From Pseudomonadota bacterium (lineage in GTDB: Bacteria; Pseudomonadota; Alphaproteobacteria; SP197): 64,000 nucleotides of DNA. Below are positions 1-64,000 of this stretch, one piece after another. Where the stretch lies: the NCBI GenBank assembly GCA_039028155.1, contig JBCCIS010000023.1, positions 1 to 64,000 on the forward strand. The letters run 5' to 3'. Numbering within the stretch: position 1 is the first letter of the stretch; each line of letters starts with the position of its first letter. The position numbers were made by a program, and so were the translations under genes. Under the pieces are notes generated by a model. It had not been told where the DNA came from and made no database searches. It was given only the letters and a program-made list of their open reading frames with translations.

Positions 1-1
1 C

Positions 2-373
2 CGAGAGTTCACCGACGCCATGGGCCGCCGCAAGATCAAGGGCAACATGGATATCGAGTTGGCGATCGATATGCTGGAGATGGCCGAATTCATGGACCAC
101 GCGGTGTTGTTTTCCGGCGATGGCGACTTCCGGTCCCTGGTCGAGGCCGTACAACGCAAGGGAACGCGTGTCACCGTGGTCAGCAGCCTGAAAACCCAGC
201 CGCCGATGGTGGCCGACGATCTACGGCGCCAAGCAGACAATTTCATCGATATCGCCGATATCGCCGACGTCATCGCCCGCAAGTATGTCGAACGGCCCGT
301 CGCGCACACCGACGACGACTATGACGATTACGAGGACGATGACGACGAAGCGGTGGTCATCCGCACGTCGTGA
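2..373 (+). CDS. NYN (LabA/DUF88-type) domain protein, 5' partial
   Basis: The frame is open from the window edge, so the true start lies upstream; 123 residues are visible. The motif FSGDGDF followed by a Leu-Val and 'GTRVTVVSS' is typical of the C-terminal half of LabA-like NYN domains, a PIN-like nuclease fold that binds metal through conserved Asp residues. The chain ends in a very acidic tail (about residues 97-115, Asp/Glu/Tyr rich), which may be disordered. The stop overlaps the GTG start of the next gene by four bases (GTGA), so the two are probably translationally coupled. The NYN assignment is firm; the RNA substrate is unknown. Confidence 0.85.
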   Translation, partial: REFTDAMGRRKIKGNMDIELAIDMLEMAEFMDHAVLFSGDGDFRSLVEAVQRKGTRVTVVSSLKTQPPMVADDLRRQADNFIDIADIADVIARKYVERPVAHTDDDYDDYEDDDDEAVVIRTS

Positions 374-1002
374 CGCGCTTCGCGCCGACCGACGATTGCG
401 CGCTCTGTCCGCGCCTTGTCGATTTCCGGCACGATATCAACGCGCGCCATCCCGACTGGCATAACGCGCCGGTCCCCGCATTCGGCCCGAAAGACGCTGG
501 TCTTCTGGTTGTCGGCCTCGCGCCGGGCCTCAAAGGCGCCAACCGGACCGGGCGACCGTTTACCGGCGATGGCGCCGGCGACCTGCTCTATGCGACGCTG
601 ATCAAGAGCGGATTTGCCAAGGGCGATTATCAAAAACGACCAGATGACGGCCTCCAATTGGTCAATTGCCGCATCACGAACGCCGTCAGGTGCGTGCCGC
701 CCCAAAACAAGCCAATTGGCGGTGAGATCAGCGCCTGCAACGATTTTCTAACCCGCGAGATGGAGGCGATGCCGAAACTGCGCGTTATCCTGGCCTTGGG
801 CGGGATCTCCCACAATGCGGTGTTGCGGGCGCTGGGCCACAAGCAGTCACGGTTTCGGTTTGGCCATGCCGCCGACCACGATCTCGGCGACGGCAAATCG
901 CTCGTCGACAGCTACCACTGCTCGCGCCTCAACACGAACACCGGCCGTCTGACCCCGGCCATGTTCGAGGCTGTTTTCGCCCAGATCCAGCAGCGTCTTT
1001 GA
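370..1002 (+). CDS. Uracil-DNA glycosylase, family 5 (UdgB-like)
   Basis: A 210-residue DNA repair glycosylase that would remove uracil or deaminated bases. Residues 49-67 carry the active-site segment GLAPGLKGANRTGRPFTGD, and residues 182-189 (YHCSRLNT) form the second catalytic motif close to the His-x-Ser of family 5. Four cysteines (C10, C13, C108, C123) have the spacing expected for the 4Fe-4S cluster of family 4/5 enzymes. The motif I region lacks a strong catalytic acid, which favours family 5 over family 4. The GTG start overlaps the previous stop. Its 3' end faces smpB, 14 bases away. Confidence 0.85.
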   Translation: MTRFAPTDDCALCPRLVDFRHDINARHPDWHNAPVPAFGPKDAGLLVVGLAPGLKGANRTGRPFTGDGAGDLLYATLIKSGFAKGDYQKRPDDGLQLVNCRITNAVRCVPPQNKPIGGEISACNDFLTREMEAMPKLRVILALGGISHNAVLRALGHKQSRFRFGHAADHDLGDGKSLVDSYHCSRLNTNTGRLTPAMFEAVFAQIQQRL

Positions 1003-1016
1003 ATTCGACGGGCGGG

Positions 1017-1493
1017 TCAGCCGCGGTCGCGCAGCAGCCGCGCCTTTTGCCGCTGCCAGTCACGGTCACGGACCGCCTGGCGCTTGTCATACGTATGTTT
1101 ACCGCGGGCTAGCGCCAAAGAGACCTTCGCGATGCCGCGCCGGTTGAAGTAGAGGCTCAAGGGAACCAGGGTCTGGCCGGACCTATTCGTGGCGCCGATC
1201 AGGCGGCTGATCTCGCGCCGGTGCAGCAAGAGCTTGCGCGACCGGTTGGGCTCATGGTTCGCCCGGCCGGCGGGGTCGTACTCAGGGATATGCATCCCTT
1301 CGAGCCAGATCTCGCCGTCCTTCTCGCGCGCGAACGCCTCGTTGATGGTCGCGCGGCCCTCCCGCAACGATTTGACCTCGGTGCCGGTCAGCTGGATACC
1401 GGCCTCGAACTCCTCATCCAAAAAGTAGTCACGGCGCGCCTTTCGGTTACGCGCCACGGTCTGGCCCGTCGGTTCGGCCTTCTTTTTGGCCAT
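1017..1493 (-). CDS. smpB: SsrA-binding protein SmpB
   Basis: A 158-residue protein matching SmpB over its full length. It starts with a basic N-terminus followed by VARNRKARRDYFLDEEFEAG and has the GTEVKSLREGRA segment of the OB-fold core. The lysine/arginine-rich C-terminal tail (KRQAVRDRDWQRQKARLLRDRG) would enter the decoding centre. It binds tmRNA and brings it to stalled ribosomes. It lies downstream of dapA on the same strand (about 8 bases apart), a common alphaproteobacterial arrangement. Nothing is unusual. Confidence 0.97.
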   Translation of the reverse strand: MAKKKAEPTGQTVARNRKARRDYFLDEEFEAGIQLTGTEVKSLREGRATINEAFAREKDGEIWLEGMHIPEYDPAGRANHEPNRSRKLLLHRREISRLIGATNRSGQTLVPLSLYFNRRGIAKVSLALARGKHTYDKRQAVRDRDWQRQKARLLRDRG

Positions 1494-1500
1494 GATGCCG

Positions 1501-2376
1501 TTACGCGATCAACCCGAGGCCGCGCATGGCCTGGGCAACCCGCTCCTTGGTCGCCGCGCCCGGCTCGACCAGCGGCAAACGCACCGAACCGTCGCCGTAT
1601 CCAAGGAGCGAGGCCGCAAACTTGACCGGCCCGGGGCTGGTTTCGGCGAACAACGCCTCATGCAGCGGCATCAAACGGTCCTGCAAGTCGAGGGCGGTGG
1701 CGTGGTCGCCGCCCTGCCAAGCCTTGTGCATGGACGAACACAGCGCCGGCGCCACGTTTGCGGTGACCGAGATGCAGCCATGGCCGCCCATGCCTAGCAG
1801 GCCCAGAACGGCGGCGTCCTCACCGGACATCTGGCAGAAGTCCGGACCGATGCGCGCGCGCTGCTTGGCGGCCCGATCGGCAGCAGCCGTCGCCTCCTTG
1901 CAGCCGACGACATTCGGCAGCGCGGCGATCCGCGCCATGGTTTCGACCGAGATGTCGACCCCGGTGCGCGGCGGGATGTTGTAAACGACAATCGGGATGT
2001 CGACGGCGTCGTTGACTGCCTTGAAGTGCTGGTAGAAACCTTCCTGGGTCGGCTTGTTGTAGTAGCCGGTGACGATCAGGACGGCGTCGGCGCCCGACTC
2101 CTTGGCGCTTTGAGTCAGCTCAATACATTCCGAGGTCGAGTTCGAACCCGTGCCGGCAATGACCGGGACACGGCCACCGGCCGCCTCAACGCACCACTTG
2201 ACGACCCGCTTGTCTTCATCGTGCGACAAGGTTGGCGACTCACCAGTGGTGCCCATCGGCACCAGGCCATTGGTCCCCTGCTCGATCTGCCAGTTGATGA
2301 ATTCCTGATACCCTTTCTCGTCCACCTGCCCGTTCCGGAACAACGTGACGAGGGCAACAAAGGACCCCTTGAACAT
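1501..2376 (-). CDS. dapA: 4-hydroxy-tetrahydrodipicolinate synthase
   Basis: A 291-residue TIM-barrel aldolase of the DapA family, which condenses pyruvate with aspartate semialdehyde in lysine and diaminopimelate synthesis. Visible features are GTTGESPT (residues 42-49), Y132 in VYNIPPRTG and the Schiff-base lysine K160 in GCKEAT. I chose the ATG giving MFKGSFVALVTLF because it matches family N-termini; an in-frame ATG four codons upstream (2388) is possible. The frame stays open for another 750 bases upstream with no homology, so that extension is not used. It probably forms an operon with smpB. Confidence 0.95.
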   Translation of the reverse strand: MFKGSFVALVTLFRNGQVDEKGYQEFINWQIEQGTNGLVPMGTTGESPTLSHDEDKRVVKWCVEAAGGRVPVIAGTGSNSTSECIELTQSAKESGADAVLIVTGYYNKPTQEGFYQHFKAVNDAVDIPIVVYNIPPRTGVDISVETMARIAALPNVVGCKEATAAADRAAKQRARIGPDFCQMSGEDAAVLGLLGMGGHGCISVTANVAPALCSSMHKAWQGGDHATALDLQDRLMPLHEALFAETSPGPVKFAASLLGYGDGSVRLPLVEPGAATKERVAQAMRGLGLIA

Positions 2377-2604
2377 CGCACTCTCCATGGGCTGATGATT
2401 GTGAAAGGCCAGAATCGGCGCACCATAATGCCAGGTTGCGTCGTGCTGCAAGCAAGGCTCGCCAAGTTCATAAGCCTCGGTTAGCTTCGCGCCGATCGTC
2501 AAGAAGGGCAAACCATGGGTCCGATACCGATCGAAGGCGCGTTGTTTCGCGTGCGTTCCGCGGTCGAATGCGCCCCAGGAGCCGCTTCCACGTCTGGAGA
2601 CACC

Positions 2605-3588
2605 ATGAAGGAACCCGGTTTCAGCGACATCGCGGCCGCCGCCGAACGGCTTCGCGGACACGCCGTTCGGACGCCACTTCTGGAAGCCCCGCTGCTTAAC
2701 GAACAACTCGGCGGCCGCGTCTTGGTCAAGGCCGAGAACCTGCAGCTGACAGGGTCGTTCAAGTTCAGGGGCGCGTTCAACACGATCAGCCAGCTCGATG
2801 CCGCGGCCAGGCAGCGCGGGATCGTCGCCTATTCGTCGGGCAACCACGCCCAGGGCGTCGCCGCGGCCGCACGGTTTCTTGAAACGCCAGCCGTGATCGT
2901 AATGCCGGAAGACGCGCCGGCGGTAAAACTCGACAACACCCGCGCCTGGGGCGCGGAGATCGTTACCTATCCGCGCCATGGCGCCGACCGCGAGACCATC
3001 GCCCTCGACATCGCGCGGGAACAGGGCAGAACCGTCATACCGCCCTATGACGACCCCCACATCGTTGCCGGGCAAGGTACCGTGGGCCTGGAAATCGCCG
3101 AACAGGCCGGCGAACACGGCGTGAACCTCGATCACGTCGTCGTCTGTTGCGGCGGCGGCGGCCTGACCGCTGGGAGCGCTATCGCCCTAAGCGAGCGCAT
3201 GCCGGGCGCGACCATTCATACCGCCGAACCGGAAGGCTGGGACGACACCAAACGCTCATTGGAGGCTGGTGCCCGCCAGCGCGTGGAAACGGTCACCCCA
3301 TCGCTGTGTGATGCCCTGCTCGCCGCGACACCCGGTGAATTGACCTTCGCCATCAACAACCGCCTGGTGACGAGTGGTTTCGCGGTCAGCGAGGACGATG
3401 TGGGCAGGGCCATGGCGCTGGCCCACCGCTATCTGAAGATTGTCCTGGAACCCGGCGGCGCGGCTGCACTGGCGGCGGTCACCAGCGGCAAGCTCGATCT
3501 GGCCGGCAAGTCTGTCGCCGTGGTCGCATCCGGCGGCAATGTCGACCACACTGTCTTCTCAGACATGTTGTCGCGCTACGGGGCCTGA
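2605..3588 (+). CDS. Threonine/serine dehydratase-like PLP enzyme (fold type II)
   Basis: A 327-residue beta-family PLP enzyme. The cofactor lysine is K53 in GSFKFRGAF, SSGNHAQG is the substrate loop, and CCGGGGLTAG is the phosphate-binding glycine loop. The length matches the short catabolic or racemase-like class (threo-hydroxyaspartate dehydratase, serine racemase, catabolic threonine dehydratase). No ACT regulatory domain is present, so biosynthetic IlvA is unlikely. The ATG at 2605 is preceded by a GGAGA ribosome site and fits family N-termini, although the frame is open further upstream. The next gene starts 2 bases after its stop, suggesting an operon. The exact substrate cannot be told from sequence. 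Confidence 0.85.
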   Translation: MKEPGFSDIAAAAERLRGHAVRTPLLEAPLLNEQLGGRVLVKAENLQLTGSFKFRGAFNTISQLDAAARQRGIVAYSSGNHAQGVAAAARFLETPAVIVMPEDAPAVKLDNTRAWGAEIVTYPRHGADRETIALDIAREQGRTVIPPYDDPHIVAGQGTVGLEIAEQAGEHGVNLDHVVVCCGGGGLTAGSAIALSERMPGATIHTAEPEGWDDTKRSLEAGARQRVETVTPSLCDALLAATPGELTFAINNRLVTSGFAVSEDDVGRAMALAHRYLKIVLEPGGAAALAAVTSGKLDLAGKSVAVVASGGNVDHTVFSDMLSRYGA

Positions 3589-3590
3589 TC

Positions 3591-4631
3591 ATGCCGCCAT
3601 CCGATACCGCCCAGACGGTCCGCATCGGCCTGCACACCTTCAGCTTTGAACAGCACTTCCTGCATCAGCCCGGTTTCGATGCATTCGCCTTCATCGACCG
3701 GGCGGTCGAGCTTGGGGTCGCCGGCGTTCACATCAGCATGAATGGCCAGAACTTCCGCTGTGCCGGCGGCACCGATCCCGGCCGCCTTCAGGCCATCGGC
3801 GAGGCGGCCGGCGATGCCGGTTTTTTTGTCGAGACGGATACCTCCGGCACCGATCCCGATCATCTGGCGACCATGGCAAAAGCGGCTCAACAGATCGGCG
3901 CCGACAAGCTGAGGACCTACACCCGTCATACCGGGACAACCGCGGATATCATGGCCAGGACCGTTGCCGACCTGAAAGCGGCGGGCCCACGGGTCGCCGA
4001 TCAAGGCATCATGTTGCTGCTGGAAAACCACGAAGAGTTCACCGGCGCCGAGGTCGGCCAGATCCTGGAAGCCGTCGATCATCGGGCCGTCCAAGCGCTC
4101 TACGACTTCGGCAACTCCATGAATGTTGTCGAGGACCCGGTCGACGCGGCGACAGCGATGGCACCGTGGGTGCATTCGGTCCACCTTAAGGACCATGTCC
4201 TGGCCAAGGTCGATGACGGCTATCGGATTGTCGGGGTGGCGTGCGGCACCGGCAATGTCGATATCGCGGGCATCCTCGGCCATTTGCTTGAACACGCGCC
4301 GCTGACCCGCGTCTGTGTCGAAAGCTCCTATGGCTACACCTCGGCGCTGGAGCGCAATCTCGATGCGCTGCCAACCGCGATCGCGGAACGCACCGTCTTC
4401 ACACCGGTCGAGCCCCCCTTCGATCCCGCCCATATCCTTCTCGATGCATCGGCGCTTCGCATCGCCGACCCGGCCAGCCTCTTCAACTATGAAGCGGCGG
4501 CCACGACCCGCGGGGTCGGTCATACACGCGACATCTTGCGTTCCCTGGGGTTCCAGCCGGTTCTCAACAGCCGTGGCGGGGTGTACCAGCGCGGCGCCGA
4601 CAGCCTTGCGTTCGACGAACGTCACCGTTAG
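3591..4631 (+). CDS. Sugar phosphate isomerase/epimerase family TIM-barrel protein
   Basis: A 346-residue protein with the AP-endonuclease-2/xylose-isomerase-like TIM barrel. Expected metal ligands can be seen in LLLENHEEF (Glu), SVHLKDH (His) and CVESSYGY (Glu). The C-terminal 90 residues beyond the barrel are an extension without recognisable motifs. It starts two bases after the dehydratase-like gene, so the two may act in one pathway, for example on a hydroxy-amino or sugar acid. Function beyond the superfamily is not resolvable; a dehydratase (IolE-like) or isomerase activity is possible. Confidence 0.75.
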   Translation: MPPSDTAQTVRIGLHTFSFEQHFLHQPGFDAFAFIDRAVELGVAGVHISMNGQNFRCAGGTDPGRLQAIGEAAGDAGFFVETDTSGTDPDHLATMAKAAQQIGADKLRTYTRHTGTTADIMARTVADLKAAGPRVADQGIMLLLENHEEFTGAEVGQILEAVDHRAVQALYDFGNSMNVVEDPVDAATAMAPWVHSVHLKDHVLAKVDDGYRIVGVACGTGNVDIAGILGHLLEHAPLTRVCVESSYGYTSALERNLDALPTAIAERTVFTPVEPPFDPAHILLDASALRIADPASLFNYEAAATTRGVGHTRDILRSLGFQPVLNSRGGVYQRGADSLAFDERHR

Positions 4632-4721
4632 ACAGCACCAAGAGCGCTTGTCCGCCTGTTCCCCGCCCCGTGTGGACGACATTGTGGGCGATGACCGGAC
4701 ACAATCGACGGGAAAGACCAC

Positions 4722-5693
4722 ATGAGTGTCCTCGTGACCGGCGCCGCCGGTTTCATCGGCTCCCACGTGTCGCGCGCGCTGCTTGCGCGCGGTGATGAGG
4801 TGGTCGGCATCGACAACCTCAACACCTATTACGACGTGAACCTCAAAGAGGCGCGGCTCGCGACATTGACCGATCAGCGCGGGTTCACGTTCGAACGTCT
4901 CGACATCGCCGACAAAGACGCGGTTTCAAGCCTAGCCAACAAGCACCCGGCCATCGATCGGATCATCCATCTGGCCGCACAGGCCGGCGTGCGCCATTCC
5001 CTCGATCATCCGCACGACTATACGAGCGCGAATGTGGAAGGCCATCTCAACATGCTCGAGCTGGCGCGCCACATCGACGGCATGAAACACATGGTCTACG
5101 CCAGCTCGTCGTCGGTCTATGGCGGCAACACCGATATCCCCTTTTCGGTCGACGACCGGGTCGACAACCCGGTCTCGCTCTATGCCGCGACCAAGCGCGC
5201 CGGCGAATTGATGGCGCGCTGCTACAGCCACCTCTACTGCATTCCGGCGACCGGGCTGCGCTTCTTCACGGTCTACGGTCCCTGGGGCCGGCCCGACATG
5301 TCGGCCTATATCTTTACCAAGGCGATTTCAGAGCACCGCCCGATCCGGGTTTTCAACAACGGCGACATGATGCGCGACTTCACCTATATCGATGACATCG
5401 TCGCCGGCGTCCTGGCGAGCCTCGACAACGTCCCCGACGATTCACCGCCACACCGCATCTACAATCTCGGCAACCACAAGAGCGAGCCGTTGATGCGTTT
5501 CATCAACGTCATTGAGCAGTCCTTGCAGCTCAAGGCCGAACTCATCATGGAGCCGATGCAGCCCGGCGATGTCAAAGAGACCTATGCCGACATCGAGGCG
5601 AGCCGGAACGACCTGGGCTTCGAGCCCGCCACCACCATCGACGACGGCATACCGCGCTTTGTCGACTGGTACCGCGCGTATCACGACGTCTAG
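4722..5693 (+). CDS. NAD-dependent UDP-sugar epimerase (UDP-glucuronate 4-epimerase-like)
   Basis: A 323-residue extended short-chain dehydrogenase. The NAD-binding TGAAGFIGSH is at residues 6-15 and the catalytic pair Y154/K158 sits in SLYAATK. A serine-rich stretch SSSSVYGG precedes it. The stretch VGIDNLNTYYDVNLKEARL and the substrate-binding RFFTVYGPWGRPDM match the UDP-glucuronate 4-epimerase subgroup (surface polysaccharide precursors). The stop codon lies inside a 15-base direct repeat shared with the end of the convergent ydcF-like gene. manC lies just beyond that gene, supporting a sugar-nucleotide role. Confidence 0.88.
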   Translation: MSVLVTGAAGFIGSHVSRALLARGDEVVGIDNLNTYYDVNLKEARLATLTDQRGFTFERLDIADKDAVSSLANKHPAIDRIIHLAAQAGVRHSLDHPHDYTSANVEGHLNMLELARHIDGMKHMVYASSSSVYGGNTDIPFSVDDRVDNPVSLYAATKRAGELMARCYSHLYCIPATGLRFFTVYGPWGRPDMSAYIFTKAISEHRPIRVFNNGDMMRDFTYIDDIVAGVLASLDNVPDDSPPHRIYNLGNHKSEPLMRFINVIEQSLQLKAELIMEPMQPGDVKETYADIEASRNDLGFEPATTIDDGIPRFVDWYRAYHDV

Positions 5694-5729
5694 CCGGGCA
5701 ACGTCTAGCCGGGCGACGTCTAGCTGGGC
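5686..5729. repeat. Three 15-base direct repeats spanning two convergent stop codons
   Basis: The unit ACGTCTAGCCGGGC plus one base occurs three times in register, at 5686, 5701 and 5716; the third has one substitution (CTGGGC). CTAG in each unit gives TAG on both strands. The first unit holds the stop of the epimerase gene and the last holds the stop of the ydcF-like gene. Because 15 is a multiple of three, the epimerase frame meets three successive TAG codons. It probably arose by slippage. Confidence 0.9.
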
Positions 5730-6520
5730 GCCTCCTCTGGCGCGGCGGGCCAGGGATCGTCGATTCTGCCAAGCGCCCAATAGGCGATGAGGCCGACATA
5801 CTCCCGCAGCGCGGTGTCCAGACTTCGCAGATGGCCGGATAACGACAACCCGATGCGCCAGTCGGCTGCTCGTGGCGTCTGGTAGTCGACCGGAAAAGCG
5901 ATGACATCCCAGCCGGCCTTACGGAACGAGGCGACCGAGCGGGTCATGTGCGAGGCCGAGGTCACCATAAGCCAGATTTGGTCCGGTTCCGGCTGGACGA
6001 GGTCATACAACAGGACGGCGTTCTCATGCGTGTTCCGCGCGCCCTCTTCGAAGCGGATGCGCTCCATGTCTGCCCCCATCATCTCGAAGAAGGCGCGCGC
6101 GACATCGGCTTCGGTCATACCCGGCACGCCCAGACCGCCGGTGAAATAGACGTCGGCGTCGGGATAACGCGCCATAAGGCCCACACCTTCGATCATGCGC
6201 TCGGCCGCACCGTTGACCGTAACCGCGCCTCGGTCGACGGTCAGCCGCGCATCCTGGCCACCGCCCAGCACGATGATGCCGGTGATCTGCTCAGGCATGG
6301 GATCAGGTCGCGGAAAACGGTTCTCCAGCGGCGCCAGCAACCAGGCGCCGATCGGCAACACAAGGATAAGGACCAGCAGCACCGTCGCCACGCCCATCAC
6401 CCATGTGCCTAGTCGCCGAGAACGCCGCCCAAGGGTCAGAAGAAGGCCCAGGGCCAGGAGCAGGACCAGAACATTGCCGGGATGGACCAGGCCGTGAGTG
6501 ATCTGGGAAAGCGTGAACAT
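5720..6520 (-). CDS. YdcF/ElyC (DUF218) family envelope protein
   Basis: About 266 residues with two N-terminal membrane helices (roughly residues 14-32 and 40-64), then a periplasmic DUF218 domain. Family hallmarks are GIIVLGGGQDARL, AERMIEG, the YFTGG strand, EEGARNTHENA and the LMVTSASHMTRS segment with its conserved Ser/His. E. coli homologues (ElyC, SanA, YdcF) act in envelope or undecaprenyl-phosphate homeostasis. I chose the ATG at 6520, which has an AAGGTG site, over the GTG six bases upstream. The gene is divergent from manC and convergent with the epimerase. The biochemical role is uncertain. Confidence 0.85.
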   Translation of the reverse strand: MFTLSQITHGLVHPGNVLVLLLALGLLLTLGRRSRRLGTWVMGVATVLLVLILVLPIGAWLLAPLENRFPRPDPMPEQITGIIVLGGGQDARLTVDRGAVTVNGAAERMIEGVGLMARYPDADVYFTGGLGVPGMTEADVARAFFEMMGADMERIRFEEGARNTHENAVLLYDLVQPEPDQIWLMVTSASHMTRSVASFRKAGWDVIAFPVDYQTPRAADWRIGLSLSGHLRSLDTALREYVGLIAYWALGRIDDPWPAAPEEAPS

Positions 6521-6599
6521 GGTCACCTTTTGCGGCCTGTCCTGCGTCCTTGTAAAGTCCGCGCCCTGTCAGCATGAACACAAGGAGACTGTCGCCAGC

Positions 6600-8015
6600 A
6601 TGGGCAACGCCCCCCTCATCACACCCGTGATCCTCTCCGGCGGCGCGGGAACGCGCCTTTGGCCGGCCTCGCGGCGCTCCATGCCCAAGCAGTTTCTGCC
6701 CTTGGTCGGCGAGCTCAGTCTGATCCAGGAGACGGTCCTGCGCGTCGCCGAAGACCCGCGTTTCGCCAATCCGATCGTCATCGCCAACGACCAGCACCGC
6801 TTCCTGGTCGCCGAACAATTGCGCGAAGTCGGTGTCGAGCCCGGCGCCATCGTGCTGGAGCCCGTCGCGCGCAACACCGCACCGGCAATCGCCGCGGCCG
6901 CCCTTCTGGCGCCGGACAAGACGCTGCTCATCATGTCGTCGGACCACGCCATCCAGCCCGCCGAAGGGTTTCGCCATTCGATCATGCGCGCCCTGCCCGC
7001 CGCCGAAGACGGTTATCTCGTCACCTTCGGCGCCGTGCCGGATCGCGCCGAAACCGGCTATGGCTACATCAAGGCGGCCGACAACCCCGTCGCGGAAGGC
7101 GTCCAGGCGGTCGCGACGTTCAAGGAAAAGCCCGATCAAAAGACGGCCGAGCGTTATCTGGCAGAAGGCGGATACACCTGGAACTGCGGGATCTTCCTGT
7201 TCGCGGCCAAGACCTATCTGGATGAACTGGAGGCGTTCGACGCCGAGACGGTTGCCGCGTGCCGGCAGGCCCATGACAAGGCGGTCAGGGACCTCGACTT
7301 CATTCGCCTGGATGCGACGAGCTTTGCTGAGGCATCCGATATCTCAATCGACTATGCGGTCATGGAACGCACCAGAAGGGCCGCGACCACGACCCTTGAC
7401 TGCGCGTGGAGCGATGTCGGCTCCTGGGGTGAGTTATGGCGCCGATCCGCTGGGTCAAAGACCGACAATGTCGAGCGCGGCAATACGCTCACCATTGGCG
7501 TTGAGGGCAGTTTGATCGACTCCTCCGGCCCGCTGGTCGCCGCGCTCGGCCTCAAAGACATGGTCGTGGTCGCGACCAAAGACGCCGTACTCGTCGCCCC
7601 GCGCAACCGGCTGAACGAGATCAAGCAGATCGTTGCCGAACTAGAGAACCGTGGCCGCAACGAACAGATCGATCCCGCCAAGGTCTATCGGCCCTGGGGC
7701 TACTATGAGAGCATCGATGCCGGCGACGGGTTTCAGGTCAAACACATCATGGTCAAACCCGGCGGTCGGCTCTCGCTGCAACGCCATGCTCATCGCTCGG
7801 AGCACTGGACCGTGGTCAGCGGCACGGCACGCATCACGGTCGGCGACGATGTCCGCGACCTCGGTCCCAACCAGTCGACCTATGTCCCGCTGGGCGCCAT
7901 CCACCGGCTCGAAAACCTGGGCGATGAGCCCATGCGTCTGATCGAAATCCAGTGCGGTGGGTATCTTGGCGAAGACGACATCGAACGCCTGGACGACATC
8001 TATCGGCGCGGCTGA
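6600..8015 (+). CDS. manC: Bifunctional mannose-1-phosphate guanylyltransferase / mannose-6-phosphate isomerase
   Basis: A 471-residue type II GMP/PMI that makes GDP-mannose for polysaccharides. The nucleotidyltransferase domain (residues 1 to about 285) begins with VILSGGAGTRLWPASR and carries PKQF and EPVARNTAPA. A cupin isomerase domain (about 360-471) has the metal-binding QRHAHRSEHW and PLGAIHRLEN motifs. The ATG at 6600 is preceded by AAGGAG about 13 bases upstream; the frame is open upstream without homology. The 3' end overlaps the convergent amidohydrolase gene by 16 bases. Confidence 0.95.
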   Translation: MGNAPLITPVILSGGAGTRLWPASRRSMPKQFLPLVGELSLIQETVLRVAEDPRFANPIVIANDQHRFLVAEQLREVGVEPGAIVLEPVARNTAPAIAAAALLAPDKTLLIMSSDHAIQPAEGFRHSIMRALPAAEDGYLVTFGAVPDRAETGYGYIKAADNPVAEGVQAVATFKEKPDQKTAERYLAEGGYTWNCGIFLFAAKTYLDELEAFDAETVAACRQAHDKAVRDLDFIRLDATSFAEASDISIDYAVMERTRRAATTTLDCAWSDVGSWGELWRRSAGSKTDNVERGNTLTIGVEGSLIDSSGPLVAALGLKDMVVVATKDAVLVAPRNRLNEIKQIVAELENRGRNEQIDPAKVYRPWGYYESIDAGDGFQVKHIMVKPGGRLSLQRHAHRSEHWTVVSGTARITVGDDVRDLGPNQSTYVPLGAIHRLENLGDEPMRLIEIQCGGYLGEDDIERLDDIYRRG

Positions 8016-8812
8016 ACGTCGCCTTCCAGCGGCCAGTGATGCTCGAGGCCGCGGGCCGCTTTTGACGCCAACGGCTCGGCCATGGCGTCATAGAGAAGGT
8101 CAGCGTAGCGCAGCGCTGCCTCAGCATCGCCGACGAGATCCTGGCGCACTTCCAGCTGGATATGGGGCAGGCCGCGCCGCATCGCATGCTCGGGCACGGT
8201 ATAGTCCTCGCCCAGATCAAGCCCATAGGGGTCGTTGTCGCCGACAACCAACCCGTCAACCGCCTCCAGGTTCCGTATGAACGATAGGGCGAGGCGTTCG
8301 TCTCGGTCCCAACAGACTGTCACCTCCTGGGGACGCAGCTCTTTGCCTCGCATCCGGTCTGTCATGGTGTGGACGGATACCACGGTCAGCACTTTTCCAG
8401 CACCCATGGCGGCTTCGATCCGCCGATCGATTTCGCCGTGATAAGGCCGGTAAAAGGCATCCGCGCGCTCTTGCTTCGCCGCGGCGGAAAGCGCGGCGTT
8501 GCCGGGGACCGTCACACGGTCGCTCACCTCGACGAAGGCGGCGGGGTCATCCAGGTAGCGGTTGCAGTCGACGACCAGTCGCGAGAATCCGGCCAGCACC
8601 GCCGGCGCGTCCAGACGTTCGGCTAGCCGCCGCGTCATTGCCGCCGCACCGATGTCCCACGCGATATGCTCGCGCAGATGACGCTCATCCAGCCCGAGAT
8701 CGCCCAATCGCTCTGGTATGACGTCGGAGGCGTGATCGCACACCACCAGACAGTCGGCCACACCGCCGCCGTTGACCACCTCGAAGGGCGGGCCATCGTT
8801 TTCCGTCAGCAT
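8000..8812 (-). CDS. N-formylglutamate amidohydrolase-like protein
   Basis: A 270-residue member of the N-formylglutamate amidohydrolase family. The segments VVCDHASDVIPERLGDLGL, HIAWDIGAAAMTRRLAE, FSRLVVDCNRY and VVSVHTMTDRMRG match the family and include likely metal-binding Asp/His residues. HutG-type enzymes release glutamate from N-formylglutamate; here it is the last gene of a transport and amine-oxidation operon, so hydrolysis of another N-acyl-glutamate or acyl-amino acid is also possible. I chose the ATG at 8812, just after the preceding gene's stop at 8826; an upstream start would overlap that gene. Confidence 0.85.
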   Translation of the reverse strand: MLTENDGPPFEVVNGGGVADCLVVCDHASDVIPERLGDLGLDERHLREHIAWDIGAAAMTRRLAERLDAPAVLAGFSRLVVDCNRYLDDPAAFVEVSDRVTVPGNAALSAAAKQERADAFYRPYHGEIDRRIEAAMGAGKVLTVVSVHTMTDRMRGKELRPQEVTVCWDRDERLALSFIRNLEAVDGLVVGDNDPYGLDLGEDYTVPEHAMRRGLPHIQLEVRQDLVGDAEAALRYADLLYDAMAEPLASKAARGLEHHWPLEGDVQPRR

Positions 8813-8825
8813 CGGGTGGGCCACG

Positions 8826-10157
8826 TCACCAACCCGCGAACGCAGCGACATCGGCATCGGAGACCCGGCCCTGCTCGACATCGTCGATCGCATGGCCGAG
8901 AACCTCAACGGCGTGATCCGCCTCGCTCTCGCTCAAGGTCAGCGGCGGCGTCAGCTCCGGCACGTTCGAATACATGCCGACATAGGTGCAGACGATGCCG
9001 AGTTGATAGGCACGGAAGACCACTTTGGCGGCGGCCTTGGTCGCCGGGGCGCGGGTTTCGCGGTCTTCGACCAGCTCAAACCCGATTGCAAGCCCTCTGC
9101 CGCGAACCTCGCCCAGCAAGGGGTGCTTGGCCTGCATGGCTTTCAGGCTCGTCATGATCTGCTCGCCCCGCGCCGCGGCATTGGCGATCAGGCCCTCGTC
9201 CTCGATGGTTTTCAGAACCGCGCGCCCGACGGACGTGCAAACCGCGTTGCCGGTTGTTGTGATCAGCGCGAAGGCGGGCTGGAAATCCATGATCTCCGCA
9301 GGCGCGACGATGGCCGAGATCGGCACGCCGCTGCCCAGCCCTTTGCCGAAGGTGACGACATCCGGCTCGATCCCCTCGCACTCGAAGCAATGCCAGCGGC
9401 CCGGGCGGCCCAGGCCCACCTTCACCTCATCGCTGACAAGCAGAATGCCGTGGCGGCGGCAACGCTCTTGCAGCGCCTTCATGAAACCCGGCGGCGGCAC
9501 GATCATGCCGCCGTCGGACTGCAGCGGCTCGATAAAACAGGCGCCGATATCGTTCGGCGGCGCGCCGCATTCCAAGACGAAGTCGAGATAGTCGAGCACC
9601 GCCTTCGCGGCGTCATCACCGGAAAGCGGCCGATAGGGATTGGGGTAAGGTATCTGGACCAGCCCGGCGCGCGGCAGACTGTGGCTCTGTGAGGGATGGC
9701 TCGACACTGACATCGAGCCCGATACACCACCGTGATACGCGCCGTAGAACGACAGAAATCGCCGGCGCCCGGTAGCCGCGCTGATCGCGCGCATGGCCGT
9801 GTCGTTGGCGTCCGAGCCGCTGTGGCCGAACCACACCCGTCGTTCACCTTGCCCCGGGGTGATCGCCAGGAGTTCTTCAGCCAAGCTGACGGCCATTTCC
9901 GAGGCGCCGAACATGTCGGACGCACCGGCGGCCTCGGTAAAACCGCGCTGGGCCGCCTCAATCACTGCCGGGTGGCCATAGCCGAGCAGCGCCGCGCCGG
10001 CGGACGCCGCCATGTCGAGCAACTCGCGCCCATCCTCCTCGATCAGATAGTTGCCGCGCGCGTGTTTGATGGTCAGCGGAAAGCACCTCAGCTTTCCGAT
10101 CGCGCCGAGCGCGCGGGCGTCACGTTCCAGGAGCGAGTTCGCCACGACCGCCTCCAT
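8826..10157 (-). CDS. Class III PLP aminotransferase (GSA/omega-aminotransferase-like)
   Basis: A 443-residue fold-type I aminotransferase. The cofactor lysine is K272 in TFGKGLGSG, D243 lies in LVSDEVKVGLGR, and HSGSDANDTA and YGAYHGG bind the phosphate and ring. The family includes glutamate-1-semialdehyde aminomutase, 4-aminobutyrate and other omega-amino transaminases. The location in a transporter/oxidase operon makes a catabolic omega-amino-acid or diamine aminotransferase more likely than heme synthesis. The start and the upstream stop share one base (TGATG), indicating coupled translation with the oxidoreductase. Substrate not resolved. Confidence 0.88.
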   Translation of the reverse strand: MEAVVANSLLERDARALGAIGKLRCFPLTIKHARGNYLIEEDGRELLDMAASAGAALLGYGHPAVIEAAQRGFTEAAGASDMFGASEMAVSLAEELLAITPGQGERRVWFGHSGSDANDTAMRAISAATGRRRFLSFYGAYHGGVSGSMSVSSHPSQSHSLPRAGLVQIPYPNPYRPLSGDDAAKAVLDYLDFVLECGAPPNDIGACFIEPLQSDGGMIVPPPGFMKALQERCRRHGILLVSDEVKVGLGRPGRWHCFECEGIEPDVVTFGKGLGSGVPISAIVAPAEIMDFQPAFALITTTGNAVCTSVGRAVLKTIEDEGLIANAAARGEQIMTSLKAMQAKHPLLGEVRGRGLAIGFELVEDRETRAPATKAAAKVVFRAYQLGIVCTYVGMYSNVPELTPPLTLSESEADHAVEVLGHAIDDVEQGRVSDADVAAFAGW

Positions 10158-11332
10158 CAGTTGAACCGTTCCAGGCTGAACGGCGCCAACAGATCCGAAG
10201 CGCCCGTCGTCGCAAGACGAACCGCCTCCTCGCCGATTGCAGGCCCAAGCTTGAAACCGTGGCCACTGGAGCCCGCTACCACGATTAAACCGTCGATGCC
10301 GGGCACATGATCAACGACCGGCAGATCGTCGGGGCTCATGTCGTAGAGGCAAGCGTAGCCTGGCTTGATGCCGAACTCGGCCAATGCCGGCAAGCGCGGC
10401 AGAGCCTGCTCGACGATCCACACCGACTCATCCTGGGACGATCCATTGTCGAAATTGTTTGGATCGTCGTGGCTGTCGGGCCGCTCGGCCTCATCGTTAC
10501 GCACGCCGGTGCCGCCACCCGCCCAGGTACCGATCAGTATGCTGTGGTCCCGTTCAGGCCGGGCGTAGTGGGCGTTGATGTCGTCGCACCAGGCAAACGG
10601 CAGGATATCCAAGGTCGCGGACCCGCTGTCTAACACCGCCATGGCGTGCCGTTCGATGTGAACAGGCAGCGCGGCGCCCGTCTGAGCCTCGATGAACGGA
10701 CCGGTCCACGGACCCATGGCGCAGATGACCGTATCGACGGCGAGCCGATCGCCGTTATCCAGCGACAGCCCGGTCACCTTGCCGCCGGCGATCTCAAGGT
10801 CGTGGACGCGCGCCTGCTGCTTGACCTCGACACCCGCCGCTTTGGCCGCGGACGCGAAGGCGTTTGTCGCGTCATAAGGGTCGGCATAGCCGTAATCTTC
10901 TTCCCACAAAGCCAGGACGATCTGGTCCATGGCAAAACCTGGCGCCATCGGGGCCATGTCGTCCGGCGACAAGAGCTCGATGCCGCCGCCTTCCCCATCG
11001 CGGATGCGGATCGCCGACTCACGCCAGACCGTTTCGTTGTTGGCGCCGCAGGCCCACAACATCCCGACCTCGTGAAACACTGGATGCGGGTGATTGGTGA
11101 TCTCTGGAACCGCCTTGAGCAGGTCGCAGCCGCGCCGCGCCAGCAGCGACAGTTCAGGTTCGGTATAGAAGAGATGGCAAACCGCAGACGACGTGCCGGT
11201 CGGTCCGCTTGCCGGGTGATCCCTCTCGATCAGCACCGCGTCAACACCTTGCTGAGATAGGGCAAACGCTGCCGAAGCGCCAGCGATACCGGCACCGATG
11301 ACAGCAACATCTTTTTTCTGCACGGCAGACAT
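10157..11332 (-). CDS. FAD-dependent oxidoreductase of the D-amino-acid/sarcosine oxidase (DAO) family
   Basis: A 391-residue flavoprotein. The N-terminal dinucleotide-binding motif VIGAGIAGASAAFALSQQG is followed by an acidic residue (LIERD). The C-terminal part contains YDMSPDDLPVVDHVPGIDGLIVVAGSSGHGFKLGPAIGE, here named by position about 340-378, a hallmark of the DAO superfamily that closes the FAD site. Such enzymes oxidise secondary or primary amines and imino acids (glycine, sarcosine, gamma-glutamylputrescine). It sits between LivH and the aminotransferase, which suggests oxidation of the transported amine. Confidence 0.88.
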   Translation of the reverse strand: MSAVQKKDVAVIGAGIAGASAAFALSQQGVDAVLIERDHPASGPTGTSSAVCHLFYTEPELSLLARRGCDLLKAVPEITNHPHPVFHEVGMLWACGANNETVWRESAIRIRDGEGGGIELLSPDDMAPMAPGFAMDQIVLALWEEDYGYADPYDATNAFASAAKAAGVEVKQQARVHDLEIAGGKVTGLSLDNGDRLAVDTVICAMGPWTGPFIEAQTGAALPVHIERHAMAVLDSGSATLDILPFAWCDDINAHYARPERDHSILIGTWAGGGTGVRNDEAERPDSHDDPNNFDNGSSQDESVWIVEQALPRLPALAEFGIKPGYACLYDMSPDDLPVVDHVPGIDGLIVVAGSSGHGFKLGPAIGEEAVRLATTGASDLLAPFSLERFN

Positions 11333-11342
11333 GGCGGGCCCC

Positions 11343-12227
11343 CTAGCGAATGGCTTCCTTGCGGCCCAGGAGGCCTTCCGGGCGGATCAGCAACAGGATG
11401 ATCACGAGCGACAGCGCGATGGATTCGCGGAACGGCAAGAGTTCCTCGGGCAAGAATGCGCGCAGGCCGACCTCGATGATGCCCAGCACGAGGCCGCCGA
11501 CAACGGCGCCCGAGAGGCTGCCCAGGCCGCCCAGGACGACAGCGATAAAGGCTTTCAAGACCGGCAGAAAGCCCATCAGCGGATCGACCGAGCCGCGCTG
11601 TGCCAACCACAGGACACCGGCGACGCCGGCGAGCAGGCCGGATATGGCGAACGCCGTCGAGATGACTGCGTTGGCGTTGATGCCCATCAGCCGGGTGGTG
11701 GGAAAGTCCAGCGAGGCCGCGCGCATGGCGATGCCCAGCATCGAGCGGCGCAAGAACATGGTGAGCGCGAACAGCAAGAGCGCCGTCGCGCAGATCGAGA
11801 TTGCCTGGATTGCGCCGATGTCGAAGCCCAGGATATCGATGGCGCCAGCGAACATGCTGGGAATTGGGATCGGCCGGGGCCGCGCCGAGATCAAGTTCTG
11901 GAACAGCATGTGAAGGATGGTGCTGACGGCGAAGCTGGTCAGCAGCATGGTCGCCGTACTGGCGTCGCGCACCGGCCTGAACGCGATGCGCTCCATCAAG
12001 ACCGCGGCGAATACCGCCGCCAGAATCCCGACGATGACCGCGACGGGAAACGGCAGGCCCGCGACGATGCAGAAGAACATGCCATAGCCGGTAATGGTCA
12101 TCAGATCGCCATGGGCGAAGTTGATCAGCCCGAGGACGCTGAAAACCATGGCAAGTCCCAGCGCCAGCAACGCATAGGTGCCGCCGAGCGACAATGCGTT
12201 GACCGTCTGCTGTACCAGAATATCCAT
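11343..12227 (-). CDS. Branched-chain amino acid-type ABC transporter permease (LivH family)
   Basis: A 294-residue hydrophobic protein with about eight predicted membrane segments. The N-terminus MDILVQQTVNALSLGGTYALLALGLAMVF and the segment INFAHGDLMTITGY are diagnostic of LivH-type permeases; GGLGSLSGAVVGGLVLGIIE near the C-terminus is the coupling region. It would pair with the LivM part of the fused LivM-LivG protein encoded upstream. The gene ends 10 bases before the oxidoreductase start and begins 23 bases after the LivF stop. Substrate specificity is set by the binding protein and is unknown. Confidence 0.93.
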   Translation of the reverse strand: MDILVQQTVNALSLGGTYALLALGLAMVFSVLGLINFAHGDLMTITGYGMFFCIVAGLPFPVAVIVGILAAVFAAVLMERIAFRPVRDASTATMLLTSFAVSTILHMLFQNLISARPRPIPIPSMFAGAIDILGFDIGAIQAISICATALLLFALTMFLRRSMLGIAMRAASLDFPTTRLMGINANAVISTAFAISGLLAGVAGVLWLAQRGSVDPLMGFLPVLKAFIAVVLGGLGSLSGAVVGGLVLGIIEVGLRAFLPEELLPFRESIALSLVIILLLIRPEGLLGRKEAIR

Positions 12228-12250
12228 GGCGCCCCGCCTCGCCGCCCGGC

Positions 12251-12976
12251 CTAGGCCACGCCCATATAGGCGCGCTCAACGCCGGCCGACTGCCGCAGCT
12301 CCTCGGCCGCACCCGACATCACGATGGCGCCGGATGCCATGACGTAGCCGCGATTGGCGATTTCGAGCGCCAGATCGACGTTCTGCTCGACCAGAAGGAT
12401 GGTGAGACCTCGGTCACGAAGCCCCGCAATCAGCTCGAAGATCGTGTCGACGATCTGGGGCGCCAATCCTAAAGAGGGTTCGTCCAACAAAAGTATGCGC
12501 GGTTTCGACATCAACGAACGCGCGATCGCCAGCATCTGCTGTTCACCACCGGAGAGCGTTCCGGCGACCTGATCGCGGCGCTCGGCCAAGACTGGGAACA
12601 GGTTCATCATCTCGTCTCGGGTCGCGCTGATCTCGCCGCGGTCGCGCCTTGATGCCGCGCCAAGCGACAGGTTCTCCTGGACCGTCAGATTGGCGAACAC
12701 ATGCCGACCTTCCGGCGTCAGGGTCATGCCCCGGCGCACGATGCGTTCCGGTGCTTCGCCCGTGACATTGCGGTCCTCCAACACGACCGAACCGGCCGCG
12801 ACGGGCACCAGTCCCATGATAGCGCTCAGGGTCGAGCTCTTCCCGGCGCCGTTGGCGCCGAGAAGAGTCGTTATGCCACCGTCGTCGACGGCGAGGCTCA
12901 CGCCCCGCACAGCTTCAATAGCGCCGTAGCGGACCGTGAGCCCCTCAACCGTCAGTACGTGGTCCCGTTCGCTCAC
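12251..12976 (-). CDS. ABC transporter ATP-binding protein (LivF family)
   Basis: A 241-residue ATPase. It carries Walker A GANGAGKSS, signature LSGGEQQMLAIARSL, Walker B ILLLDEPSLGLAP and the switch histidine replaced in context by LLVEQNVDLAL, as is usual for LivF. It would form a heterodimer with the LivG domain of the fused protein. The GTG start overlaps the stop of the binding-protein gene (GTGA). Confidence 0.93.
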   Translation of the reverse strand: MSERDHVLTVEGLTVRYGAIEAVRGVSLAVDDGGITTLLGANGAGKSSTLSAIMGLVPVAAGSVVLEDRNVTGEAPERIVRRGMTLTPEGRHVFANLTVQENLSLGAASRRDRGEISATRDEMMNLFPVLAERRDQVAGTLSGGEQQMLAIARSLMSKPRILLLDEPSLGLAPQIVDTIFELIAGLRDRGLTILLVEQNVDLALEIANRGYVMASGAIVMSGAAEELRQSAGVERAYMGVA

Positions 12977-14145
12977 GGAGCGGGGATCTGCGAGGGATCG
13001 GGCGAATAGTCACCGACATGCTCGCGCAGACCGTCGCTGACACGGTTCAAGGCGACGACGCGAACCGGCACACGCTCCTGACCCTTGTAGGTCATGGTCC
13101 CGGTCGCGACCTGGACATCCTCAAGGTTGTCCCAGGCATCGCGGATGGCGGCGCCATCGGTCGAGCCGGCCTGCTCCACGGCCGCGGCGACGACCTTGAT
13201 GATGTCGTAACCGGTCGCCGTGAAGATGGTGTCGTTCGGCTCGCCGTACTTCGCCTCGTAAGCCGTCTCATAGGCCTCCAAGGAGCTTCCCGGCGACGGG
13301 AAACCGGCATTGGAGAAGACGACACCTTCCGAGACGTCACCAAGCGAGAACGTGGTTGGTGAATCGATACCGTCGGACCCCAGCACCGGCGTATCGATGC
13401 CGGCAGCGCGGAGTTGCTTGATGAACGCCGGGAAATCAGGCTCATACGCCGATGTCATGATGACATCGGGTTGCGGGTCGAGACCGGTGATGTTGGTGAC
13501 CTCGGCCGAAAAGTCCTGCTGACCCATGGTGTACTCGCCGGTCATCACGACGTTGCCACCCATATTGCCGAACGCCTCGGAGAAGTACTCAGGCAGCTTT
13601 TCGGTATAAGGCGTGTCGCGCGACAGCAGAACGTAGGCGTTATTGTAGCCCTGCTCCCGGGCGTACTCGGCCAGCACGGCCGCCTGCAGGTTATCGGCGG
13701 TGTAGTTGCTGAACATGTAGGGTCCAACAGCCGCCGGCAGAGTCGGCGTCGACGCACAGGAACTGACGGCCGGGATCTCGGCCGCCTGTGCAACAACGCC
13801 CGAAGCGACGGCAGGATCGACGTCACAACTGACAATCATGACGTGGACGCCCTCGTCGACCAGCTCTTGGGCGGCCACCTGGGCTTGAGCCGTATCGGAG
13901 CGGGTGTCCTTGACGATCAGTTCGATCGGCATGTTGCCGCCGATACCACCGGCCGCATTGATCTCCTCGATCGCCAACTGCACGCCTTTCAGGGATGACT
14001 GATCGTATGGCGCCAAATAGCCGGTGTGGCCACCGGCATAGCCGATGATCAGCGTGTCCTGTGCCACCGCCGGACCGGCCATGACCCCGGCGCCGACCAG
14101 CACCGCCGACATGGCGGTTGTCTTCAACCAACGGGATATCGTCAT
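12973..14145 (-). CDS. Periplasmic substrate-binding protein (LivK-like, amino acid/amide)
   Basis: A 390-residue Leu/Ile/Val-binding-protein-family receptor. A signal peptide ends in GPAVA (cleavage near residue 28), and the mature chain starts QDTLIIGYAGGHTGYLAPYDQSS. Both lobes of the type I periplasmic fold are present, with paired cysteines (SCDVDPAVASG and SSCAST). The ATG at 14145 is preceded by an AGGGAGG site located over the stop codon of the upstream livMG gene; the frame is open upstream but lacks homology. It defines the substrate of the transporter, which I cannot predict; amides, urea-like compounds and amines are alternatives to branched-chain amino acids. Confidence 0.9.
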   Translation of the reverse strand: MTISRWLKTTAMSAVLVGAGVMAGPAVAQDTLIIGYAGGHTGYLAPYDQSSLKGVQLAIEEINAAGGIGGNMPIELIVKDTRSDTAQAQVAAQELVDEGVHVMIVSCDVDPAVASGVVAQAAEIPAVSSCASTPTLPAAVGPYMFSNYTADNLQAAVLAEYAREQGYNNAYVLLSRDTPYTEKLPEYFSEAFGNMGGNVVMTGEYTMGQQDFSAEVTNITGLDPQPDVIMTSAYEPDFPAFIKQLRAAGIDTPVLGSDGIDSPTTFSLGDVSEGVVFSNAGFPSPGSSLEAYETAYEAKYGEPNDTIFTATGYDIIKVVAAAVEQAGSTDGAAIRDAWDNLEDVQVATGTMTYKGQERVPVRVVALNRVSDGLREHVGDYSPDPSQIPAP

Positions 14146-14150
14146 TATCC

Positions 14151-15992
14151 TTACCTCCCTTGTGGTGCAGGCGCGGCTTGGGACGCCGCCCTGCGTTTGC
14201 CAAGATATGCCTCGATCACGTCGGGATTGGCCTGAACCTCTCCCGGTGCGCCCTCGGCAATGACCTGTCCCTTGTTCAAGACGACCACGCGGTCGCATAA
14301 ACGCATGATCAGGCGCAGGTCGTGATCGACGACCAGCAGGCCCAGACCGCGGCTGTCACGCAACCGGCCCAGGATTTCCAGCAGTTCGTCGGATTCGGTT
14401 TCGTTCATGCCCGCCGCCGGCTCGTCGAGCAGCAGGTAGCGCGGCGCAAGCGCGAGCGCGCGGGCGATCTCCAATCGCCGCTGCAGGCCGTACGCCAAGG
14501 TGCCGGCGCGGCGGTCGGCATAGTCGGCGATACCAAGTTCGCTCAACAAAGCCAGCGAGCGCGCCGCCATCTCGCCAGGCGGCAAGCGCGTGCCGCTCGC
14601 CGCCAACGCCACCTTGACGTTGTCAAGGACGGTCAGATGAATGAACAGGCGGACATTCTGGAAGGTGCGGCCGACATGACGTCGCGCGATCTTGTGCGCC
14701 GGCAGGTCCGAGATGTCGTCACCGTCCAGCACTATCCGTCCATCGGTCAACTCCAAGGCCCCGGAGATCGTGCCCAGCAGCGTTGTCTTGCCCGACCCGT
14801 TGGGCCCGATAAGCCCGAGGATCTCGCCCGGGCGGAGCACGAGGCTTGCCCCATCAACGGCGCGCAATCCGCCGAACGCCTTGACCACCTTCTCGACGGC
14901 AAGGCTGCCGTCAGGCGCGATCTTCGCCGTGGCAGGCGGTGCCGACAATGCGGCTTCAGAGCTAGTGGACCGCCTCCGCCAACGCCCCACGAGTTCATCG
15001 ACTTCCCAGAACCCAAAGAGGCCTTCTCGACGCCAGAACAGGATCGCCAGGATGGCGAGGCTGAGGCCGATATCCGTCAGCCCAAACACCGTGGGTTCGC
15101 CGAAATAGTCGGCATTCAGGCGGTCCTCGGCAGAGCGCAGAAGTTCGATCATGACCGTGACGGCGATCGCGCCAATCACGGCCCCGGACACACTCGTCAT
15201 ACCGCCGACGATCAGCATGACGAGGATCGCGAACGTGATCTGGAAATAGAACTCCTTGGGCGAATAGACGCCCAGGTAATGGGCCAGCAAAACCCCGGCC
15301 AGCGCGGCGACGCCGCCGCTTACCGTCCAGGCCAAGAGGCGCCTGCCAGGCGCGTTGACGCCAATGGCGCGCGCGGCCGGTTCGTCTTCGCGGACGGCGC
15401 GCAATTCCAGTCCGGCAAGCGAATCCCGGAAGAACCGCGCGATCACGATCGCCAGCACGGCAAAGATCAACGCCATCGGAATATTGATCTCAATCGGCAC
15501 GCCGATCAGCGCCTGACTGCCGCGCGTGAAATCGCGAGCGCCGACAACGACGCCGTAGATGATGATCAGCAGCCCCAACGTCGCGATCGCCGCTGACGGG
15601 CCACCTAGACGCGCGATGGGCACGCCGATCAGAAAGGCGATCACCGTCACGATGGCGATTGCGATCAAGCCGGCGGCAAGAAAGCTCATTTCCGTCTGGG
15701 CGAGCCACAGCGGCAGATCGGGGAGAAAGATCGCCTTCTGCGCCGCCGGGATGGTCAGAACGCCCGTGATATGCGCCGCCAGCCCCATGAACGCAGCGTG
15801 ACCAAAACTCAGAATGCCGGAGTTACCGGTGAAGATGCTGAACGCGAGGACCGCGACGGTCATCACCAGGTAGTGCGTGACCGTGCCCTGCATGGCGGCG
15901 CCAACGGTCTGCCAGGCAAGCAGCGTGACGATGACGATGGGGATGATGAGAATCAGGCTGCCGGAGATCGTGCCTTGCGGCAGCAGCCGCAT
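14151..15992 (-). CDS. Fused ABC permease-ATPase, LivM-LivG
   Basis: A 613-residue fusion. Residues about 1-310 are a LivM-type permease with many membrane helices and the motifs FTGNSGILSFGHAAFMG and GGMTSVSGAVIGA. After a linker, residues about 355-613 form a LivG-type ATPase with Walker A GPNGSGKTT, a degenerate signature (RAGTLAYGLQRRLEIARAL) and Walker B LLLDEPAAG. LivM-LivG fusions are known in this transporter family. I start at the ATG at 15992 because GGAGG lies five bases before it; a GTG at 16046 is an in-frame alternative. It is the first gene of the leftward arm, facing the RpiR regulator. Confidence 0.92.
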   Translation of the reverse strand: MRLLPQGTISGSLILIIPIVIVTLLAWQTVGAAMQGTVTHYLVMTVAVLAFSIFTGNSGILSFGHAAFMGLAAHITGVLTIPAAQKAIFLPDLPLWLAQTEMSFLAAGLIAIAIVTVIAFLIGVPIARLGGPSAAIATLGLLIIIYGVVVGARDFTRGSQALIGVPIEINIPMALIFAVLAIVIARFFRDSLAGLELRAVREDEPAARAIGVNAPGRRLLAWTVSGGVAALAGVLLAHYLGVYSPKEFYFQITFAILVMLIVGGMTSVSGAVIGAIAVTVMIELLRSAEDRLNADYFGEPTVFGLTDIGLSLAILAILFWRREGLFGFWEVDELVGRWRRRSTSSEAALSAPPATAKIAPDGSLAVEKVVKAFGGLRAVDGASLVLRPGEILGLIGPNGSGKTTLLGTISGALELTDGRIVLDGDDISDLPAHKIARRHVGRTFQNVRLFIHLTVLDNVKVALAASGTRLPPGEMAARSLALLSELGIADYADRRAGTLAYGLQRRLEIARALALAPRYLLLDEPAAGMNETESDELLEILGRLRDSRGLGLLVVDHDLRLIMRLCDRVVVLNKGQVIAEGAPGEVQANPDVIEAYLGKRRAASQAAPAPQGR

Positions 15993-16121
15993 CACGCCTC
16001 CACTCGGCCCCGCTGATGACCCGTTGCCGGCAGCCGGTTGCCCCACCCCTTTGCCCCCGCCTTGTTAACGGTTGGTTATGGAACAACGATAGGGACCTGC
16101 CGTTTAGGCCGTCAAGCGCGA

Positions 16122-16169
16122 TGTTACATGATTGACCAGCCTGAACGGTTTTGTAATGCTTGTTACATG
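16122..16169. promoter_or_regulatory. Candidate RpiR operator: direct repeat plus palindrome
   Basis: TGTTACATG occurs at 16122-16130 and again at 16161-16169, 39 bases apart. The second copy is part of a perfect inverted repeat TGTAA-N6-TTACA (16152-16167). The site lies between the divergent livMG and RpiR genes and overlaps the regulator's probable start codon. Position and symmetry suggest binding by the adjacent RpiR protein and autoregulation; this is inference. Confidence 0.5.
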
Positions 16170-17072
16170 GCCTCCACAGCGGACAAAGACGCCGATCGCA
16201 CGACGCTGGGTGAGATGATTCACCAGCGTTCAGCCGAACTGACACCGTCCGAACGCAAGGTCGCGCGCGCACTGTTCGCCACCAACATGATGGCCGGTTT
16301 CGACACCGTTGCCGAACTGGCCCAGCGCACCCAGGTCAGCGGTCCAACCGTCGTGCGCTTTGCCACCAAGCTCGGCTTCGCCGGCTATCCGGAGTTCCAG
16401 AAGGCGCTGCGCCAGGATCTTGCCGCGCGTATTGATTCACCGCTTCGCATGTACAAGCGTCGGCGGTCGGACACCAAACCAAAGGACGTTGTCGAACAGG
16501 CCCATCAGACCTTCGTACGGGCGCTCGACGCGACCTTTGCCAACCTGCCGCGCGCCGAGATCGAGGCGGTTGTGGAGCTGTTGGCCGATCAGCGCCGCCC
16601 GATCTGGACGACCGGCGGGCGTTCGTCTCAGACCTGCGCGACTGCGCTTTTCTCCGATCTCTTCCAGTTTCGGCCGAACTGCCGGACTATCGCGCCGGAA
16701 GGTGGGCAGCGTAACGACAGCCTGCTCGACATGGGCCGACGCGACGTCCTGATCGTCTTCGACCTGCGCCGATATCAGAAGGATACGGTGGAGTTCGCCC
16801 ATCGAGCCTCCAAGCGTGGCGTGACGATCGTCCTGGTCACCGATCCCTGGCTGTCACCGATTGCCGATTTCGCCGATCATGTGCTGACGGCGAGCGTCGA
16901 GGCGCCGTCACCCTATGACTCTCTGGTCTCGTCCCTGGCCGTTGCTGAAACATTGCTGGCCGCGCTGGTCGCGCGCATGGGAACATCGATCAAGCAACGC
17001 ATCGAGGTGCTCGAGGAGCTGCGCTCCGGGTCGACCTGGAGCGAACAGGAAGACGACGGGGGACAGAGCTAG
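16167..17072 (+). CDS. MurR/RpiR family transcriptional regulator
   Basis: A 301-residue regulator. The N-terminal RpiR helix-turn-helix domain (about residues 10-85) contains LTPSERKVARALF, TVAELAQRTQVSGPTVVRFATKLGF and YPEFQKALRQDL. The C-terminal SIS (sugar isomerase) domain (about 125-265) has the ligand-binding TTGGRSSQT and DVLIVFDLRRYQKDT, read here as the phosphosugar/effector site. The ATG at 16167 fits family N-termini but has no clear ribosome site; an in-frame ATG at 16128 is possible. It precedes the GS-like gene by 3 bases and is divergent from the transporter arm, so it probably controls both. Confidence 0.9.
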   Translation: MASTADKDADRTTLGEMIHQRSAELTPSERKVARALFATNMMAGFDTVAELAQRTQVSGPTVVRFATKLGFAGYPEFQKALRQDLAARIDSPLRMYKRRRSDTKPKDVVEQAHQTFVRALDATFANLPRAEIEAVVELLADQRRPIWTTGGRSSQTCATALFSDLFQFRPNCRTIAPEGGQRNDSLLDMGRRDVLIVFDLRRYQKDTVEFAHRASKRGVTIVLVTDPWLSPIADFADHVLTASVEAPSPYDSLVSSLAVAETLLAALVARMGTSIKQRIEVLEELRSGSTWSEQEDDGGQS

Positions 17073-17075
17073 GTT

Positions 17076-18389
17076 ATGAGCGAGGGGGATGTCGTCTATC
17101 TGGTTTGGAACGACCTGGTCGGGCTAACGCGCACACGCGGTGTGCCGAAGCGCGCGTACGAGAGCCGTCGAGAACACGGGTTGGGCTGGGCTGCGGCGGG
17201 TCAATCGCTGACACCGTTCGAGGATATCGCGCCGAACCCGTGGGGGCCGATGACCGAACTGCGCCAGACGCCGGACCCCGCGACCCAGGTTCACCTTGAC
17301 GCCGACGGCGATTGGCCGGCGCTGGACTTCGTCCTGTGCAACTCACTGAACGCCGACGGCAGCCCTTGGGAATGCTGTACGCGCAGCTTCCTGATCGCCG
17401 CACTTGATGATCTGAAGATCGAGACCGGACTGACGTTGTATTCGGCCTACGAGAACGAGTTCTTGCTGACTGGTGGCGACGGGCCCTGGGTTCCCCCCTT
17501 CTCGCTTAGCAGCGCACGCCAGGTGGCACCGTTCATCGAGCGCCTGGTGACCGCCTTGAATAGCGCCGGCGTCGATCTGGAAACCGTCGAGCCGGAGTAT
17601 GGCCTGAGCCAGTACGAGATCAGTTGTGGACCGGCGCCAGGTGTCGCCGGCGCGGACCGCGTGGTCGTGACGCGGGAAATCCTGCGAGAGATTGCCCGGC
17701 GCTCCGGCCTGCATGCCTCGGTGACACCTAAACCGACGCCCGATGGTGTCGGCAACGGCTGTCATCTGCACATGAGCTTTCGCGATAGCGATGGCAATGC
17801 CGCCGCCTACGACCCCAACGGTGCAGGAGAGTTGAGCGACGTCGCCGCGCACTTCATCGCCGGCATCTCGCGGCACATGGCGGCCTTGACGGCGCTGACC
17901 GCGCCGAGCCTGGTCTCCTACCTCAGGCTTGGTCCGCATCACTGGAGTTGCGGCTACAACACCGTTGGCGTTCAAAACCGCGAGGCCGCAATCCGCATCT
18001 GCCCCTCGCCCAAACACGACCCCGCCGAGCGTGGCGCGGCCTTCAATATCGAATTCCGCGCGACCGACGCGACAGCAAGCCCCTATCTGGCCCTGGGCGC
18101 GATCGTGCGCGCGGGTCTTGAGGGCATCCGGGGCAAACTTCCGCTGCCGCCCATGCTCGACCGCGATCCCGCTGATCTGAGCGACGCCGAGCGACAGGAG
18201 CTCGGCATCGACGCCTTGCCGCAATCACTGGACGAAGCCCTTGATGCGTTCGCCGGCGACGAGACTGTGATGGGCTGGTTCACGCCGACCATGATTGAGG
18301 CCTACACGTCCCTGAAACGGTTCGAGAGCGCGATGTTCGCCGATCAAAGCCCCGAAGCCATGTGTGAGAGGTACCGCTATGCCTACTGA
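17076..18389 (+). CDS. Glutamine synthetase-like ligase (possible gamma-glutamyl-amine synthetase)
   Basis: A 437-residue glutamine-synthetase-family protein. Active-site elements are visible: YSAYENEFLL, VEPEYGLSQYEI (metal-binding glutamates), GNGCHLHMSF (ammonium/metal site), REAAIRICP and IEFRATDATASPYLALG (arginine and glutamate). The length and the divergent N-terminal beta-grasp region match GlnA-like ligases (gamma-glutamylpolyamine, gamma-glutamylanilide, isopropylamine ligases) rather than the housekeeping enzyme. Neighbouring amine oxidoreductase, aminotransferase and N-formylglutamate amidohydrolase genes support ATP-dependent gamma-glutamylation of an amine. The amine is unknown. 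Confidence 0.88.
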   Translation: MSEGDVVYLVWNDLVGLTRTRGVPKRAYESRREHGLGWAAAGQSLTPFEDIAPNPWGPMTELRQTPDPATQVHLDADGDWPALDFVLCNSLNADGSPWECCTRSFLIAALDDLKIETGLTLYSAYENEFLLTGGDGPWVPPFSLSSARQVAPFIERLVTALNSAGVDLETVEPEYGLSQYEISCGPAPGVAGADRVVVTREILREIARRSGLHASVTPKPTPDGVGNGCHLHMSFRDSDGNAAAYDPNGAGELSDVAAHFIAGISRHMAALTALTAPSLVSYLRLGPHHWSCGYNTVGVQNREAAIRICPSPKHDPAERGAAFNIEFRATDATASPYLALGAIVRAGLEGIRGKLPLPPMLDRDPADLSDAERQELGIDALPQSLDEALDAFAGDETVMGWFTPTMIEAYTSLKRFESAMFADQSPEAMCERYRYAY

Positions 18390-19521
18390 ACCCAATGTCG
18401 ACCTGCCCCTGATCGACCACCACTGCCACGGCGTCGTTCCCAGCGACCTGGATCTCACCACGTTTGAGGCGTTGATGAGCGAGAGCTACAAGCCGCCGCC
18501 GCCGGGTACGTCCCAGTTCGACAAACCGCTCGGCCTGGTGGTGCGGCGCTGGTGCGCGCCATTGCTCGACCTCGAACCCTTCTGCAGCGGCGAAGCCTAT
18601 GTCGAGCGCCGCCGTGCGCTGGGCGCCGAAGAGGTGAACAAGCGCCTCTTGCGGGCCTGTGGCATGGAGAGCCTGCTGGTCGACACCGGCCATCGCAGCG
18701 ACGACATCGCCGACCCGCCGATGATGGCGGAGCTCTCCGACAGGCCGGCGCACGAGGTCGTGCGTATCGAAGCCGTCGCCGAAGAGGTGGCGCGAAGCGG
18801 TGTTTCCGCCGGCGATTTCCCGAACGCGTTCACGGAAGAACTGGCGGCACGCGCGCGGACCGCGGTCGGCCTGAAGACCATCGTCGCCTACCGCGTGACC
18901 TTCGCCATCGATCAAACACCGCCGTCGTCAAGCGACGTCCAAACCGGTGTCGACCGCTGGTACAAGGCCTCGGAAGAAGCCGGCAAGTTCCGCCTGAACG
19001 AGGTTGAGATTGTCCGCCATGGCCTGTGGGCCGGCGGCGAATTGTGCCGGGACCACAAGTTGCCGCTGCAGATCCATGTCGGCTTCGGCGACCCCGACAT
19101 CTACATGCACGCCTGCGATCCCAGTCACTTCACCGATTACCTGCGCGCGATGGAAGGCTGGGAGGTGCCATGCACGCTGCTGCACAACTATCCCTTCCAG
19201 CGCGAGGCGGCCTGGCTCGCCGAGATCTTTCAGAACGTCTATTACGACGTCGGCGTCATCCTGAACTTCGCCGGTCCGCAGGCCGCGGACATCCTGGGCG
19301 AAGCGCTTGAAATGGGTCCGTTCTACAAACAGCTTTATAGCTCCGACGCGTTCGGCCTGGCCGAACTCTACTATCTCGGTCAGCTTCAGTTCCGGCGCGC
19401 CCTTAAGCAGCATCTCGACCGCTGGATTGCCGAGGACTCCTGCAACGTGAAGGAGGCTGACCGCATCGTCGCGATGATCGCGACCGAGAACGCCGAACGG
19501 ATCTATCCGCGCGCCAACTAG
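18379..19521 (+). CDS. Amidohydrolase family protein (TIM-barrel metal hydrolase)
   Basis: A 380-residue amidohydrolase-2-type protein. The N-terminal IDHHCHGVV gives the metal-binding His-x-His, PLQIHVGFGD supplies a barrel histidine, and YSSDAFGLAELY the terminal aspartate. The ATG at 18379 overlaps the GS-like gene by 11 bases and has an AGAGG site. Frequent neighbours of this subfamily are GlnA-like ligases (fluG-like pairs, where an amidohydrolase and a GS-like domain work together), so it may process the amide or gamma-glutamyl product. Substrate unknown. Confidence 0.85.
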   Translation: MPTEPNVDLPLIDHHCHGVVPSDLDLTTFEALMSESYKPPPPGTSQFDKPLGLVVRRWCAPLLDLEPFCSGEAYVERRRALGAEEVNKRLLRACGMESLLVDTGHRSDDIADPPMMAELSDRPAHEVVRIEAVAEEVARSGVSAGDFPNAFTEELAARARTAVGLKTIVAYRVTFAIDQTPPSSSDVQTGVDRWYKASEEAGKFRLNEVEIVRHGLWAGGELCRDHKLPLQIHVGFGDPDIYMHACDPSHFTDYLRAMEGWEVPCTLLHNYPFQREAAWLAEIFQNVYYDVGVILNFAGPQAADILGEALEMGPFYKQLYSSDAFGLAELYYLGQLQFRRALKQHLDRWIAEDSCNVKEADRIVAMIATENAERIYPRAN

Positions 19522-19554
19522 ATCGACCGCCCATCACCTTGTCGGAACACAGCC

Positions 19555-20202
19555 ATGCCAGACACCGCCAAACCAAGCCGCGAAATCCCTCTTGAACCCA
19601 ATCAATCGGCCCTTCTCTTCATCGATGTGCAGAACTTCTGCGCGCACCCGGAAGGCAGCGAGTTCAACGGGCTTTCCGCGGCCGACATCGACGCGCGCTA
19701 CGGCTACTACTTCGACAGGCTCGACCAAACAGCCAAGCCCAATATGCGGCGTCTGCAGGCGGCCTGCCGCAAGGCTGGTGTCGAGGTTTTGTACACAACC
19801 ATCGAAAGCCTGACCAAGGACGGACGCGACCGCAGCCTGGATTACAAAATCACTGGGTTCCACGTGCCCAAGGGGTCGTGGGACGGCAAGGTGATCGACG
19901 AGATCGCGCCCAGCGACGACGAGATATGGCTGCCCAAGACGTCGTCCAGCGTCTTCGTGTCGACCCATATCGACTACATCCTGCGCAATCTCGGTGTCCG
20001 TCAGTTGGTGATCAGCGGGCTCATCACCGATCAGTGCGTGGAGTCCGCGGTGCGCGATGCCTGTGACCTCGGTTATCTCGTCACCCTGGTCGGCGATGCT
20101 TGCGCGACCTATTCCCAGGAGCGTCACGACAATTCTCTGAACGTCATCAAAGGCTACTGCCGTCAGCGCACGACCGATCAGGTGATCGCCGAACTGGAGT
20201 AA
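19555..20202 (+). CDS. Isochorismatase-family cysteine hydrolase
   Basis: A 215-residue isochorismatase-fold hydrolase. The catalytic triad is visible as Asp in LLFIDVQNF, Lys in WLPKTSSSVF and Cys in SGLITDQCVESAVRDA, preceded by a cis-peptide region. Such enzymes (nicotinamidase, N-carbamoylsarcosine amidase, ureidoacrylate or biuret amidohydrolases) hydrolyse amide or carbamoyl bonds. Its place at the end of the GS/amidohydrolase operon fits a final amide-cleavage step. The substrate cannot be read from the sequence. Confidence 0.88.
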   Translation: MPDTAKPSREIPLEPNQSALLFIDVQNFCAHPEGSEFNGLSAADIDARYGYYFDRLDQTAKPNMRRLQAACRKAGVEVLYTTIESLTKDGRDRSLDYKITGFHVPKGSWDGKVIDEIAPSDDEIWLPKTSSSVFVSTHIDYILRNLGVRQLVISGLITDQCVESAVRDACDLGYLVTLVGDACATYSQERHDNSLNVIKGYCRQRTTDQVIAELE

Positions 20203-20392
20203 GCCAGCACAGCGTCATGACTGAACACCGTCTTTGCAGCATGTGCCTAGCAGCTCAAGTAATCAGTTAAACGCCGACCAAACCTCTGTGCATCTAGACA
20301 CAAAATGGCCATGAACTGACAAGTCGATTTCGTCTTGCCGTAAAGCGCAATGCTCCCCACATTTCAGAAAAATAAGAAACGGGAGCAAGACG

Positions 20393-21295
20393 ATGTTGAA
20401 AAGCTACGAAAGAGAGCTGATCGATCGGGGCATAGCCGCCGCAGATTCAACCACATACCAGCAGAACAAGATCTGGTCGCGCCATACCAACGAAAAGGCT
20501 GATGTCGCGGACTCGCTGAGCAAGGTTATCCGCAGCATCAACAAGACGGTGCCGCTCTCGCTGCCGCTGCGCGCGCTGGCCCTTGGCTGCAGCGACGAAC
20601 CACAGTTCCGCATCCTCGAAGCCGCGTTCAAGGGCGGCCTCTACTTGTTTGATATCGACGAGACCGCTCTTGCGGTGGTCGATCGGCGCATCAAACGCCA
20701 GTTGATCGAGGGCGTAACGACGGTTGTCGGGGACTACGCGACGTCGTTTGCAACGCCGCGGGATGCCAAGCGTACCTTGGACAAGCGCCTGGGTGGCGAG
20801 CGCTTTGATCTGATCACGCTCCACCACTCGCTCTACTACAGTGACAAGTCGACCTGGGCGCCGCTGATGGAGAACCTCTACAAGGGCCTCTTGGCACCCA
20901 AGGGCGCGCTTCACCTGGCGCTGATGTCATCGACGCCGCGTCCGGGCACCACCACCTGGCTCTACAATCACTTCGCGGACAGATTCTTCGGTCACCGCAA
21001 CGACCAGGACCTGCTGGCGTTTCGTGATGTGTTGGCCGAGAGCCCTGCTCTTTCAGACGCCCAGCTCGCGTCCAGAACCAGCGAGGTCCAGTTCTTCGTC
21101 GATGATTTCGAGCAGTACATGGCCGTCGTCTGGATGATCATGCTCTATCCACACGTCCACAACTACAGCCTGGACCAGCGGCGCGAAATCACGACGTTCG
21201 TCTTGGAGAACTTCTGGTGGTCGAAACGGCCCCTGGTGCAGGTTCAGGACTATCTGGCCGTCTACAAGGATGTGCGGGGCGGCGTTTTGGTCTGA
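20393..21295 (+). CDS. SAM-dependent methyltransferase-like protein, orphan
   Basis: A 300-residue protein with a class I methyltransferase-like fold. ALALGCSDEPQF resembles the SAM-binding glycine loop, followed by an acidic strand end (LYLFDIDETAL) and FDLITLHHSLYY in the motif IV position. The glycine loop is weak (only one glycine), so activity is not certain. The C-terminal third is rich in aromatic residues and resembles no family I know. A GGGAGC site precedes the ATG. It stands alone between the catabolic cluster and a convergent FixJ-like regulator. A C-terminal membrane-like segment (VVWMIMLYPHVH) is too short to call. Confidence 0.7.
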   Translation: MLKSYERELIDRGIAAADSTTYQQNKIWSRHTNEKADVADSLSKVIRSINKTVPLSLPLRALALGCSDEPQFRILEAAFKGGLYLFDIDETALAVVDRRIKRQLIEGVTTVVGDYATSFATPRDAKRTLDKRLGGERFDLITLHHSLYYSDKSTWAPLMENLYKGLLAPKGALHLALMSSTPRPGTTTWLYNHFADRFFGHRNDQDLLAFRDVLAESPALSDAQLASRTSEVQFFVDDFEQYMAVVWMIMLYPHVHNYSLDQRREITTFVLENFWWSKRPLVQVQDYLAVYKDVRGGVLV

Positions 21296-21316
21296 TTCCT
21301 AGACGCCCGTCGAACT

Positions 21317-21904
21317 CTAGCCCTGGAGAGCAATTCGAACGAGGTCGGCAACCGAGTCCGCGCCGGACTTCATCATCAGGCGCGCTCGGTGGGCCTCGAC
21401 CGTGCGATGGCTGATGCCCAGATCCCGGGCGATCAGCTTGTTGGTCTTGCCCGCGACGATGCCCTGCAGGACCTGCCGCTCTCGCGGCGAGAGCCGATCC
21501 ATCGTCGAGGTGTTCTTGGCGGTACCGGCAGCCTTTTGCCGTGCGCTGGAAGCACGCTCGAGGCTCGATAGAAGGGCATCCTGGGAGAACGGCTTTTCGA
21601 TGAAATCGACGGCGCCCTCCTGCATGGCCCGCACGGCCGCCGGCACGTCGGCATGGCCGGTCATCATGATCACCTTGAGGCTGGTGTTCTCCTCGCGGAT
21701 CCGCGCGAGCACTTCCAGGCCGTCAATGTCGGGCAGACGGACATCCAGCAACACCATGCCTCGTTTCAGGCGCGGCAAGTCGTGCAGGAACGCCCGGCCA
21801 GCGTCATAGCAGACCGGTGAGTAACCCGACGATGTCAGGAGTGTCTCGAGCAGAACCCGGACATTCCTTTGATCGTTGACAATGAAAACGCGACGATCCG
21901 GCAT
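21317..21904 (-). CDS. FixJ-like two-component response regulator
   Basis: A 195-residue regulator. The receiver domain (1-120) has the phosphoacceptor D54 in VLLDVRLPD, T82 and K104 (IEKPF). The first acidic-pocket residue, usually Asp, is Asn10 (VNDQ), leaving D11. The C-terminal LuxR/FixJ helix-turn-helix (about 137-192) begins LSPRERQVLQGIVAGKTNKLIARDLG. No sensor kinase is in the window. The N10 change may affect metal binding and phosphorylation. Target genes are unknown; the IalB-like gene lies immediately upstream on the same strand. Confidence 0.88.
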   Translation of the reverse strand: MPDRRVFIVNDQRNVRVLLETLLTSSGYSPVCYDAGRAFLHDLPRLKRGMVLLDVRLPDIDGLEVLARIREENTSLKVIMMTGHADVPAAVRAMQEGAVDFIEKPFSQDALLSSLERASSARQKAAGTAKNTSTMDRLSPRERQVLQGIVAGKTNKLIARDLGISHRTVEAHRARLMMKSGADSVADLVRIALQG

Positions 21905-21962
21905 GATGAACGTAGAAGGAGTCGATCAGGCGGCACGCTGGTGCGTACCGCCGACGACTTTC

Positions 21963-22484
21963 TTAGCCACCAGACATCAGTTCGTTATAGGCGGCGGTGA
22001 AGCCACTTAGCGTGAACGGCACCAAGATGATCGTCTGACCTTCGTCGATGACATAGGCGGTCATGCCATCACCGCCTTGCTTGAGCTGTTCGATCAGCTG
22101 CTCGTTCTCGCTGATGTCAAGAATCAAACGGCAATTAGTTTCGTCGGCGCACTCGGTCACAATCAAGCCGGCGCTATAACCGGTATCGATACGCATGGTG
22201 ACGGGCGTCCCTGGCAGCGACGGGCCCAAGCGGATCTCCATCAGGAGGCGGTCGCCTTCCAACTCTTCGCCGATATAGAGCCGCATGCCGGCGGTCACGT
22301 AGTAAAGGACACACTTAGGCGCCTGACAGTCCACGGTCCACGTGTCCGGCACGATATCCTGCGCCTGGGCGGAGTCGGTGTCCGCCGCCATCGAGATGCC
22401 CGCGGCCAGCAGCGCCGTCGCAGCGATCGACTGAATTCGTCTATTCACGATCGAGAAAGCCCCGATCGAGCCAAACAGCTTCAT
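21963..22484 (-). CDS. Invasion-associated locus B (IalB)-like exported protein
   Basis: A 173-residue secreted protein. A signal peptide (about residues 1-40, ending in DSAQAQ) precedes a domain beginning DTWTVDCQAPKCVLYYV, the W-x-V-x-C pattern of the IalB family widespread in alphaproteobacteria. Two more cysteines (TECADETNCRL) could form disulfides. The start at 22484 has a strong GGAGGAGA ribosome site; the frame is open upstream without support. IalB proteins are periplasmic or outer-membrane proteins of poorly known function, linked with host-cell invasion in Bartonella. Confidence 0.75.
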   Translation of the reverse strand: MKLFGSIGAFSIVNRRIQSIAATALLAAGISMAADTDSAQAQDIVPDTWTVDCQAPKCVLYYVTAGMRLYIGEELEGDRLLMEIRLGPSLPGTPVTMRIDTGYSAGLIVTECADETNCRLILDISENEQLIEQLKQGGDGMTAYVIDEGQTIILVPFTLSGFTAAYNELMSGG

Positions 22485-22825
22485 AGTGTCTCCTCCGTCA
22501 TCATTTACACCGGATTGCGCCGAGTGTGTTGGTTCGCGCCGTGTTGATCGAGAAAGCAAACGGCTTCATGTCGATTATTCGCGGGTAATACTTCTGACCA
22601 GCCGATGTCACATTGATACTTACGAACAAATCCTTACGTACCACAAGTCCAAGGTAGTGAAACGCAACAAGACTGAAGGGTTAGTGCCCGGCGCCGAACT
22701 CTGCCGTAAACTGCCAGCCGGGCGAGGTTCAATCATCCCGTCACAACGGATAACCGTATCTTTCACCAGGGTCCATGTCGGCGATCACACGAAAAGCAAT
22801 CTTTATGGATCGAAGGTAGAACTCC
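22485..22825. other. Intergenic region, no gene recognised
   Basis: This is the divergent promoter region between the IalB-like gene and the cytochrome c gene. Apart from the IalB ribosome site at its left end I see no gene, repeat or clear operator. Base composition is less GC-rich than the flanks around 22590-22680. Confidence 0.5.
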
Positions 22826-23176
22826 ATGCCCGGTTTGCGCGCTTTCCTGTTGATTCTTGCGGGCTTGACCACGACGGCCCTCCATTCCCCAACCCTCATG
22901 GCCGCCGATCTCAACTTCGGCAGGTCCCTGGCGGATGAGCAGTGCAACACGTGCCATGTCATGCCGGGCGAAACCGTTGGTTTAGGTCAAGCGCGTGATC
23001 TCGGCAAGGTCGTGCAGGTGGTCGACTGGTCGCACCTTCGCCTGCGCGAGTGGTTTGCCACCGCCCACCCGGTGAGGCTGTCTTTTCAGAAGACCGACCG
23101 CGATCTTCACGAACTGCGTCTTTACCTGATGGATTTACAATCGCAATCCATGTTGGGCGGTTTGAGCACCCAATGA
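22826..23176 (+). CDS. Small mono-heme cytochrome c-like protein
   Basis: A 116-residue exported protein. A signal peptide (about residues 1-27, ending MAA) is followed by the heme-attachment site C40-N-T-C43-H44. The chain is short and lacks the usual G-P-x-L segment; the distal ligand may be a methionine near the C-terminus (LYLMDL or QSML). A periplasmic electron-transfer role is likely. Neighbours do not indicate a partner. A terminator-like hairpin lies about 80 bases downstream. Confidence 0.78.
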   Translation: MPGLRAFLLILAGLTTTALHSPTLMAADLNFGRSLADEQCNTCHVMPGETVGLGQARDLGKVVQVVDWSHLRLREWFATAHPVRLSFQKTDRDLHELRLYLMDLQSQSMLGGLSTQ

Positions 23177-23552
23177 CGGTCTTGCGTGCGGCCAGAGGTG
23201 GCCGAGTCGGGCAGACGGTCCTGAGCGCGACAGATGGGAGCTGAGGAGAGAGCGGCCCCCGCCGCGGGTGCAGGTCGGGGTCGGGGAAGCGGCGAGGGCC
23301 TTTTCTCAGATGCTAGAAGCATCGTCTTCGAAGCGCTCGTGGGGACGTAAGACGCTTACGAAGTGGCCTGATTAGACGCCATCACCCCGCGTTGGCGAAG
23401 CATGATTCAGGATTACGCTTCCGAGCATTGAAGGTATGCCTCACCATAATCTCCAACCCGGAGAATTGGTATAGCCCCTCCCTAGACGAAAGGGTTAGTC
23501 GAACGGTGTGGCTCCGCAAACCGTGTCCAGTCCGGCACGGACAGCGCTGCGG
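23177..23552. other. Intergenic region with structured segment, no protein gene recognised
   Basis: The 376 bases between the cytochrome gene and the convergent OGT-like gene hold a small hairpin CGGCC-N6-GGCCG near 23193 and a strong terminator-like hairpin at 23254-23304. Open frames present are short and lack homology or ribosome sites. A small RNA is possible. Confidence 0.45.
23254..23304 (+). terminator. Rho-independent terminator candidate
   Basis: GGCCCCCGCCGC (23254-23265) pairs with GCGGCGAGGGCC (23289-23300), 11 of 12 pairs, around a 23-base G-rich loop, and is followed by TTTT. It would end the cytochrome c transcript or a small RNA encoded just upstream. Confidence 0.6.
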
Positions 23553-25607
23553 TCAGATAGCCGAGCCGGCAACGCCCGCATGGCTCGGCAGCTTCGTCTC
23601 AAGCATCGCGAGTTCGGGTTCACGCCCGGCAACACGCTCCAGCATCTGCTCGAACCGGCTGATCACGACTGCTTTGTCGAACAGAGCACCGGCATCGCGT
23701 CCGGCAACCAGGTTCGCAGTGATCTGAGCGCGCCGCTCCGGCTGGCGCGCCAGGTCGATCGCAAGGGCGACATAGTCGCGCGGCCCATTGACGACCAAAC
23801 CATCCTGACCGGCCGCCTTCATGAGGCTGGCGCCGGCGCGCGACGGCGCCGTATTGCCCGCGAACGTAATGGCGGGAACACCGGCCCACAGGGCATCCAT
23901 CAACGCCATGTCGCTGCTTTGCTTGTGGGTATCCAACCAGACGTCGACGCAGGCCAGACGGCTGAGATGGGATGTTTTGGCGCGCGAGCGTCCAGCGATA
24001 ATCAGCCGGTCGGGATCGATGCCGGATGCTGCCGCGGCTGCTCGCAGATTTGTCACCGTCAATCGATTCATGCGACCCAACCACAGGACGCTGTCAGGCA
24101 GGGCGGCCAGGATCTTCATCCAACAGTCAAAAGCCTCGGGGTCGAAACGCAACGCCCGGCCGAAACAGGCAAAGACGGTTCCTTCGCTCGGCAAGCCAAG
24201 TGACTGACGATCGGGGCGCGCCGGGATCGGCAGTGATTCGTGCCCTAACACCTGGTGACCGGCCGGCAGGTAAAGCAGAGACTCGCCAAAGTGCTCCGCG
24301 TTGGCCGGCGGCACCGTCACATTGTCCGTGACCATGAAATCGGCACACGACGGTCCGGTGGTCACGACCAGATTGGGCCACGTCAGCTGGACCGGCGCCG
24401 GGCGCTGGGCAACGATACCCAGGCGGCCGCCAGGCTGGTGACCGGACAGGTCGACCAAGACGTCGAGGCCATCCGCGGCGATACGCTTGGCGGCCTCGAC
24501 ATCGTCCAACTGCCTCAGGTTCGTGTAGCCATCGCACACGCGCTCTATTTGACTTTGACGGTTCAGCTCGTTGCCGCAGCAATAAGCAAAAACGGCGAAG
24601 CGGTCGCGATCGTGGCTCTGTGCCAGCGTCTGCAGCTTTCGGCGCGCCGGCTGATTGTCCAAGCCGTCGATGAAGTAGCCGACACGCAGCCGATCCGATG
24701 CCTTCGGCGTGGGAACGGTCTTGTGCCAATCGCTACGTTGCGTCGGCGCCTTACGCGATGCCGCGACGGTCGCGGCCGATCCCATATCGTACAGTAGCGC
24801 GGGATCGTCGGTTCGAAGGGTACACAGAAACGGCGTTTCCGTAACAAGAGCGCCCCGTTGGACCTGGTCTTCGGTGACCTTGGCGAGCCGGTTGGCGACC
24901 CAAGCGCGACGCTCCCATGCGCAGGCGTAGCTCAGGACATTGAACAGGTTGACCAGAAAGACCGGATCGTCCGGGCGCATGCTCAGGGCCTGTTCGTATG
25001 ACGCGATCGCCTCTTCGAGTTCGCCCAGATTGCGCAGCTCGTTGGCAAGGTTGTTGTGCGCCTCGATCATGCGAGGGTTGATGGCGAGCGCGTGGCGATA
25101 GGACGCGATGGCCTCGGCCGAACGGCCCATCTCGCGCAGCACGTTGCCGCGGTTGTTATGAGCCACCGCCATTTCCGGCTCAAGCTTGATGACACAGTCA
25201 AGGCAAGCCAGCGCATCGTCCAAACGGCCGAGGCCGCGCAGCGCGGCACCCATGCTGATCAGCGCCGGCGTGCTATCGGGTTGCAGGCTGAGAGCCATGC
25301 GGCAGGCTTCGACGGCATCGGCGTGGCGGCCCAGCGACCGCAGCACCTCGCCGCGCATCCGGTGCGACGCCGTCAACAGTTTCAGATCATCGTCGGACAC
25401 CATGTCGAGGCAGCGCTCGAACAGCTCGAGGGCCGTGTCGAACTTGCGTCGCGCAAACTCGATTTTGCCGAGCAGATGAACTGCGTCGGCACGGTCAGGC
25501 TCAATCTTAAGGATCCGGCGGTAGGTCGCGGCGGCCTTTTCGTGATGGCCGGCCAAATAGTGCTGCGCCGCGATGGCATACATTTCCTTAAGGTTGATGT
25601 TCGCCAT
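23553..25607 (-). CDS. TPR / SPINDLY-family O-GlcNAc transferase-like protein, divergent active site
   Basis: A 684-residue protein. Residues 1 to about 225 hold about six tetratricopeptide repeats (for example AVAHNNRGNVLREMGRSAEA). Residues about 305-660 match the GT41 catalytic domain: RLRVGYFIDG, VDLSGHQ, QRPAPVQLTW, GLPSEGTVFACF, PDSVLWL, VDVWLDT and DALWAGVPAITF. Key positions differ from human OGT: the catalytic-region His of 'NHP' is Gln319, the UDP-binding Lys of 'KIDP' is Arg487, and the 'HTT' motif is DMA (566-568). The fold is firm, but donor or activity may have changed. It lies in a surface-protein region, so protein glycosylation is plausible. Confidence 0.85.
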   Translation of the reverse strand: MANINLKEMYAIAAQHYLAGHHEKAAATYRRILKIEPDRADAVHLLGKIEFARRKFDTALELFERCLDMVSDDDLKLLTASHRMRGEVLRSLGRHADAVEACRMALSLQPDSTPALISMGAALRGLGRLDDALACLDCVIKLEPEMAVAHNNRGNVLREMGRSAEAIASYRHALAINPRMIEAHNNLANELRNLGELEEAIASYEQALSMRPDDPVFLVNLFNVLSYACAWERRAWVANRLAKVTEDQVQRGALVTETPFLCTLRTDDPALLYDMGSAATVAASRKAPTQRSDWHKTVPTPKASDRLRVGYFIDGLDNQPARRKLQTLAQSHDRDRFAVFAYCCGNELNRQSQIERVCDGYTNLRQLDDVEAAKRIAADGLDVLVDLSGHQPGGRLGIVAQRPAPVQLTWPNLVVTTGPSCADFMVTDNVTVPPANAEHFGESLLYLPAGHQVLGHESLPIPARPDRQSLGLPSEGTVFACFGRALRFDPEAFDCWMKILAALPDSVLWLGRMNRLTVTNLRAAAAASGIDPDRLIIAGRSRAKTSHLSRLACVDVWLDTHKQSSDMALMDALWAGVPAITFAGNTAPSRAGASLMKAAGQDGLVVNGPRDYVALAIDLARQPERRAQITANLVAGRDAGALFDKAVVISRFEQMLERVAGREPELAMLETKLPSHAGVAGSAI

Positions 25608-25867
25608 CGCCGTCACCCACTATGTTGTCTGTCCAAATCGCCGCCGGCTCATACCTGGGGCGCGAAGTAATCTACCAAGGGCGGAGAAAAAACGATTGTG
25701 GGCATGGGTCGTAAATCAAGTATCGGGAGGCCTACTACAAACGGGACCTCTACCTCTTAAGAGCAAATTCTGCTCGAAAGATAGAACTCTTGGCTTATCA
25801 CCAAGGCAAAGGGGCTAAGACCTATACCCATCAGACTTGGTAGGGGCTCTAGCGTATAGTCCTGGCC

Positions 25868-26437
25868 ATGCGCTCCCTTATTATTCCCGCAGCAACGACC
25901 GTGTTGCTGACAACGGCGGCTTGCGACCCTGCGACGCTGGGTATGACCGCTGCCGGCATGGTTCTGGATGCCATGGTCGATCCGTCTCAAACCGCCGCCA
26001 GCCAGGCGCCCAACGTCATGGAGGCCCTGAGCGGCCTTGATGACCAGGTATCCGAAAGCTGTTTGGCGATGATCGATGGCGGGCCGCAAGGAAGCGCCTC
26101 GAAGGAGGACGTCGAGATCGAGTCCCGCGGCGGCAATGCCGGCACACCGATCGAGGTTTCCGCGGACGCCGAAACCGACAAGGTCGTGGCCGAGACCGAT
26201 GCCGACGGAGATGAGTCCGTGGTCACGGGCGTGCAGACCGGGGTTGCCATGTCATCGCAGACGGAAAAGGTCTGCAGCGTTCAGCCCGTCTGTCTGCCGG
26301 GCAATAGTTTTCCGGTCGAGATGATGATGTGCTCGGATGTCGAGGTAACAACGGCCCAAGCGGACGCGCCTCAGACGTCCATTCCCAGCAACACGACCTG
26401 GGCGTGGACCGAGGGCGACGAGACTGTCTCACCATAA
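25868..26437 (+). CDS. Putative acidic lipoprotein of unknown function
   Basis: A 189-residue exported protein. The N-terminus MRSLIIPAATTVLLTTAAC resembles a lipoprotein signal with Cys19 as the lipidated residue, although the lipobox (TAAC) is imperfect. The mature part is acidic and rich in Asp, Glu, Thr and Ala, with no family I recognise. Cysteines at SESC, KVCSVQPVC and MMMC could pair. It is divergent from the OGT-like gene and convergent with the Sel1-repeat gene. Confidence 0.6.
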   Translation: MRSLIIPAATTVLLTTAACDPATLGMTAAGMVLDAMVDPSQTAASQAPNVMEALSGLDDQVSESCLAMIDGGPQGSASKEDVEIESRGGNAGTPIEVSADAETDKVVAETDADGDESVVTGVQTGVAMSSQTEKVCSVQPVCLPGNSFPVEMMMCSDVEVTTAQADAPQTSIPSNTTWAWTEGDETVSP

Positions 26438-26571
26438 ACAGACCCCGGCCCCGCCTTGGCCGGCTCCAGTTCCCTAGAGCCACTGTTCTAACTGACGCGA
26501 ACCCGATCGCCCGTGCCGTCGTTGGGCCGATCGTTGTTGGCGACCTATCGGTCGGAACCGATCTGCTGTCC

Positions 26572-28509
26572 CTAAGGAATCGGCGCCAGCGTCCCGGCCA
26601 GATCGTTCGCCAGGGCGATATCATCGGGTGAAAGGCGCTCGGCCAAGCGAAGTCGTTCGCAGTTCGCCAGTTGATGGCCGCGGTCACCGGCCAGGCTGAA
26701 CCAGGCATAGGCCGCACGGAGGTTGCGCGGCAGCGCATCGCCGGTCAGATACAATAAACCCACGAGATACTGCGCCGTCGGCAAGCCATCCACGGCAAGC
26801 GGCTCCCACGCTGCAAGCGCGCCGTCGAAGTCGCCCGCCGCTTTCGCGCGGAAACCGGCCTCCAACGACGCAAGCTGATCTGCGCTTAGCGGCTCGCCCG
26901 GTTGTTGATCTATCTCGGACGGCTCATCACCGAGGTCGCCTTCTTCGCGAATGACCGGCATGGCCATTGTCGCGCCGGTCGCCGTGTCGGCGCAGGAGAA
27001 GTTCGGCCCATCATCGACCTGGCGCGTATCAAGGCGACCGGTCGTTACACTAACTGACTCACCGCTTCCGACGGTCTGACCACTGCTGGCGGAGCTCGAA
27101 GGAGCCGTGGGCGCAAGATCGGTTGACGTCTCTTCCAACGGCTCTTTGGGATAGTACAGCGCCGCGACCTCGGCAGGCGGCGCCCATCGTGAATCCGTGT
27201 CTGCCGTTTCGCCGTCGGCAACGGCGCTATCGGACTGAATGGACACCCCGGACGTCTCGGACTCGCCCTCGACATCCGCCGCGCCGGCCGATGCCTCAGG
27301 CGGCACGATCGCAACCCCAGAATCGGTATCCCATAGCTGGACCACGGCTTGCTCGTCCGACTCGATCTCGTCGTCATTTACCGAGTCACCGCTGCCCAAA
27401 AGGCCCGCCAAGATACCGGCACCAATTCCGGTATCGGTTTCACGATCGCCATCGCTGGTCGATGCGTCGTCGTCGGGTACGGCGGCGGCGATTGTGGTCT
27501 CGCCGACCGGCTCGACGTCGACATCATTGCTGTCACCATCCACGGTCCCCTGCCCGGCCGCGTCACCGACAATCGTTCTCCGGCGTAACTGTCCCGTCAC
27601 GATCGAGGTCTCCAGCGCTTCCAGCTCCGCCTCCGACATGTTGGGGTCAATCGCCGCAATCTGGGTGTCGTCCGTTTGGGTGTCGTTCGACTCAACGACA
27701 CTCTGGGTGTTCTCGTCATCACCGGTTATGGCGGCCAGGATGCCACCTTCAGTGTTGCTTCCGCCGCTGGATACGGCTGTCCCAATGGGTTCTTCGACGG
27801 AACTTGCATCGGCCACGGCCTCGCTTGGTGCCGGTCGGGCAGGAAGTCGCAGAGCCGGGCGCGCTTCGATGGCCGCCAACAAGTGCTGTTGCGCGGCAAC
27901 CGGGTCTGCCTCAACACCGATGCCGTGCTGAAACAAGCGGGCAAGCGCGATGTGGGCTTCCGGCAGGCCGGCATTGGCGGCTTGCTGATAACGGAACACG
28001 GCGACCGGTGGGTCGGCGGTCGTCAGGTGGCCTGTCTCGTGCAGCACACCAAGCTTGTATTGCGCGAGCCGATTGAGGGTCGCGGCTTCGCGCTCGACGA
28101 TGTCGATCTCGGCATCGTAGACGCCGGCAACATTGCGCCACTCACCCTCGTCAGCCAACGGCGGCAGGCCGCGCCACAGGCGGCCGGCATGGGCGACATC
28201 GCCGGCGTCTTGCGCGCCAAAGAAGTAGGCAATGCCCTCGGCCAACACCACGCCCGTGTTGTCGGGCATCGCGGCGGCGTCGCAATAGAACTGCGCCGCC
28301 GGCCAGTTCCTCGACAAGACCAGCTCGATACAGAAGTAGGGCTCTACCGCGCGCGCTTTGCTCGCAACGATTGGGCTGCTTACTGCGAAACCGATCACGC
28401 CAGACAGAAGCGCAAGCACCAAACCCCAGCAACTGCCGTGCCGGCGCCAAATAGGCTTCTTGCCCAATCTCTCGGTCGAATGCCCGTTTCGATACGTCGT
28501 CACACGCAC
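26572..28509 (-). CDS. Large acidic Sel1/TPR-repeat protein, membrane-anchored or exported
   Basis: A 645-residue protein. An N-terminal hydrophobic segment (about residues 27-46) suggests a membrane anchor or signal. Residues about 165-215 contain a Sel1-like repeat (QQAANAGLPEAHIALARLFQHG) and residues about 540-620 another group (GLPTAQYLVGLLYLTGDALP, AAYAWFSLAGDRG). The central 300 residues are acidic and low in complexity, rich in Asp, Glu, Ser, Thr and Ala, and probably disordered. Sel1 repeats mediate protein interactions, often in exopolysaccharide control. The start is uncertain. It follows the GNAT/ACP cluster on the same strand. Confidence 0.7.
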   Translation of the reverse strand: MRVTTYRNGHSTERLGKKPIWRRHGSCWGLVLALLSGVIGFAVSSPIVASKARAVEPYFCIELVLSRNWPAAQFYCDAAAMPDNTGVVLAEGIAYFFGAQDAGDVAHAGRLWRGLPPLADEGEWRNVAGVYDAEIDIVEREAATLNRLAQYKLGVLHETGHLTTADPPVAVFRYQQAANAGLPEAHIALARLFQHGIGVEADPVAAQQHLLAAIEARPALRLPARPAPSEAVADASSVEEPIGTAVSSGGSNTEGGILAAITGDDENTQSVVESNDTQTDDTQIAAIDPNMSEAELEALETSIVTGQLRRRTIVGDAAGQGTVDGDSNDVDVEPVGETTIAAAVPDDDASTSDGDRETDTGIGAGILAGLLGSGDSVNDDEIESDEQAVVQLWDTDSGVAIVPPEASAGAADVEGESETSGVSIQSDSAVADGETADTDSRWAPPAEVAALYYPKEPLEETSTDLAPTAPSSSASSGQTVGSGESVSVTTGRLDTRQVDDGPNFSCADTATGATMAMPVIREEGDLGDEPSEIDQQPGEPLSADQLASLEAGFRAKAAGDFDGALAAWEPLAVDGLPTAQYLVGLLYLTGDALPRNLRAAYAWFSLAGDRGHQLANCERLRLAERLSPDDIALANDLAGTLAPIP

Positions 28510-28772
28510 TCCCTAGCCCTGATCCCGTAAGGCCAATCCGCTCGGCCTATCATAACAGAACCCGCCATCCGGCCCATGTGGCCAGGTGCCGGACCTGCGG
28601 TGCATCGGGATAACATCCCTTTGGGACAGCGCTCTGGCCCGACTGACGGTCCCCGCCACGCGTCTGGCCATCAGCTTGTCCACAGAATGTGGACGTTGTG
28701 AGACAACCGGAGGAAACCGGCGTATCGAAGCCAGTTGGAGGCGAGAGACACACGATTGGCTGAAAAGTGCCA

Positions 28773-29411
28773 TCAAGAGCGCCGGCGTGCTGCAGCTTTC
28801 TTCCGGTCACCTTTCTTGGGCTTGGCCTTTGCCTGGTCGGCCTGCCGGCGGGACCGCCATTCATCCTTCAGCATGCAGAACTGGTACTGATCCAACCGTC
28901 CCTCGCCATAGAACGATCTCCACTGCTCCTTCAGGATGCCTTCCAGATGCCAACCTTGCGTCTTGTAGTTGAAAACGGACGGGAAGTTGCGCACGAGCGG
29001 ACGGCCGATGACCTTCTCAACACCGCGCACCCGAAAGAAATGATCGAGCAAGGCGGCGCGGCACTCGTTGACGACCTTGCTGCCCCAGTAGCCGGTGTCG
29101 CCGATCATCACATCAATGGTCGCCGTTTGATGAATGTCGTCAATGCTCGCGTAGAAATTGCCAACATGCGCTTTGGATCGACGCTCAAAGATGCCGATCT
29201 GGAAGTTCTTGATTCCGTCGACGGCTCGGATGATCGCCTCCAGCTGCTGGACGGTCAATTGGCTCGTCGGTTTGTTGAGAGGCTTCATCACACCGGGGTC
29301 CGCCAACCAGGAGACGAACCGCTCGGTTGCGTCACTTAGTTCCAGCGATCGCAAGAGAAATCGCTCGGTGGTGAGTCGGATCGGAACCGGTTTCTTGTCT
29401 GTCGGCGGCAT
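28773..29411 (-). CDS. GNAT acetyltransferase, paralog C
   Basis: A 212-residue RimJ/RimL/PseH-like N-acyltransferase. It shows RLTTERFLLRSLELSDA, VSWLADPGVMKPLN, FQIGIF, the acetyl-CoA region IGDTGYWGSKVVNECRAALLDHFF and NFPSVFNYKTQGW. It shares these blocks almost residue for residue with the two GNAT genes upstream, so the three arose by duplication. A Lys/Arg-rich C-terminal tail (about 190-212) is unique to this copy. The preceding gene encodes an acyl carrier protein, suggesting an acyl-ACP donor. Acceptor unknown. Confidence 0.85.
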   Translation of the reverse strand: MPPTDKKPVPIRLTTERFLLRSLELSDATERFVSWLADPGVMKPLNKPTSQLTVQQLEAIIRAVDGIKNFQIGIFERRSKAHVGNFYASIDDIHQTATIDVMIGDTGYWGSKVVNECRAALLDHFFRVRGVEKVIGRPLVRNFPSVFNYKTQGWHLEGILKEQWRSFYGEGRLDQYQFCMLKDEWRSRRQADQAKAKPKKGDRKKAAARRRS

Positions 29412-29445
29412 GTTGGTGTCTGCTTATCCTGTGCGGCGGCGTCGG

Positions 29446-29682
29446 TTAAGACGCTTTGCCGTTAAGGATCGCCGCGACGTCGTCGAGCGATTCAATCGCG
29501 ATAATCTGATCGGGCCCAAGCTCGTGACCCAGCTTGGCTTCGATCGCCAGGATCAGGCGCAGGTGGGCCAGGCTGTCCCAGGCTTCGGGATCGCCGAGAC
29601 GGGCCTGTGCCGAGACGGTCTCCGGCTCCACTTCAAGCGCTTCGGCAAGGATCTGTCGTGCTGAATCAAGACTTGCTGTCAC
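29446..29682 (-). CDS. Acyl carrier protein-like protein
   Basis: A 78-residue carrier protein. The phosphopantetheine site is S37 in EAWDSLAHLRLI, followed by the helix III region SLDDVAAIL. It differs from the fatty-acid ACP consensus (DSLDxVE), so it is a specialised carrier. The GTG start overlaps the end of GNAT paralog B by 17 bases, so the two are probably co-translated. With the AMP-forming ligase two genes further upstream it could be loaded with an acyl or aminoacyl group that the GNATs transfer. Confidence 0.82.
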   Translation of the reverse strand: MTASLDSARQILAEALEVEPETVSAQARLGDPEAWDSLAHLRLILAIEAKLGHELGPDQIIAIESLDDVAAILNGKAS

Positions 29683-30274
29683 TGTTCTTACCCTTCCGCA
29701 TCGCGAACCACTCGTCCTTTAGGAGGCCGAACTGGAATTGATCGAGCCGACTGTCATCGAGGTTGGACTGCAGCTGACCCTTGAACGTCCCTTCCAGACG
29801 CCAACCCTCGGCCTTGTAATTGAACACCGACGGAATGTTGCGCGCCGGCGGTTGGCCGATGGCCTTCTCAGCGCCCAGAACGTCGAAGAAATGATCGAGC
29901 AAGACCGCGCGTGTCTCCGCGACGACATTGCTGCCCCAATAGGACTTGTCGCCAATCAGAACGCTGAACGTCACCGTCTTGTTGTGCCAGTCTGCGTCGA
30001 TGAAGTAGAGCCCGATGAACTTGCTGGGATGGCGCACAAAAATGCCGATCAGAAAGTCGTTGATGCCATCGCGCGACAGGATTGTGCCGCGCAACTCGTC
30101 GCGACTTAGCGACCTGGCGACCTGATTGAGCGGCGTCATGACCTCGGGGTCCGCCAACCAGGTGCTGTAAGGCTCGCCCGCATCCTCCGGCCGGAGCGAA
30201 CGCAACAGAAAGCGATCGGTCATCAACCTGATCGGCTTCGGTTTGGGCCGAGACCGCACCCTACCCGCCGGCAT
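29666..30274 (-). CDS. GNAT acetyltransferase, paralog B
   Basis: About 202 residues. Blocks RLMTDRFLLRSLRPEDA, STWLADPEVMTPLN, FLIGIF, IGDKSYWGSNVVAETRAVLLDHFF, ARNIPSVFNYKAEGW and LLKDEW are shared with the two neighbouring GNATs. I chose the ATG at 30274; the frame is open up to 30358, but that extension has no counterpart in the paralogs. The end overlaps the ACP start. Probable N- or O-acyltransferase of a sugar or protein. Confidence 0.85.
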   Translation of the reverse strand: MPAGRVRSRPKPKPIRLMTDRFLLRSLRPEDAGEPYSTWLADPEVMTPLNQVARSLSRDELRGTILSRDGINDFLIGIFVRHPSKFIGLYFIDADWHNKTVTFSVLIGDKSYWGSNVVAETRAVLLDHFFDVLGAEKAIGQPPARNIPSVFNYKAEGWRLEGTFKGQLQSNLDDSRLDQFQFGLLKDEWFAMRKGKNSDSKS

Positions 30275-30387
30275 GGCCCACCTCGGCTGCGACGGGCCAA
30301 AACGCATCGCGGCGCACGCCATCGACCGGCTGAGCATAGGCAACCGGCGGCACGCCACGCGCGTCGGTTGATGTCGCGGGTGAACCG

Positions 30388-30993
30388 TCAGACACCACCA
30401 TCACCCACGATCGACTCACGCAGCTCCAGCCACTCTTCCTTCAACAAACCGAACTCGTACTGGTCCAACCGGCTTCCATCGTCAATCGATCGGATCTGCC
30501 CCTTTAGAACGCCTTCCAGTCGCCAGCCTTCCGCCTTGTAATTGAACACGGACGGAATGTTTCGCGCAGGCGGACGGCCAACAGCCTTTTCCATGCCGCG
30601 TTGCAGAAAGAAGTGATCAAGCAAGGCAGCGCGGGTTTCAAGGACGACCTTGTCGCCCCAATAGGCCTTGTCACCAATCATCACGCTGAACAGACCGTTG
30701 CGGTTCTCCCAGTCCATGGTCACATAGTAGACACCGATAAAATCGCCAGTGCGGCGCGTGAAGATGCCAATCTGAAACCTGTTGATGCCGTCGCAATCGG
30801 CTATGGAAGCTGCCCAAACTTCACGTCGAGGGTTGTCATCGACCTCCTGATTGAGTGGACCCATGACCTCGGGGTCGGCGACCCAATCGAGAAATGGCTT
30901 CTTTGCATCCTCCGGCCGAAGTGAACGCAAGACAAAACGTTTGGTAACCAGCCTAATCGGCTTGGCCTTCTCGCGTCGTCGTGTCGGCTGCAT
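30388..30993 (-). CDS. GNAT acetyltransferase, paralog A
   Basis: A 201-residue GNAT protein of the same trio. It has RLVTKRFVLRSLRPEDA, WVADPEVMGPLN, FQIGIF, IGDKAYWGDKVVLETRAALLDHFF, ARNIPSVFNYKAEGW and LLKEEW. It is closer to paralog B than to C by eye. It follows the AMP-ligase gene (68 bases apart) and precedes paralog B. No signal peptide, so cytoplasmic. Similar RimJ/RimL-type GNATs act in nonulosonate (PseH) or tailoring pathways, but no nonulosonate genes are in the window. Confidence 0.85.
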   Translation of the reverse strand: MQPTRRREKAKPIRLVTKRFVLRSLRPEDAKKPFLDWVADPEVMGPLNQEVDDNPRREVWAASIADCDGINRFQIGIFTRRTGDFIGVYYVTMDWENRNGLFSVMIGDKAYWGDKVVLETRAALLDHFFLQRGMEKAVGRPPARNIPSVFNYKAEGWRLEGVLKGQIRSIDDGSRLDQYEFGLLKEEWLELRESIVGDGGV

Positions 30994-31060
30994 CGTCCGC
31001 CTCTATGCGCAATGCCTGGCGCGGTGCGCCGGCTGTCGTTGTGGGGCGGCGATCATCGCC

Positions 31061-32503
31061 CTAGTCGGAAGCAAAGCAAGCCTCCGCAACCACGTTGCGG
31101 TTTATCTTGCCACGGTCGGTTTTGGGGATGGCGTCAAGAACGAACCACTTCTCCGGATTCTTCTCGCGCACCAGGCGCTCTCGGCACCAGGACTTTATGT
31201 CGTCGATGGCGTGGCCCTGGTCGATGACGACAGCGACACAAACCATCTCCCCCACGATTGGATCAGGCGCGCCAAACGCGCAGGCTTCGACAACACCGTC
31301 GTGGCGCTCCAGAAGCAGATCGATATCTTCTGGATGGACCTTCATGCCGGCGCGGTTGATCTCATACTTCTCGCGCCCCGTGAGCCGGACGACGCCACCC
31401 TCGACGTGACCGATGTCGCCGGTATGAAACCAGCCGTCTTTCAGCACCGCGGCCGTCAAGTCATCAAGCTCGAAGTAGCCGGCCATGAGCGAGGGAGCCT
31501 GAACGACGATCTCACCATCGCCTTCGGCGGCAATGGATCCGTCGTCCTTTAGCACGCCGGCCTGGCCGCCCCACATGCGTCCGACCAAGCCATCCTGAGG
31601 CTCAAACGCCGCCGCCGACGCGCCGCCGATCCAGTTCGCCGTTTCCGTGATGCCATACATGTTCACGACATTTCGTGTGCCGCACCACTCGATGATCTTT
31701 GACCACAAGTCCGCCGAGAGTGGCGCGGACCCGACGTGTACCCTACGAAGAGAGCCGCCGGACGGCGGCTTCGACATCTTGAGCGCCATTTTCCACAGCG
31801 CGGGAACGGAACTCATGAACGTGATCGCGTGCTCGTCGATGACAGCGCCCAGCTGCATGACCGCACGCGCATCACTGCCGGCGATCAGTGTGACGTCGCC
31901 GCCGTGGAGCAGCGGCGTCAGGCTGTTGCCGATCAGGCCGTGGCCAAAATGGGTCGGCAGGGTGCATAGCGTTCGGCGAAAATCGTCGCGGCCGATAAAC
32001 GTCTCGTTCAGCGCCAGGCGCGCCACCAAAGAACGAAACGTGTGGACAACCCCCTTTGGCGTGCCGGTCGTGCCGGACGTAAAGAGCATAAGGGCGGGAT
32101 CATCAAGCGTGGCCCGGCGATCAGTACGCGGCGCCGGATCAGGACCGACCGACGCGCCGAAATCAACGACCGGGATGCTGGACATGGCGCGGGCACGATC
32201 GAGATCCCCATCAACCAGGACAAGCTTGGCCCGAACATGACCGATGACCGCATCCACCTCATCGGCCGTCAACCCGGGATTGAGGACAGCGACCGCCGCG
32301 CCAGCAGACCAGGCGGCCAGCAGATCGGCAAAAAAAGCGCCGGACCCGCCCTGCCACAGCGCCACGGTGTCACCGGGTCCGATACCGCCTTCGCTCAAGG
32401 CAAGACAGCGTTCCCGGGCTTCCGAAGCGATCTTCTCGCCCTGCCAGCGTGTCCCGGTCGCTTGGTCGGTAACGGAGCCCAGATTGTCAGCAAGAATAAG
32501 CAT
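31061..32503 (-). CDS. AMP-forming acyl/aminoacyl ligase (ANL superfamily)
   Basis: A 480-residue adenylate-forming enzyme. The AMP-binding P-loop FTSGTTGTPKG is at 141-151, NMYGITETANW is the A5 core, HTGDIGHVEGGVVRLTGREKYEINRAG covers A7-A8 (hinge) and is followed by the catalytic lysine K466 in DRGKINR. It would activate a carboxylate as an adenylate and load CoA or, more likely here, the carrier protein two genes downstream. The chain is shorter than typical acyl-CoA synthetases (about 520-550), as for stand-alone loading ligases. It is the first gene of the GNAT/ACP cluster. Confidence 0.87.
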   Translation of the reverse strand: MLILADNLGSVTDQATGTRWQGEKIASEARERCLALSEGGIGPGDTVALWQGGSGAFFADLLAAWSAGAAVAVLNPGLTADEVDAVIGHVRAKLVLVDGDLDRARAMSSIPVVDFGASVGPDPAPRTDRRATLDDPALMLFTSGTTGTPKGVVHTFRSLVARLALNETFIGRDDFRRTLCTLPTHFGHGLIGNSLTPLLHGGDVTLIAGSDARAVMQLGAVIDEHAITFMSSVPALWKMALKMSKPPSGGSLRRVHVGSAPLSADLWSKIIEWCGTRNVVNMYGITETANWIGGASAAAFEPQDGLVGRMWGGQAGVLKDDGSIAAEGDGEIVVQAPSLMAGYFELDDLTAAVLKDGWFHTGDIGHVEGGVVRLTGREKYEINRAGMKVHPEDIDLLLERHDGVVEACAFGAPDPIVGEMVCVAVVIDQGHAIDDIKSWCRERLVREKNPEKWFVLDAIPKTDRGKINRNVVAEACFASD

Positions 32504-32740
32504 GAGTTACGTCTTTTCCGACCCGCCAAGAGCCGCGCACACAATCAGTAAAAGCTATCGCGACTGTACCCGGCCGCTGAAACGGCAAGATGCGGTCCGT
32601 ATCGTGTCAGTTGGGGTGGAACGCCCTTCCAACAACATCGAGAATGCCGAATTCGTTAACACGAGGCTATGACACCAGTCACGCAAGACGCTGATTGGTG
32701 GCCCGTTTCTTCGGGTTTGCCTTCCCCCCAACCAACGCGA

Positions 32741-32780
32741 AGCGCCCGCCTGATCGTCATGAGACGTTCAGACGGGCGCT
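32741..32780. terminator. Long inverted repeat, possible terminator
   Basis: AGCGCCCGCCTG (32741-32752) pairs with CAGACGGGCGCT (32769-32780) except for one position, with a 16-base loop. Neither side carries a clear T-run, so it may be a factor-dependent terminator or a transcript-stabilising stem. Confidence 0.4.
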
Positions 32781-32867
32781 ATCCCGCTTTGACACCCTAA
32801 AGATGCCATTCACTTCTTAGGCTCGGCCCCGAGCGTAGGTCAGGAGACGAGAAAATCTAGATCAGCC

Positions 32868-32887
32868 ATCAACCCTTGTGGGTTGAT
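32868..32887 (-). terminator. Hairpin just after the HfaA-like gene
   Basis: ATCAACCC and GGGTTGAT form a perfect 8-bp stem with a TTGT loop. It begins about 6 bases after the stop of the HfaA-like gene on the minus strand; a T-rich segment follows only about 12 bases later, so termination is uncertain. Confidence 0.4.
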
Positions 32888-32893
32888 CAACCA

Positions 32894-33301
32894 TTAACCG
32901 CCAGACAAAGCCTCCAGGGCGTCCGACAGGTCGCCGTTCACGTCCTGGTTGGACTCGGCATTGGCATCCTGATCGCCAAGGCTGTCCTGGCCCATGTCGA
33001 TGATCGCGGTAGCGCCATCACCGATAATGATGCAGGACGAGTTGGCGGTCGCGGAAGACTGCGACTCATCGGAACCGCACAGCAGGACGTCGCCGCCGCC
33101 GCCGCCGGATGACACGACCGGCTGCTGGGGTGAGAACAGGCCTTCGTCGACCTGCTTCATCACCACGGCGCTGCTCAGGCCGTCGCGGTTGCTGTTGCTG
33201 TAAGCGCGTTCGAACATCTGCGCGCCGGCCGGCGCGGCAAGCACGCCCATGGCGGTCGTAACGGCCAGGGCGGCGACGATGTTCTGAAACTTTGTTACCA
33301 T
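32894..33301 (-). CDS. Small exported protein, HfaA/curlin-like candidate
   Basis: A 135-residue exported protein with a signal peptide ending LAAPAGAQ. The mature chain starts MFERAYSNSNRDGL and ends with an Asn/Asp/Gln-rich part (CIIIGDGATAIIDMGQDSLGDQDAN) that resembles the pattern of holdfast-anchor HfaA and curlin repeats (hydrophobic pairs, then Q/N/G). Two cysteines flank the Ser-rich stretch. I chose the second of two adjacent ATGs because AGGAG is seven bases before it. It lies downstream of the HfaB- and HfaD-like genes. The assignment rests on pattern and context. Confidence 0.5.
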   Translation of the reverse strand: MVTKFQNIVAALAVTTAMGVLAAPAGAQMFERAYSNSNRDGLSSAVVMKQVDEGLFSPQQPVVSSGGGGGDVLLCGSDESQSSATANSSCIIIGDGATAIIDMGQDSLGDQDANAESNQDVNGDLSDALEALSGG

Positions 33302-33447
33302 CATTCTTCTCCTTCCGAACAGGATTTGCCGATCCAAGAATGTTTGCGGGAGAGGAGGGTCGCCGGGATGCAACAGCTGCTGCATCCCGGCTTCCCAACA
33401 CTTGCGGATGATTAAACCTTCATCCGAACCTTACACCTCACACAGTC

Positions 33448-34521
33448 TTACTCGTCGCCACAGTTGACGGCGCAGACGGTGATGTTGGAGACGTTACCAA
33501 CGGCCGTGGCGGTGACCGAAGTCAGAGCACCGTCGAGCGTGCCGAGGTCAACGTAGTTGTCGATGACGTGCAGACCCAGGTAAGCGTTGGCCGTAACGTC
33601 GGCATACGCGAACTGCGTCAGGTCAGCGATAACGACCGCATCATCAGGCGTGGCGGCATCAACGTTGATGCTGTTGGAGTTGGCAACAGCCGTCGCGGAG
33701 ATGTCAGCCTGAGCCTGCTGGATGTACCAGGAACCAGCGTTGGCCGAGATGTTGGCCTTCTCCAGCTGGCCGTTGAGGGCCAGGTAGAGCAACGCATCAG
33801 CGAGCTGGGTGTGCTCATTCTTACCGCTGAGCCAGTACGGCAGGTAGGCATGGTCGCCATCACCCACGACGAACTGACCTTCGTGGACCATGACGGCCAC
33901 GTCAGAGTCGATGCTCTCGGCGTTGCCGATCGCGGTCGCGGTGATCTCAACCAACGGCAGCTGGTCAAGCGTGAACGGATCCGGGACCAGAACTTCCTGG
34001 TAGCCGCTCCACTCGAAGCCACCATAGAGCTTGCCACCGACATGACCCTTGGTCTTGCCATAGAACGGATCGATGTCCTTCACGTAGTGCGGCTCGATCC
34101 ACTCCTTGCAGCCCTTGCCCCACCAGCACTTCTTCTCTTCGGTCAGGTAGGCGATCTCTTCGTCCAGGACCTTGCCCTGGGTGTGGCCAGAGAAGTAACC
34201 GCTGAACTTGCCTTCGAACGAGCCCGAACCGCCGCTTTCCAAGCGAACGATGTCATAACCCGGCGCGGCAGGCTTGTGCAGGACGGCCTCGACCCAAGCG
34301 TTGGCCTTCACGTCGCCAACGAAGATCTGAAGCTTCTCGACCTGGACCAGACCACTGGGGTCGAATTCCGGATCGATCTTAACCTTGATGAGGACCTTCT
34401 CGTAGATGTCGGCGTACCAGTCCCAATCGACCGTATCGAAAGCGGAAGCCTGGGTGCTCGCCAGACCCATGGCAACGGCGGAGGCGCCGGCCAGAAGGGT
34501 CGCTTTACCGAACGTATTCAT
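33448..34521 (-). CDS. HfaD-like repeat adhesin, exported
   Basis: About 357 residues. A signal peptide ends in STQASA. The N-terminal 200 residues hold no known domain but are rich in Gly, Lys and aromatic residues, with a Cys pair (KCWWGKGC). The C-terminal half contains repeats with the pattern T/S-A-T-A-I/V-G/A-N: ITATAIGNAESI, ISATAVANSNSI and VTATAVGNVSNI. These resemble curli-like beta strands and Caulobacter HfaD. Directly downstream of the HfaB/CsgG-like lipoprotein gene (24 bases). I prefer the ATG at 34521 on ribosome-site spacing; 34530 is possible. Confidence 0.62.
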   Translation of the reverse strand: MNTFGKATLLAGASAVAMGLASTQASAFDTVDWDWYADIYEKVLIKVKIDPEFDPSGLVQVEKLQIFVGDVKANAWVEAVLHKPAAPGYDIVRLESGGSGSFEGKFSGYFSGHTQGKVLDEEIAYLTEEKKCWWGKGCKEWIEPHYVKDIDPFYGKTKGHVGGKLYGGFEWSGYQEVLVPDPFTLDQLPLVEITATAIGNAESIDSDVAVMVHEGQFVVGDGDHAYLPYWLSGKNEHTQLADALLYLALNGQLEKANISANAGSWYIQQAQADISATAVANSNSINVDAATPDDAVVIADLTQFAYADVTANAYLGLHVIDNYVDLGTLDGALTSVTATAVGNVSNITVCAVNCGDE

Positions 34522-34544
34522 AACTACCATTCTCCTTTCAGGAT

Positions 34545-35363
34545 TTAGAGCTGCTCGAGGTACGACGCCATATGGTCTGTCTCAACGAGACGGCAGCTCT
34601 CGCTCGCGGGCAGACCAAGGAATTCCGTCATGATCTGGTAAACACCCATCTCAACGACGGAACGGACGCCGAGCTGGAGCGGTTCATTCCTGATCCGTCC
34701 GGCGTCAAACTCAACCAGGGTGTCGCCGAAGAAGCGGAACACATTCGCTTCGACTTCGAACCCGTAAATCTGTTTCTGGAGGCTCACCACAAACGGCACC
34801 GCGAAGGTGCGCGAGCTGATCACGCGCATGTCGAGTGCAACGTTGATCACCACCGTGCGAGCGCCGCCGCCAATGCCGTCGATAAACAGCTGGGCGCCTT
34901 CGCTGACGATGTTGTAGTTGAGCTCGGTCAACGCGCCGGCGATGACAAAATCGCTGGCGGGAAGGTCGGTGTATTCATCAGCCGAGCGCGACAGGCGGCC
35001 CTGTTCGGCCAACTGGACTTCGGCGAGGGGGATGCGCAGGTCCAGGCGCTCAACCAGGTTCGCCTTGTCGGTCTTGGCAAGCGCGCTGATGACCATCTCG
35101 GAAACGCCCTGCGACAGCGCGTAGCCGTTCTCGTCATAGTTGATCTGGCCCGTCTTATCGGCGACTTCACCCACGGCGAAGACCGGCAGATGATTACCCT
35201 GGACACCGCCCAACGCGCGCAGACACTGACTGTAAGGCGTGTCGTTGCTGGTAACCGGGAAGCTGAAGGCAGGCTGCACGCCTTCCTTCGGGTAGGGGCC
35301 GGTGTTGCAAGCCGTTACAACAAGAGCAACAGCCGCAATTGCCGCAGGAACGAATAGACGCAT
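34545..35363 (-). CDS. hfaB: CsgG/HfaB-family outer-membrane secretion lipoprotein
   Basis: A 272-residue lipoprotein. The signal MRLFVPAAIAAVALVVTAC gives lipid attachment at C19. The mature protein matches the CsgG/HfaB family: VFAVGEVADKTGQINYDENGYALSQGVSEMVISAL, LVERLDLRI, ASDFVIAGALTELNYN, GGGARTVVINVALDMRVISSRT and GVRSVVEMGVYQI. In E. coli CsgG forms the pore that exports curli; in Caulobacter HfaB exports holdfast anchors HfaA and HfaD. It heads an operon with HfaD- and HfaA-like genes. The symbol is given by family; HfaB suits the neighbours better than CsgG. Confidence 0.82.
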   Translation of the reverse strand: MRLFVPAAIAAVALVVTACNTGPYPKEGVQPAFSFPVTSNDTPYSQCLRALGGVQGNHLPVFAVGEVADKTGQINYDENGYALSQGVSEMVISALAKTDKANLVERLDLRIPLAEVQLAEQGRLSRSADEYTDLPASDFVIAGALTELNYNIVSEGAQLFIDGIGGGARTVVINVALDMRVISSRTFAVPFVVSLQKQIYGFEVEANVFRFFGDTLVEFDAGRIRNEPLQLGVRSVVEMGVYQIMTEFLGLPASESCRLVETDHMASYLEQL

Positions 35364-35970
35364 TTTGCTGGACCCTCCTCAAACCTCGGTCACGCTCGCA
35401 GCCGGGACCGGGTACGCCGGATCGCCTCCGGCAATGACGTGAAATCTCGTGCGTTGAAGCTTACGGAAGAGGTCCAGAAAGGTAAGAGTTAAGAAGTACT
35501 AATCGTGCTGGAAAAGGGATTACCCCCTTCTCTCCTCGTAATTAAAAAGGATAGGCTACTATCTAAAGGGTAATACTGTTCTTAATATTTAGTTAACGTT
35601 CATCCAAAGTCGTAGACCTTTTTACCCGTGGTGTAGTCACGGATTTTTGACAAACTGCGGGTCGTGGTGTTCGCCTGTTGCGACACCTATCTAATGTTGG
35701 CCGGTTAAGAAGCTTGGATACTCGTCAAAAGCCATACCGTCCGATCGATAGGATGGGCGCGATCTGCCTCAAGACCGCGCTCGGCCGGCTGCCGTGACGT
35801 CGCCATGAAGAAGACGTCTTGGCCAGTCACCATGTTACCCGGTCGCGATTGCCGCGAGGCAACCGCGCTCGTCATCCGCCCAATAAAGGTGCCGCACAAA
35901 AAAACCAGGCACCACTGTGCGCGAACCAACGTAATGCAAGAATTAGGGACCAATTCTGAACAGGGACTGC
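35364..35970. promoter_or_regulatory. AT-rich divergent control region of the adhesin operon
   Basis: About 600 bases separate hfaB from the divergent LuxR-type gene. The middle (35470-35640) is clearly richer in A+T than its surroundings. ATTACCC (35519-35525) and GGGTAAT (35578-35584) form an inverted pair, and TTTTTACCC (35619-35627) recurs inverted as GGGTAAAAA at 38638-38646 upstream of the second regulator. No gene is supported in the interval. Confidence 0.45.
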
Positions 35971-36648
35971 ATGAGGATGCAAACAAGTGAAACAAGTGCG
36001 GCACGACCCCTCAATGTCGCCATCGTAGCCGAAGGCTCCACGCCAGAGCTCCAGCTTCAGCGGGCTATGGCCGAAGAGCACGGCATTCAACTCAATCAGG
36101 CCAAGCGCCTGTCGGACTTGCCGACGCAAGCCTCCGAGAACGGCCGCCCGAACGTCGTGATCGTTTGGCACACCAAACTGAACGACATGGAGTATGCCGA
36201 TCTGCTCAGGGTGTCGCGGCGCGCCACCATCGTCGTGGCGCTGAGGCGCGATGACCTGCTGCAGGCAACAAACCTTTTGTCGCTGGTCGATGCCTGGCTG
36301 TTCGTTGACGAGCAGCTGCCACTGACGGCCGAAGTCGCCAGGCTCAGCCTCGACGGCTATTGCCTGGTGCCGCCGTTCATGACGCCGTCCTTCACGGTGA
36401 CCGAACTGCGCCTTCAGCTGCTGGCATCGTTGACACCGACGGAACAGCAGGTTCTGGCGCTGCTTGGCGAAGGCAAGAGCAATCGGACGATATCCGAAGA
36501 ATTGGATATGACCGAAGCCAACGTGAAGTACGTCGTCAGGAGCCTTTTGGGTAAATTGCAACTGCGAAACAGAACTGAAGCCGCTGTTTTCGCCGCCATT
36601 CAAGCATTCGTGCCGGCCGCACGATCATATGAAACCAGCTTGAATTGA
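35971..36648 (+). CDS. LuxR-family regulator with degenerate receiver (CsgD-like)
   Basis: A 225-residue regulator. The C-terminal helix-turn-helix (about 154-209) begins LTPTEQQVLALLGEGKSNRTISEELDMTEANVKYVV and ends RNRTEAAVFA, as in CsgD and NarL-type proteins. The N-terminal 140 residues look like a receiver domain, but the phosphoacceptor position (VVIVWHTKL) has Trp/His rather than Asp and the lysine is missing. This matches the phosphorylation-independent design of CsgD, the E. coli curli activator. It is divergent from the hfaB-like operon, so control of that operon is likely. Confidence 0.83.
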   Translation: MRMQTSETSAARPLNVAIVAEGSTPELQLQRAMAEEHGIQLNQAKRLSDLPTQASENGRPNVVIVWHTKLNDMEYADLLRVSRRATIVVALRRDDLLQATNLLSLVDAWLFVDEQLPLTAEVARLSLDGYCLVPPFMTPSFTVTELRLQLLASLTPTEQQVLALLGEGKSNRTISEELDMTEANVKYVVRSLLGKLQLRNRTEAAVFAAIQAFVPAARSYETSLN

Positions 36649-36797
36649 CGATCTAAAGGGGTGGATCAAGGTTATTAGGCGGGATTGCATACCGGTTGTT
36701 CGCAATCCACTTGATTATTTGGTCCAGATTACGGCTTAATTTGCGATGAGGGGGGCCAGAAGGTTCGGCCCCGTCCATGTACGGCAGGAGAGAACCG

Positions 36798-37340
36798 ATG
36801 CGATTTCGTCTCGTCTTGGCAGCCATGATTGGTGCAGTTGCCTTGCTCCATATGGCACCGGCCAGCGCCCAGTTGAACAACGAGCCGTTCTCGTTCGACA
36901 CGCCCGATGGCGGTGTCGGCATGAGCACGGCGGCGCGCCAGGCCATCATCAACCAGCAACTTTTCAACGCGACGCCCGACAACATCATGCGCGCCGCGGA
37001 CGGAACGCTGCTGACGATCACCCAAAACAACCGCGGCGGCCGTGTGCCGATCGTGACCAGCGCCAGCGGCGAGATAATCCCGCAGTTCCGCGGACGCGGC
37101 TTGGACCTGGGCGGTCTGTTCTTTGAGAACGTCGGCACGGGCAGCGGCGACGGTGGTCAGTTGTTGCTCGGCTTCGGTTCGAGTTCCGGCATCACCGTGA
37201 CAAGCTGGACGTTCCGCCTGGTGGCGGCAACAACCGGTGGCGGCGGCTATCCGTCGTTCGGTGGCGGCTATGGTTATGGCGGCGGATCCGCGGATGCCAT
37301 CAACACCTGGACATCACAGGTCTTCGGCCTGGGTGGATAG
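36798..37340 (+). CDS. Glycine-rich exported protein of unknown function
   Basis: A 180-residue protein with a signal peptide (MRFRLVLAAMIGAVALLHMAPASA). The mature chain has NTPD/GGVGM-like and RAADGTLLTITQNNRGG segments, then a Gly-rich end (GGGGYPSFGGGYGYGGGSADA). I recognise no family. A ribosome site AGGAG precedes the ATG at 36798. It lies between the two LuxR-type regulators next to the adhesin operon, so it could be a minor component of the surface structure; this is inference only. Confidence 0.62.
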   Translation: MRFRLVLAAMIGAVALLHMAPASAQLNNEPFSFDTPDGGVGMSTAARQAIINQQLFNATPDNIMRAADGTLLTITQNNRGGRVPIVTSASGEIIPQFRGRGLDLGGLFFENVGTGSGDGGQLLLGFGSSSGITVTSWTFRLVAATTGGGGYPSFGGGYGYGGGSADAINTWTSQVFGLGG

Positions 37341-37400
37341 TATCGGACGGTAAGTACCGGCGCCGAGCCTGGCTGGGCGCCCTCTTCTGCCAACATTTTC

Positions 37401-37448
37401 GCCGACGGTAGCGGTAGTGCGGTCAATGGCCGCAATACCACCGTCGGC
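37401..37448 (+). terminator. Extended stem-loop after the glycine-rich gene
   Basis: GCCGACGGT (37401-37409) pairs perfectly with ACCGTCGGC (37440-37448), and an inner GCGG/CCGC stem lies between. No T-run follows, so it may be a terminator of the factor-dependent type or a structured RNA end. Confidence 0.45.
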
Positions 37449-37662
37449 GAAGTGATTCCGACAGGGCGATTCGTGTTTTCAGCGGCCGATGCCGCAACGA
37501 GACGGCTGCCACGCGACGACGGTTGATATCGGGCTGATGTATCTCGGGCTAGGCCCGTGCACCTCAAGATCCGGTTGAGGGCACACTGACAGGCCGTGGT
37601 CGACCCACAACACTAAGGCACTTGATCGGACGCGCCCGTCGTTGGCAGCCCCACAAAAGAGA

Positions 37663-37691
37663 ATGCCGCCCCTGTTTCCTAGGGGCGGCAT
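37663..37691 (-). terminator. Rho-independent terminator of the NarL-like gene
   Basis: ATGCCGCCCCT and AGGGGCGGCAT form a perfect 11-bp stem with a 7-base loop. On the minus strand the stem is followed by TCTCTTTTGTG. It begins about 30 bases after the stop of the NarL-like gene. Confidence 0.7.
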
Positions 37692-37720
37692 CCTCGTAAG
37701 CGCACAAGTGTTGGGTTCCC

Positions 37721-38404
37721 TCAGTTGGGCGATGAGGGTCCCATCATCAAGCCGGCATCCGCAGCAATGCCGTTGTTCAGCGCCCAGATCGCCGCTTGCG
37801 TGCGGTTCTGTGCGTTGATCTTGCGCAGGATGCTTTTCACGTGAACCTTGATGGTCGCTTCGGTCACGCTAAGGCGGTTCGCAATCATCTTGTTGGAGGC
37901 TCCCTCGACGAGGCAGCCGAGGATCTGAAGCTCGCGGTCCGACAGGTTGGCACCTTCCGCGGTCGCCGTGTTCGCCATCGTCGGCATCGCCGAGGTACCG
38001 CGGAGAATCAGCGGAATAAGTTGAGACGGGAACACGCGCTCGCCGGCCAGAACCAAGTTAAGCGACCCGATCAGGGCTTCCGTCGAGATGTCCTTCAGCA
38101 GGTAGCCGTCAACGCCGGCGCTGAAGTATTCAGCAAGCGGCCGCGGCTGCACCGACGTGGTCAGCACGACGACCTTCATGTTGGGTGCGCGCTCGCGCAG
38201 CTCGATCAAACGCTCTTTCAGCCCCTCGGTCTCACGCGGCAGATCAAGCAGCAGCAGATCAGGCGGGCTGGACTCAGCCATGCCATCATCAAGACCGCTA
38301 ATGTCACCAGCGTGACCCAGGACATCGAAATTCGTATCGCTCAAGAGACGAACCATGCCCTCTCTTGAGAGGCGGTTGGAGTCGACAATAAACGTGGTAC
38401 TCAT
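37721..38404 (-). CDS. NarL/FixJ-family response regulator
   Basis: A 227-residue regulator. The receiver has D8 (FIVDSN), the phosphoacceptor D54 in LLLLDLPRE and K104 in GYLLKD, so it may be phosphorylated. The LuxR helix-turn-helix (about 153-209) begins LSDRELQILGCLVEGASNKMIANRLSVTEATIKVHVK. The ATG at 38404 has an AGGGG site. It is the second LuxR-type gene near the adhesin operon. The end RNRTQAAIWA resembles CsgD. No partner kinase is in the window. Confidence 0.88.
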   Translation of the reverse strand: MSTTFIVDSNRLSREGMVRLLSDTNFDVLGHAGDISGLDDGMAESSPPDLLLLDLPRETEGLKERLIELRERAPNMKVVVLTTSVQPRPLAEYFSAGVDGYLLKDISTEALIGSLNLVLAGERVFPSQLIPLILRGTSAMPTMANTATAEGANLSDRELQILGCLVEGASNKMIANRLSVTEATIKVHVKSILRKINAQNRTQAAIWALNNGIAADAGLMMGPSSPN

Positions 38405-40315
38405 GGGATTTCCCCTTTTTGGACTGTCAGTCCGAACCATCGATTTAGATTTCCTATCCACAATGCTCGGACCAGCTTTACTTACTCAGCGACCCCACAA
38501 CGATTTTCGGTAGCTCTTTGCCTTTTATTTTGCTTCCGAAACAACTCGAAAAAGTCCTCCTACCCGATCGACATATCTATTACCTTCCACTCTGATAGGT
38601 TCTCAGCTATTCATCAGATGAACAACTATGCTTAGTGGGTAAAAACTCTCTATTCTGACTAAGCAACATCCTGATGTGGAAATTTCATCGCAGCCAAAAA
38701 CACTACTTTATCTCCGTTGGAGAACCCTTCCGGCTGAGATGAACACTACCAATGAATAGACCTCGACCACAGGAGTTAATCCATCCGTAACTCACGTTGC
38801 CCACAGGGATAGGCAACGCATTGCGTGAACAAACGCGGCACGCCGCTTCCGGGGTGCTCGTCCTCACCCCGATCGCGGCGTGTCCGCCATACGGTTTGCG
38901 ATGTAGGCCACATGGTCATACCCCCTCCGATGCATGAACCGTGCCACTCCGGATCTCACATTTCCAATCGTCAGATCTAGCTTATCCATTTCGATTGGAA
39001 ATCCGCTCAAACAATCCGGTTTCCCCATAGCACATGTTAGATCGCAACCTACAGTTCCAAGAATCCGGTCATCTACTTAAGTAGAACTACGTAAGGGTAG
39101 GATGCCCAATCGCGCAATCGCCTGGGTCAGACCGTGAACCGCATTCATGCATGTCCGGCCCGCCTTGGAAACCCTCGACATTTGGCCACTCACCATCACC
39201 GTCCGACCGTTTGGCCACCGATCTTTGGGTGACGCGCGCGTGAATTGCCCCATCAATGACCAAATGCCCGGCGTCCAGGGGCGGACGCGGCCGTACCGAC
39301 CCATTGGTGAGCGCTTGACGCGCCACACGTCAACACAAGCTCGTCCAGTCATCTTTTTCGCACGGCCCCACCAACCTATTGATAAAAAACAACTTTATGG
39401 ACGTCGCCCAGCCGTGCGCCAGAGTACTGCCAGTCCGGAAGCGCATTGGCGTCATCGTCGACGGACCCTCATGCCACCGCCGTGATCGGGTAAACGTCAG
39501 ACATCAACGCAATGTGCGGCAACCTAGCGCGATCACAGAAAGTTGATGGCATAAAATCAGCTACGTAAGGACATCCACGGCGCACGTCCCAGCCTCCAAT
39601 TGAAGGAGGTTGAGGCGACATCGACTCCGGCACTGGTGTGAGAGACACCGAGAATGGCGCGCGTTGCGTTTGGTATCATGACATCAAAACAGCACGCCGC
39701 ACCACTCTTGCTATCTCTGATTGTATTTCGATGCTGGCGACACCATGCATATCGATAGAGAAGTCCCATACCGGGACAAATGGGTGCGGCAACAGTCGGG
39801 CCCACACCCGCAACTCACGTCAGGAGCGTTGTCCGTTCTTCGGTGACATCCCCGATGGGTTGGGTCGATACGGTCGAATCAGTTTCGGGCGGCCGCTGCG
39901 TTCCGTATCAGGACAACCGACCATACCTATTTTCTCAAATGGGGATGTAAACTGGAGCAAGCAGTGGCGGTCCCCCGCCGAACCGCCCATCGATGGGTCG
40001 GCGGCTCGCCTTGCATGAACGCCGAACCATGCCACGCCGAAGCTCAAGTAATTCCGCTTGTGGCCGTAAGTAAATCACCACACAGCCTCTGCGGCGCCGC
40101 CTTGCCGGTTTCGATCGTCTTGCCGTCTTGAACGCGCGAAATCGCGAACCCGATACGGCGCAATCCGCGGCAGCGTCCCGGTATCACAAGTCATTGACCG
40201 GCATCGCGCCATGATCAACGGATATGTGAGGCGCTGTTACTTGTCCGGAGCGGCCTGGAGACGGACGATCCAACTTGGGAGCGGTGGTCGGAGACTGGCG
40301 AGCGAGAGGGCGAAC
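38405..40315. other. 1.9-kb region without a supported gene
   Basis: No open frame here has homology I recognise, a good ribosome site or the codon pattern of the neighbours. The left part (38430-38760) is AT-rich relative to the rest of the window, and likely holds the promoter of the NarL-like gene. The remainder could be a decayed island or carry unrecognised RNA genes. GGGTAAAAA at 38638-38646 mirrors a motif upstream of hfaB. Confidence 0.5.
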
Positions 40316-40762
40316 ATGGACGAGACGTCTTGGCAAATTGAGCTACGACTTCGCGACAGCGACCTGGAGGCCTTCAAGGCCGTCATGAAGCGCTACCGCG
40401 TTGGACGGTGCAATGGCGACATCGCCTCGCACGGTTATCTCTGGTCGATGAGCGACGATGGCACGGGTGTCGTTATTGCCAAAAAGGCGGATCGGATATC
40501 GGCCCCAACAGTCACCTGGTCAGCCGACTGGCCAACGGCGCGCCAAGCCTTTGCGCAGATTGGTGCCGAGTTCGCATCGGATCTGCTCGCCGTCGCCGAG
40601 CCGGTCAATCTGGTGACCTTTGGCGACAATGAACCGGACATCGTCGACGACACCGTCGTCGACGCCGCCCCGGTTGTTCATCGCCGCAGCCGGCTCCGCA
40701 ATCCGGCTAAGAGAAGGGTCGTCGTGCACAGTCAGGCCAGCCTTCAGCTCGCCAACGGTTAG
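40316..40762 (+). CDS. Hypothetical protein
   Basis: A 148-residue protein with no family I recognise. It begins MDETSWQIELRLRDSDLEAFKAVMKRYRVGRC, is soluble (no signal or membrane segment), and ends in a basic Arg/Lys stretch (RRSRLRNPAKRRVVVH). The ATG at 40316 has a GAGAGGG site; the frame is open 105 bases upstream without support. Codon use agrees with the neighbours. It lies between the empty region and the mutase operon (convergent). Confidence 0.55.
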   Translation: MDETSWQIELRLRDSDLEAFKAVMKRYRVGRCNGDIASHGYLWSMSDDGTGVVIAKKADRISAPTVTWSADWPTARQAFAQIGAEFASDLLAVAEPVNLVTFGDNEPDIVDDTVVDAAPVVHRRSRLRNPAKRRVVVHSQASLQLANG

Positions 40763-40914
40763 TACGGATTATGGTTGGCTGGAATCGATTCGCGGTTCCG
40801 TCAACGCACGACCTGCTCTAACGGCCGGCGAAACCGCTCCGGACTTCCATAGAGCCTGGATCGCTAAAGAGTACCTGCCACAGGCGTCACCGCACTGCGC
40901 GTTTCTTTTTGACC

Positions 40915-42666
40915 TTAGTTTGACGGTGCGGCACCGATGAGATGCAACAGGTCCGCCACGTCGTTGCAGACGTGGACGCCCATGGCACGCAGGTCCGCTT
41001 GCACATCCACCGGTGTCGATTCGCCATCGACATCCTGGTTGAGCGTGCCGCCCATCGCGACAGTCACATCAAGATCACGGGCCACGATCTCATCCTGCAG
41101 CTGTCGCGCATAGGTCAGTGCCATGCCGTTGTGGGTAGAGATCAAGATCGCCGTCGCGCCCGCCTCCAGGGCCAGATCGGCAAACTCATCCGGATCGACG
41201 CTTGTGCCGGCGACAACCGGCTCGATACCGGCCATGGTCAACCCTTCGACGATCAGGAACATGGCGTATTCGTGGATATCGGTTGATCCCACCACGAGTC
41301 GGATCTGATCCTTTTCGGGAATGCCGGCGGAACTGAAGATCGTTTTCACACGAGACCGCCGTTCGACATAGTCGAGGTAGGTATCGGTCGGCACCTCCGG
41401 CACGTACATTTCCGCATCCGACATCGGCAGCTCGCCGACACCCCATCGGTTTTCGATGGCGGCGGCGCCCATGCGCCGGACCGTCAAGAGGATCTGCAGG
41501 GGATCGGACATATCCACACCGAGTTCCTCAAGCCCCTGCATGATGTTCTCATAGAACCGGCGCCCGCCATCGATCATCCGCGCGCTCAAGGCCTCGATAT
41601 GCGGCCAGTTCACACTCTCCATCAGGCGCGGCGCATCCCGGGCGATTCGATGGGCGACCGTCTGGGCCTGAACGATTTCCTCCCAGGACGGCACGCGCAA
41701 GGCCTCGGTGACGGGAATCGAGAGGGTTGCCGCACCGCTCTTGGTCTTGAGTTGCGCCAGCATCAGATAGAGATCGTCGATCGAGAGGACCGCAAAGTTC
41801 TCGTCGATCTCCGGAACGTAGGCCGTCGTGTTGCAATGGTAGAAGGAGTTATAGGTACCTTCCGGTTTGATCGCCTCCAGCGACAAGATAACGGCTGCCT
41901 TGTTGACGGGGTTATGAGTCAATCCGCCGTAGGAAATTGAAAGGCGCGCGCCGACAACCTCGTTGATGACATAGCGTTCAAACAGGGCCCAACCGATATA
42001 GGAGCAATAGTCCTTGAAGGTCGCGCAAAAGCCGTCCTCCAGATACGACTGCATCATCGCATCGTCGTCGCGTTTCGATGCCATCAGACCCAGTGCTTTG
42101 ACCATCTCGGCCATTTGCTCGACGTCGTCACCCGGCCAACCCGGGTACTTCCAGGCGAACTGCGACATGTTGCCGATGTAGTTGACGCCGGCCTCCAACG
42201 CGTTGCGCGCGTTGCTGAGGGACATGGGCGAGCCGATCATCATGTCGCCCAGATTGGGCTGGATCGGCACGGTATTCGCGGTCGCGTGCCAATCATCCTT
42301 GGTCTCCAGCATCGGGCCGGTTTCCTTTGGCGCGCGCTCCCAAAGCTCCGGCGGCAACCCCATCCGGCGATCCATCTGCATCTGATAGCGATCGATTCGA
42401 AAGCCGCGCCTTTCGGACTCGTTCCAGATGTTCTCAAGCGCCTGCGCCGTTTCCGCCCAGGTCTGCATGCCGATGTTGAGGGAGGTCATCAACCGGCCTT
42501 CCTCGACCATTTTCTTTTTGTAGGCGACCTCCGAACGAACGCCGTGGTCCTGACACAACAAACTTCGGCCAACGGTTACGTCGTCGCCAATCCGGCGCCC
42601 CTCTTCCAGTAAGGCGAGGCCGTCGGGGCAGTCACGCGGCAGATAAGACTCAAGTTGGGATGTCAT
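40915..42666 (-). CDS. glmE: Glutamate (methylaspartate) mutase subunit E fused to a B12-binding domain
   Basis: A 583-residue coenzyme-B12-dependent mutase. Residues 1 to about 450 match the catalytic TIM-barrel subunit GlmE (MutE): MTSLNIGMQTW, ANTVPIQPNLGDMMIGSPMSLSNARNALEAGVNYIGNMSQF and EGTYNSFYHCNTTAY. Residues about 454-583 resemble the small subunit GlmS: the DxHxxG motif is D463-I-H465-E-Y-A468 (Gly to Ala), and ISTHNG and AMGGTLN correspond to the cobalamin-tail pocket. Separate E and S chains are the usual form. The enzyme rearranges glutamate to 3-methylaspartate, but no methylaspartate ammonia-lyase is nearby, so the substrate may differ. Overlaps glmL (ATGA). Confidence 0.85.
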   Translation of the reverse strand: MTSQLESYLPRDCPDGLALLEEGRRIGDDVTVGRSLLCQDHGVRSEVAYKKKMVEEGRLMTSLNIGMQTWAETAQALENIWNESERRGFRIDRYQMQMDRRMGLPPELWERAPKETGPMLETKDDWHATANTVPIQPNLGDMMIGSPMSLSNARNALEAGVNYIGNMSQFAWKYPGWPGDDVEQMAEMVKALGLMASKRDDDAMMQSYLEDGFCATFKDYCSYIGWALFERYVINEVVGARLSISYGGLTHNPVNKAAVILSLEAIKPEGTYNSFYHCNTTAYVPEIDENFAVLSIDDLYLMLAQLKTKSGAATLSIPVTEALRVPSWEEIVQAQTVAHRIARDAPRLMESVNWPHIEALSARMIDGGRRFYENIMQGLEELGVDMSDPLQILLTVRRMGAAAIENRWGVGELPMSDAEMYVPEVPTDTYLDYVERRSRVKTIFSSAGIPEKDQIRLVVGSTDIHEYAMFLIVEGLTMAGIEPVVAGTSVDPDEFADLALEAGATAILISTHNGMALTYARQLQDEIVARDLDVTVAMGGTLNQDVDGESTPVDVQADLRAMGVHVCNDVADLLHLIGAAPSN

Positions 42667-44102
42667 GATGCTCGTGCCTCCCGTGGTCGGCGTGATGCAA
42701 TGGAACAATCAAGCGTTTGGTCCGCCAGCGCGCGTGCCAGATCGGGTGCAAGGCGGCCCAGCAGGCCGATGGCGTAAAGCGCGTAACTGTGATCGACGGC
42801 AATGGCTGGGTCGCGAGGCGATTGCGCGCCCTGAATGTCGCCCAACGCAGCGTACATGAGGGCGTGCGGATCCCGCCCGTGGCGAAACACGCCGCCGGTC
42901 GCCACAAGAACCCGCGTCGGACGAAGGTCCTTTCCTGACACGTGATACCGATCGCCCCACGGGCGATGGCGTACGACGACCTTGCCGGCATGGCGCTCGA
43001 TGGCGGTCGCGGCACCGGCCTGTGCCAACACACAATCCACCGCACGGTCATGGTCGGATTGGGGCAGGAACGACGGTGTTTCACGGCGCCGCTCCGCCTC
43101 GCGACCGAGGTCGCAGTTCAATTGCTGCTCCGCCGCAGCTCTTGCCGAAGACGACATCGCCTCCACCGTGCCTGGTGCGCCCCAGCGCATACCAAGATCA
43201 CCTTCGACGGTGCGCATGACCTCGGGCTCCGGCACCTCTGCGGCCCTGTGATCGTCGCGCACGCCACCCAGGGAATGCACATCGGTGGTCGCACCACCCA
43301 GGTCGACAAAAACAACCGGCCCCTCGTTTGCCGGTACGAAGGGCAGCGCCCGACTGACCGCCAGCGGCGTCGGCTCGCACTCCGTCGCAAAGGCTGCCAT
43401 CATTCCATCAAGGCCCTTGGCATGGGTGATGTGACGCAGAAACAAATCGCGGACCGCCTCGCGCGTCGCCGTCATCGCTATCTCGCCGGCACGCGGAAAC
43501 ACGTTGTCGACAACCCGCACATCACGCACGCCGTCCTGAAGCAGCGCGACAGCCTCGCCGGACACCGCCGCATTGCCGGCCACAATGAAACCCCGCGTCG
43601 ACCGCAGCCCAGCCAGCATGCGGGCGTTGTGCAGCAGAGCTTCGCTATTGCCGCCATCCAGACCGCCCGAAAGCAGAACCAGATGCGGCGTTGCGGCATC
43701 AATGCGTCCGATTGCTTCGGTGTCGAGGAAACCGTGTTCGTCGGCAACGACCTTTGCACCGGCGCCAAACGCCGCCAGTGCGCCGGCGCGGCCCGACAGG
43801 TTGGCGGTCAGTCCGACCGACGCCATGCGCAGCCCACCCGCCGCGCTGCTTGATGCCAGCGCCCAGTCATGACCGCCACGCAACGGGGCCGGCAATGCAT
43901 CCAGGGCGCCGTTCACTCCCTTCATGACGTCGTCATCAATCGTCGTCGGTGCCTGCGCACGCCCCAGCATGGCTCCATCTGGACCGATCACCATGACCTT
44001 GGTGAAGGTCGAGCCGATGTCGATCAGAAGGCCGCGATCCCAGGCGCGCCCGTCACACAGGAAGACGTCGGCTCGATCCTTGGTGCGCCTCGTGTTCGTC
44101 AC
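42663..44102 (-). CDS. glmL: Mutase reactivase GlmL (MutL family)
   Basis: About 479 residues of an ASKHA-type ATPase that reactivates the B12 mutase by exchanging damaged cobalamin. LLIDIGSTFTKVMVI is the phosphate-binding loop, PVVFVDLGGATTDVHSLGG the second phosphate loop, and LLSGGLDGG and RVLVATGGVF further family features. I prefer the GTG start at 44102, with GGTGGGAG six bases before it; the frame is open to an ATG at 44147 with no family match. It precedes and overlaps glmE and faces the IclR gene across a palindromic operator. Confidence 0.85.
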   Translation of the reverse strand: MTNTRRTKDRADVFLCDGRAWDRGLLIDIGSTFTKVMVIGPDGAMLGRAQAPTTIDDDVMKGVNGALDALPAPLRGGHDWALASSSAAGGLRMASVGLTANLSGRAGALAAFGAGAKVVADEHGFLDTEAIGRIDAATPHLVLLSGGLDGGNSEALLHNARMLAGLRSTRGFIVAGNAAVSGEAVALLQDGVRDVRVVDNVFPRAGEIAMTATREAVRDLFLRHITHAKGLDGMMAAFATECEPTPLAVSRALPFVPANEGPVVFVDLGGATTDVHSLGGVRDDHRAAEVPEPEVMRTVEGDLGMRWGAPGTVEAMSSSARAAAEQQLNCDLGREAERRRETPSFLPQSDHDRAVDCVLAQAGAATAIERHAGKVVVRHRPWGDRYHVSGKDLRPTRVLVATGGVFRHGRDPHALMYAALGDIQGAQSPRDPAIAVDHSYALYAIGLLGRLAPDLARALADQTLDCSIASRRPREARAS

Positions 44103-44226
44103 ATCAACTCCCACCTCATCCCGGCAGCAGGGGCAGAGCAACGGCAATCATGCCGCCATGCGCCAGGCAACGAGCCAGAAATCGTAGGTGTGGGGGTGAG
44201 ACATCGCAACAAATATAGACTATCGT

Positions 44227-44241
44227 TGTCATATAGTGACA
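44227..44241. promoter_or_regulatory. Palindromic operator candidate, copy 1
   Basis: TGTCATATAGTGACA is an inverted repeat of TGTCA with a 5-base spacer. It sits in the divergent region between glmL and the IclR gene, and recurs with one substitution at 49410-49424. It is the likely binding site of the adjacent IclR protein. Confidence 0.7.
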
Positions 44242-44318
44242 GTGGTGGGCGGGCACGGCCCAATCTCCACGTCGCCCGAATGCAGAATACAGCGATCTGA
44301 CTGAGGTGGAGTAACAAA

Positions 44319-45131
44319 GTGGACCAATCGACGATACCGCCCGACGGAAAACGCTCCTCGTCGAACGTCTCAAAGACACTCCTCAAGGGTCTGAGGGTGA
44401 TGGAGTGCTTTGACGTGGGCCACCGGGAGCTGTCGTTGACCGAGCTTGTCCACGTCAGCGGATTGGAAATCAGCGGTGCCAGGCGCCTGCTGTCGACCCT
44501 GGTCGGCGCCGGCTATCTGACGCAGGACCAGAAGACACGACGCTACCGTCTCTCGTCCAAGGTCCTTGGTTGGTCCGTCGCCTATCTGGGCAATGACCCG
44601 CTTGTGACATGTGCGTTCCCCATTCTGCAGAACGTGTCGGACGAAAGCGGTTTCCAGCTCGAGCTCAGCGTGCTCAATGGCAGCGATTGCGTTGTTCTCG
44701 TTTCCATGGCAGGCGCCGAAAAACGCCTTTCCCTCATCAAAGGACCATCGGTCGGCGTGCGCGAACCGGCCTTTTGCTCACCAACGGGCCTTGCCATCCT
44801 GGCCTTCATGCCGCAGCGAAGCGCCTACGAACTCATCGATGCGGGGCCACGCGAACCGATCACGGACCACACCATCGTCGAGACCGACGCCATCATGGAG
44901 GCCCTGGTCAAGACACGGGAGCACGGCTATAGCCTGACAGACCGCGCTTGCCACCCGCGCGCGATTGCGATCGGCGCCCCGGTCTTCGACTACGCGGGCC
45001 AGCCCATTGCGGCGCTTGCCCTTACTGTCGACATCGACGACTACACCGTATCGCGCGCGCGGCGCGAGCTGACGTCAATCGTGCTGAAAACGGCTCAGAC
45101 CGTGTCGCTTGCCTACCAACGGTCAATCTGA
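44319..45131 (+). CDS. IclR-family transcriptional regulator
   Basis: A 270-residue regulator with the N-terminal winged helix-turn-helix (about 20-80: LLKGLRVMECF, LSLTELVHVSGLEISGARRLLSTLVGAGYL) and C-terminal effector domain (about 95-265) with the conserved CSPTGLAILAF and RAIAIGAPVFDYAGQPIAALAL. The start is GTG at 44319 preceded by GAGGTGGAG. Palindromes in its promoter region and upstream of the ABC operon suggest control of both the mutase and the transporter. Confidence 0.92.
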   Translation: MDQSTIPPDGKRSSSNVSKTLLKGLRVMECFDVGHRELSLTELVHVSGLEISGARRLLSTLVGAGYLTQDQKTRRYRLSSKVLGWSVAYLGNDPLVTCAFPILQNVSDESGFQLELSVLNGSDCVVLVSMAGAEKRLSLIKGPSVGVREPAFCSPTGLAILAFMPQRSAYELIDAGPREPITDHTIVETDAIMEALVKTREHGYSLTDRACHPRAIAIGAPVFDYAGQPIAALALTVDIDDYTVSRARRELTSIVLKTAQTVSLAYQRSI

Positions 45132-45156
45132 CAGCGACGACGCATCACCGACGTCA

Positions 45157-46236
45157 TCAGTCACTGCTTACCAACAACGTGTCCTCCGCGCGCCATGACA
45201 ATTGGACCTTGGTCCCGTCGGGTAGGAGCGCCGCACCACGAACCGAAGGCGTGCGTTGGGTCAGGACCAGGTCAGGCGCTACCTGAATGCGATAGCGCAG
45301 ACTTCCCGCCGTATACGTGGCATCGACAATATGCCCTTCCAGTGAGTTGTCCGCTTCGACCGGCGCAACATCAAGGTTGATGGTCTCTGGTCGAACACAG
45401 GCACATTGGCCAGAACCATCGGGCGCCATCGCGGACTGAACAACAAACCCGTCGGTAGTGATGGCGCGCGTACCTTTCCCATGGGCGGTGATGTCCTTGA
45501 GATCGAAGAGGTTCGCTTCACCCAGGAAACTGGCGACAAAACGGTTGACCGGATGTTCATATAGATCGCGCGGTGACCCGACCTGCACGACCCGTCCCTG
45601 GTTCATGATCGCGATGCGGTGAGACATTGCCGCTGCCTCGGCCTGATCGTGCGTGACGTAAAGCACCGTCGAGCCCAACGCCGCCTGGAACTGTTTGATC
45701 TCGTCCTGCATCGCCTCGCGCAGGTTTTTGTCAAGCGCGCTAAGCGGTTCGTCCATCAACAGCAGCAAGGGGTCATAAACGGCTGCACGCGCGAGCGCGA
45801 CACGTTGCTGTTGTCCTCCGGACAGTTGACTGGGCCTGCGGCCGGCCATGTCGCCCAACCGCACGAGCGACAGCATCCGTCCCACCCGCTCGGCCGTCTC
45901 CGACTTCGAAACGCCGCGCATCTTAAGTGCGAAACCGACATTGTCGCCGACCGTCATGTGCGGAAACAGCGCATAGTTCTGAAAGACCATCCCAATGTTG
46001 CGCTGAAACGGCGGCACGCCAACGATGTTTCGGCCGTCGATCAGGATCTCACCACCCGTCGGCGGTATGTAGCCGGCGGTCACGCCCAGCAAAGTTGTCT
46101 TGCCCGATCCGCTGGGCCCAATGATCGAGAAGAACTCGCCCGGCTCGATGTCGAGCGTCGTTGCCGATAGCGCCTGAACGGAACCGTAGGACTTGGCGAT
46201 GTTCCGGTATGCGATACGCGCACCCTGCCCTGTCAT
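45157..46236 (-). CDS. Spermidine/putrescine-type ABC transporter ATP-binding protein (PotA-like)
   Basis: A 359-residue ATPase. It carries Walker A GPSGSGKTT, Q-loop VFQNYALFPHMTV, signature LSGGQQQRVALARA, Walker B LLLMDEPLSALD and YVTHDQAEAA, followed by a TOBE domain (about 275-355). It would energise the two permeases encoded upstream; its start overlaps the PotC-like stop (ATGA). The 25-base gap to the IclR stop makes the two genes convergent. Confidence 0.93.
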   Translation of the reverse strand: MTGQGARIAYRNIAKSYGSVQALSATTLDIEPGEFFSIIGPSGSGKTTLLGVTAGYIPPTGGEILIDGRNIVGVPPFQRNIGMVFQNYALFPHMTVGDNVGFALKMRGVSKSETAERVGRMLSLVRLGDMAGRRPSQLSGGQQQRVALARAAVYDPLLLLMDEPLSALDKNLREAMQDEIKQFQAALGSTVLYVTHDQAEAAAMSHRIAIMNQGRVVQVGSPRDLYEHPVNRFVASFLGEANLFDLKDITAHGKGTRAITTDGFVVQSAMAPDGSGQCACVRPETINLDVAPVEADNSLEGHIVDATYTAGSLRYRIQVAPDLVLTQRTPSVRGAALLPDGTKVQLSWRAEDTLLVSSD

Positions 46237-47045
46237 GGCGACCGGTCCCTTTGCAGGCGCTTTTGCGCGACGGCAAGCGCGCCGAACAACACAAACGACA
46301 GGCAAAGCACCAGGGTCGTCGCCGCCGCGATGATCGGCGTAACGTACTGGCGCAAGTCTTCCCAAAGAAGACGCGGCAGCGTGCGCGTTTCCGGGCTGGT
46401 CAGGAACAGCGCGATGATCAGCTCGTCGAACGAGAAGGTAAACGACAGGATGGCACCAACGATGACGCCAACACGGATCATGGGGAACGTCACGTACCAG
46501 AACGTCCGCCACCACCCCGCACCCAAGGTCATCGCCGCGTACTCGTAGGCCGGGTGATAGCCCTTCAGCGATGCCGCGACGGTTATGAAGACGAGCGGAA
46601 TGCAGATCACGGTGTGGCCGATGACCACGCCGGGATAGGTTCCGGCCATCCCCAGCTTTGCCATGACCGGATAGAGACCGATGGCGAGAATGATCTGCGG
46701 CAGCATCAACGGTGCAATGACCAGGGCCGACATGGGGCGTGCCCCGAAGAACCGGCCGCGGACAACGCCAAGTGCGGCCAGTGTCCCAAAGGTGGTCGCA
46801 AGCAACGCAACCGGCAGTCCGATCTTGATGCTGTTCCACAGCGCCTGAGGATAGTCGACACGCTCCGCCATCGCCTCGTACCACCGGAACGACCACTCGG
46901 TTGGCGGGAAGCTCAGGTAAAGCTTGTCGGAGAACGACATCGGCACGATGACGAAGGTGGGCATGACGAGATAAAGCAGAACCATCGCCGCGAACCCGAC
47001 CATGGCGACCTTGGCAACACGCCCTGTGGTTCTCCACGTCATCAT
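46233..47045 (-). CDS. ABC transporter permease (PotC-like)
   Basis: A 270-residue membrane protein with about six helices and the EAA coupling loop (EYAAMTLGAGWWRTFWYVTFPMIRVG by position about 165-190). It matches the second inner-membrane subunit of polyamine-type importers. Its start overlaps the PotB-like stop and its end overlaps the ATPase start, both ATGA, so the three are translationally coupled. Confidence 0.93.
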   Translation of the reverse strand: MMTWRTTGRVAKVAMVGFAAMVLLYLVMPTFVIVPMSFSDKLYLSFPPTEWSFRWYEAMAERVDYPQALWNSIKIGLPVALLATTFGTLAALGVVRGRFFGARPMSALVIAPLMLPQIILAIGLYPVMAKLGMAGTYPGVVIGHTVICIPLVFITVAASLKGYHPAYEYAAMTLGAGWWRTFWYVTFPMIRVGVIVGAILSFTFSFDELIIALFLTSPETRTLPRLLWEDLRQYVTPIIAAATTLVLCLSFVLFGALAVAQKRLQRDRSP

Positions 47046-47920
47046 TCAAGCACGCCGCCGGCGCCGGCGCGCCGGGCCACCCGATCGTATAGAATGTAGA
47101 GCGCGACGGTCAGCAACAGCAGCAGCGTCGCCAACGCGGAGGCCAGCTCCCAGTTGACCGTTATCGAAACCTGCTGCTCGATCAGAACGGCAACCATCAT
47201 GTTCTGCGCACCGCCAAGCAGGGCGGGCGTGATATAGAATCCAAGCGACGTGATGAAGACGAGCGCGACGCCCGCGCTGACACCAGGCATCGAGAGCGGC
47301 AGGTAGACATGCCAGAAGGCGCGTACCGGATTGGCGCCGAGCACGCCGGCGGCGCGCATGAAGCTGGGGTCGATGTTGCGGAACGCACTGATCAACGGCA
47401 ACAGCATGAACGGCAGCATGATGTGCACCATGCCGATATGGACGCCGATGTTGTTGTGCATCAACCGCAATGGTTCATCGACGAGTCCAAGATCAAGCAG
47501 GAACCCATTGATCACGCCTTTGCGCTGAAACAGCACCATCCACGCATAGGTGCGGATCACCGTGCTGGTCCAGAAAGGGACCAGGATGAGTGCGAAGGAT
47601 ATCTGCAGCCAGCCGCCCCTGAGCCGCGCGATGAGCGCCGCGACCGGATAAGCAATCAACAGACAAAGCACCGTGACGGTCGCCGCCACCTGGAAGGTGT
47701 AGCCAAGCACCTTGATGTACGACGACCGGTCGAACACGGTCAGAAAGTGGGCGAACAGCGGCTCGTCGACGCCGAAGCTGCGTGTGACAACGGTAAAAAG
47801 CGGCCACAGGAAGAAGAGCAGCAGAAACAGAACCGGCAAAGAGAGAATGACGAAGTAGCCCCGGGCGAGGCTCCACGCCTTGCCCGAGGCTTTCGTGTTC
47901 ACACTGGGATCAAATGCCAT
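47042..47920 (-). CDS. ABC transporter permease (PotB-like)
   Basis: A 292-residue membrane protein with about six helices. The EAA loop lies around MRAAGVLGANPVRAFWHVYLP, and the periplasmic N-terminal region precedes TYAWMVLFQRKGVIN. It is the first permease of the PotB/PotC pair, 36 bases after the binding-protein gene. The substrate is set by the binding protein. Confidence 0.93.
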   Translation of the reverse strand: MAFDPSVNTKASGKAWSLARGYFVILSLPVLFLLLFFLWPLFTVVTRSFGVDEPLFAHFLTVFDRSSYIKVLGYTFQVAATVTVLCLLIAYPVAALIARLRGGWLQISFALILVPFWTSTVIRTYAWMVLFQRKGVINGFLLDLGLVDEPLRLMHNNIGVHIGMVHIMLPFMLLPLISAFRNIDPSFMRAAGVLGANPVRAFWHVYLPLSMPGVSAGVALVFITSLGFYITPALLGGAQNMMVAVLIEQQVSITVNWELASALATLLLLLTVALYILYDRVARRAGAGGVLE

Positions 47921-47955
47921 GAGCCCCGCTCAAATTGACGGCGGGCACATGGTGA

Positions 47956-49044
47956 CTAACTCAGGAGCCACTCGTTGAACTCGTTGATGACCTCTTCACC
48001 ATCAGCGGCCCAGAACTGGAAGTCCGACCACACGCCCTTGTCGATATTCTCAGCCGAACTCGGCAGCAGCGGCAAGCGGTCCGCGGGGATGAATTCCAAT
48101 GCCGCGGGAACAACCGGTCCATAGGGGATGTTCTCCGAATAGATTGCCTGGCGCTCCGGCTCAAGCGTATGGGCGATGAACTCCATCGACCAACCGACAT
48201 TGCTGGCGCCCTTGACGACACACCATGCACCGGAGACGAACAGCGCATCGTTGAATGTGTAGTTCACCGGCGCACCATCGACCTTCGGCTGATAGACGCG
48301 ACCGTTCCACGTCGATCCAACATCGCTTTCGCCGTCGATCAGGAACTGCGCGGACTGTCCCCCGGACTCCCACCAGATAAGCTCAGGCTTGATCTTGTCG
48401 AGTGCCGCCAGACCACGCGGCACGTCAATCGGATAGATCTGATCCTTCGGAACGCCATCACCCATCAAGGCGACCTCGAGGGTCTGAAAGGCCTGCTTCC
48501 ACAGGCTGCGCCGTCCGGGATAGGCCTCCATGTTCCACATGTCGACCCAGCCGCCGGGCGGATTGTCGCCCAGGGTGTCCGTGTTCCAGGCGACGACCTT
48601 GGCGGCAACCTCGGCATAGACGTGGTCGTCCCAGGCGGCGGCGGGCAGGACAGCGCTGCGGTCGGTGAGGCCCCAGTCGATCGGCTCGAGCCACCCGTTG
48701 TTGCCGGCAACCGGCGCCTCGGCGGCATCGATGTTCAGAATGTCGAGATCGACATTGTCTGCCTCGATCATCGACTTGATCTTGGCAAGACCCGCATAGG
48801 GCGCGGTAATGATCTCGATGCCGGTCTTTTCGGTAAACGAGTCAAAATAGGCTGCCTTGTAAGCCTCATCCAAGGCGCCACCGCCCGAGGCAATCACCAA
48901 CTGATCAGGTTTTGACTGTGCTATCGCCGGAAATCCGAGCGAGCTGACCGCGCCAGCCGCCGCAAGACCGGCGCCGCCTCTTAGAACCTGTCGACGCGTG
49001 GTCTGATTGCCAGCGCGGCTTGTTGATTGTGACTTCCTCGACAT
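47956..49044 (-). CDS. Polyamine-type extracellular solute-binding protein (Tat-exported)
   Basis: A 362-residue PotD/PotF-like binding protein. The signal carries a twin-arginine motif (TTRRQVLRGG) and ends in FPAIAQ, implying Tat export. The mature chain has LVIASGGGALDEAYKAAYFDSF and the second-lobe segment WWESGGQSAQFLIDGE. The acidic pocket residues for polyamines cannot be judged by eye; opines, choline-like or amino-acid ligands are possible. The ATG at 49044 has a GAGGTG site. It heads the ABC operon. Confidence 0.9.
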   Translation of the reverse strand: MSRKSQSTSRAGNQTTRRQVLRGGAGLAAAGAVSSLGFPAIAQSKPDQLVIASGGGALDEAYKAAYFDSFTEKTGIEIITAPYAGLAKIKSMIEADNVDLDILNIDAAEAPVAGNNGWLEPIDWGLTDRSAVLPAAAWDDHVYAEVAAKVVAWNTDTLGDNPPGGWVDMWNMEAYPGRRSLWKQAFQTLEVALMGDGVPKDQIYPIDVPRGLAALDKIKPELIWWESGGQSAQFLIDGESDVGSTWNGRVYQPKVDGAPVNYTFNDALFVSGAWCVVKGASNVGWSMEFIAHTLEPERQAIYSENIPYGPVVPAALEFIPADRLPLLPSSAENIDKGVWSDFQFWAADGEEVINEFNEWLLS

Positions 49045-49490
49045 GATGCACCTCACTCCCGTTGTTGGCTGGCGACGACACCTGGGCATGCGGCAGCACA
49101 TGCGGGTGTCACCGAACTCGGCAACATCCACTGCGGTGGAACACTGTTGAGCTTGCAGGTTGGGACTGGGGCGATGGTTGGAGAGACGCTATCGCGACAG
49201 CTTGCCGTAACCCAAGACTTGGGTGACTGGCACATCGGCAACGATGCGGCCCTGTCCGACAAACCTCCCCCATTCCCCGGGCCGATTGTGGTTTTCGGCC
49301 ACTTGGTGTCCTGCCATGCCGGTCCCGGGCATGGCGGCAGAAGACGTTGCGTTTCCCTGCCCATAAATGTTCGGTGTTGTCATGATACCTGTCAAGTAAT
49401 GCGCAGCTATGTCACATAGTGACACTTGCGCGAGACAGCCCGGCCGCTTACGTTCGCGCTTTCGCGGCGGATAGTGGCAGATCCGCGGCC
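49045..49490. promoter_or_regulatory. Control region of the ABC transporter operon
   Basis: The 446 bases upstream of the binding-protein gene contain the palindrome at 49410-49424, two TGTCA half-sites at 49378-49382 and 49390-49394, and a GCCATGCC/GGCATGGC hairpin (49313-49335). No gene is supported; the left half has no recognisable signal except the ribosome site. Confidence 0.5.
49410..49424. promoter_or_regulatory. Palindromic operator candidate, copy 2
   Basis: TGTCACATAGTGACA differs at one base from the copy between glmL and the IclR gene. It lies about 370 bases upstream of the binding-protein start codon and beside two extra TGTCA half-sites. Confidence 0.65.
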
Positions 49491-50432
49491 TCAGCCGGCC
49501 CGCGCGGCCGCCACGTGATCGCTAAAGGACGGGTCGTTCATCAGCGTCTTGCAACGCTCGAAGCGATTGACCGCATAGGCCCAGAAGTCGTCGACCGGGT
49601 TCTTGTTGGCGTGCTGGATGAGGCCCCACAGGGTCCACAGCAGGTCGCACATGGCTTTGTAGAGCACCATGCGACCGTGCTCGAAAGCCGTGGGCGCGCG
49701 GCCAAAATAGGCTTCCATCATGTCGCGGTCCTGGTCGGTATTGAAGCCGGCCTCGACAGAGAAGTCGCCGAGATCCCAAAGCGGATCGTTCATGCCGGAA
49801 TACTCCCAGTCGATGATCCACATGCGCTTGCCGTCATCCAGCATGTTCTCGACCATGGGATCACAGTGGCAGGCGGTGAGTGGCATCTCATGAGCATCCA
49901 GCGCTTTGCGCACGGCCTCAGCCTCGGCGACCGCCTCATGGTAGCCCTCAGGCAGTTCGGTGACGCCGAGCTTGTCGAGATGGGCCAGGTAATCGTCGAT
50001 CATCGCGAACAGCTCGAAGCGGAACTCAAACGTCTCGCCCGAGGTATGCAGCTTGCGGAACGCGTCTCCGGCCCGCGCCGGCGCGCCCGGCAATGTCTGC
50101 AGAAGCTCCTGCGACATGGTCGTGGTATCGCCCAAAAAAGGCGTCACCATCAACGCGTCGTCGCCGAAATAGAGGACCTCCGGGCTGACGCCCGCAGCGG
50201 CCGCTGCTCGTGCGTTGACCCGCTCGACCGACCGGTCGATGAACCCCTCGGTGCCGTCGCCGGGCACGCGCACGCAGTAGCTCGCACCATCAGGCGCATC
50301 GACCCGGTAGACCTTGTTGGTCAGACCATGCAAGCGTTCGATCGTGCACGATGAGGGATCAATCGTAGCGAGAAACGGCACCTTGCTCATGGCCTCACGC
50401 GCAATGGCAAGGTCGTCGTCAGTGGTCTTCAT
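49491..50432 (-). CDS. Choline/ethanolamine kinase-like phosphotransferase
   Basis: A 313-residue aminoglycoside-phosphotransferase-fold protein. It shows the nucleotide-loop region LHGLTNKVYRVDAPDGASYCVRVPG, the Brenner catalytic motif HCDPMVENML with its Asp, and the DFG-like metal motif WIIDWEYSGMND. These match choline/ethanolamine kinases (LicA-type), which phosphorylate amino alcohols for membrane or surface decoration. A GAGGAG site precedes the ATG at 50432. The next gene upstream, 4 bases away, is a methyltransferase, so the pair may act on one amino alcohol. Confidence 0.8.
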   Translation of the reverse strand: MKTTDDDLAIAREAMSKVPFLATIDPSSCTIERLHGLTNKVYRVDAPDGASYCVRVPGDGTEGFIDRSVERVNARAAAAAGVSPEVLYFGDDALMVTPFLGDTTTMSQELLQTLPGAPARAGDAFRKLHTSGETFEFRFELFAMIDDYLAHLDKLGVTELPEGYHEAVAEAEAVRKALDAHEMPLTACHCDPMVENMLDDGKRMWIIDWEYSGMNDPLWDLGDFSVEAGFNTDQDRDMMEAYFGRAPTAFEHGRMVLYKAMCDLLWTLWGLIQHANKNPVDDFWAYAVNRFERCKTLMNDPSFSDHVAAARAG

Positions 50433-50436
50433 CAAG

Positions 50437-51261
50437 TCACTCCTCTGGTTTGCGGCCAATGACGGCGCCCCAACCCAGATGTCCGGTTCGGCTGGCGTCA
50501 CGCCACAGATCATAACGCACGATGGTGTCGTCGACCTCAGCGAGGCTAGCGTACGCGGCAAGCTTCTCGCGATTGTCCCTTATGTCGCGGCGAATACGTT
50601 CGAAGAACGGCAGGACATGACGTCCCCAATCCTCCTGAGCCATGACCACGAACCCCGCACTCTCCAGGCCCCGGATGTAGTCACCGAGCGACCAGAAGCC
50701 TGGCTCCGAGATCTCGGCCAGCAAGGCCTCGGACGCGCCCGCGGGCATACCGACGACCGTCAGATCCGTGATCGCGATCGTTCCGCCCGGACGAAGCACG
50801 CGCGCCGCCTCGGCGATCGCACGCGAGCGGTCCGGCGAGAACAACAGGGAGTCCTGACACCAATAGACGTCGAACGACCCGTCCTCATAGGGCAGCGCCT
50901 GGAAATCCGCGAAGGCATAAGTAATGCGCTCGGCGCCCGGCTTTCCGGCGGTCCACTCCGCAGCGGTTTCAAGCTGGCCCTTGGAGATGTTCGTCGCCGT
51001 CATGTCCACGCCGTATGCTGCCGCCAGATACCGCGCCGTTCCACCGACGCCGCAGGCGGTCTCCAAAACGCAGCTGCTTGGCTGCAGATCGGCAAGTTCG
51101 GCGAGGCGTTTGGTCGCTTCAAGGGCCGCCGCCTGCAGGTCCTCCCTGCCGGTCTCGAAGAAGCCGGGATGGATCTGGTCGCCATAGACCTCAAGCAACG
51201 CCCGATACATTGGCGCGTCATAGCGCGCGGTGATCGCGGCCTGAAAGTCCGTCTCGCTCAT
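50437..51261 (-). CDS. SAM-dependent methyltransferase (sarcosine/glycine N-methyltransferase-like)
   Basis: A 274-residue class I methyltransferase. LETACGVGGTARYLA is the SAM-binding loop, FADFQALPYEDGSFDVYWCQDSLLF covers motifs II-IV, and AARVLRPGGTIAITDL the post-motif helix and strand. The acceptor may be an amine (glycine, dimethylglycine or an ethanolamine-like compound), since a choline-kinase-like gene follows; small-molecule O-methylation is not excluded. The ATG at 51261 is chosen by homology; the frame is open upstream. Confidence 0.85.
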   Translation of the reverse strand: MSETDFQAAITARYDAPMYRALLEVYGDQIHPGFFETGREDLQAAALEATKRLAELADLQPSSCVLETACGVGGTARYLAAAYGVDMTATNISKGQLETAAEWTAGKPGAERITYAFADFQALPYEDGSFDVYWCQDSLLFSPDRSRAIAEAARVLRPGGTIAITDLTVVGMPAGASEALLAEISEPGFWSLGDYIRGLESAGFVVMAQEDWGRHVLPFFERIRRDIRDNREKLAAYASLAEVDDTIVRYDLWRDASRTGHLGWGAVIGRKPEE

Positions 51262-51419
51262 GCGGCCCCCTGTTTTCGCGCCGAGCCATTGTGTCGCCCA
51301 GAAACGGCGATGAAAAGCGCTTGCCGACCCCCACCGGTTCTGGGCCGACCCGCGCCAGCCGTCTCGCAACGGCCCTCTTGGGGAAGTTTTGCGCCACGGC
51401 CCTTCGGGCGCGTGCGCTC

Positions 51420-52466
51420 TCAACCGGACCGCTTGGCCAAGCGCCTTTCGATCATCTCCTCGATCGCCGAATCGAAGACGACATCGGGAAAGTGTCGCCG
51501 AATGACGTTGGCATCAGTCACGACCAACGCAAGCACCACCGCAGCGACATGCGAGACGCTCTTGGGAGCGATGCCCTGCGATGCAGCGAACGAGGATGCG
51601 GCGTAACGAAAACGGCGAGACTTGAAGACATCACTGAGCGAGCGCGCCGTACCCAGTCCGACAGCCTTCAGCGCGTCGACGCAAGAGCTGTCGAGGCCCG
51701 CGTGGAAGGGCGTTCCGGCCTCCTCCGCTTGGCGCCAACTCAGCCCTTTGGGCCGCGCGGCCTCCAGGTATCCCAAGAGCCGCGCAACATCGAACGCCCT
51801 TCGATCATCGCCATGTTTCGTATAGGCATGACGGTAACCATCGATTAGGTCGTCGCGCTCCTGCCGCAAGGCTAGAAACTCGCTGTCGAGTAGCTCCAGC
51901 GTCCCGGCCAATGACGCGAACCGGCGGACGACCTCCTCGGGAAACCGCACACCGGACTTGTAAACGACCTCGTGCTCGATCTCGGCCCAGGCGTGCTCGA
52001 GAATGCTCCGGACCTGGATCTCGAACCACCTGCCCTTCAGGACCTTAAAGTCCTCGGTCGAGGGATGCGCCGGCTTTAACCGGGCGATGAGCTGCACCGA
52101 ACGATACCCGAACTCGCGCAAGCCCAGTTGGACACGCTTGTCGATGCTCTCCGGCAGGTTGATGTCCAGGTTATCCTGAAGCCGGGCCGCGATCGCATCG
52201 ACGTCGTCGCTGTAAAACGTGATGACACGGACGCCGATCAGGTCCGTGACTTGCTTATCCGGATCGCTGTAATGCTTGCGGCGGATCTTGCGCAGCACGG
52301 ATTCCGGCGTCTTCGCCCGCGCGGCAATCGTGTGAACAAGGGCGCTGCTGCCGCGCGTTACCTCTTTGATGAAGCCCCGGGCAAGCTCCGCCTCTGCCTG
52401 AAACTGCCGGTACTGCTGCTCATAGGATCTCAGGAATTTCTGAGCCGTTTGATTGAGACCCTCCAT
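51420..52466 (-). CDS. RelA/SpoT synthetase-domain protein with C-terminal extension
   Basis: A 348-residue protein. Residues about 35-185 match the RelA/SpoT nucleotidyltransferase domain: RAKTPESVLRKIRRK, TDLIGVRVITFYSDDVDAI and EIQVRSILEHAWAEIEHEVVYKSG (catalytic Glu). The usual N-G-Y-x-S-x-H is FGYRSVQ, with His replaced by Gln. No hydrolase domain is present. The 150-residue C-terminal part is unrecognised. It may be a small alarmone synthetase or a toxic variant (toxSAS); no antitoxin gene is evident next to it. Product unknown. Confidence 0.8.
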   Translation of the reverse strand: MEGLNQTAQKFLRSYEQQYRQFQAEAELARGFIKEVTRGSSALVHTIAARAKTPESVLRKIRRKHYSDPDKQVTDLIGVRVITFYSDDVDAIAARLQDNLDINLPESIDKRVQLGLREFGYRSVQLIARLKPAHPSTEDFKVLKGRWFEIQVRSILEHAWAEIEHEVVYKSGVRFPEEVVRRFASLAGTLELLDSEFLALRQERDDLIDGYRHAYTKHGDDRRAFDVARLLGYLEAARPKGLSWRQAEEAGTPFHAGLDSSCVDALKAVGLGTARSLSDVFKSRRFRYAASSFAASQGIAPKSVSHVAAVVLALVVTDANVIRRHFPDVVFDSAIEEMIERRLAKRSG

Positions 52467-52520
52467 TACCGACCGTTCACGCCCCTATCTGCAGATCGGC
52501 AGCCGCGTGGCGGAAACATG

Positions 52521-53897
52521 TCACGGCTTTGCCGCGCTCTCGGCGCCCTGGGACACGCCGTTGGTTTCGCCGGACGACGGCTCCTTCAACGTGAGTGAGT
52601 AAGCCGCGGCGATGAAGTTCAGAATTGCCACCAGAATGACCGGCCAGATGACACCCTGGATTTGCGCGATGTAGCCGAAGAAGGCCGCGACGACGAGCGC
52701 AAGGATCGCGCTCACCGTGTTGGTCACCGCGACATAATACGTAAGCTCCTCTTTCGGCGCCGCGTCGATCAGGAACAGCATGCGCGACTGGTTCACCGCC
52801 TGAATACCGGCGGCGGCCATGCCGAAGACAAAACAATGGGCCAGAACGGTCTGGAGCGACGAGACTTCATCGATGGCCAGGGCCCACATGCCCGCGACAC
52901 CCACGAGCGCTGAACCCAGCGCCATCGCGACCCGTTGCGAGCGCTTGCCGACCCGCTGCCAAATCGGCCCAGCAATGATGACCGCCACACTCGTCGCGAT
53001 AACAAAGGCGCTAAGGCCCGACGCGTTCTTGTCGGCGTGGTGGGTCGCACCGTGCACGGCGTAGAACGGCATCGCGACGATGACGGTGGTCGTCAGGCAA
53101 CGCATATAGAGGTAACGGCGGAACCAGCGGAACTGCAGGACGTCGCGAAACTTTTCCATTCGCACGAACAAACTGGGTTTTGTCTCCCGCCTCGGGTGGC
53201 CTTCGCCCGCCTCGCCTCGCGGCGTCTTCGGCGCGACCTTGACCTCGCGGAAGAACACAATAATCACCGCCGCCACCGCCGTGACCGCCGCCGCAGCAAT
53301 TGCCAGGTTGACGTAGTGGACGACCGACTTGTCGCCCTCCGACAATTCGTAGATGGACCAGGTGACGGCAATGGTGACCACACCAGCTGCGGCCGACATC
53401 AGGTAGAGGCCGGAGTTTCGCCGCGACTTGCTGAGGTTGAGCGACATCAAGTCGTTGAACGCGAGACCATTGATGCCCTTGGCGAGCCCCATGGCGACGG
53501 ATGCGCTGGCGAAGATGAGCATGACGACCCAGTGATCGGCGATGCTGGCACTCCACGCCGCCGCGGCCAACCCGGCCGCCGTCATCATCCAGCCGGCGAA
53601 CAAGATCCACTTTCGGCCCCGCGCGGCGCTGACATAGGGCGCGGCAACGACCTGTCCGACCAGCCGCGAGCCCGACACGATCGGCATGAGCATGCCGGCC
53701 AGAAATACCGGCGATCCAGTCGCAACATAGAGGTAGGGAAGTAGGAGCCGCGCGCTGCCTATCGACTTCGAGGCATTCGCGACAATGCCCTGAGCCAGAA
53801 AAACGGCATAGTTCCAGTTCGCCGTTCGCCTCTCGGATTTCGTTTGGTCTGTGTTTTCTGTAGCTGCCCCGTCACCACGACTAGACGGGTTGATCAT
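52521..53897 (-). CDS. MFS transporter
   Basis: About 458 residues with roughly twelve membrane helices in two halves (residues about 20-205 and 250-445) around a basic cytoplasmic loop. Typical MFS signatures are weak but the loop after helix 2 (SAARGRKW) fits motif A. The substrate is unknown. The ATG at 53897 is chosen as the likeliest; an upstream start at 53921 is possible. It precedes the RelA/SpoT-domain gene on the same strand. Confidence 0.85.
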   Translation of the reverse strand: MINPSSRGDGAATENTDQTKSERRTANWNYAVFLAQGIVANASKSIGSARLLLPYLYVATGSPVFLAGMLMPIVSGSRLVGQVVAAPYVSAARGRKWILFAGWMMTAAGLAAAAWSASIADHWVVMLIFASASVAMGLAKGINGLAFNDLMSLNLSKSRRNSGLYLMSAAAGVVTIAVTWSIYELSEGDKSVVHYVNLAIAAAAVTAVAAVIIVFFREVKVAPKTPRGEAGEGHPRRETKPSLFVRMEKFRDVLQFRWFRRYLYMRCLTTTVIVAMPFYAVHGATHHADKNASGLSAFVIATSVAVIIAGPIWQRVGKRSQRVAMALGSALVGVAGMWALAIDEVSSLQTVLAHCFVFGMAAAGIQAVNQSRMLFLIDAAPKEELTYYVAVTNTVSAILALVVAAFFGYIAQIQGVIWPVILVAILNFIAAAYSLTLKEPSSGETNGVSQGAESAAKP

Positions 53898-54070
53898 GGA
53901 CCACCCGCTTGGACACCACACGAATTGGCAGCTTGAGACCGCACTCTTTTACACCTCCACCAGCGCCGGCGCGGAGGGTAGCACAACGCCACGAGCGATG
54001 TCATCGGCCCGTCTGTGCCCATGGAACGTCATGCAGGCCGGCCTTCTGAAGCCGGGTTCTCAAGGGTTAG

Positions 54071-54161
54071 TGGCGGAGAGGAAGGGATTCGAACCCTCGA
54101 TGGGCTTTTGACCCATACTCCCTTAGCAGGGGAGCGCCTTCGACCACTCGGCCACCTCTCC
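54071..54161 (-). tRNA. tRNA-Ser (GCT anticodon)
   Basis: The minus strand begins GGAGAGGTGGCCGAGTGG and closes a 7-bp acceptor stem with CCTCTCC, discriminator G and an encoded CCA. The anticodon loop reads CTGCTAA (GCT, serine AGC/AGU codons), followed by a long variable arm as in class II tRNAs, and the T loop GTTCGAATC. The length is 91 nt. Confidence 0.97.
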
Positions 54162-54224
54162 GCCGCCGTTTCTAGTGATGGCGGCAGGCCGCGTCAATAT
54201 TCCGGATTGGGCGCGGCAGGCGCC

Positions 54225-54884
54225 TCATGCGTCCTCGGCACCCTCCTCGACTCTGGCCACCCACTCCTCCTCGGAGATCGTGCCGCGCTTTTCGACCTCC
54301 CGCCGCTCATGGTCGCGCAGGCCGTCTTTCAGCGTGTCGATGCGCTTCCATTCGGCCAGCGGCGTCTCTTCGCCTTCGCGCGGCACGTAGTGAGACGCCT
54401 TCACCTTGCGGTAGCGATGGACGTAACGCGGGCAGTTGACCCAAATGTCCGTTATCGCGACCCGCACAGCAAGGTCGGCCTCCTTCCACAGGCCGGTCAC
54501 GGCCTCGTCGCGAACAAGTTCGGCGATGCCCTGCAGACGCATCCGACGCGGCTTCTCGAAGTCGATGAAGAGCATGCCGACCTCTGCGCTCCCGGCGATG
54601 TTGCCCATGGAATAGAACATGCCGTTGCCGTCATAGCTTGGAAACAGCAGCGTACCGGGATCGGCGACCTTGATGAAACCGGGATCGCCGCCTTTGTAGG
54701 AGACGGTCGGGCGGCCGCGATCGTCGACTGTGGACAGGAAGAACATGTCCCGTGATTCGATGAAGGCCCGTTCGCTTTCTTCAAGCTTGTCGTGCAGGTC
54801 GCTCTCGATGTTGAGGTCGGCCATCCGGCGGGTGCCGAAGGCGTCCTGTAGCTCGCGGTGGCTGTCATTGAACATGCGGCTCAT
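54225..54884 (-). CDS. Pyridoxamine 5'-phosphate oxidase-family FMN-binding protein
   Basis: A 219-residue flavin-binding split-barrel protein. MFFLSTVDDRGRPTVSYKGGDPGFIKV and MFYSMGNIAGSAEVGMLFIDFEKPRRMRLQG (about residues 47-115) are typical of the general FMN-binding PPOX class, which is not PdxH itself. The tail is acidic. It is the last gene of the leftward gat operon, after the GST. Substrate unknown. Confidence 0.85.
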   Translation of the reverse strand: MSRMFNDSHRELQDAFGTRRMADLNIESDLHDKLEESERAFIESRDMFFLSTVDDRGRPTVSYKGGDPGFIKVADPGTLLFPSYDGNGMFYSMGNIAGSAEVGMLFIDFEKPRRMRLQGIAELVRDEAVTGLWKEADLAVRVAITDIWVNCPRYVHRYRKVKASHYVPREGEETPLAEWKRIDTLKDGLRDHERREVEKRGTISEEEWVARVEEGAEDA

Positions 54885-54898
54885 GGGAGTTCCTCTGC

Positions 54899-55513
54899 TT
54901 ACTCGACTTCAACGCCGCGCTGGACGGCCGGGCGTTCGCCAATCGTGTCGTACCAGCGTTTTGTATTGGGAAAGTCGTCCCAGTTGGTGTCGTACCACTC
55001 CGCGCGCATGACCCAGGGCCAGGTCGCGATATCGGCAATCGAATACTCACCCGCCAGATAATCGACATCGGCAAGACGCGTATTGATGACACCCAGCAGG
55101 CGCATAGCCTCGGCGCGGTAGCGCTCGACGGCGTAAGGCACCTCCTCCCTGGCAAATTTGATGAAGTGATTGGCCTGGCCGAACATTGGCCCGACACCGC
55201 CCATCTGGAACATCAGCCATTGCAGCACGTCCAACCGGGCGCGTGGTTCGCTGGGCAGGAACTGGCCGGTCTTCTCAGCCAGGTAAATCAGGATCGCGCC
55301 GGACTCGAAGACCGAGATCGGTTTGCCGTCCGGACCGTCAGGATCGACGATTGCTGGGATCTTGTTGTTTGGGCTGATCTCCAGAAACGCCTGCTTGTAC
55401 TGATCGCCGGAACCGATATCGACGTGATGCGCCTGGTACGGAAGCCCTACTTCCTCCAGCATGATGGAGACCTTGCGGCCGTTTGGTGTGCCCCACCAAT
55501 AAAGATCGATCAT
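54899..55513 (-). CDS. Glutathione S-transferase (nu-class, YfcG-like)
   Basis: A 204-residue GST. The N-terminal thioredoxin-like domain starts MIDLYWWGTPNGRKVSIMLEE with the Thr-Pro-Asn of YfcG/YghU nu-class enzymes, and NNKIPAIVD and FESGAILIYLAEK form the glutathione site. The C-terminal helical domain follows. These proteins act on disulfides or peroxides. It lies 17 bases after the VOC gene. Confidence 0.92.
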   Translation of the reverse strand: MIDLYWWGTPNGRKVSIMLEEVGLPYQAHHVDIGSGDQYKQAFLEISPNNKIPAIVDPDGPDGKPISVFESGAILIYLAEKTGQFLPSEPRARLDVLQWLMFQMGGVGPMFGQANHFIKFAREEVPYAVERYRAEAMRLLGVINTRLADVDYLAGEYSIADIATWPWVMRAEWYDTNWDDFPNTKRWYDTIGERPAVQRGVEVE

Positions 55514-55529
55514 CGTGTTCGCTCCCCTT

Positions 55530-55925
55530 TTATGTCTTCGCCCAGTCGGGATTGTCGAAGCGCTGCACCTCGATCAAGTGGCCATCGGGGTCGCGCAGAA
55601 AGAAACTGTAGACGCCATATTGCGGCAGTGCTTTGGGCGGGCCTTCGGTGGAAACACCCTCGGCCGTCAGGCGCGCGTACCAACCGTCGACATCATCGGT
55701 GATCAAGGACAAGCAGAGGCCGCGCGGCTCGCACGGGCGTCCCTCGCCTTCCTGACAGACTCCCAGATAGCTGCTGCCGGCAATGCGATAGATACGCGCC
55801 ACGCCTTCGTCATGGATCAGCGGCAGCGCCAGGACCTCTTCGTAGAACGCGAAGGCGCGCGGTGTGTCCGGCGTATAGATAAACGTCACGAAGGCATCGA
55901 GATCGGTTGGGTCGCCATTGTTCAC
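55530..55925 (-). CDS. VOC-superfamily (glyoxalase-like) protein
   Basis: A 131-residue vicinal-oxygen-chelate protein. The strands AFVTFIYTPDTPRAFAFYEEVLALPL and YSFFLRDPDGHLIEVQRFDNP, with Glu near the end, match the glyoxalase/bleomycin-resistance fold. The GTG start at 55925 overlaps the rhomboid stop (GTGA), so the genes are coupled. Substrate unknown. Confidence 0.85.
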   Translation of the reverse strand: MNNGDPTDLDAFVTFIYTPDTPRAFAFYEEVLALPLIHDEGVARIYRIAGSSYLGVCQEGEGRPCEPRGLCLSLITDDVDGWYARLTAEGVSTEGPPKALPQYGVYSFFLRDPDGHLIEVQRFDNPDWAKT

Positions 55926-56689
55926 GGTCTGTCGTCCTTCTCGTCTGGATTGTCGGCGGCATCGTGCCGCCGGTAGAACATGGCGAATGCCAGAGGCTGG
56001 CCATCGAACAGCGGGATGTCGCGCCGCTTGAACAAAGGTATCAACACCATACCGGCCAGGAAACCGCCGACATGGGCCCACCACGCGGTCTCGTTGTCCT
56101 CATCACCCCCGACGACAAGCGCCGCGCCAATCTGAAACAGGATCCAGAAGACGAGCACCAGACCGACATTGAGCCGTATCGGTACCGTGCGCATGACCAG
56201 GATCAGGAGGCGCCGGCGTGGATGCAGCACGAGGTAGCCGCCGAGTATGCCGGCGATAGCGCCACTGGCGCCAACCACGGGCACCGTACTGCTGGGAGCA
56301 ACGACCACCTCCGAGAGGCCGGCAACGATGCCGCACAGGAGAAAGAAAAAGACAAAGCGCACATGGCCGGTGGCGTCCTCGATGTTGTCGCCAAAGACCC
56401 ACAGGAACAACATGTTGCCGCCGACATGCCAGTAGCTGGAGTGAAGGAACATGCTGGTGAAGATCGTCGCCCAGGCGGGGACCTTCTCAAGCGACGGCAT
56501 CAACTCGCGCCCGCCGGTCAGCACCGCCGGGATCAGGCCGTAGCTGTACCAAAAGCTCCAAAGGCTCTCGTCGTCCAGCGTTAACTGCCACAGGAAGACG
56601 AGGACGTTGGCGGCGATTAGCACCGCCGTCACAATCTGAAAGCCGATCAGGCGGAGGTCGTTTTCGTCGCTGATCGGAATGAAAGGCAC
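55922..56689 (-). CDS. Rhomboid-family intramembrane serine protease
   Basis: A 255-residue membrane protein with about six helices. The catalytic serine is S142 in GASGAIAG and the partner histidine H206 in WWAHVGGFLAG; H88 and N92 (HVGGN) form the oxyanion site. The C-terminal tail is hydrophilic. It is 15 bases downstream of the fused PLP enzyme gene. The substrate is unknown. Confidence 0.92.
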   Translation of the reverse strand: MPFIPISDENDLRLIGFQIVTAVLIAANVLVFLWQLTLDDESLWSFWYSYGLIPAVLTGGRELMPSLEKVPAWATIFTSMFLHSSYWHVGGNMLFLWVFGDNIEDATGHVRFVFFFLLCGIVAGLSEVVVAPSSTVPVVGASGAIAGILGGYLVLHPRRRLLILVMRTVPIRLNVGLVLVFWILFQIGAALVVGGDEDNETAWWAHVGGFLAGMVLIPLFKRRDIPLFDGQPLAFAMFYRRHDAADNPDEKDDRP

Positions 56690-56704
56690 GGGCTCTGCTT
56701 CACC

Positions 56705-58993
56705 TCACGCATGGGTCAGGGCGCGGTCGAGATCGGCGATCAAATCGTCGATGTGTTCGATGCCAACCGACAGGCGCAACAGGTCCTTAGGCACCGGACT
56801 ATCCGCGCCCTCGACGCTGCCACGATGCTCGACCAGGCTCTCGACACCGCCCAAGGACGTCGCCGTCTTGAACACCCGGAAGCCCGACCATACACGCTTG
56901 GCGGCATCTTCGCCGCCCCCGACGCGGATGCTGAGCATGGCGCCGAAACCGCCGGCCATTTGTCCACGCGCCATGTCATGACCGGCGAAACTGGCAAGGC
57001 CGGGATAAAGCACCTGGCTGACCGCGCCGTGATTCTCCAGGTGCTCGGCCACCGCCATCGCGTTGGCCATGGCGCGCTCCAGGCGTACATCGAGCGTGCG
57101 CATGCCGCGCATCAAGAGCCAGGCTTCGAACGGGCCGAGGATCGCACCGGCAAGATGGCGGACGGCCGCGACCTCTTGCCAGAAATCATCGTCACGCGCG
57201 GTGACCAGCGCGCCGGCGACAACGTCACTGTGGCCGTTCAGGTACTTGGTCGCCGAGTGCATGACCATGTCGGCATCCAGGTCGAGCGGACGGGTCACAA
57301 GCGGCGTGGCGAACGTGTTGTCGGCAACAAGGCGCGCGCCGACATCGTGCGCGATCGCCGCGGCACCGGCGATATCGATGATCGTCATTTCCGGATTGGC
57401 CGGCGTTTCGATCCAGACAACCTTCGTCTCGCCGTCGCGTACCATGGCGCGCAACGCGTCGAGATCGCCCGACGGGAACCAGTCGATGGCGATGCCCCAT
57501 TTGACGGCGAGTTGTTTCAGAAACGCGCGCACGCCCCAATAGAGTGTGTCCTGAACGACGACATGATCGCCGTGGCTGAGCGCTTGGAAGACGGCAGCAG
57601 TCGCCGCCATGCCCGAACTGAAGATCCTGGCGGCGGCTCCGCCTTCGAGTTCGGCGAGCAGCGCTTCCGGCTGTTCGAAATTCGGGTTGTGATCACGGCC
57701 GTAACTATAGCCTTCGCCATAGGCGTCGGGCGCGCGCTGATAGGTCGCGGCCATGTAGAGCGGCAGAATGACGCCGCCATGGGGCTTGCTTTCCCAACCC
57801 AGCCCCTGCGCCAGGTTGGTCGCGGTGCCTGGCTTGCGGTTGGACGCCGGCCCGCCAAGAGCCTGGTCCAGATCGGCGATCAGGTCGTCCTGGTCCTCCA
57901 GCCCGATTGACAGCCGCAACAGGGATGGCGGCACGGGCGTGTCGTAGCCGTCGGAGACGTGGCGGTGTTCGATCAGACTTTCGGGGCCGCCCAGTGACGT
58001 CGCGTTCTTGAACACCTTCGTGCCGCCCCACACGGCGGCGGCTTCATCGGCACCGCCATCGACGTCGAACGCAATCATGGCGCCAAAGCCGGCCATCTGT
58101 CGTCGCGCGAGATCGTGGCTGGGGTGCTCGGGCAGACCGGGATAGTAGACGCGGCTGACGCGATCGTGCTGGGCCAGGAACGCCGCGACAGCCTGCGCGT
58201 TCTGCTGCGCGCGCTCCATGCGCACATGCAGCGTCCGCATGCCGCGCAACATCAGCCAGGTCTCGAACGGTCCCAGCACCGCACCGGACCGGAACCGCAT
58301 GTGCGCGATGTGGTCCCAGAAATCGTCGCATCGCGCGGTGGCGATCGAACCGGCGACGACGTCGCTGTGGCCGTTCAGGAACTTCGTCGCCGAATGCAGA
58401 ACGAGGTCCGCGCCAAGGTCGATGGGCCGAAACAGCGGCGGCGGCGCAAACGTGCTGTCGACCACAAGCCGCGCGCCAGCGTCGTGCGCAATCGCCGACG
58501 CGGCCGCGATATCGGTGACGATGAGTTCGGGATTGGATGGCGCCTCGACCCAGACGATCTTCGTCTCACCGGGCCGCATCAGCGTTTTGAGCGCATCAAG
58601 ATCGCCGGCGGGATAGCTATCGAACCGGATGCCCCAGTGGTTCGCCATGTCGGTGGCCAAAAAATGAAGGCCGCCATAGGCCATCTTGGGGATCAGGACG
58701 TGATCGCCGACGGTTAGCGCTTCGGCGACCATCGCCATCGACGCCGACCCGGACCCGGTGACAAGCGCCGCCTCGGCGCCTTCGAGCCGCGCGATCAGCG
58801 CCTCGACCTGCCAGTAACAGGGATTGTCGGGCCTGCTGTACCAAAGGCCCTCGTCCACTGGCATGGCGGGATCGCGCTTATAGGTCGTCGCCGGTTCGAT
58901 GGCCGGGACAACGCCGCCGGACATCGGCTCCAGCCAACCGAGCGCCTGGGCGAGCAGCGTGTCGGTGTTCGCCCCGGCCGGCAGGTCAGCCAT
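56705..58993 (-). CDS. Tandem-fused cystathionine gamma-lyase/synthase-family enzyme (two PLP domains)
   Basis: A 762-residue chain made of two complete Cys/Met-metabolism PLP enzymes. Domain 1 (about 1-385) has PLP lysine K204 in [12 protein letters not shown]; domain 2 (about 393-762) has K583 in [12 protein letters not shown]. Both retain the Y-x-R-x-x-N-P motif (YSRPDNP, YGRDHNP), the PLP-stacking Tyr region (YGGLHF, YWGVRAF), the Asp (D179, D558) and the C-terminal substrate Arg ([14 protein letters not shown]). So both sites look active. Family members are about 380-400 residues and work as tetramers, hence the fusion is unusual. Reaction (lyase, synthase or sulfhydrylase) unresolved. 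Overlaps the gatB stop by 8 bases. Confidence 0.9.
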
Positions 58994-60440
58994 CGAGCTT
59001 CTTGCGAAGCAGCTCGTTCACCACCTTGGGATTGGCCTTGCCGCCGGACGCTTTCATGACCTGGCCGACGAAGAAACCGAACAGCTTGTCCTTGCCGCCA
59101 CGATACTCCGCGACCTTGGCGTCCTCACGCGCCATGACTTCGTCGATCACGGCCTCGATCGCGCCGGTATCGGAGACCTGTTTCAGGCCCTTCTCCTCGA
59201 CGATGACGCCGGCCGCCTTGCCGGTCTCGAACATGTCGGTGAAGACGTCCTTGGCCGTGCGGCCTGAGATTGTGCCGTCAGCGATCAAGTCCAAGAGTTC
59301 GCCCATGGCGGCGGCGGAGACTGGGCTTTCGTCAACCGACTTGCCGGCCTTGTTGAGCTGGCCGAACAACTCGCTGATCACCCAGTTGGCGGCAAGCTTC
59401 TTGTCGCGGCCCTCGGCGACCTCCTCATAAAACGCGGCGTTCTCCTGCTCGGCGACAAGCACGCCCGCGTCATAGGCCGACAGCGAAAACTCCGCCATGA
59501 AGCGGTCCTTCTTGGCATCCGGCAATTCGGGCAGCGTCTCGCCGATGCCGTCGACCCAGGCCTGCTCCAGGCGCAGCGGCAGCAGGTCGGGATCGGGAAA
59601 ATAGCGGTAGTCGTGCGCTTCCTCCTTGCTCCTCATGCTGCGCGTCTCGCCGCGATTGACGTCGAACAGACGGGTTTCCTGATCGACGTCGCCGCCGGCC
59701 TCCAGGACATCGATCTGGCGCATCGCTTCGTATTCGATCGCACGCTGCATGAAGCGCATGGAGTTGAGGTTCTTGATCTCGCAGCGGGTGCCCAGTTCGC
59801 CGCCCGGCTTGCGCACGGAGACGTTGGCGTCGACGCGCAGCGAACCCTCCTGCATGTTGCCGTCGCAGGTGCCGACATAACGCAGGATCGAACGCAGCTT
59901 GCGCACATAGGCGCCGGCTTCTTCCGGCGAGCGCAATTCCGGCTTTGATACGATCTCCATCAGCCCGATGCCCGAACGGTTCAAGTCGACATAGGACGAT
60001 GCGGGATCCTGGTCGTGCAGGCTCTTGCCCGCGTCCTGTTCGACATGCAGACGCTCGATGCCGATATCGCGGGTCTCGCCGTCTTCCATGTCGATGGTCA
60101 GGCTGCCTTCCGACACCACCGGCTGTTTGTACTGACTGATCTGATAGCCCTGCGGCAGGTCGGGGTAGAAATAGTTCTTCCGGTCGAACACCGAATGGGT
60201 GTTGATCGTGCCGTTGAGCGCCAGGCCGGTGCGCACCGCCTGTTCGATACAGGTCATGTTGATCACCGGCAGCATGCCCGGCATGCCCGCATCGATCGGC
60301 GAGACCTGGGCGTTGGGATCGGCGCCGAACTCGGTCGAGGCGCCGGAGAACAGCTTCGACTTCGAGATGATCTGGGCGTGAACCTCCAGCCCGATCACGT
60401 ATTCCCAGGTGCCCGTCGCGCCTTCGATGGTGTTCGCCAT
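58986..60440 (-). CDS. gatB: Asp-tRNA(Asn)/Glu-tRNA(Gln) amidotransferase subunit B
   Basis: A 484-residue GatB. The N-terminal cradle has [44 protein letters not shown] and [16 protein letters not shown] (the kinase-like amidated-tRNA site), and the C-terminal tail domain (about 340-484) binds tRNA. It amidates Glu-tRNA(Gln) with GatA and GatC in this operon. Confidence 0.97.
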
Positions 60441-60443
60441 TGT

Positions 60444-61916
60444 TCAGATCCCTTCCGGGCGGGCATCGAAGGCCGCGGCGACTTCCAGCGCCCGCGCGAC
60501 CTTGAGGACCGTTGGTTCGTCAAACGCCTTGCCCAGCACCTGCAGGCCAAGCGGCAGCCCTTCGCTGGAGAGACCCGCCGGGACCGAAACGCCGGGGATG
60601 CCCGCCATGCTGGCGGGCACGGTGAAGACGTCATTCAGATACATCTCGATCGGATCGGTCGGCGGATCGTCGGCGCTGAAGGCTGTGTTCGGCGCCGTCG
60701 GTGTCAGGACGGCGTCGACCGACGCGAACGCCGACTTGAAGTCTTCGGCGATGCGCGTCCTCACCTTCTGCGCCTTCAGGTAATAGGCGTCGTAATAGCC
60801 CGCCGAAAGCACGTAGGTGCCGATCAGAACGCGGCGCTGTACTTCGGCGCCGAAGCCCTCGGCCCGGGTCTTTTCGTACATGGTGGTCAGATCGTCGGCC
60901 TCGACACGCAGGCCATACTTCACGCCGTCATAGCGCGCCAGGTTCGACGACGCCTCAGCCGGCGCGACTATATAGTACGCGGGGAGCGCATACTTGGTGT
61001 GCGGCAGGCTGATCTCGACTGTCTTGGCGCCCTGCTCCTCGAGCCAATGGATACCCTTCTGCCAGAGATCCTCGATGTCGCCGGGCATGCCATCAACCCG
61101 GTATTCCTTGGGAATACCGATGGTGAGGCCCTTCACGCCATCGTCGATGCCGGCCTCATAGTCGGGCACCTCGATATCGACCGAGGTCGAGTCCTTCTCG
61201 TCATGACCGGCCATGGCGCCCAGCAGGATCGCGCAATCGCGCACCGAGCGCGCCATGGGTCCCGCCTGATCGAGCGATGAGGCAAACGCGACAATGCCCC
61301 AGCGCGAACAGCGGCCATAGGTCGGCTTCAAACCGGTGATGCCGGTGAAGGACGCGGGCTGGCGGATCGAGCCGCCGGTATCCGTGCCCGTTGCGCCCAG
61401 CGCCATGCGCGCCGCGACCGCCGAGGCCGAGCCGCCGGACGATCCGCCGGGCACCAGCTTCCTGTTGTCGCCGGGCATGCGCCACGGGTTGATCGCGCCG
61501 CCGTAGTAGCTGGTCAGGTTCGATGACCCCATGGCGAACTCGTCCATGTTGGTCTTGCCAAGCATGACCGCGCCCGCCGCCCACATGTTGGCGGTGACCG
61601 TTGATTCATAGGGCGGCTGGAATCCGTCCAGGATGTGAGAGCCGGCGGTGGTCAACAGCCCCTTGGTGCAGAACAGGTCCTTGATCGCGACGGGAATACC
61701 TTCGAGCGCCCCGACTTCGCCCCCGGCACGCCGCTTGTCCGAGGCCTCGGCCATGGCAAGCGCCGTTTCCGGCGCCTCTGTTATGAAGGCATTGAGGTCG
61801 CGGTGGCGCTCCATGGCCCCGATCTGCGCCTCGGCCAGTTCGCGCGACGACGTTTCACCAGAATGCAGGAGGTCGCGCGCATCAGCGATCGTGATGTCGA
61901 CAAGATCGCTCATCAT
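60444..61916 (-). CDS. gatA: Asp-tRNA(Asn)/Glu-tRNA(Gln) amidotransferase subunit A
   Basis: A 490-residue amidase-signature enzyme that releases ammonia from glutamine. The catalytic Ser-Ser-Lys triad is in [35 protein letters not shown] and [11 protein letters not shown]. Two adjacent ATGs (61916, 61913) are possible starts; the first overlaps the gatC stop (ATGA). Confidence 0.97.
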
Positions 61917-62200
61917 TCAACCACCTTCGGCACGACATAGAAGCCGTGAACCGCCTTTGGCGCGTTGGCCAGCACGTCGTCCTGGCGCGCGCCGTCAGTC
62001 ACCTCATCGGGCCGCGACTTCAGCGTCATCTCGACGACGCTGGTCATCGGCTCGACGTCGGCGGTGTCGACCTCGTCCAGTTGCTCGACCCAGTCGATGA
62101 TGCCGGAGAGTTCGCCGGCAAGGCGCTCCTGGTCTTCCTCACCGACGTCGATGCGGGCGAGTTTGGCGATGCGGGCGACAGTGGCCTTATCGAGCGACAT
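61913..62200 (-). CDS. gatC: Asp-tRNA(Asn)/Glu-tRNA(Gln) amidotransferase subunit C
   Basis: A 95-residue GatC. The N-terminus [39 protein letters not shown] and the end [16 protein letters not shown] are typical. It is the first gene of the leftward operon. The frame is open upstream, but the ATG at 62200 fits the family length. Confidence 0.96.
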
Positions 62201-62428
62201 GTGACAATGTCTCCACGACCCCAGGCGAAACGCGTACCCACGCGATTTGTTTGGGGTCATTATCTATTGGTTTCTGGTGTGATTCAGCTTCCGTTGCACG
62301 GCGCCCTTGATAGCCGGGCATCGGAACCATCACACCAGCGCGAAGTCACTGAAACAACGCAGAAAATCGTGACAGAAGATGTATCAGGGCGCGGGAACCT
62401 ATCACCCGCCTCAACGACCAGCAAGCCT

Positions 62429-62905
62429 GTGACCGAGCTCGACGCCTTTGCCGTCGCGCTGCCGGCAGCGGGCGCGCTTCTGGGCCTGGATATCGGCGAC
62501 AAGACCATCGGCCTCGCGGTATCCGACGGCACCCGCCTGATCGCCTCGCCCGTCGATACGATCAGGCGCGGCAAATGGCAGAACGACTTGCGCCAACTGC
62601 TGGATCTGATCGCCGATCGCAGCATCGTCGGTCTTGTCGCCGGCCTGCCGCGCAACATGGACGGCAGCGAGGGGCCGCGGGCTCAGGCGACCCGGCAGAT
62701 CGCGCGGAACATTCTGAAAGCCGTCGATCTGCCGTTCCTGCTTTGGGACGAGCGGCTTTCCACCCAGGCGGTCGAGCGCGCCATGTTGGAGGCCGACCTG
62801 AGCCGCGCAAAACGCGGCGAAAAGGTCGACCAGCTTGCCGCCGCCTACATCCTGCAAGGCGTCCTTGACGCGCTTAAACAAAGGGGACTGGCAGCGGGTG
62901 GTTGA
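62429..62905 (+). CDS. ruvX: Holliday junction resolvase-like RuvX (YqgF)
   Basis: A 158-residue RNase H-fold nuclease. LLGLDIGDKTIGLAVSD carries the first catalytic Asp, LVAGLPRNMDGSEGP the middle glycine motif, LWDERLSTQAVERAML the Glu, and KVDQLAAAYILQ the final Asp. It takes part in pre-16S rRNA processing or recombination. The GTG start is chosen on homology and lacks a good ribosome site. It is divergent from gatC. Confidence 0.9.
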   Translation: MTELDAFAVALPAAGALLGLDIGDKTIGLAVSDGTRLIASPVDTIRRGKWQNDLRQLLDLIADRSIVGLVAGLPRNMDGSEGPRAQATRQIARNILKAVDLPFLLWDERLSTQAVERAMLEADLSRAKRGEKVDQLAAAYILQGVLDALKQRGLAAGG

Positions 62906-63812
62906 GACCTTTGTGGCGCTGGCGCCCATCTTCCTGGTCATTGCCGCCGGCGTTCTGATCAAGCGGTGGCTAGCCGCCGGTGACAACTTCTGGTCCGCGG
63001 CCGAACGCCTGACTTACTTCGTCCTGTTCCCCGCGCTTCTGATCGCCCGGTTGGCTACCAACGAGATCAGCGGAGACGGCATCGTGCCGACCATGGTGGC
63101 ACTCGTCGCCCCCGCTCTCGTGCTCTCGGCCGCCCTGCCCCTCCTCAAATCCTATCTCAGGATGAACAACACGGACTTCGCGACCTTCCTGATGGCGTCG
63201 ATCCGTTTCAACACCTACACGGGCCTTGCCGCCAGCGTCGCGCTCTATGGCCAAGCCGGCCTCGCCGTCTTCGGTATCCTGCTTGCCGTCTACATCCCGA
63301 CCGTCAACGTCATCAGTTGCCTGGCGCTTGGCCGCTGGGCCTCGCCAGCCGCGACCACGTGGCGCTTCATGGCCCGCGCGATCGCTACCAACCCGCTGGT
63401 GCTGGCGTGTGTCATCGGCATCTTGCTGAACGTCAGCGGGCTCGGCCTGCCGCACTTCGTCGATGCGACCTTCGACATCATGGGCGAAGCTGCGCTAGGT
63501 CTGGGCCTGCTCTGCATCGGCGCATCGCTACGCTGGCAGTCGCTTGTCGAGTCGCGCTGGCCGATCGCGGCTGCCGCGTCGGCCAAACTGATCGTTCTGC
63601 CTCTGCTCGCCGGCCTGGCGACCTGGATTCTGGGCGTCGAGGGCCTGGAACGCCAGGTCGTCATCCTGTTCGCCGCCCTGCCTGCCTCGCCGTCCGCGTA
63701 CGTCCTGGCCCGCCAGATGAGCGGCAATGCGGGTATGATGGCCGGTGTGATCACCGGCACAACCGTGCTCGCCATGGTGACCATTCCACTGGCGCTGGCT
63801 GTTTTGGCGTGA
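62898..63812 (+). CDS. AEC-family transporter (auxin efflux carrier-type)
   Basis: About 304 residues with roughly ten membrane helices. FLVIAAGVLIKRW, LTYFVLFPALLI, FNTYTGLAASVALYGQ and QVVILFAALPASPSAYVLARQM match bacterial AEC carriers, some of which export amino acids or malonate. I place the start at GTG 62898, overlapping the ruvX stop by 8 bases; the open frame further upstream lacks homology. Substrate unknown. Confidence 0.85.
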   Translation: MVETFVALAPIFLVIAAGVLIKRWLAAGDNFWSAAERLTYFVLFPALLIARLATNEISGDGIVPTMVALVAPALVLSAALPLLKSYLRMNNTDFATFLMASIRFNTYTGLAASVALYGQAGLAVFGILLAVYIPTVNVISCLALGRWASPAATTWRFMARAIATNPLVLACVIGILLNVSGLGLPHFVDATFDIMGEAALGLGLLCIGASLRWQSLVESRWPIAAAASAKLIVLPLLAGLATWILGVEGLERQVVILFAALPASPSAYVLARQMSGNAGMMAGVITGTTVLAMVTIPLALAVLA

Positions 63813-63849
63813 CGGCGCGGCGCTGGTTCGTTAGAACCTTGCTCTCAGC

Positions 63850-64000
63850 ATGAGTGCTGCGCCCACATCTTCCTTCTACCCCCACCGCCATCTGCTCGGT
63901 ATCGAGGAGCTTTCCGCCGCTGAAATCGACGGTCTGCTGGACGTCGCCGACGGTTACGTCGCGCTTAACCGGCGCGCGGAAAAGGCGATGGATGCGCTAC
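63850..64000 (+). CDS. pyrB: Aspartate carbamoyltransferase catalytic subunit, 3' partial
   Basis: The window ends within this gene after 50 codons. The visible N-terminus [36 protein letters not shown], by position about 1-36, matches the PyrB family (HLLGIEELS). It carries out the second step of pyrimidine synthesis. The order ruvX-AEC-pyrB supports the call. The active site lies outside the window. Confidence 0.85.

Follow-up and report, generated by a model that had tools for sequence, protein, structure and literature searches.

A locus in the 64,000-nucleotide window (the whole stretch of DNA analysed) probably encodes, at an estimated probability of about 0.6, a CsgG/HfaB-type secretion-and-anchoring system that is sister to the HfaA-HfaB-HfaD anchor of Caulobacter, in which P2 would be exported, P1 and P5 would be held at the pore and control would be CsgD-like. 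All elements that an earlier note had described here as an Hfa/curli-like locus were found in place, and the gene set is conserved and apparently not yet described. The features are as follows:

32894..33304, minus strand: P1, a small exported protein of 136 aa
33194..33220, minus strand: mature N-terminus of P1, QMFERAYSN (family QMxEkPWsF), the proposed pore-docking segment
33362..33391, minus strand: P2-P1 intercistronic RNA hairpin with a 13-bp stem and the loop AGCT
33448..34530, minus strand: P2, an exported TATA(I/V)GN-repeat protein of 357-360 aa, HfaD-like
34545..35363, minus strand: P3, a CsgG/HfaB-family outer-membrane lipoprotein of 272 aa, putative pore
35364..35970, no strand: AT-rich control region separating the divergent P3 and P4
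35971..36648, plus strand: P4, a LuxR/GerE regulator without a recognisable receiver
36798..37340, plus strand: P5, a second small exported protein, of 180 aa
36870..36896, plus strand: mature start of P5, QLNNEPFSF
37659..37695, minus strand: terminator-like palindromic hairpin of 15 bp after P6
37721..38404, minus strand: P6, a NarL-type response regulator with receiver and GerE domains

P5 and the P2-P1 hairpin had both been left unassigned in the first reading.

Of 51 alphaproteobacterial loci, almost every one keeps the order P3-P2-P1, with relatives of P2 and of P1 each present in 50 of 52 loci, and P4, P5 and P6 are frequent companions of this core: P5 is conserved in 34-37 loci, a P6 relative occurs in 30/40 non-redundant loci and a divergent LuxR gene in 15/40. 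Because these genes recur together as a block, we conclude that their association is not due to chance; no other gene in the neighbourhood of the loci is conserved to a comparable degree. Related operons were found in Rhodospirillales, Thalassospira, Pelagibius, Magnetospirillum, Azospirillum, Rhizobiales and on plasmids of Vibrionaceae (Vibrio alginolyticus and Photobacterium), where the P3-P2-hairpin-P1 unit is complete, has no adjoining P4, P5 or P6, and is annotated as CsgG/HfaB plus hypothetical proteins. P2 and P1 are the fastest-diverging proteins in several close pairs; two relatives share only 54% identity in P2 and 70% in P1, compared to 95-100% in their other proteins.

P3 starts with MRLFVPAAIAAVALVVTAC and carries a lipoprotein signal, with the lipobox VTAC and its cysteine at residue 19 read directly from the sequence. 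Searches with profile models revealed matches to Pfam CsgG (E=2.1e-24, 86.4 bits, above the gathering score of 20.8) and to NCBIfam HfaB (E=2.1e-48), and sequence alignment with solved CsgG chains extends nearly end to end (residues 13-246, E=7.6e-13), confirming the predicted CsgG/HfaB-type lipoprotein with a C19 lipobox. The HfaB match, at 164.8 bits, lies below the 300-bit cut-off of the HfaB equivalog model NF037935. In a tree, P3 clusters with HfaB, apart from CsgG; the derivation of HfaB from within the P3 family, as a quick tree had it, is unsupported, as monophyly of P3 could not be rejected (p=0.52).

The proteins P2 and P1 are linked to HfaD and HfaA, respectively, by profile-profile comparison. 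P2 is the exported repeat protein that had been announced for this locus, with three motif copies (ITATAIGNAESI, ISATAVANSNSI and VTATAVGNVSNI), and its profile matches that of HfaD at 52% and E=1.4e-4 in local mode and at 83% and 1e-6 in global mode, with shuffles well below. Its AlphaFold2 model is beta-rich, with pLDDT mostly above 90 over residues ~190-350, and the best PDB match in a fold search was the functional amyloid FapC, a weak one (E=0.0096), all matches being below significance. P1 is small and exported, as the earlier note had it, but its Q/N-richness is only moderate. Its C-terminal part is HfaA-like (S-x-A-x-(G/A)-N ... Q-x-x-x-G-x-Q-x-A), and after removal of the signal peptides its profile matches HfaA at 86% (E=5.5e-6), the real score of 39 standing against 16 for the best of 60 column shuffles. 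With signal peptides removed, the P1-HfaA and P2-HfaD links are far above other pairings. The strict models gave a different answer: P1 did not match NCBIfam HfaA NF037934 at E<=1, whereas real HfaA proteins did (1.7e-25 and 2.2e-21), and 0/36 P2 proteins matched NCBIfam HfaD NF037936, whereas real HfaD proteins did (1.8e-109 and 1.4e-12). Thus, the assignment of HfaB-, HfaD- and HfaA-like genes holds as distant homology but not at the level of the NCBIfam models.

Like the Caulobacter locus, the one described here combines a lipoprotein, putatively the pore, with a small HfaA-like and a repeat-containing HfaD-like exported protein, with profile-level homology across all three. It differs in its gene order (B-D-A, as the earlier note had it, against A-B-D in the Hfa loci taken as controls), in the addition of P5, the LuxR pair and the hairpin, and in the absence of the RDANGN segment of HfaA from P1. 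As P3, P2 and P1 all fail the strict NCBIfam HfaB, HfaD and HfaA tests, we regard the locus, by its sequence relationships, as a putative sister system of the Caulobacter anchor rather than an Hfa locus. A true holdfast anchor, in which P3-P2-P1 would act just as HfaBDA do and tether a polysaccharide of the Wzx/Wzy type that is exported elsewhere, would account for the distant homology of all three proteins and for the cluster of Poly_export, Wzz/AAA, Wzy_C and sugar-transferase genes on another contig of the genome. We consider it unlikely, given the unmatched strict models, the fact that polysaccharide export genes are common and unlinked to the locus, the presence of the operon on Vibrionaceae plasmids, and one genome (G053) that has the P3-P2-P1 system together with a separate HfaB-OmpA fusion locus. 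Such fusion loci (L109-L111; G053, G180, G093) share the HfaB-type pore protein, and their upstream exported protein begins ENRPWQFDT or ENPPWQFET, but their pore is extended at its C-terminus (in L109 by a segment that looks OmpA-like by eye) and they have no P2/P1 match. Far less probable still, and already disfavoured, is a divergent curli system with P2/P1 as curlin-like subunits and P5 as CsgF. The locus does resemble E. coli curli (CsgDEFG-CsgBAC) in its CsgG-family channel protein and adjoining LuxR-type regulators, CsgD being the counterpart in curli, and the weak FapC match of P2 points the same way; however, neither CsgF (PF10614) nor Curlin_rpt (PF07012) has a match in the whole genome, and canonical curli there was rejected on this ground; the exported subunits come from another family. 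The grouping of P3 with HfaB and a genome (G109) holding canonical curli and the P3-P2-P1 system at separate sites also argue against it; 'curli-like' stands as a description of mechanism only.

P5, which contains two C-terminal W-T helices, matched no Pfam or NCBIfam model, and its profile matched neither HfaA nor CsgF; the CsgF comparison gave E=0.44, at background level, and homology of P5 to CsgF was rejected. Its AlphaFold2 model is of low confidence (pLDDT 57) and too poor for use. P1 and P5 have in common a Pro-aromatic-x-Phe mature N-terminus. Full-length similarity between them at first reflected mostly the signal peptide, and the comparison was redone on mature sequences, where 10 columns of the N-terminal profiles align (84%, E=7e-6). 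Using a search pattern chosen post hoc, we found the motif in 29/40 P1 and 23/27 P5 proteins, compared to 1/109 other exported-like ORFs; the P1 copy in the window is degenerate and retains one aromatic of the pair. CsgF binds CsgG via its N-terminal phenylalanines at positions 24, 26 and 31 (PMC10133297), and the aromatic N-terminus of P1 and P5 resembles this CsgG-binding segment. P2 has no such motif, so its proposed route through P3 is drawn from the analogy to HfaD and the operon context.

A perfect stem of at least 9 Watson-Crick pairs (9-17 bp) is present between P2 and P1 in 39/43 loci, compared to 20/1720 shuffles (1.2%), and the same criterion detected hairpins upstream of P3 in 2/84 cases and upstream of P5 in 1/27. 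The hairpin is also present in 8/8 additional spacers and on both Vibrionaceae plasmids, the stem shows two two-sided compensatory changes relative to the nearest relative (L018), and the spacer in the window folds with z=-2.8. In Rfam, the sole match, to RsmY, was at chance level (E=0.21). T-runs following the stem in some relatives (e.g., L027, L035, L057 and L067) would suit a plain intrinsic terminator, with P1 as its own transcription unit, but most loci, including the window, have no T-run as judged by eye, and we hold this reading to be doubtful. Nearly every locus retains P2 followed by P1 across a short spacer, an arrangement consistent with one operon that contains an element for processing, stabilisation or partial termination. 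The palindromic hairpin 3' of P6 could also serve P5.

Two LuxR-type regulators were expected and found: P4, with a GerE match (E=1.2e-14) and no Response_reg match at E<=1, and P6, with Response_reg (6.2e-11) and GerE (4e-20). The P6 receiver, whose residues are readable from its own sequence, is partly degenerate, with an incomplete acidic pair (D-S) but retained D, T and K sites, and the phosphoacceptor aspartate is retained in only 11/30 of its relatives, in a residue count that used NarL and CsgD sequences as alignment guides only. The AT-rich nature of the control regions is borne out: GC content is 48% at 35500-35799, in the divergent region, and 42% at 38500-38799, compared to ~60% in the surroundings. 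The k-mers AAAGTATT and ATTACCCC are in excess upstream of P3 among relatives; a Gibbs search for a common operator there scored 296 compared to 274-285 for shuffles, the motif was unconvincing and no operator is claimed. As the LuxR pair travels with the locus, P4 has no recognisable receiver and that of P6 is partly degenerate, control resembling that by CsgD is plausible.

Caulobacter HfaA and HfaD reach the surface via HfaB (PMC6707917). We propose that P3 would form an outer-membrane pore through which the long, beta-rich P2 would be exported to become exposed adhesive or amyloid-like material. P1 and P5 would be exported too, their aromatic N-terminal segment gripping the pore, and, in the manner of CsgF or HfaA, would serve as cell-surface nucleators or tethers for P2 (or a polysaccharide). 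The CsgD-like regulators P4 and P6 would turn the genes on, and the P2-P1 hairpin would make P1 levels independent of those of P3-P2. The likely role is therefore that of a surface adhesin or amyloid, exported through and anchored at the pore; we infer both steps.

The Caulobacter holdfast anchor has so far been regarded as something peculiar to stalked bacteria. The wide taxonomic spread of the related operons suggests that surface systems anchored at a pore form a far larger class. The P2-P1 hairpin, the common N-terminal motif of P1 and P5 and the sharp divergence of P2 and P1 are the new findings on this locus. The odds are about even that it represents a third widespread CsgG-type branch, HfaBDA-like, with an aromatic address, hairpin-set stoichiometry, fast-diversifying subunits and inter-class plasmid transfer among Proteobacteria. 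The relatives of P3-P2-P1 provide comparative material on the recognition of HfaB by HfaA and HfaD, and the locus offers a clear prediction, the aromatic N-terminal address, and an RNA element, both testable in culturable strains.

The genes claimed in the earlier note, HfaB-, HfaD- and HfaA-like genes (P3, P2 and P1) and two LuxR-type regulators (P4 and P6), are all present, as is a second small exported gene (P5) that it had left unassigned:

32894-33304, minus strand: P1, small exported protein
33362-33391, minus strand: RNA hairpin, GCCGGGATGCAGC-AGCT-GTTGCATCCCGGC, a near-perfect stem in the P2-P1 spacer
33448-34530, minus strand: P2, exported protein with three ATA(I/V)xN repeats
34545-35363, minus strand: P3, CsgG/HfaB lipoprotein, Cys19 in the lipobox
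35971-36648, plus strand: P4, LuxR-type regulator with a GerE domain
36798-37340, plus strand: P5, second small exported protein
37721-38404, minus strand: P6, NarL-like LuxR-type regulator

A domain search detected no receiver in P4, and that of P6 retains the D, T and K sites, with the acidic pair reduced to D-S. The structure model of P2 is beta-rich (pLDDT mostly above 90 over residues 190-350), its best PDB match being a non-significant one to the functional amyloid FapC (E=0.0096, probability 0.44); the P5 model is of poor quality.

In Caulobacter, HfaB brings HfaA and HfaD to the surface (PMC6707917). P3 matches Pfam CsgG (E=2.1e-24) and solved CsgG (E=7.6e-13), and reaches 164.8 bits against NCBIfam HfaB, below the cut-off of 300 bits; the search with HfaA and HfaD models proposed in the earlier note left the individual proteins of the locus unmatched. 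The proposed Hfa likeness stands at the level of profiles. As references we took genuine Hfa loci, which have the order A-B-D and whose HfaA and HfaD match NCBIfam NF037934 and NF037936, and we compared all pairs of profiles, signal peptides removed, among P1, P2, P5, HfaA, HfaD, CsgF, curlins and the protein upstream in HfaB-OmpA loci. Two pairs stood out, P1-HfaA (E=5.5e-6) and P2-HfaD (E=1.4e-4 local, 1e-6 global), scoring 39 and 38, where 60 column shuffles per pair reached at most 16 and 21; P1-P5 (E=7e-4, reflecting an N-terminal motif) and P2-HfaA (E=8e-4) came next. In the tree, P3, HfaB and HfaB-OmpA lie on one side and CsgG on the other, and a test of whether HfaB arose inside the P3 family did not reject P3 monophyly (AU p=0.52). 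The curli reading fails in the window's genome, where profile searches found neither CsgF nor curlin repeats; another genome, G109, carries both curli and the system described here. Because of the profile links, the failed HfaA and HfaD models, the P3 tree and the absence of CsgF and curlins, we conclude that the locus is a sister of Hfa and neither curli nor, strictly speaking, an Hfa locus. In L109, L110 and L111 HfaB is of a third type that carries a long extension at its C-terminus; judged by eye, the one in L109 resembles OmpA.

The motif shared by P1 and P5 lies at their mature ends (families QMxEkPWsF and QLNNkPFSF), which match over 10 columns (84%, E=7e-6). A pattern composed post hoc, once these ends were known, matches 29/40 P1 and 23/27 P5 proteins, none of 40 P2 or 41 P3, and 1/109 other exported-like ORFs; the window's own P1 has a degenerate version, FERAYSN. 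In CsgF, too, F-x-F directly follows the cleavage site, and Phe residues 24, 26 and 31 of its N-terminus bind CsgG (PMC10133297). Profile comparison detected no homology to CsgF, and by analogy the motif would be a functional parallel of the CsgF segment. The exported protein upstream in L109-L111 starts ENRPWQFDT, which recalls the P1/P5 N-terminus.

A single scan of genome contigs yielded 51 loci, nearly all of which keep the order P3-P2-P1. P5 has a relative in 34-37 loci, and among 40 non-redundant loci P6 has one in 30 and a divergent P4-like LuxR gene occurs in 15. When all flanking ORFs were clustered, no further neighbour was conserved to a comparable degree, the runner-up being a secreted repeat protein (9 loci). 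Plasmids of Vibrio alginolyticus and Photobacterium also carry the three-gene core, where its annotation reads CsgG/HfaB plus hypothetical proteins (E=4e-50 and 2e-64 for the P2 profile; 8e-20 and 2e-19 for P1). A 2026 study (PMC13391905) reports a csgG variant that is associated with hosts and almost confined to V. alginolyticus; it might correspond to the plasmid gene. P3 is present five times in genome G030 (L116, L117, L118), with several copies in tandem P3-P2-P1 units, which include one P2-P1 pair where P3 turned up only as a fragment.

Of 43 P2-P1 spacers, 39 contain a stem of 9 or more Watson-Crick pairs without a mismatch, compared to 1.2% of dinucleotide shuffles, 2/84 same-length controls upstream of P3 and 1/27 upstream of P5; all 8 additional spacers from other genomes contain one too. 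Downstream of P1 such stems, presumably terminators, occur in 11/43. The Vibrionaceae plasmid loci (L138, L139; NZ_CP071327.1, NZ_CP082309.1) keep the order P3-P2-hairpin-P1 with 9-pair stems, one containing a G-U pair. Stem sequence varies from genus to genus. The window's 13-bp stem differs from that of L018, its nearest relative, by two compensatory changes, both two-sided, and by a third change from G-U to A-U. Most stems are not followed by a T-run. The hairpin likely sets P1 levels against those of P3-P2, through processing, stabilisation or partial termination.

Upstream of P3 (35364-35970 in the window) the 8-mers AAAGTATT and ATTACCCC are over-represented across loci and are a possible regulator site; no motif there passed a Gibbs control. 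By eye, ORFs at 40915-44147 resemble a glutamate mutase set. Next to the locus, at 28773-32503, lies a small acyl-transfer cluster that is not conserved along with it:

28773-29411 and 30388-30993: GNAT acetyltransferases (Pfam)
29446-29682: acyl-carrier protein
29666-30358: further GNAT-similar ORF (by eye)
31061-32503: AMP-binding ligase

Between the window and L018, P3 (99%), P5 (95%) and P6 (100%) are almost identical, P4 nearly so, but P2 and P1 (33448-34280 and 32894-33304) share 54% and 70% identity, a pattern that gene replacement, recombination or diversifying selection could produce. In further close pairs P2 or P1 also drops faster than P3 (e.g. P3 94%, P2 61%), which is compatible with exposed surface proteins.

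A 2012 survey of curli systems mentions neither Hfa nor the holdfast, and we found no description of the operon in the open literature, an absence that is not proof since subscription papers lay mostly outside the search. We conclude that this Hfa-like operon for secretion and anchoring is real and conserved, and that it is a variant within the CsgG/HfaB kind; its role, as we infer it together with the steps of its mechanism, would be that of an adhesin system.
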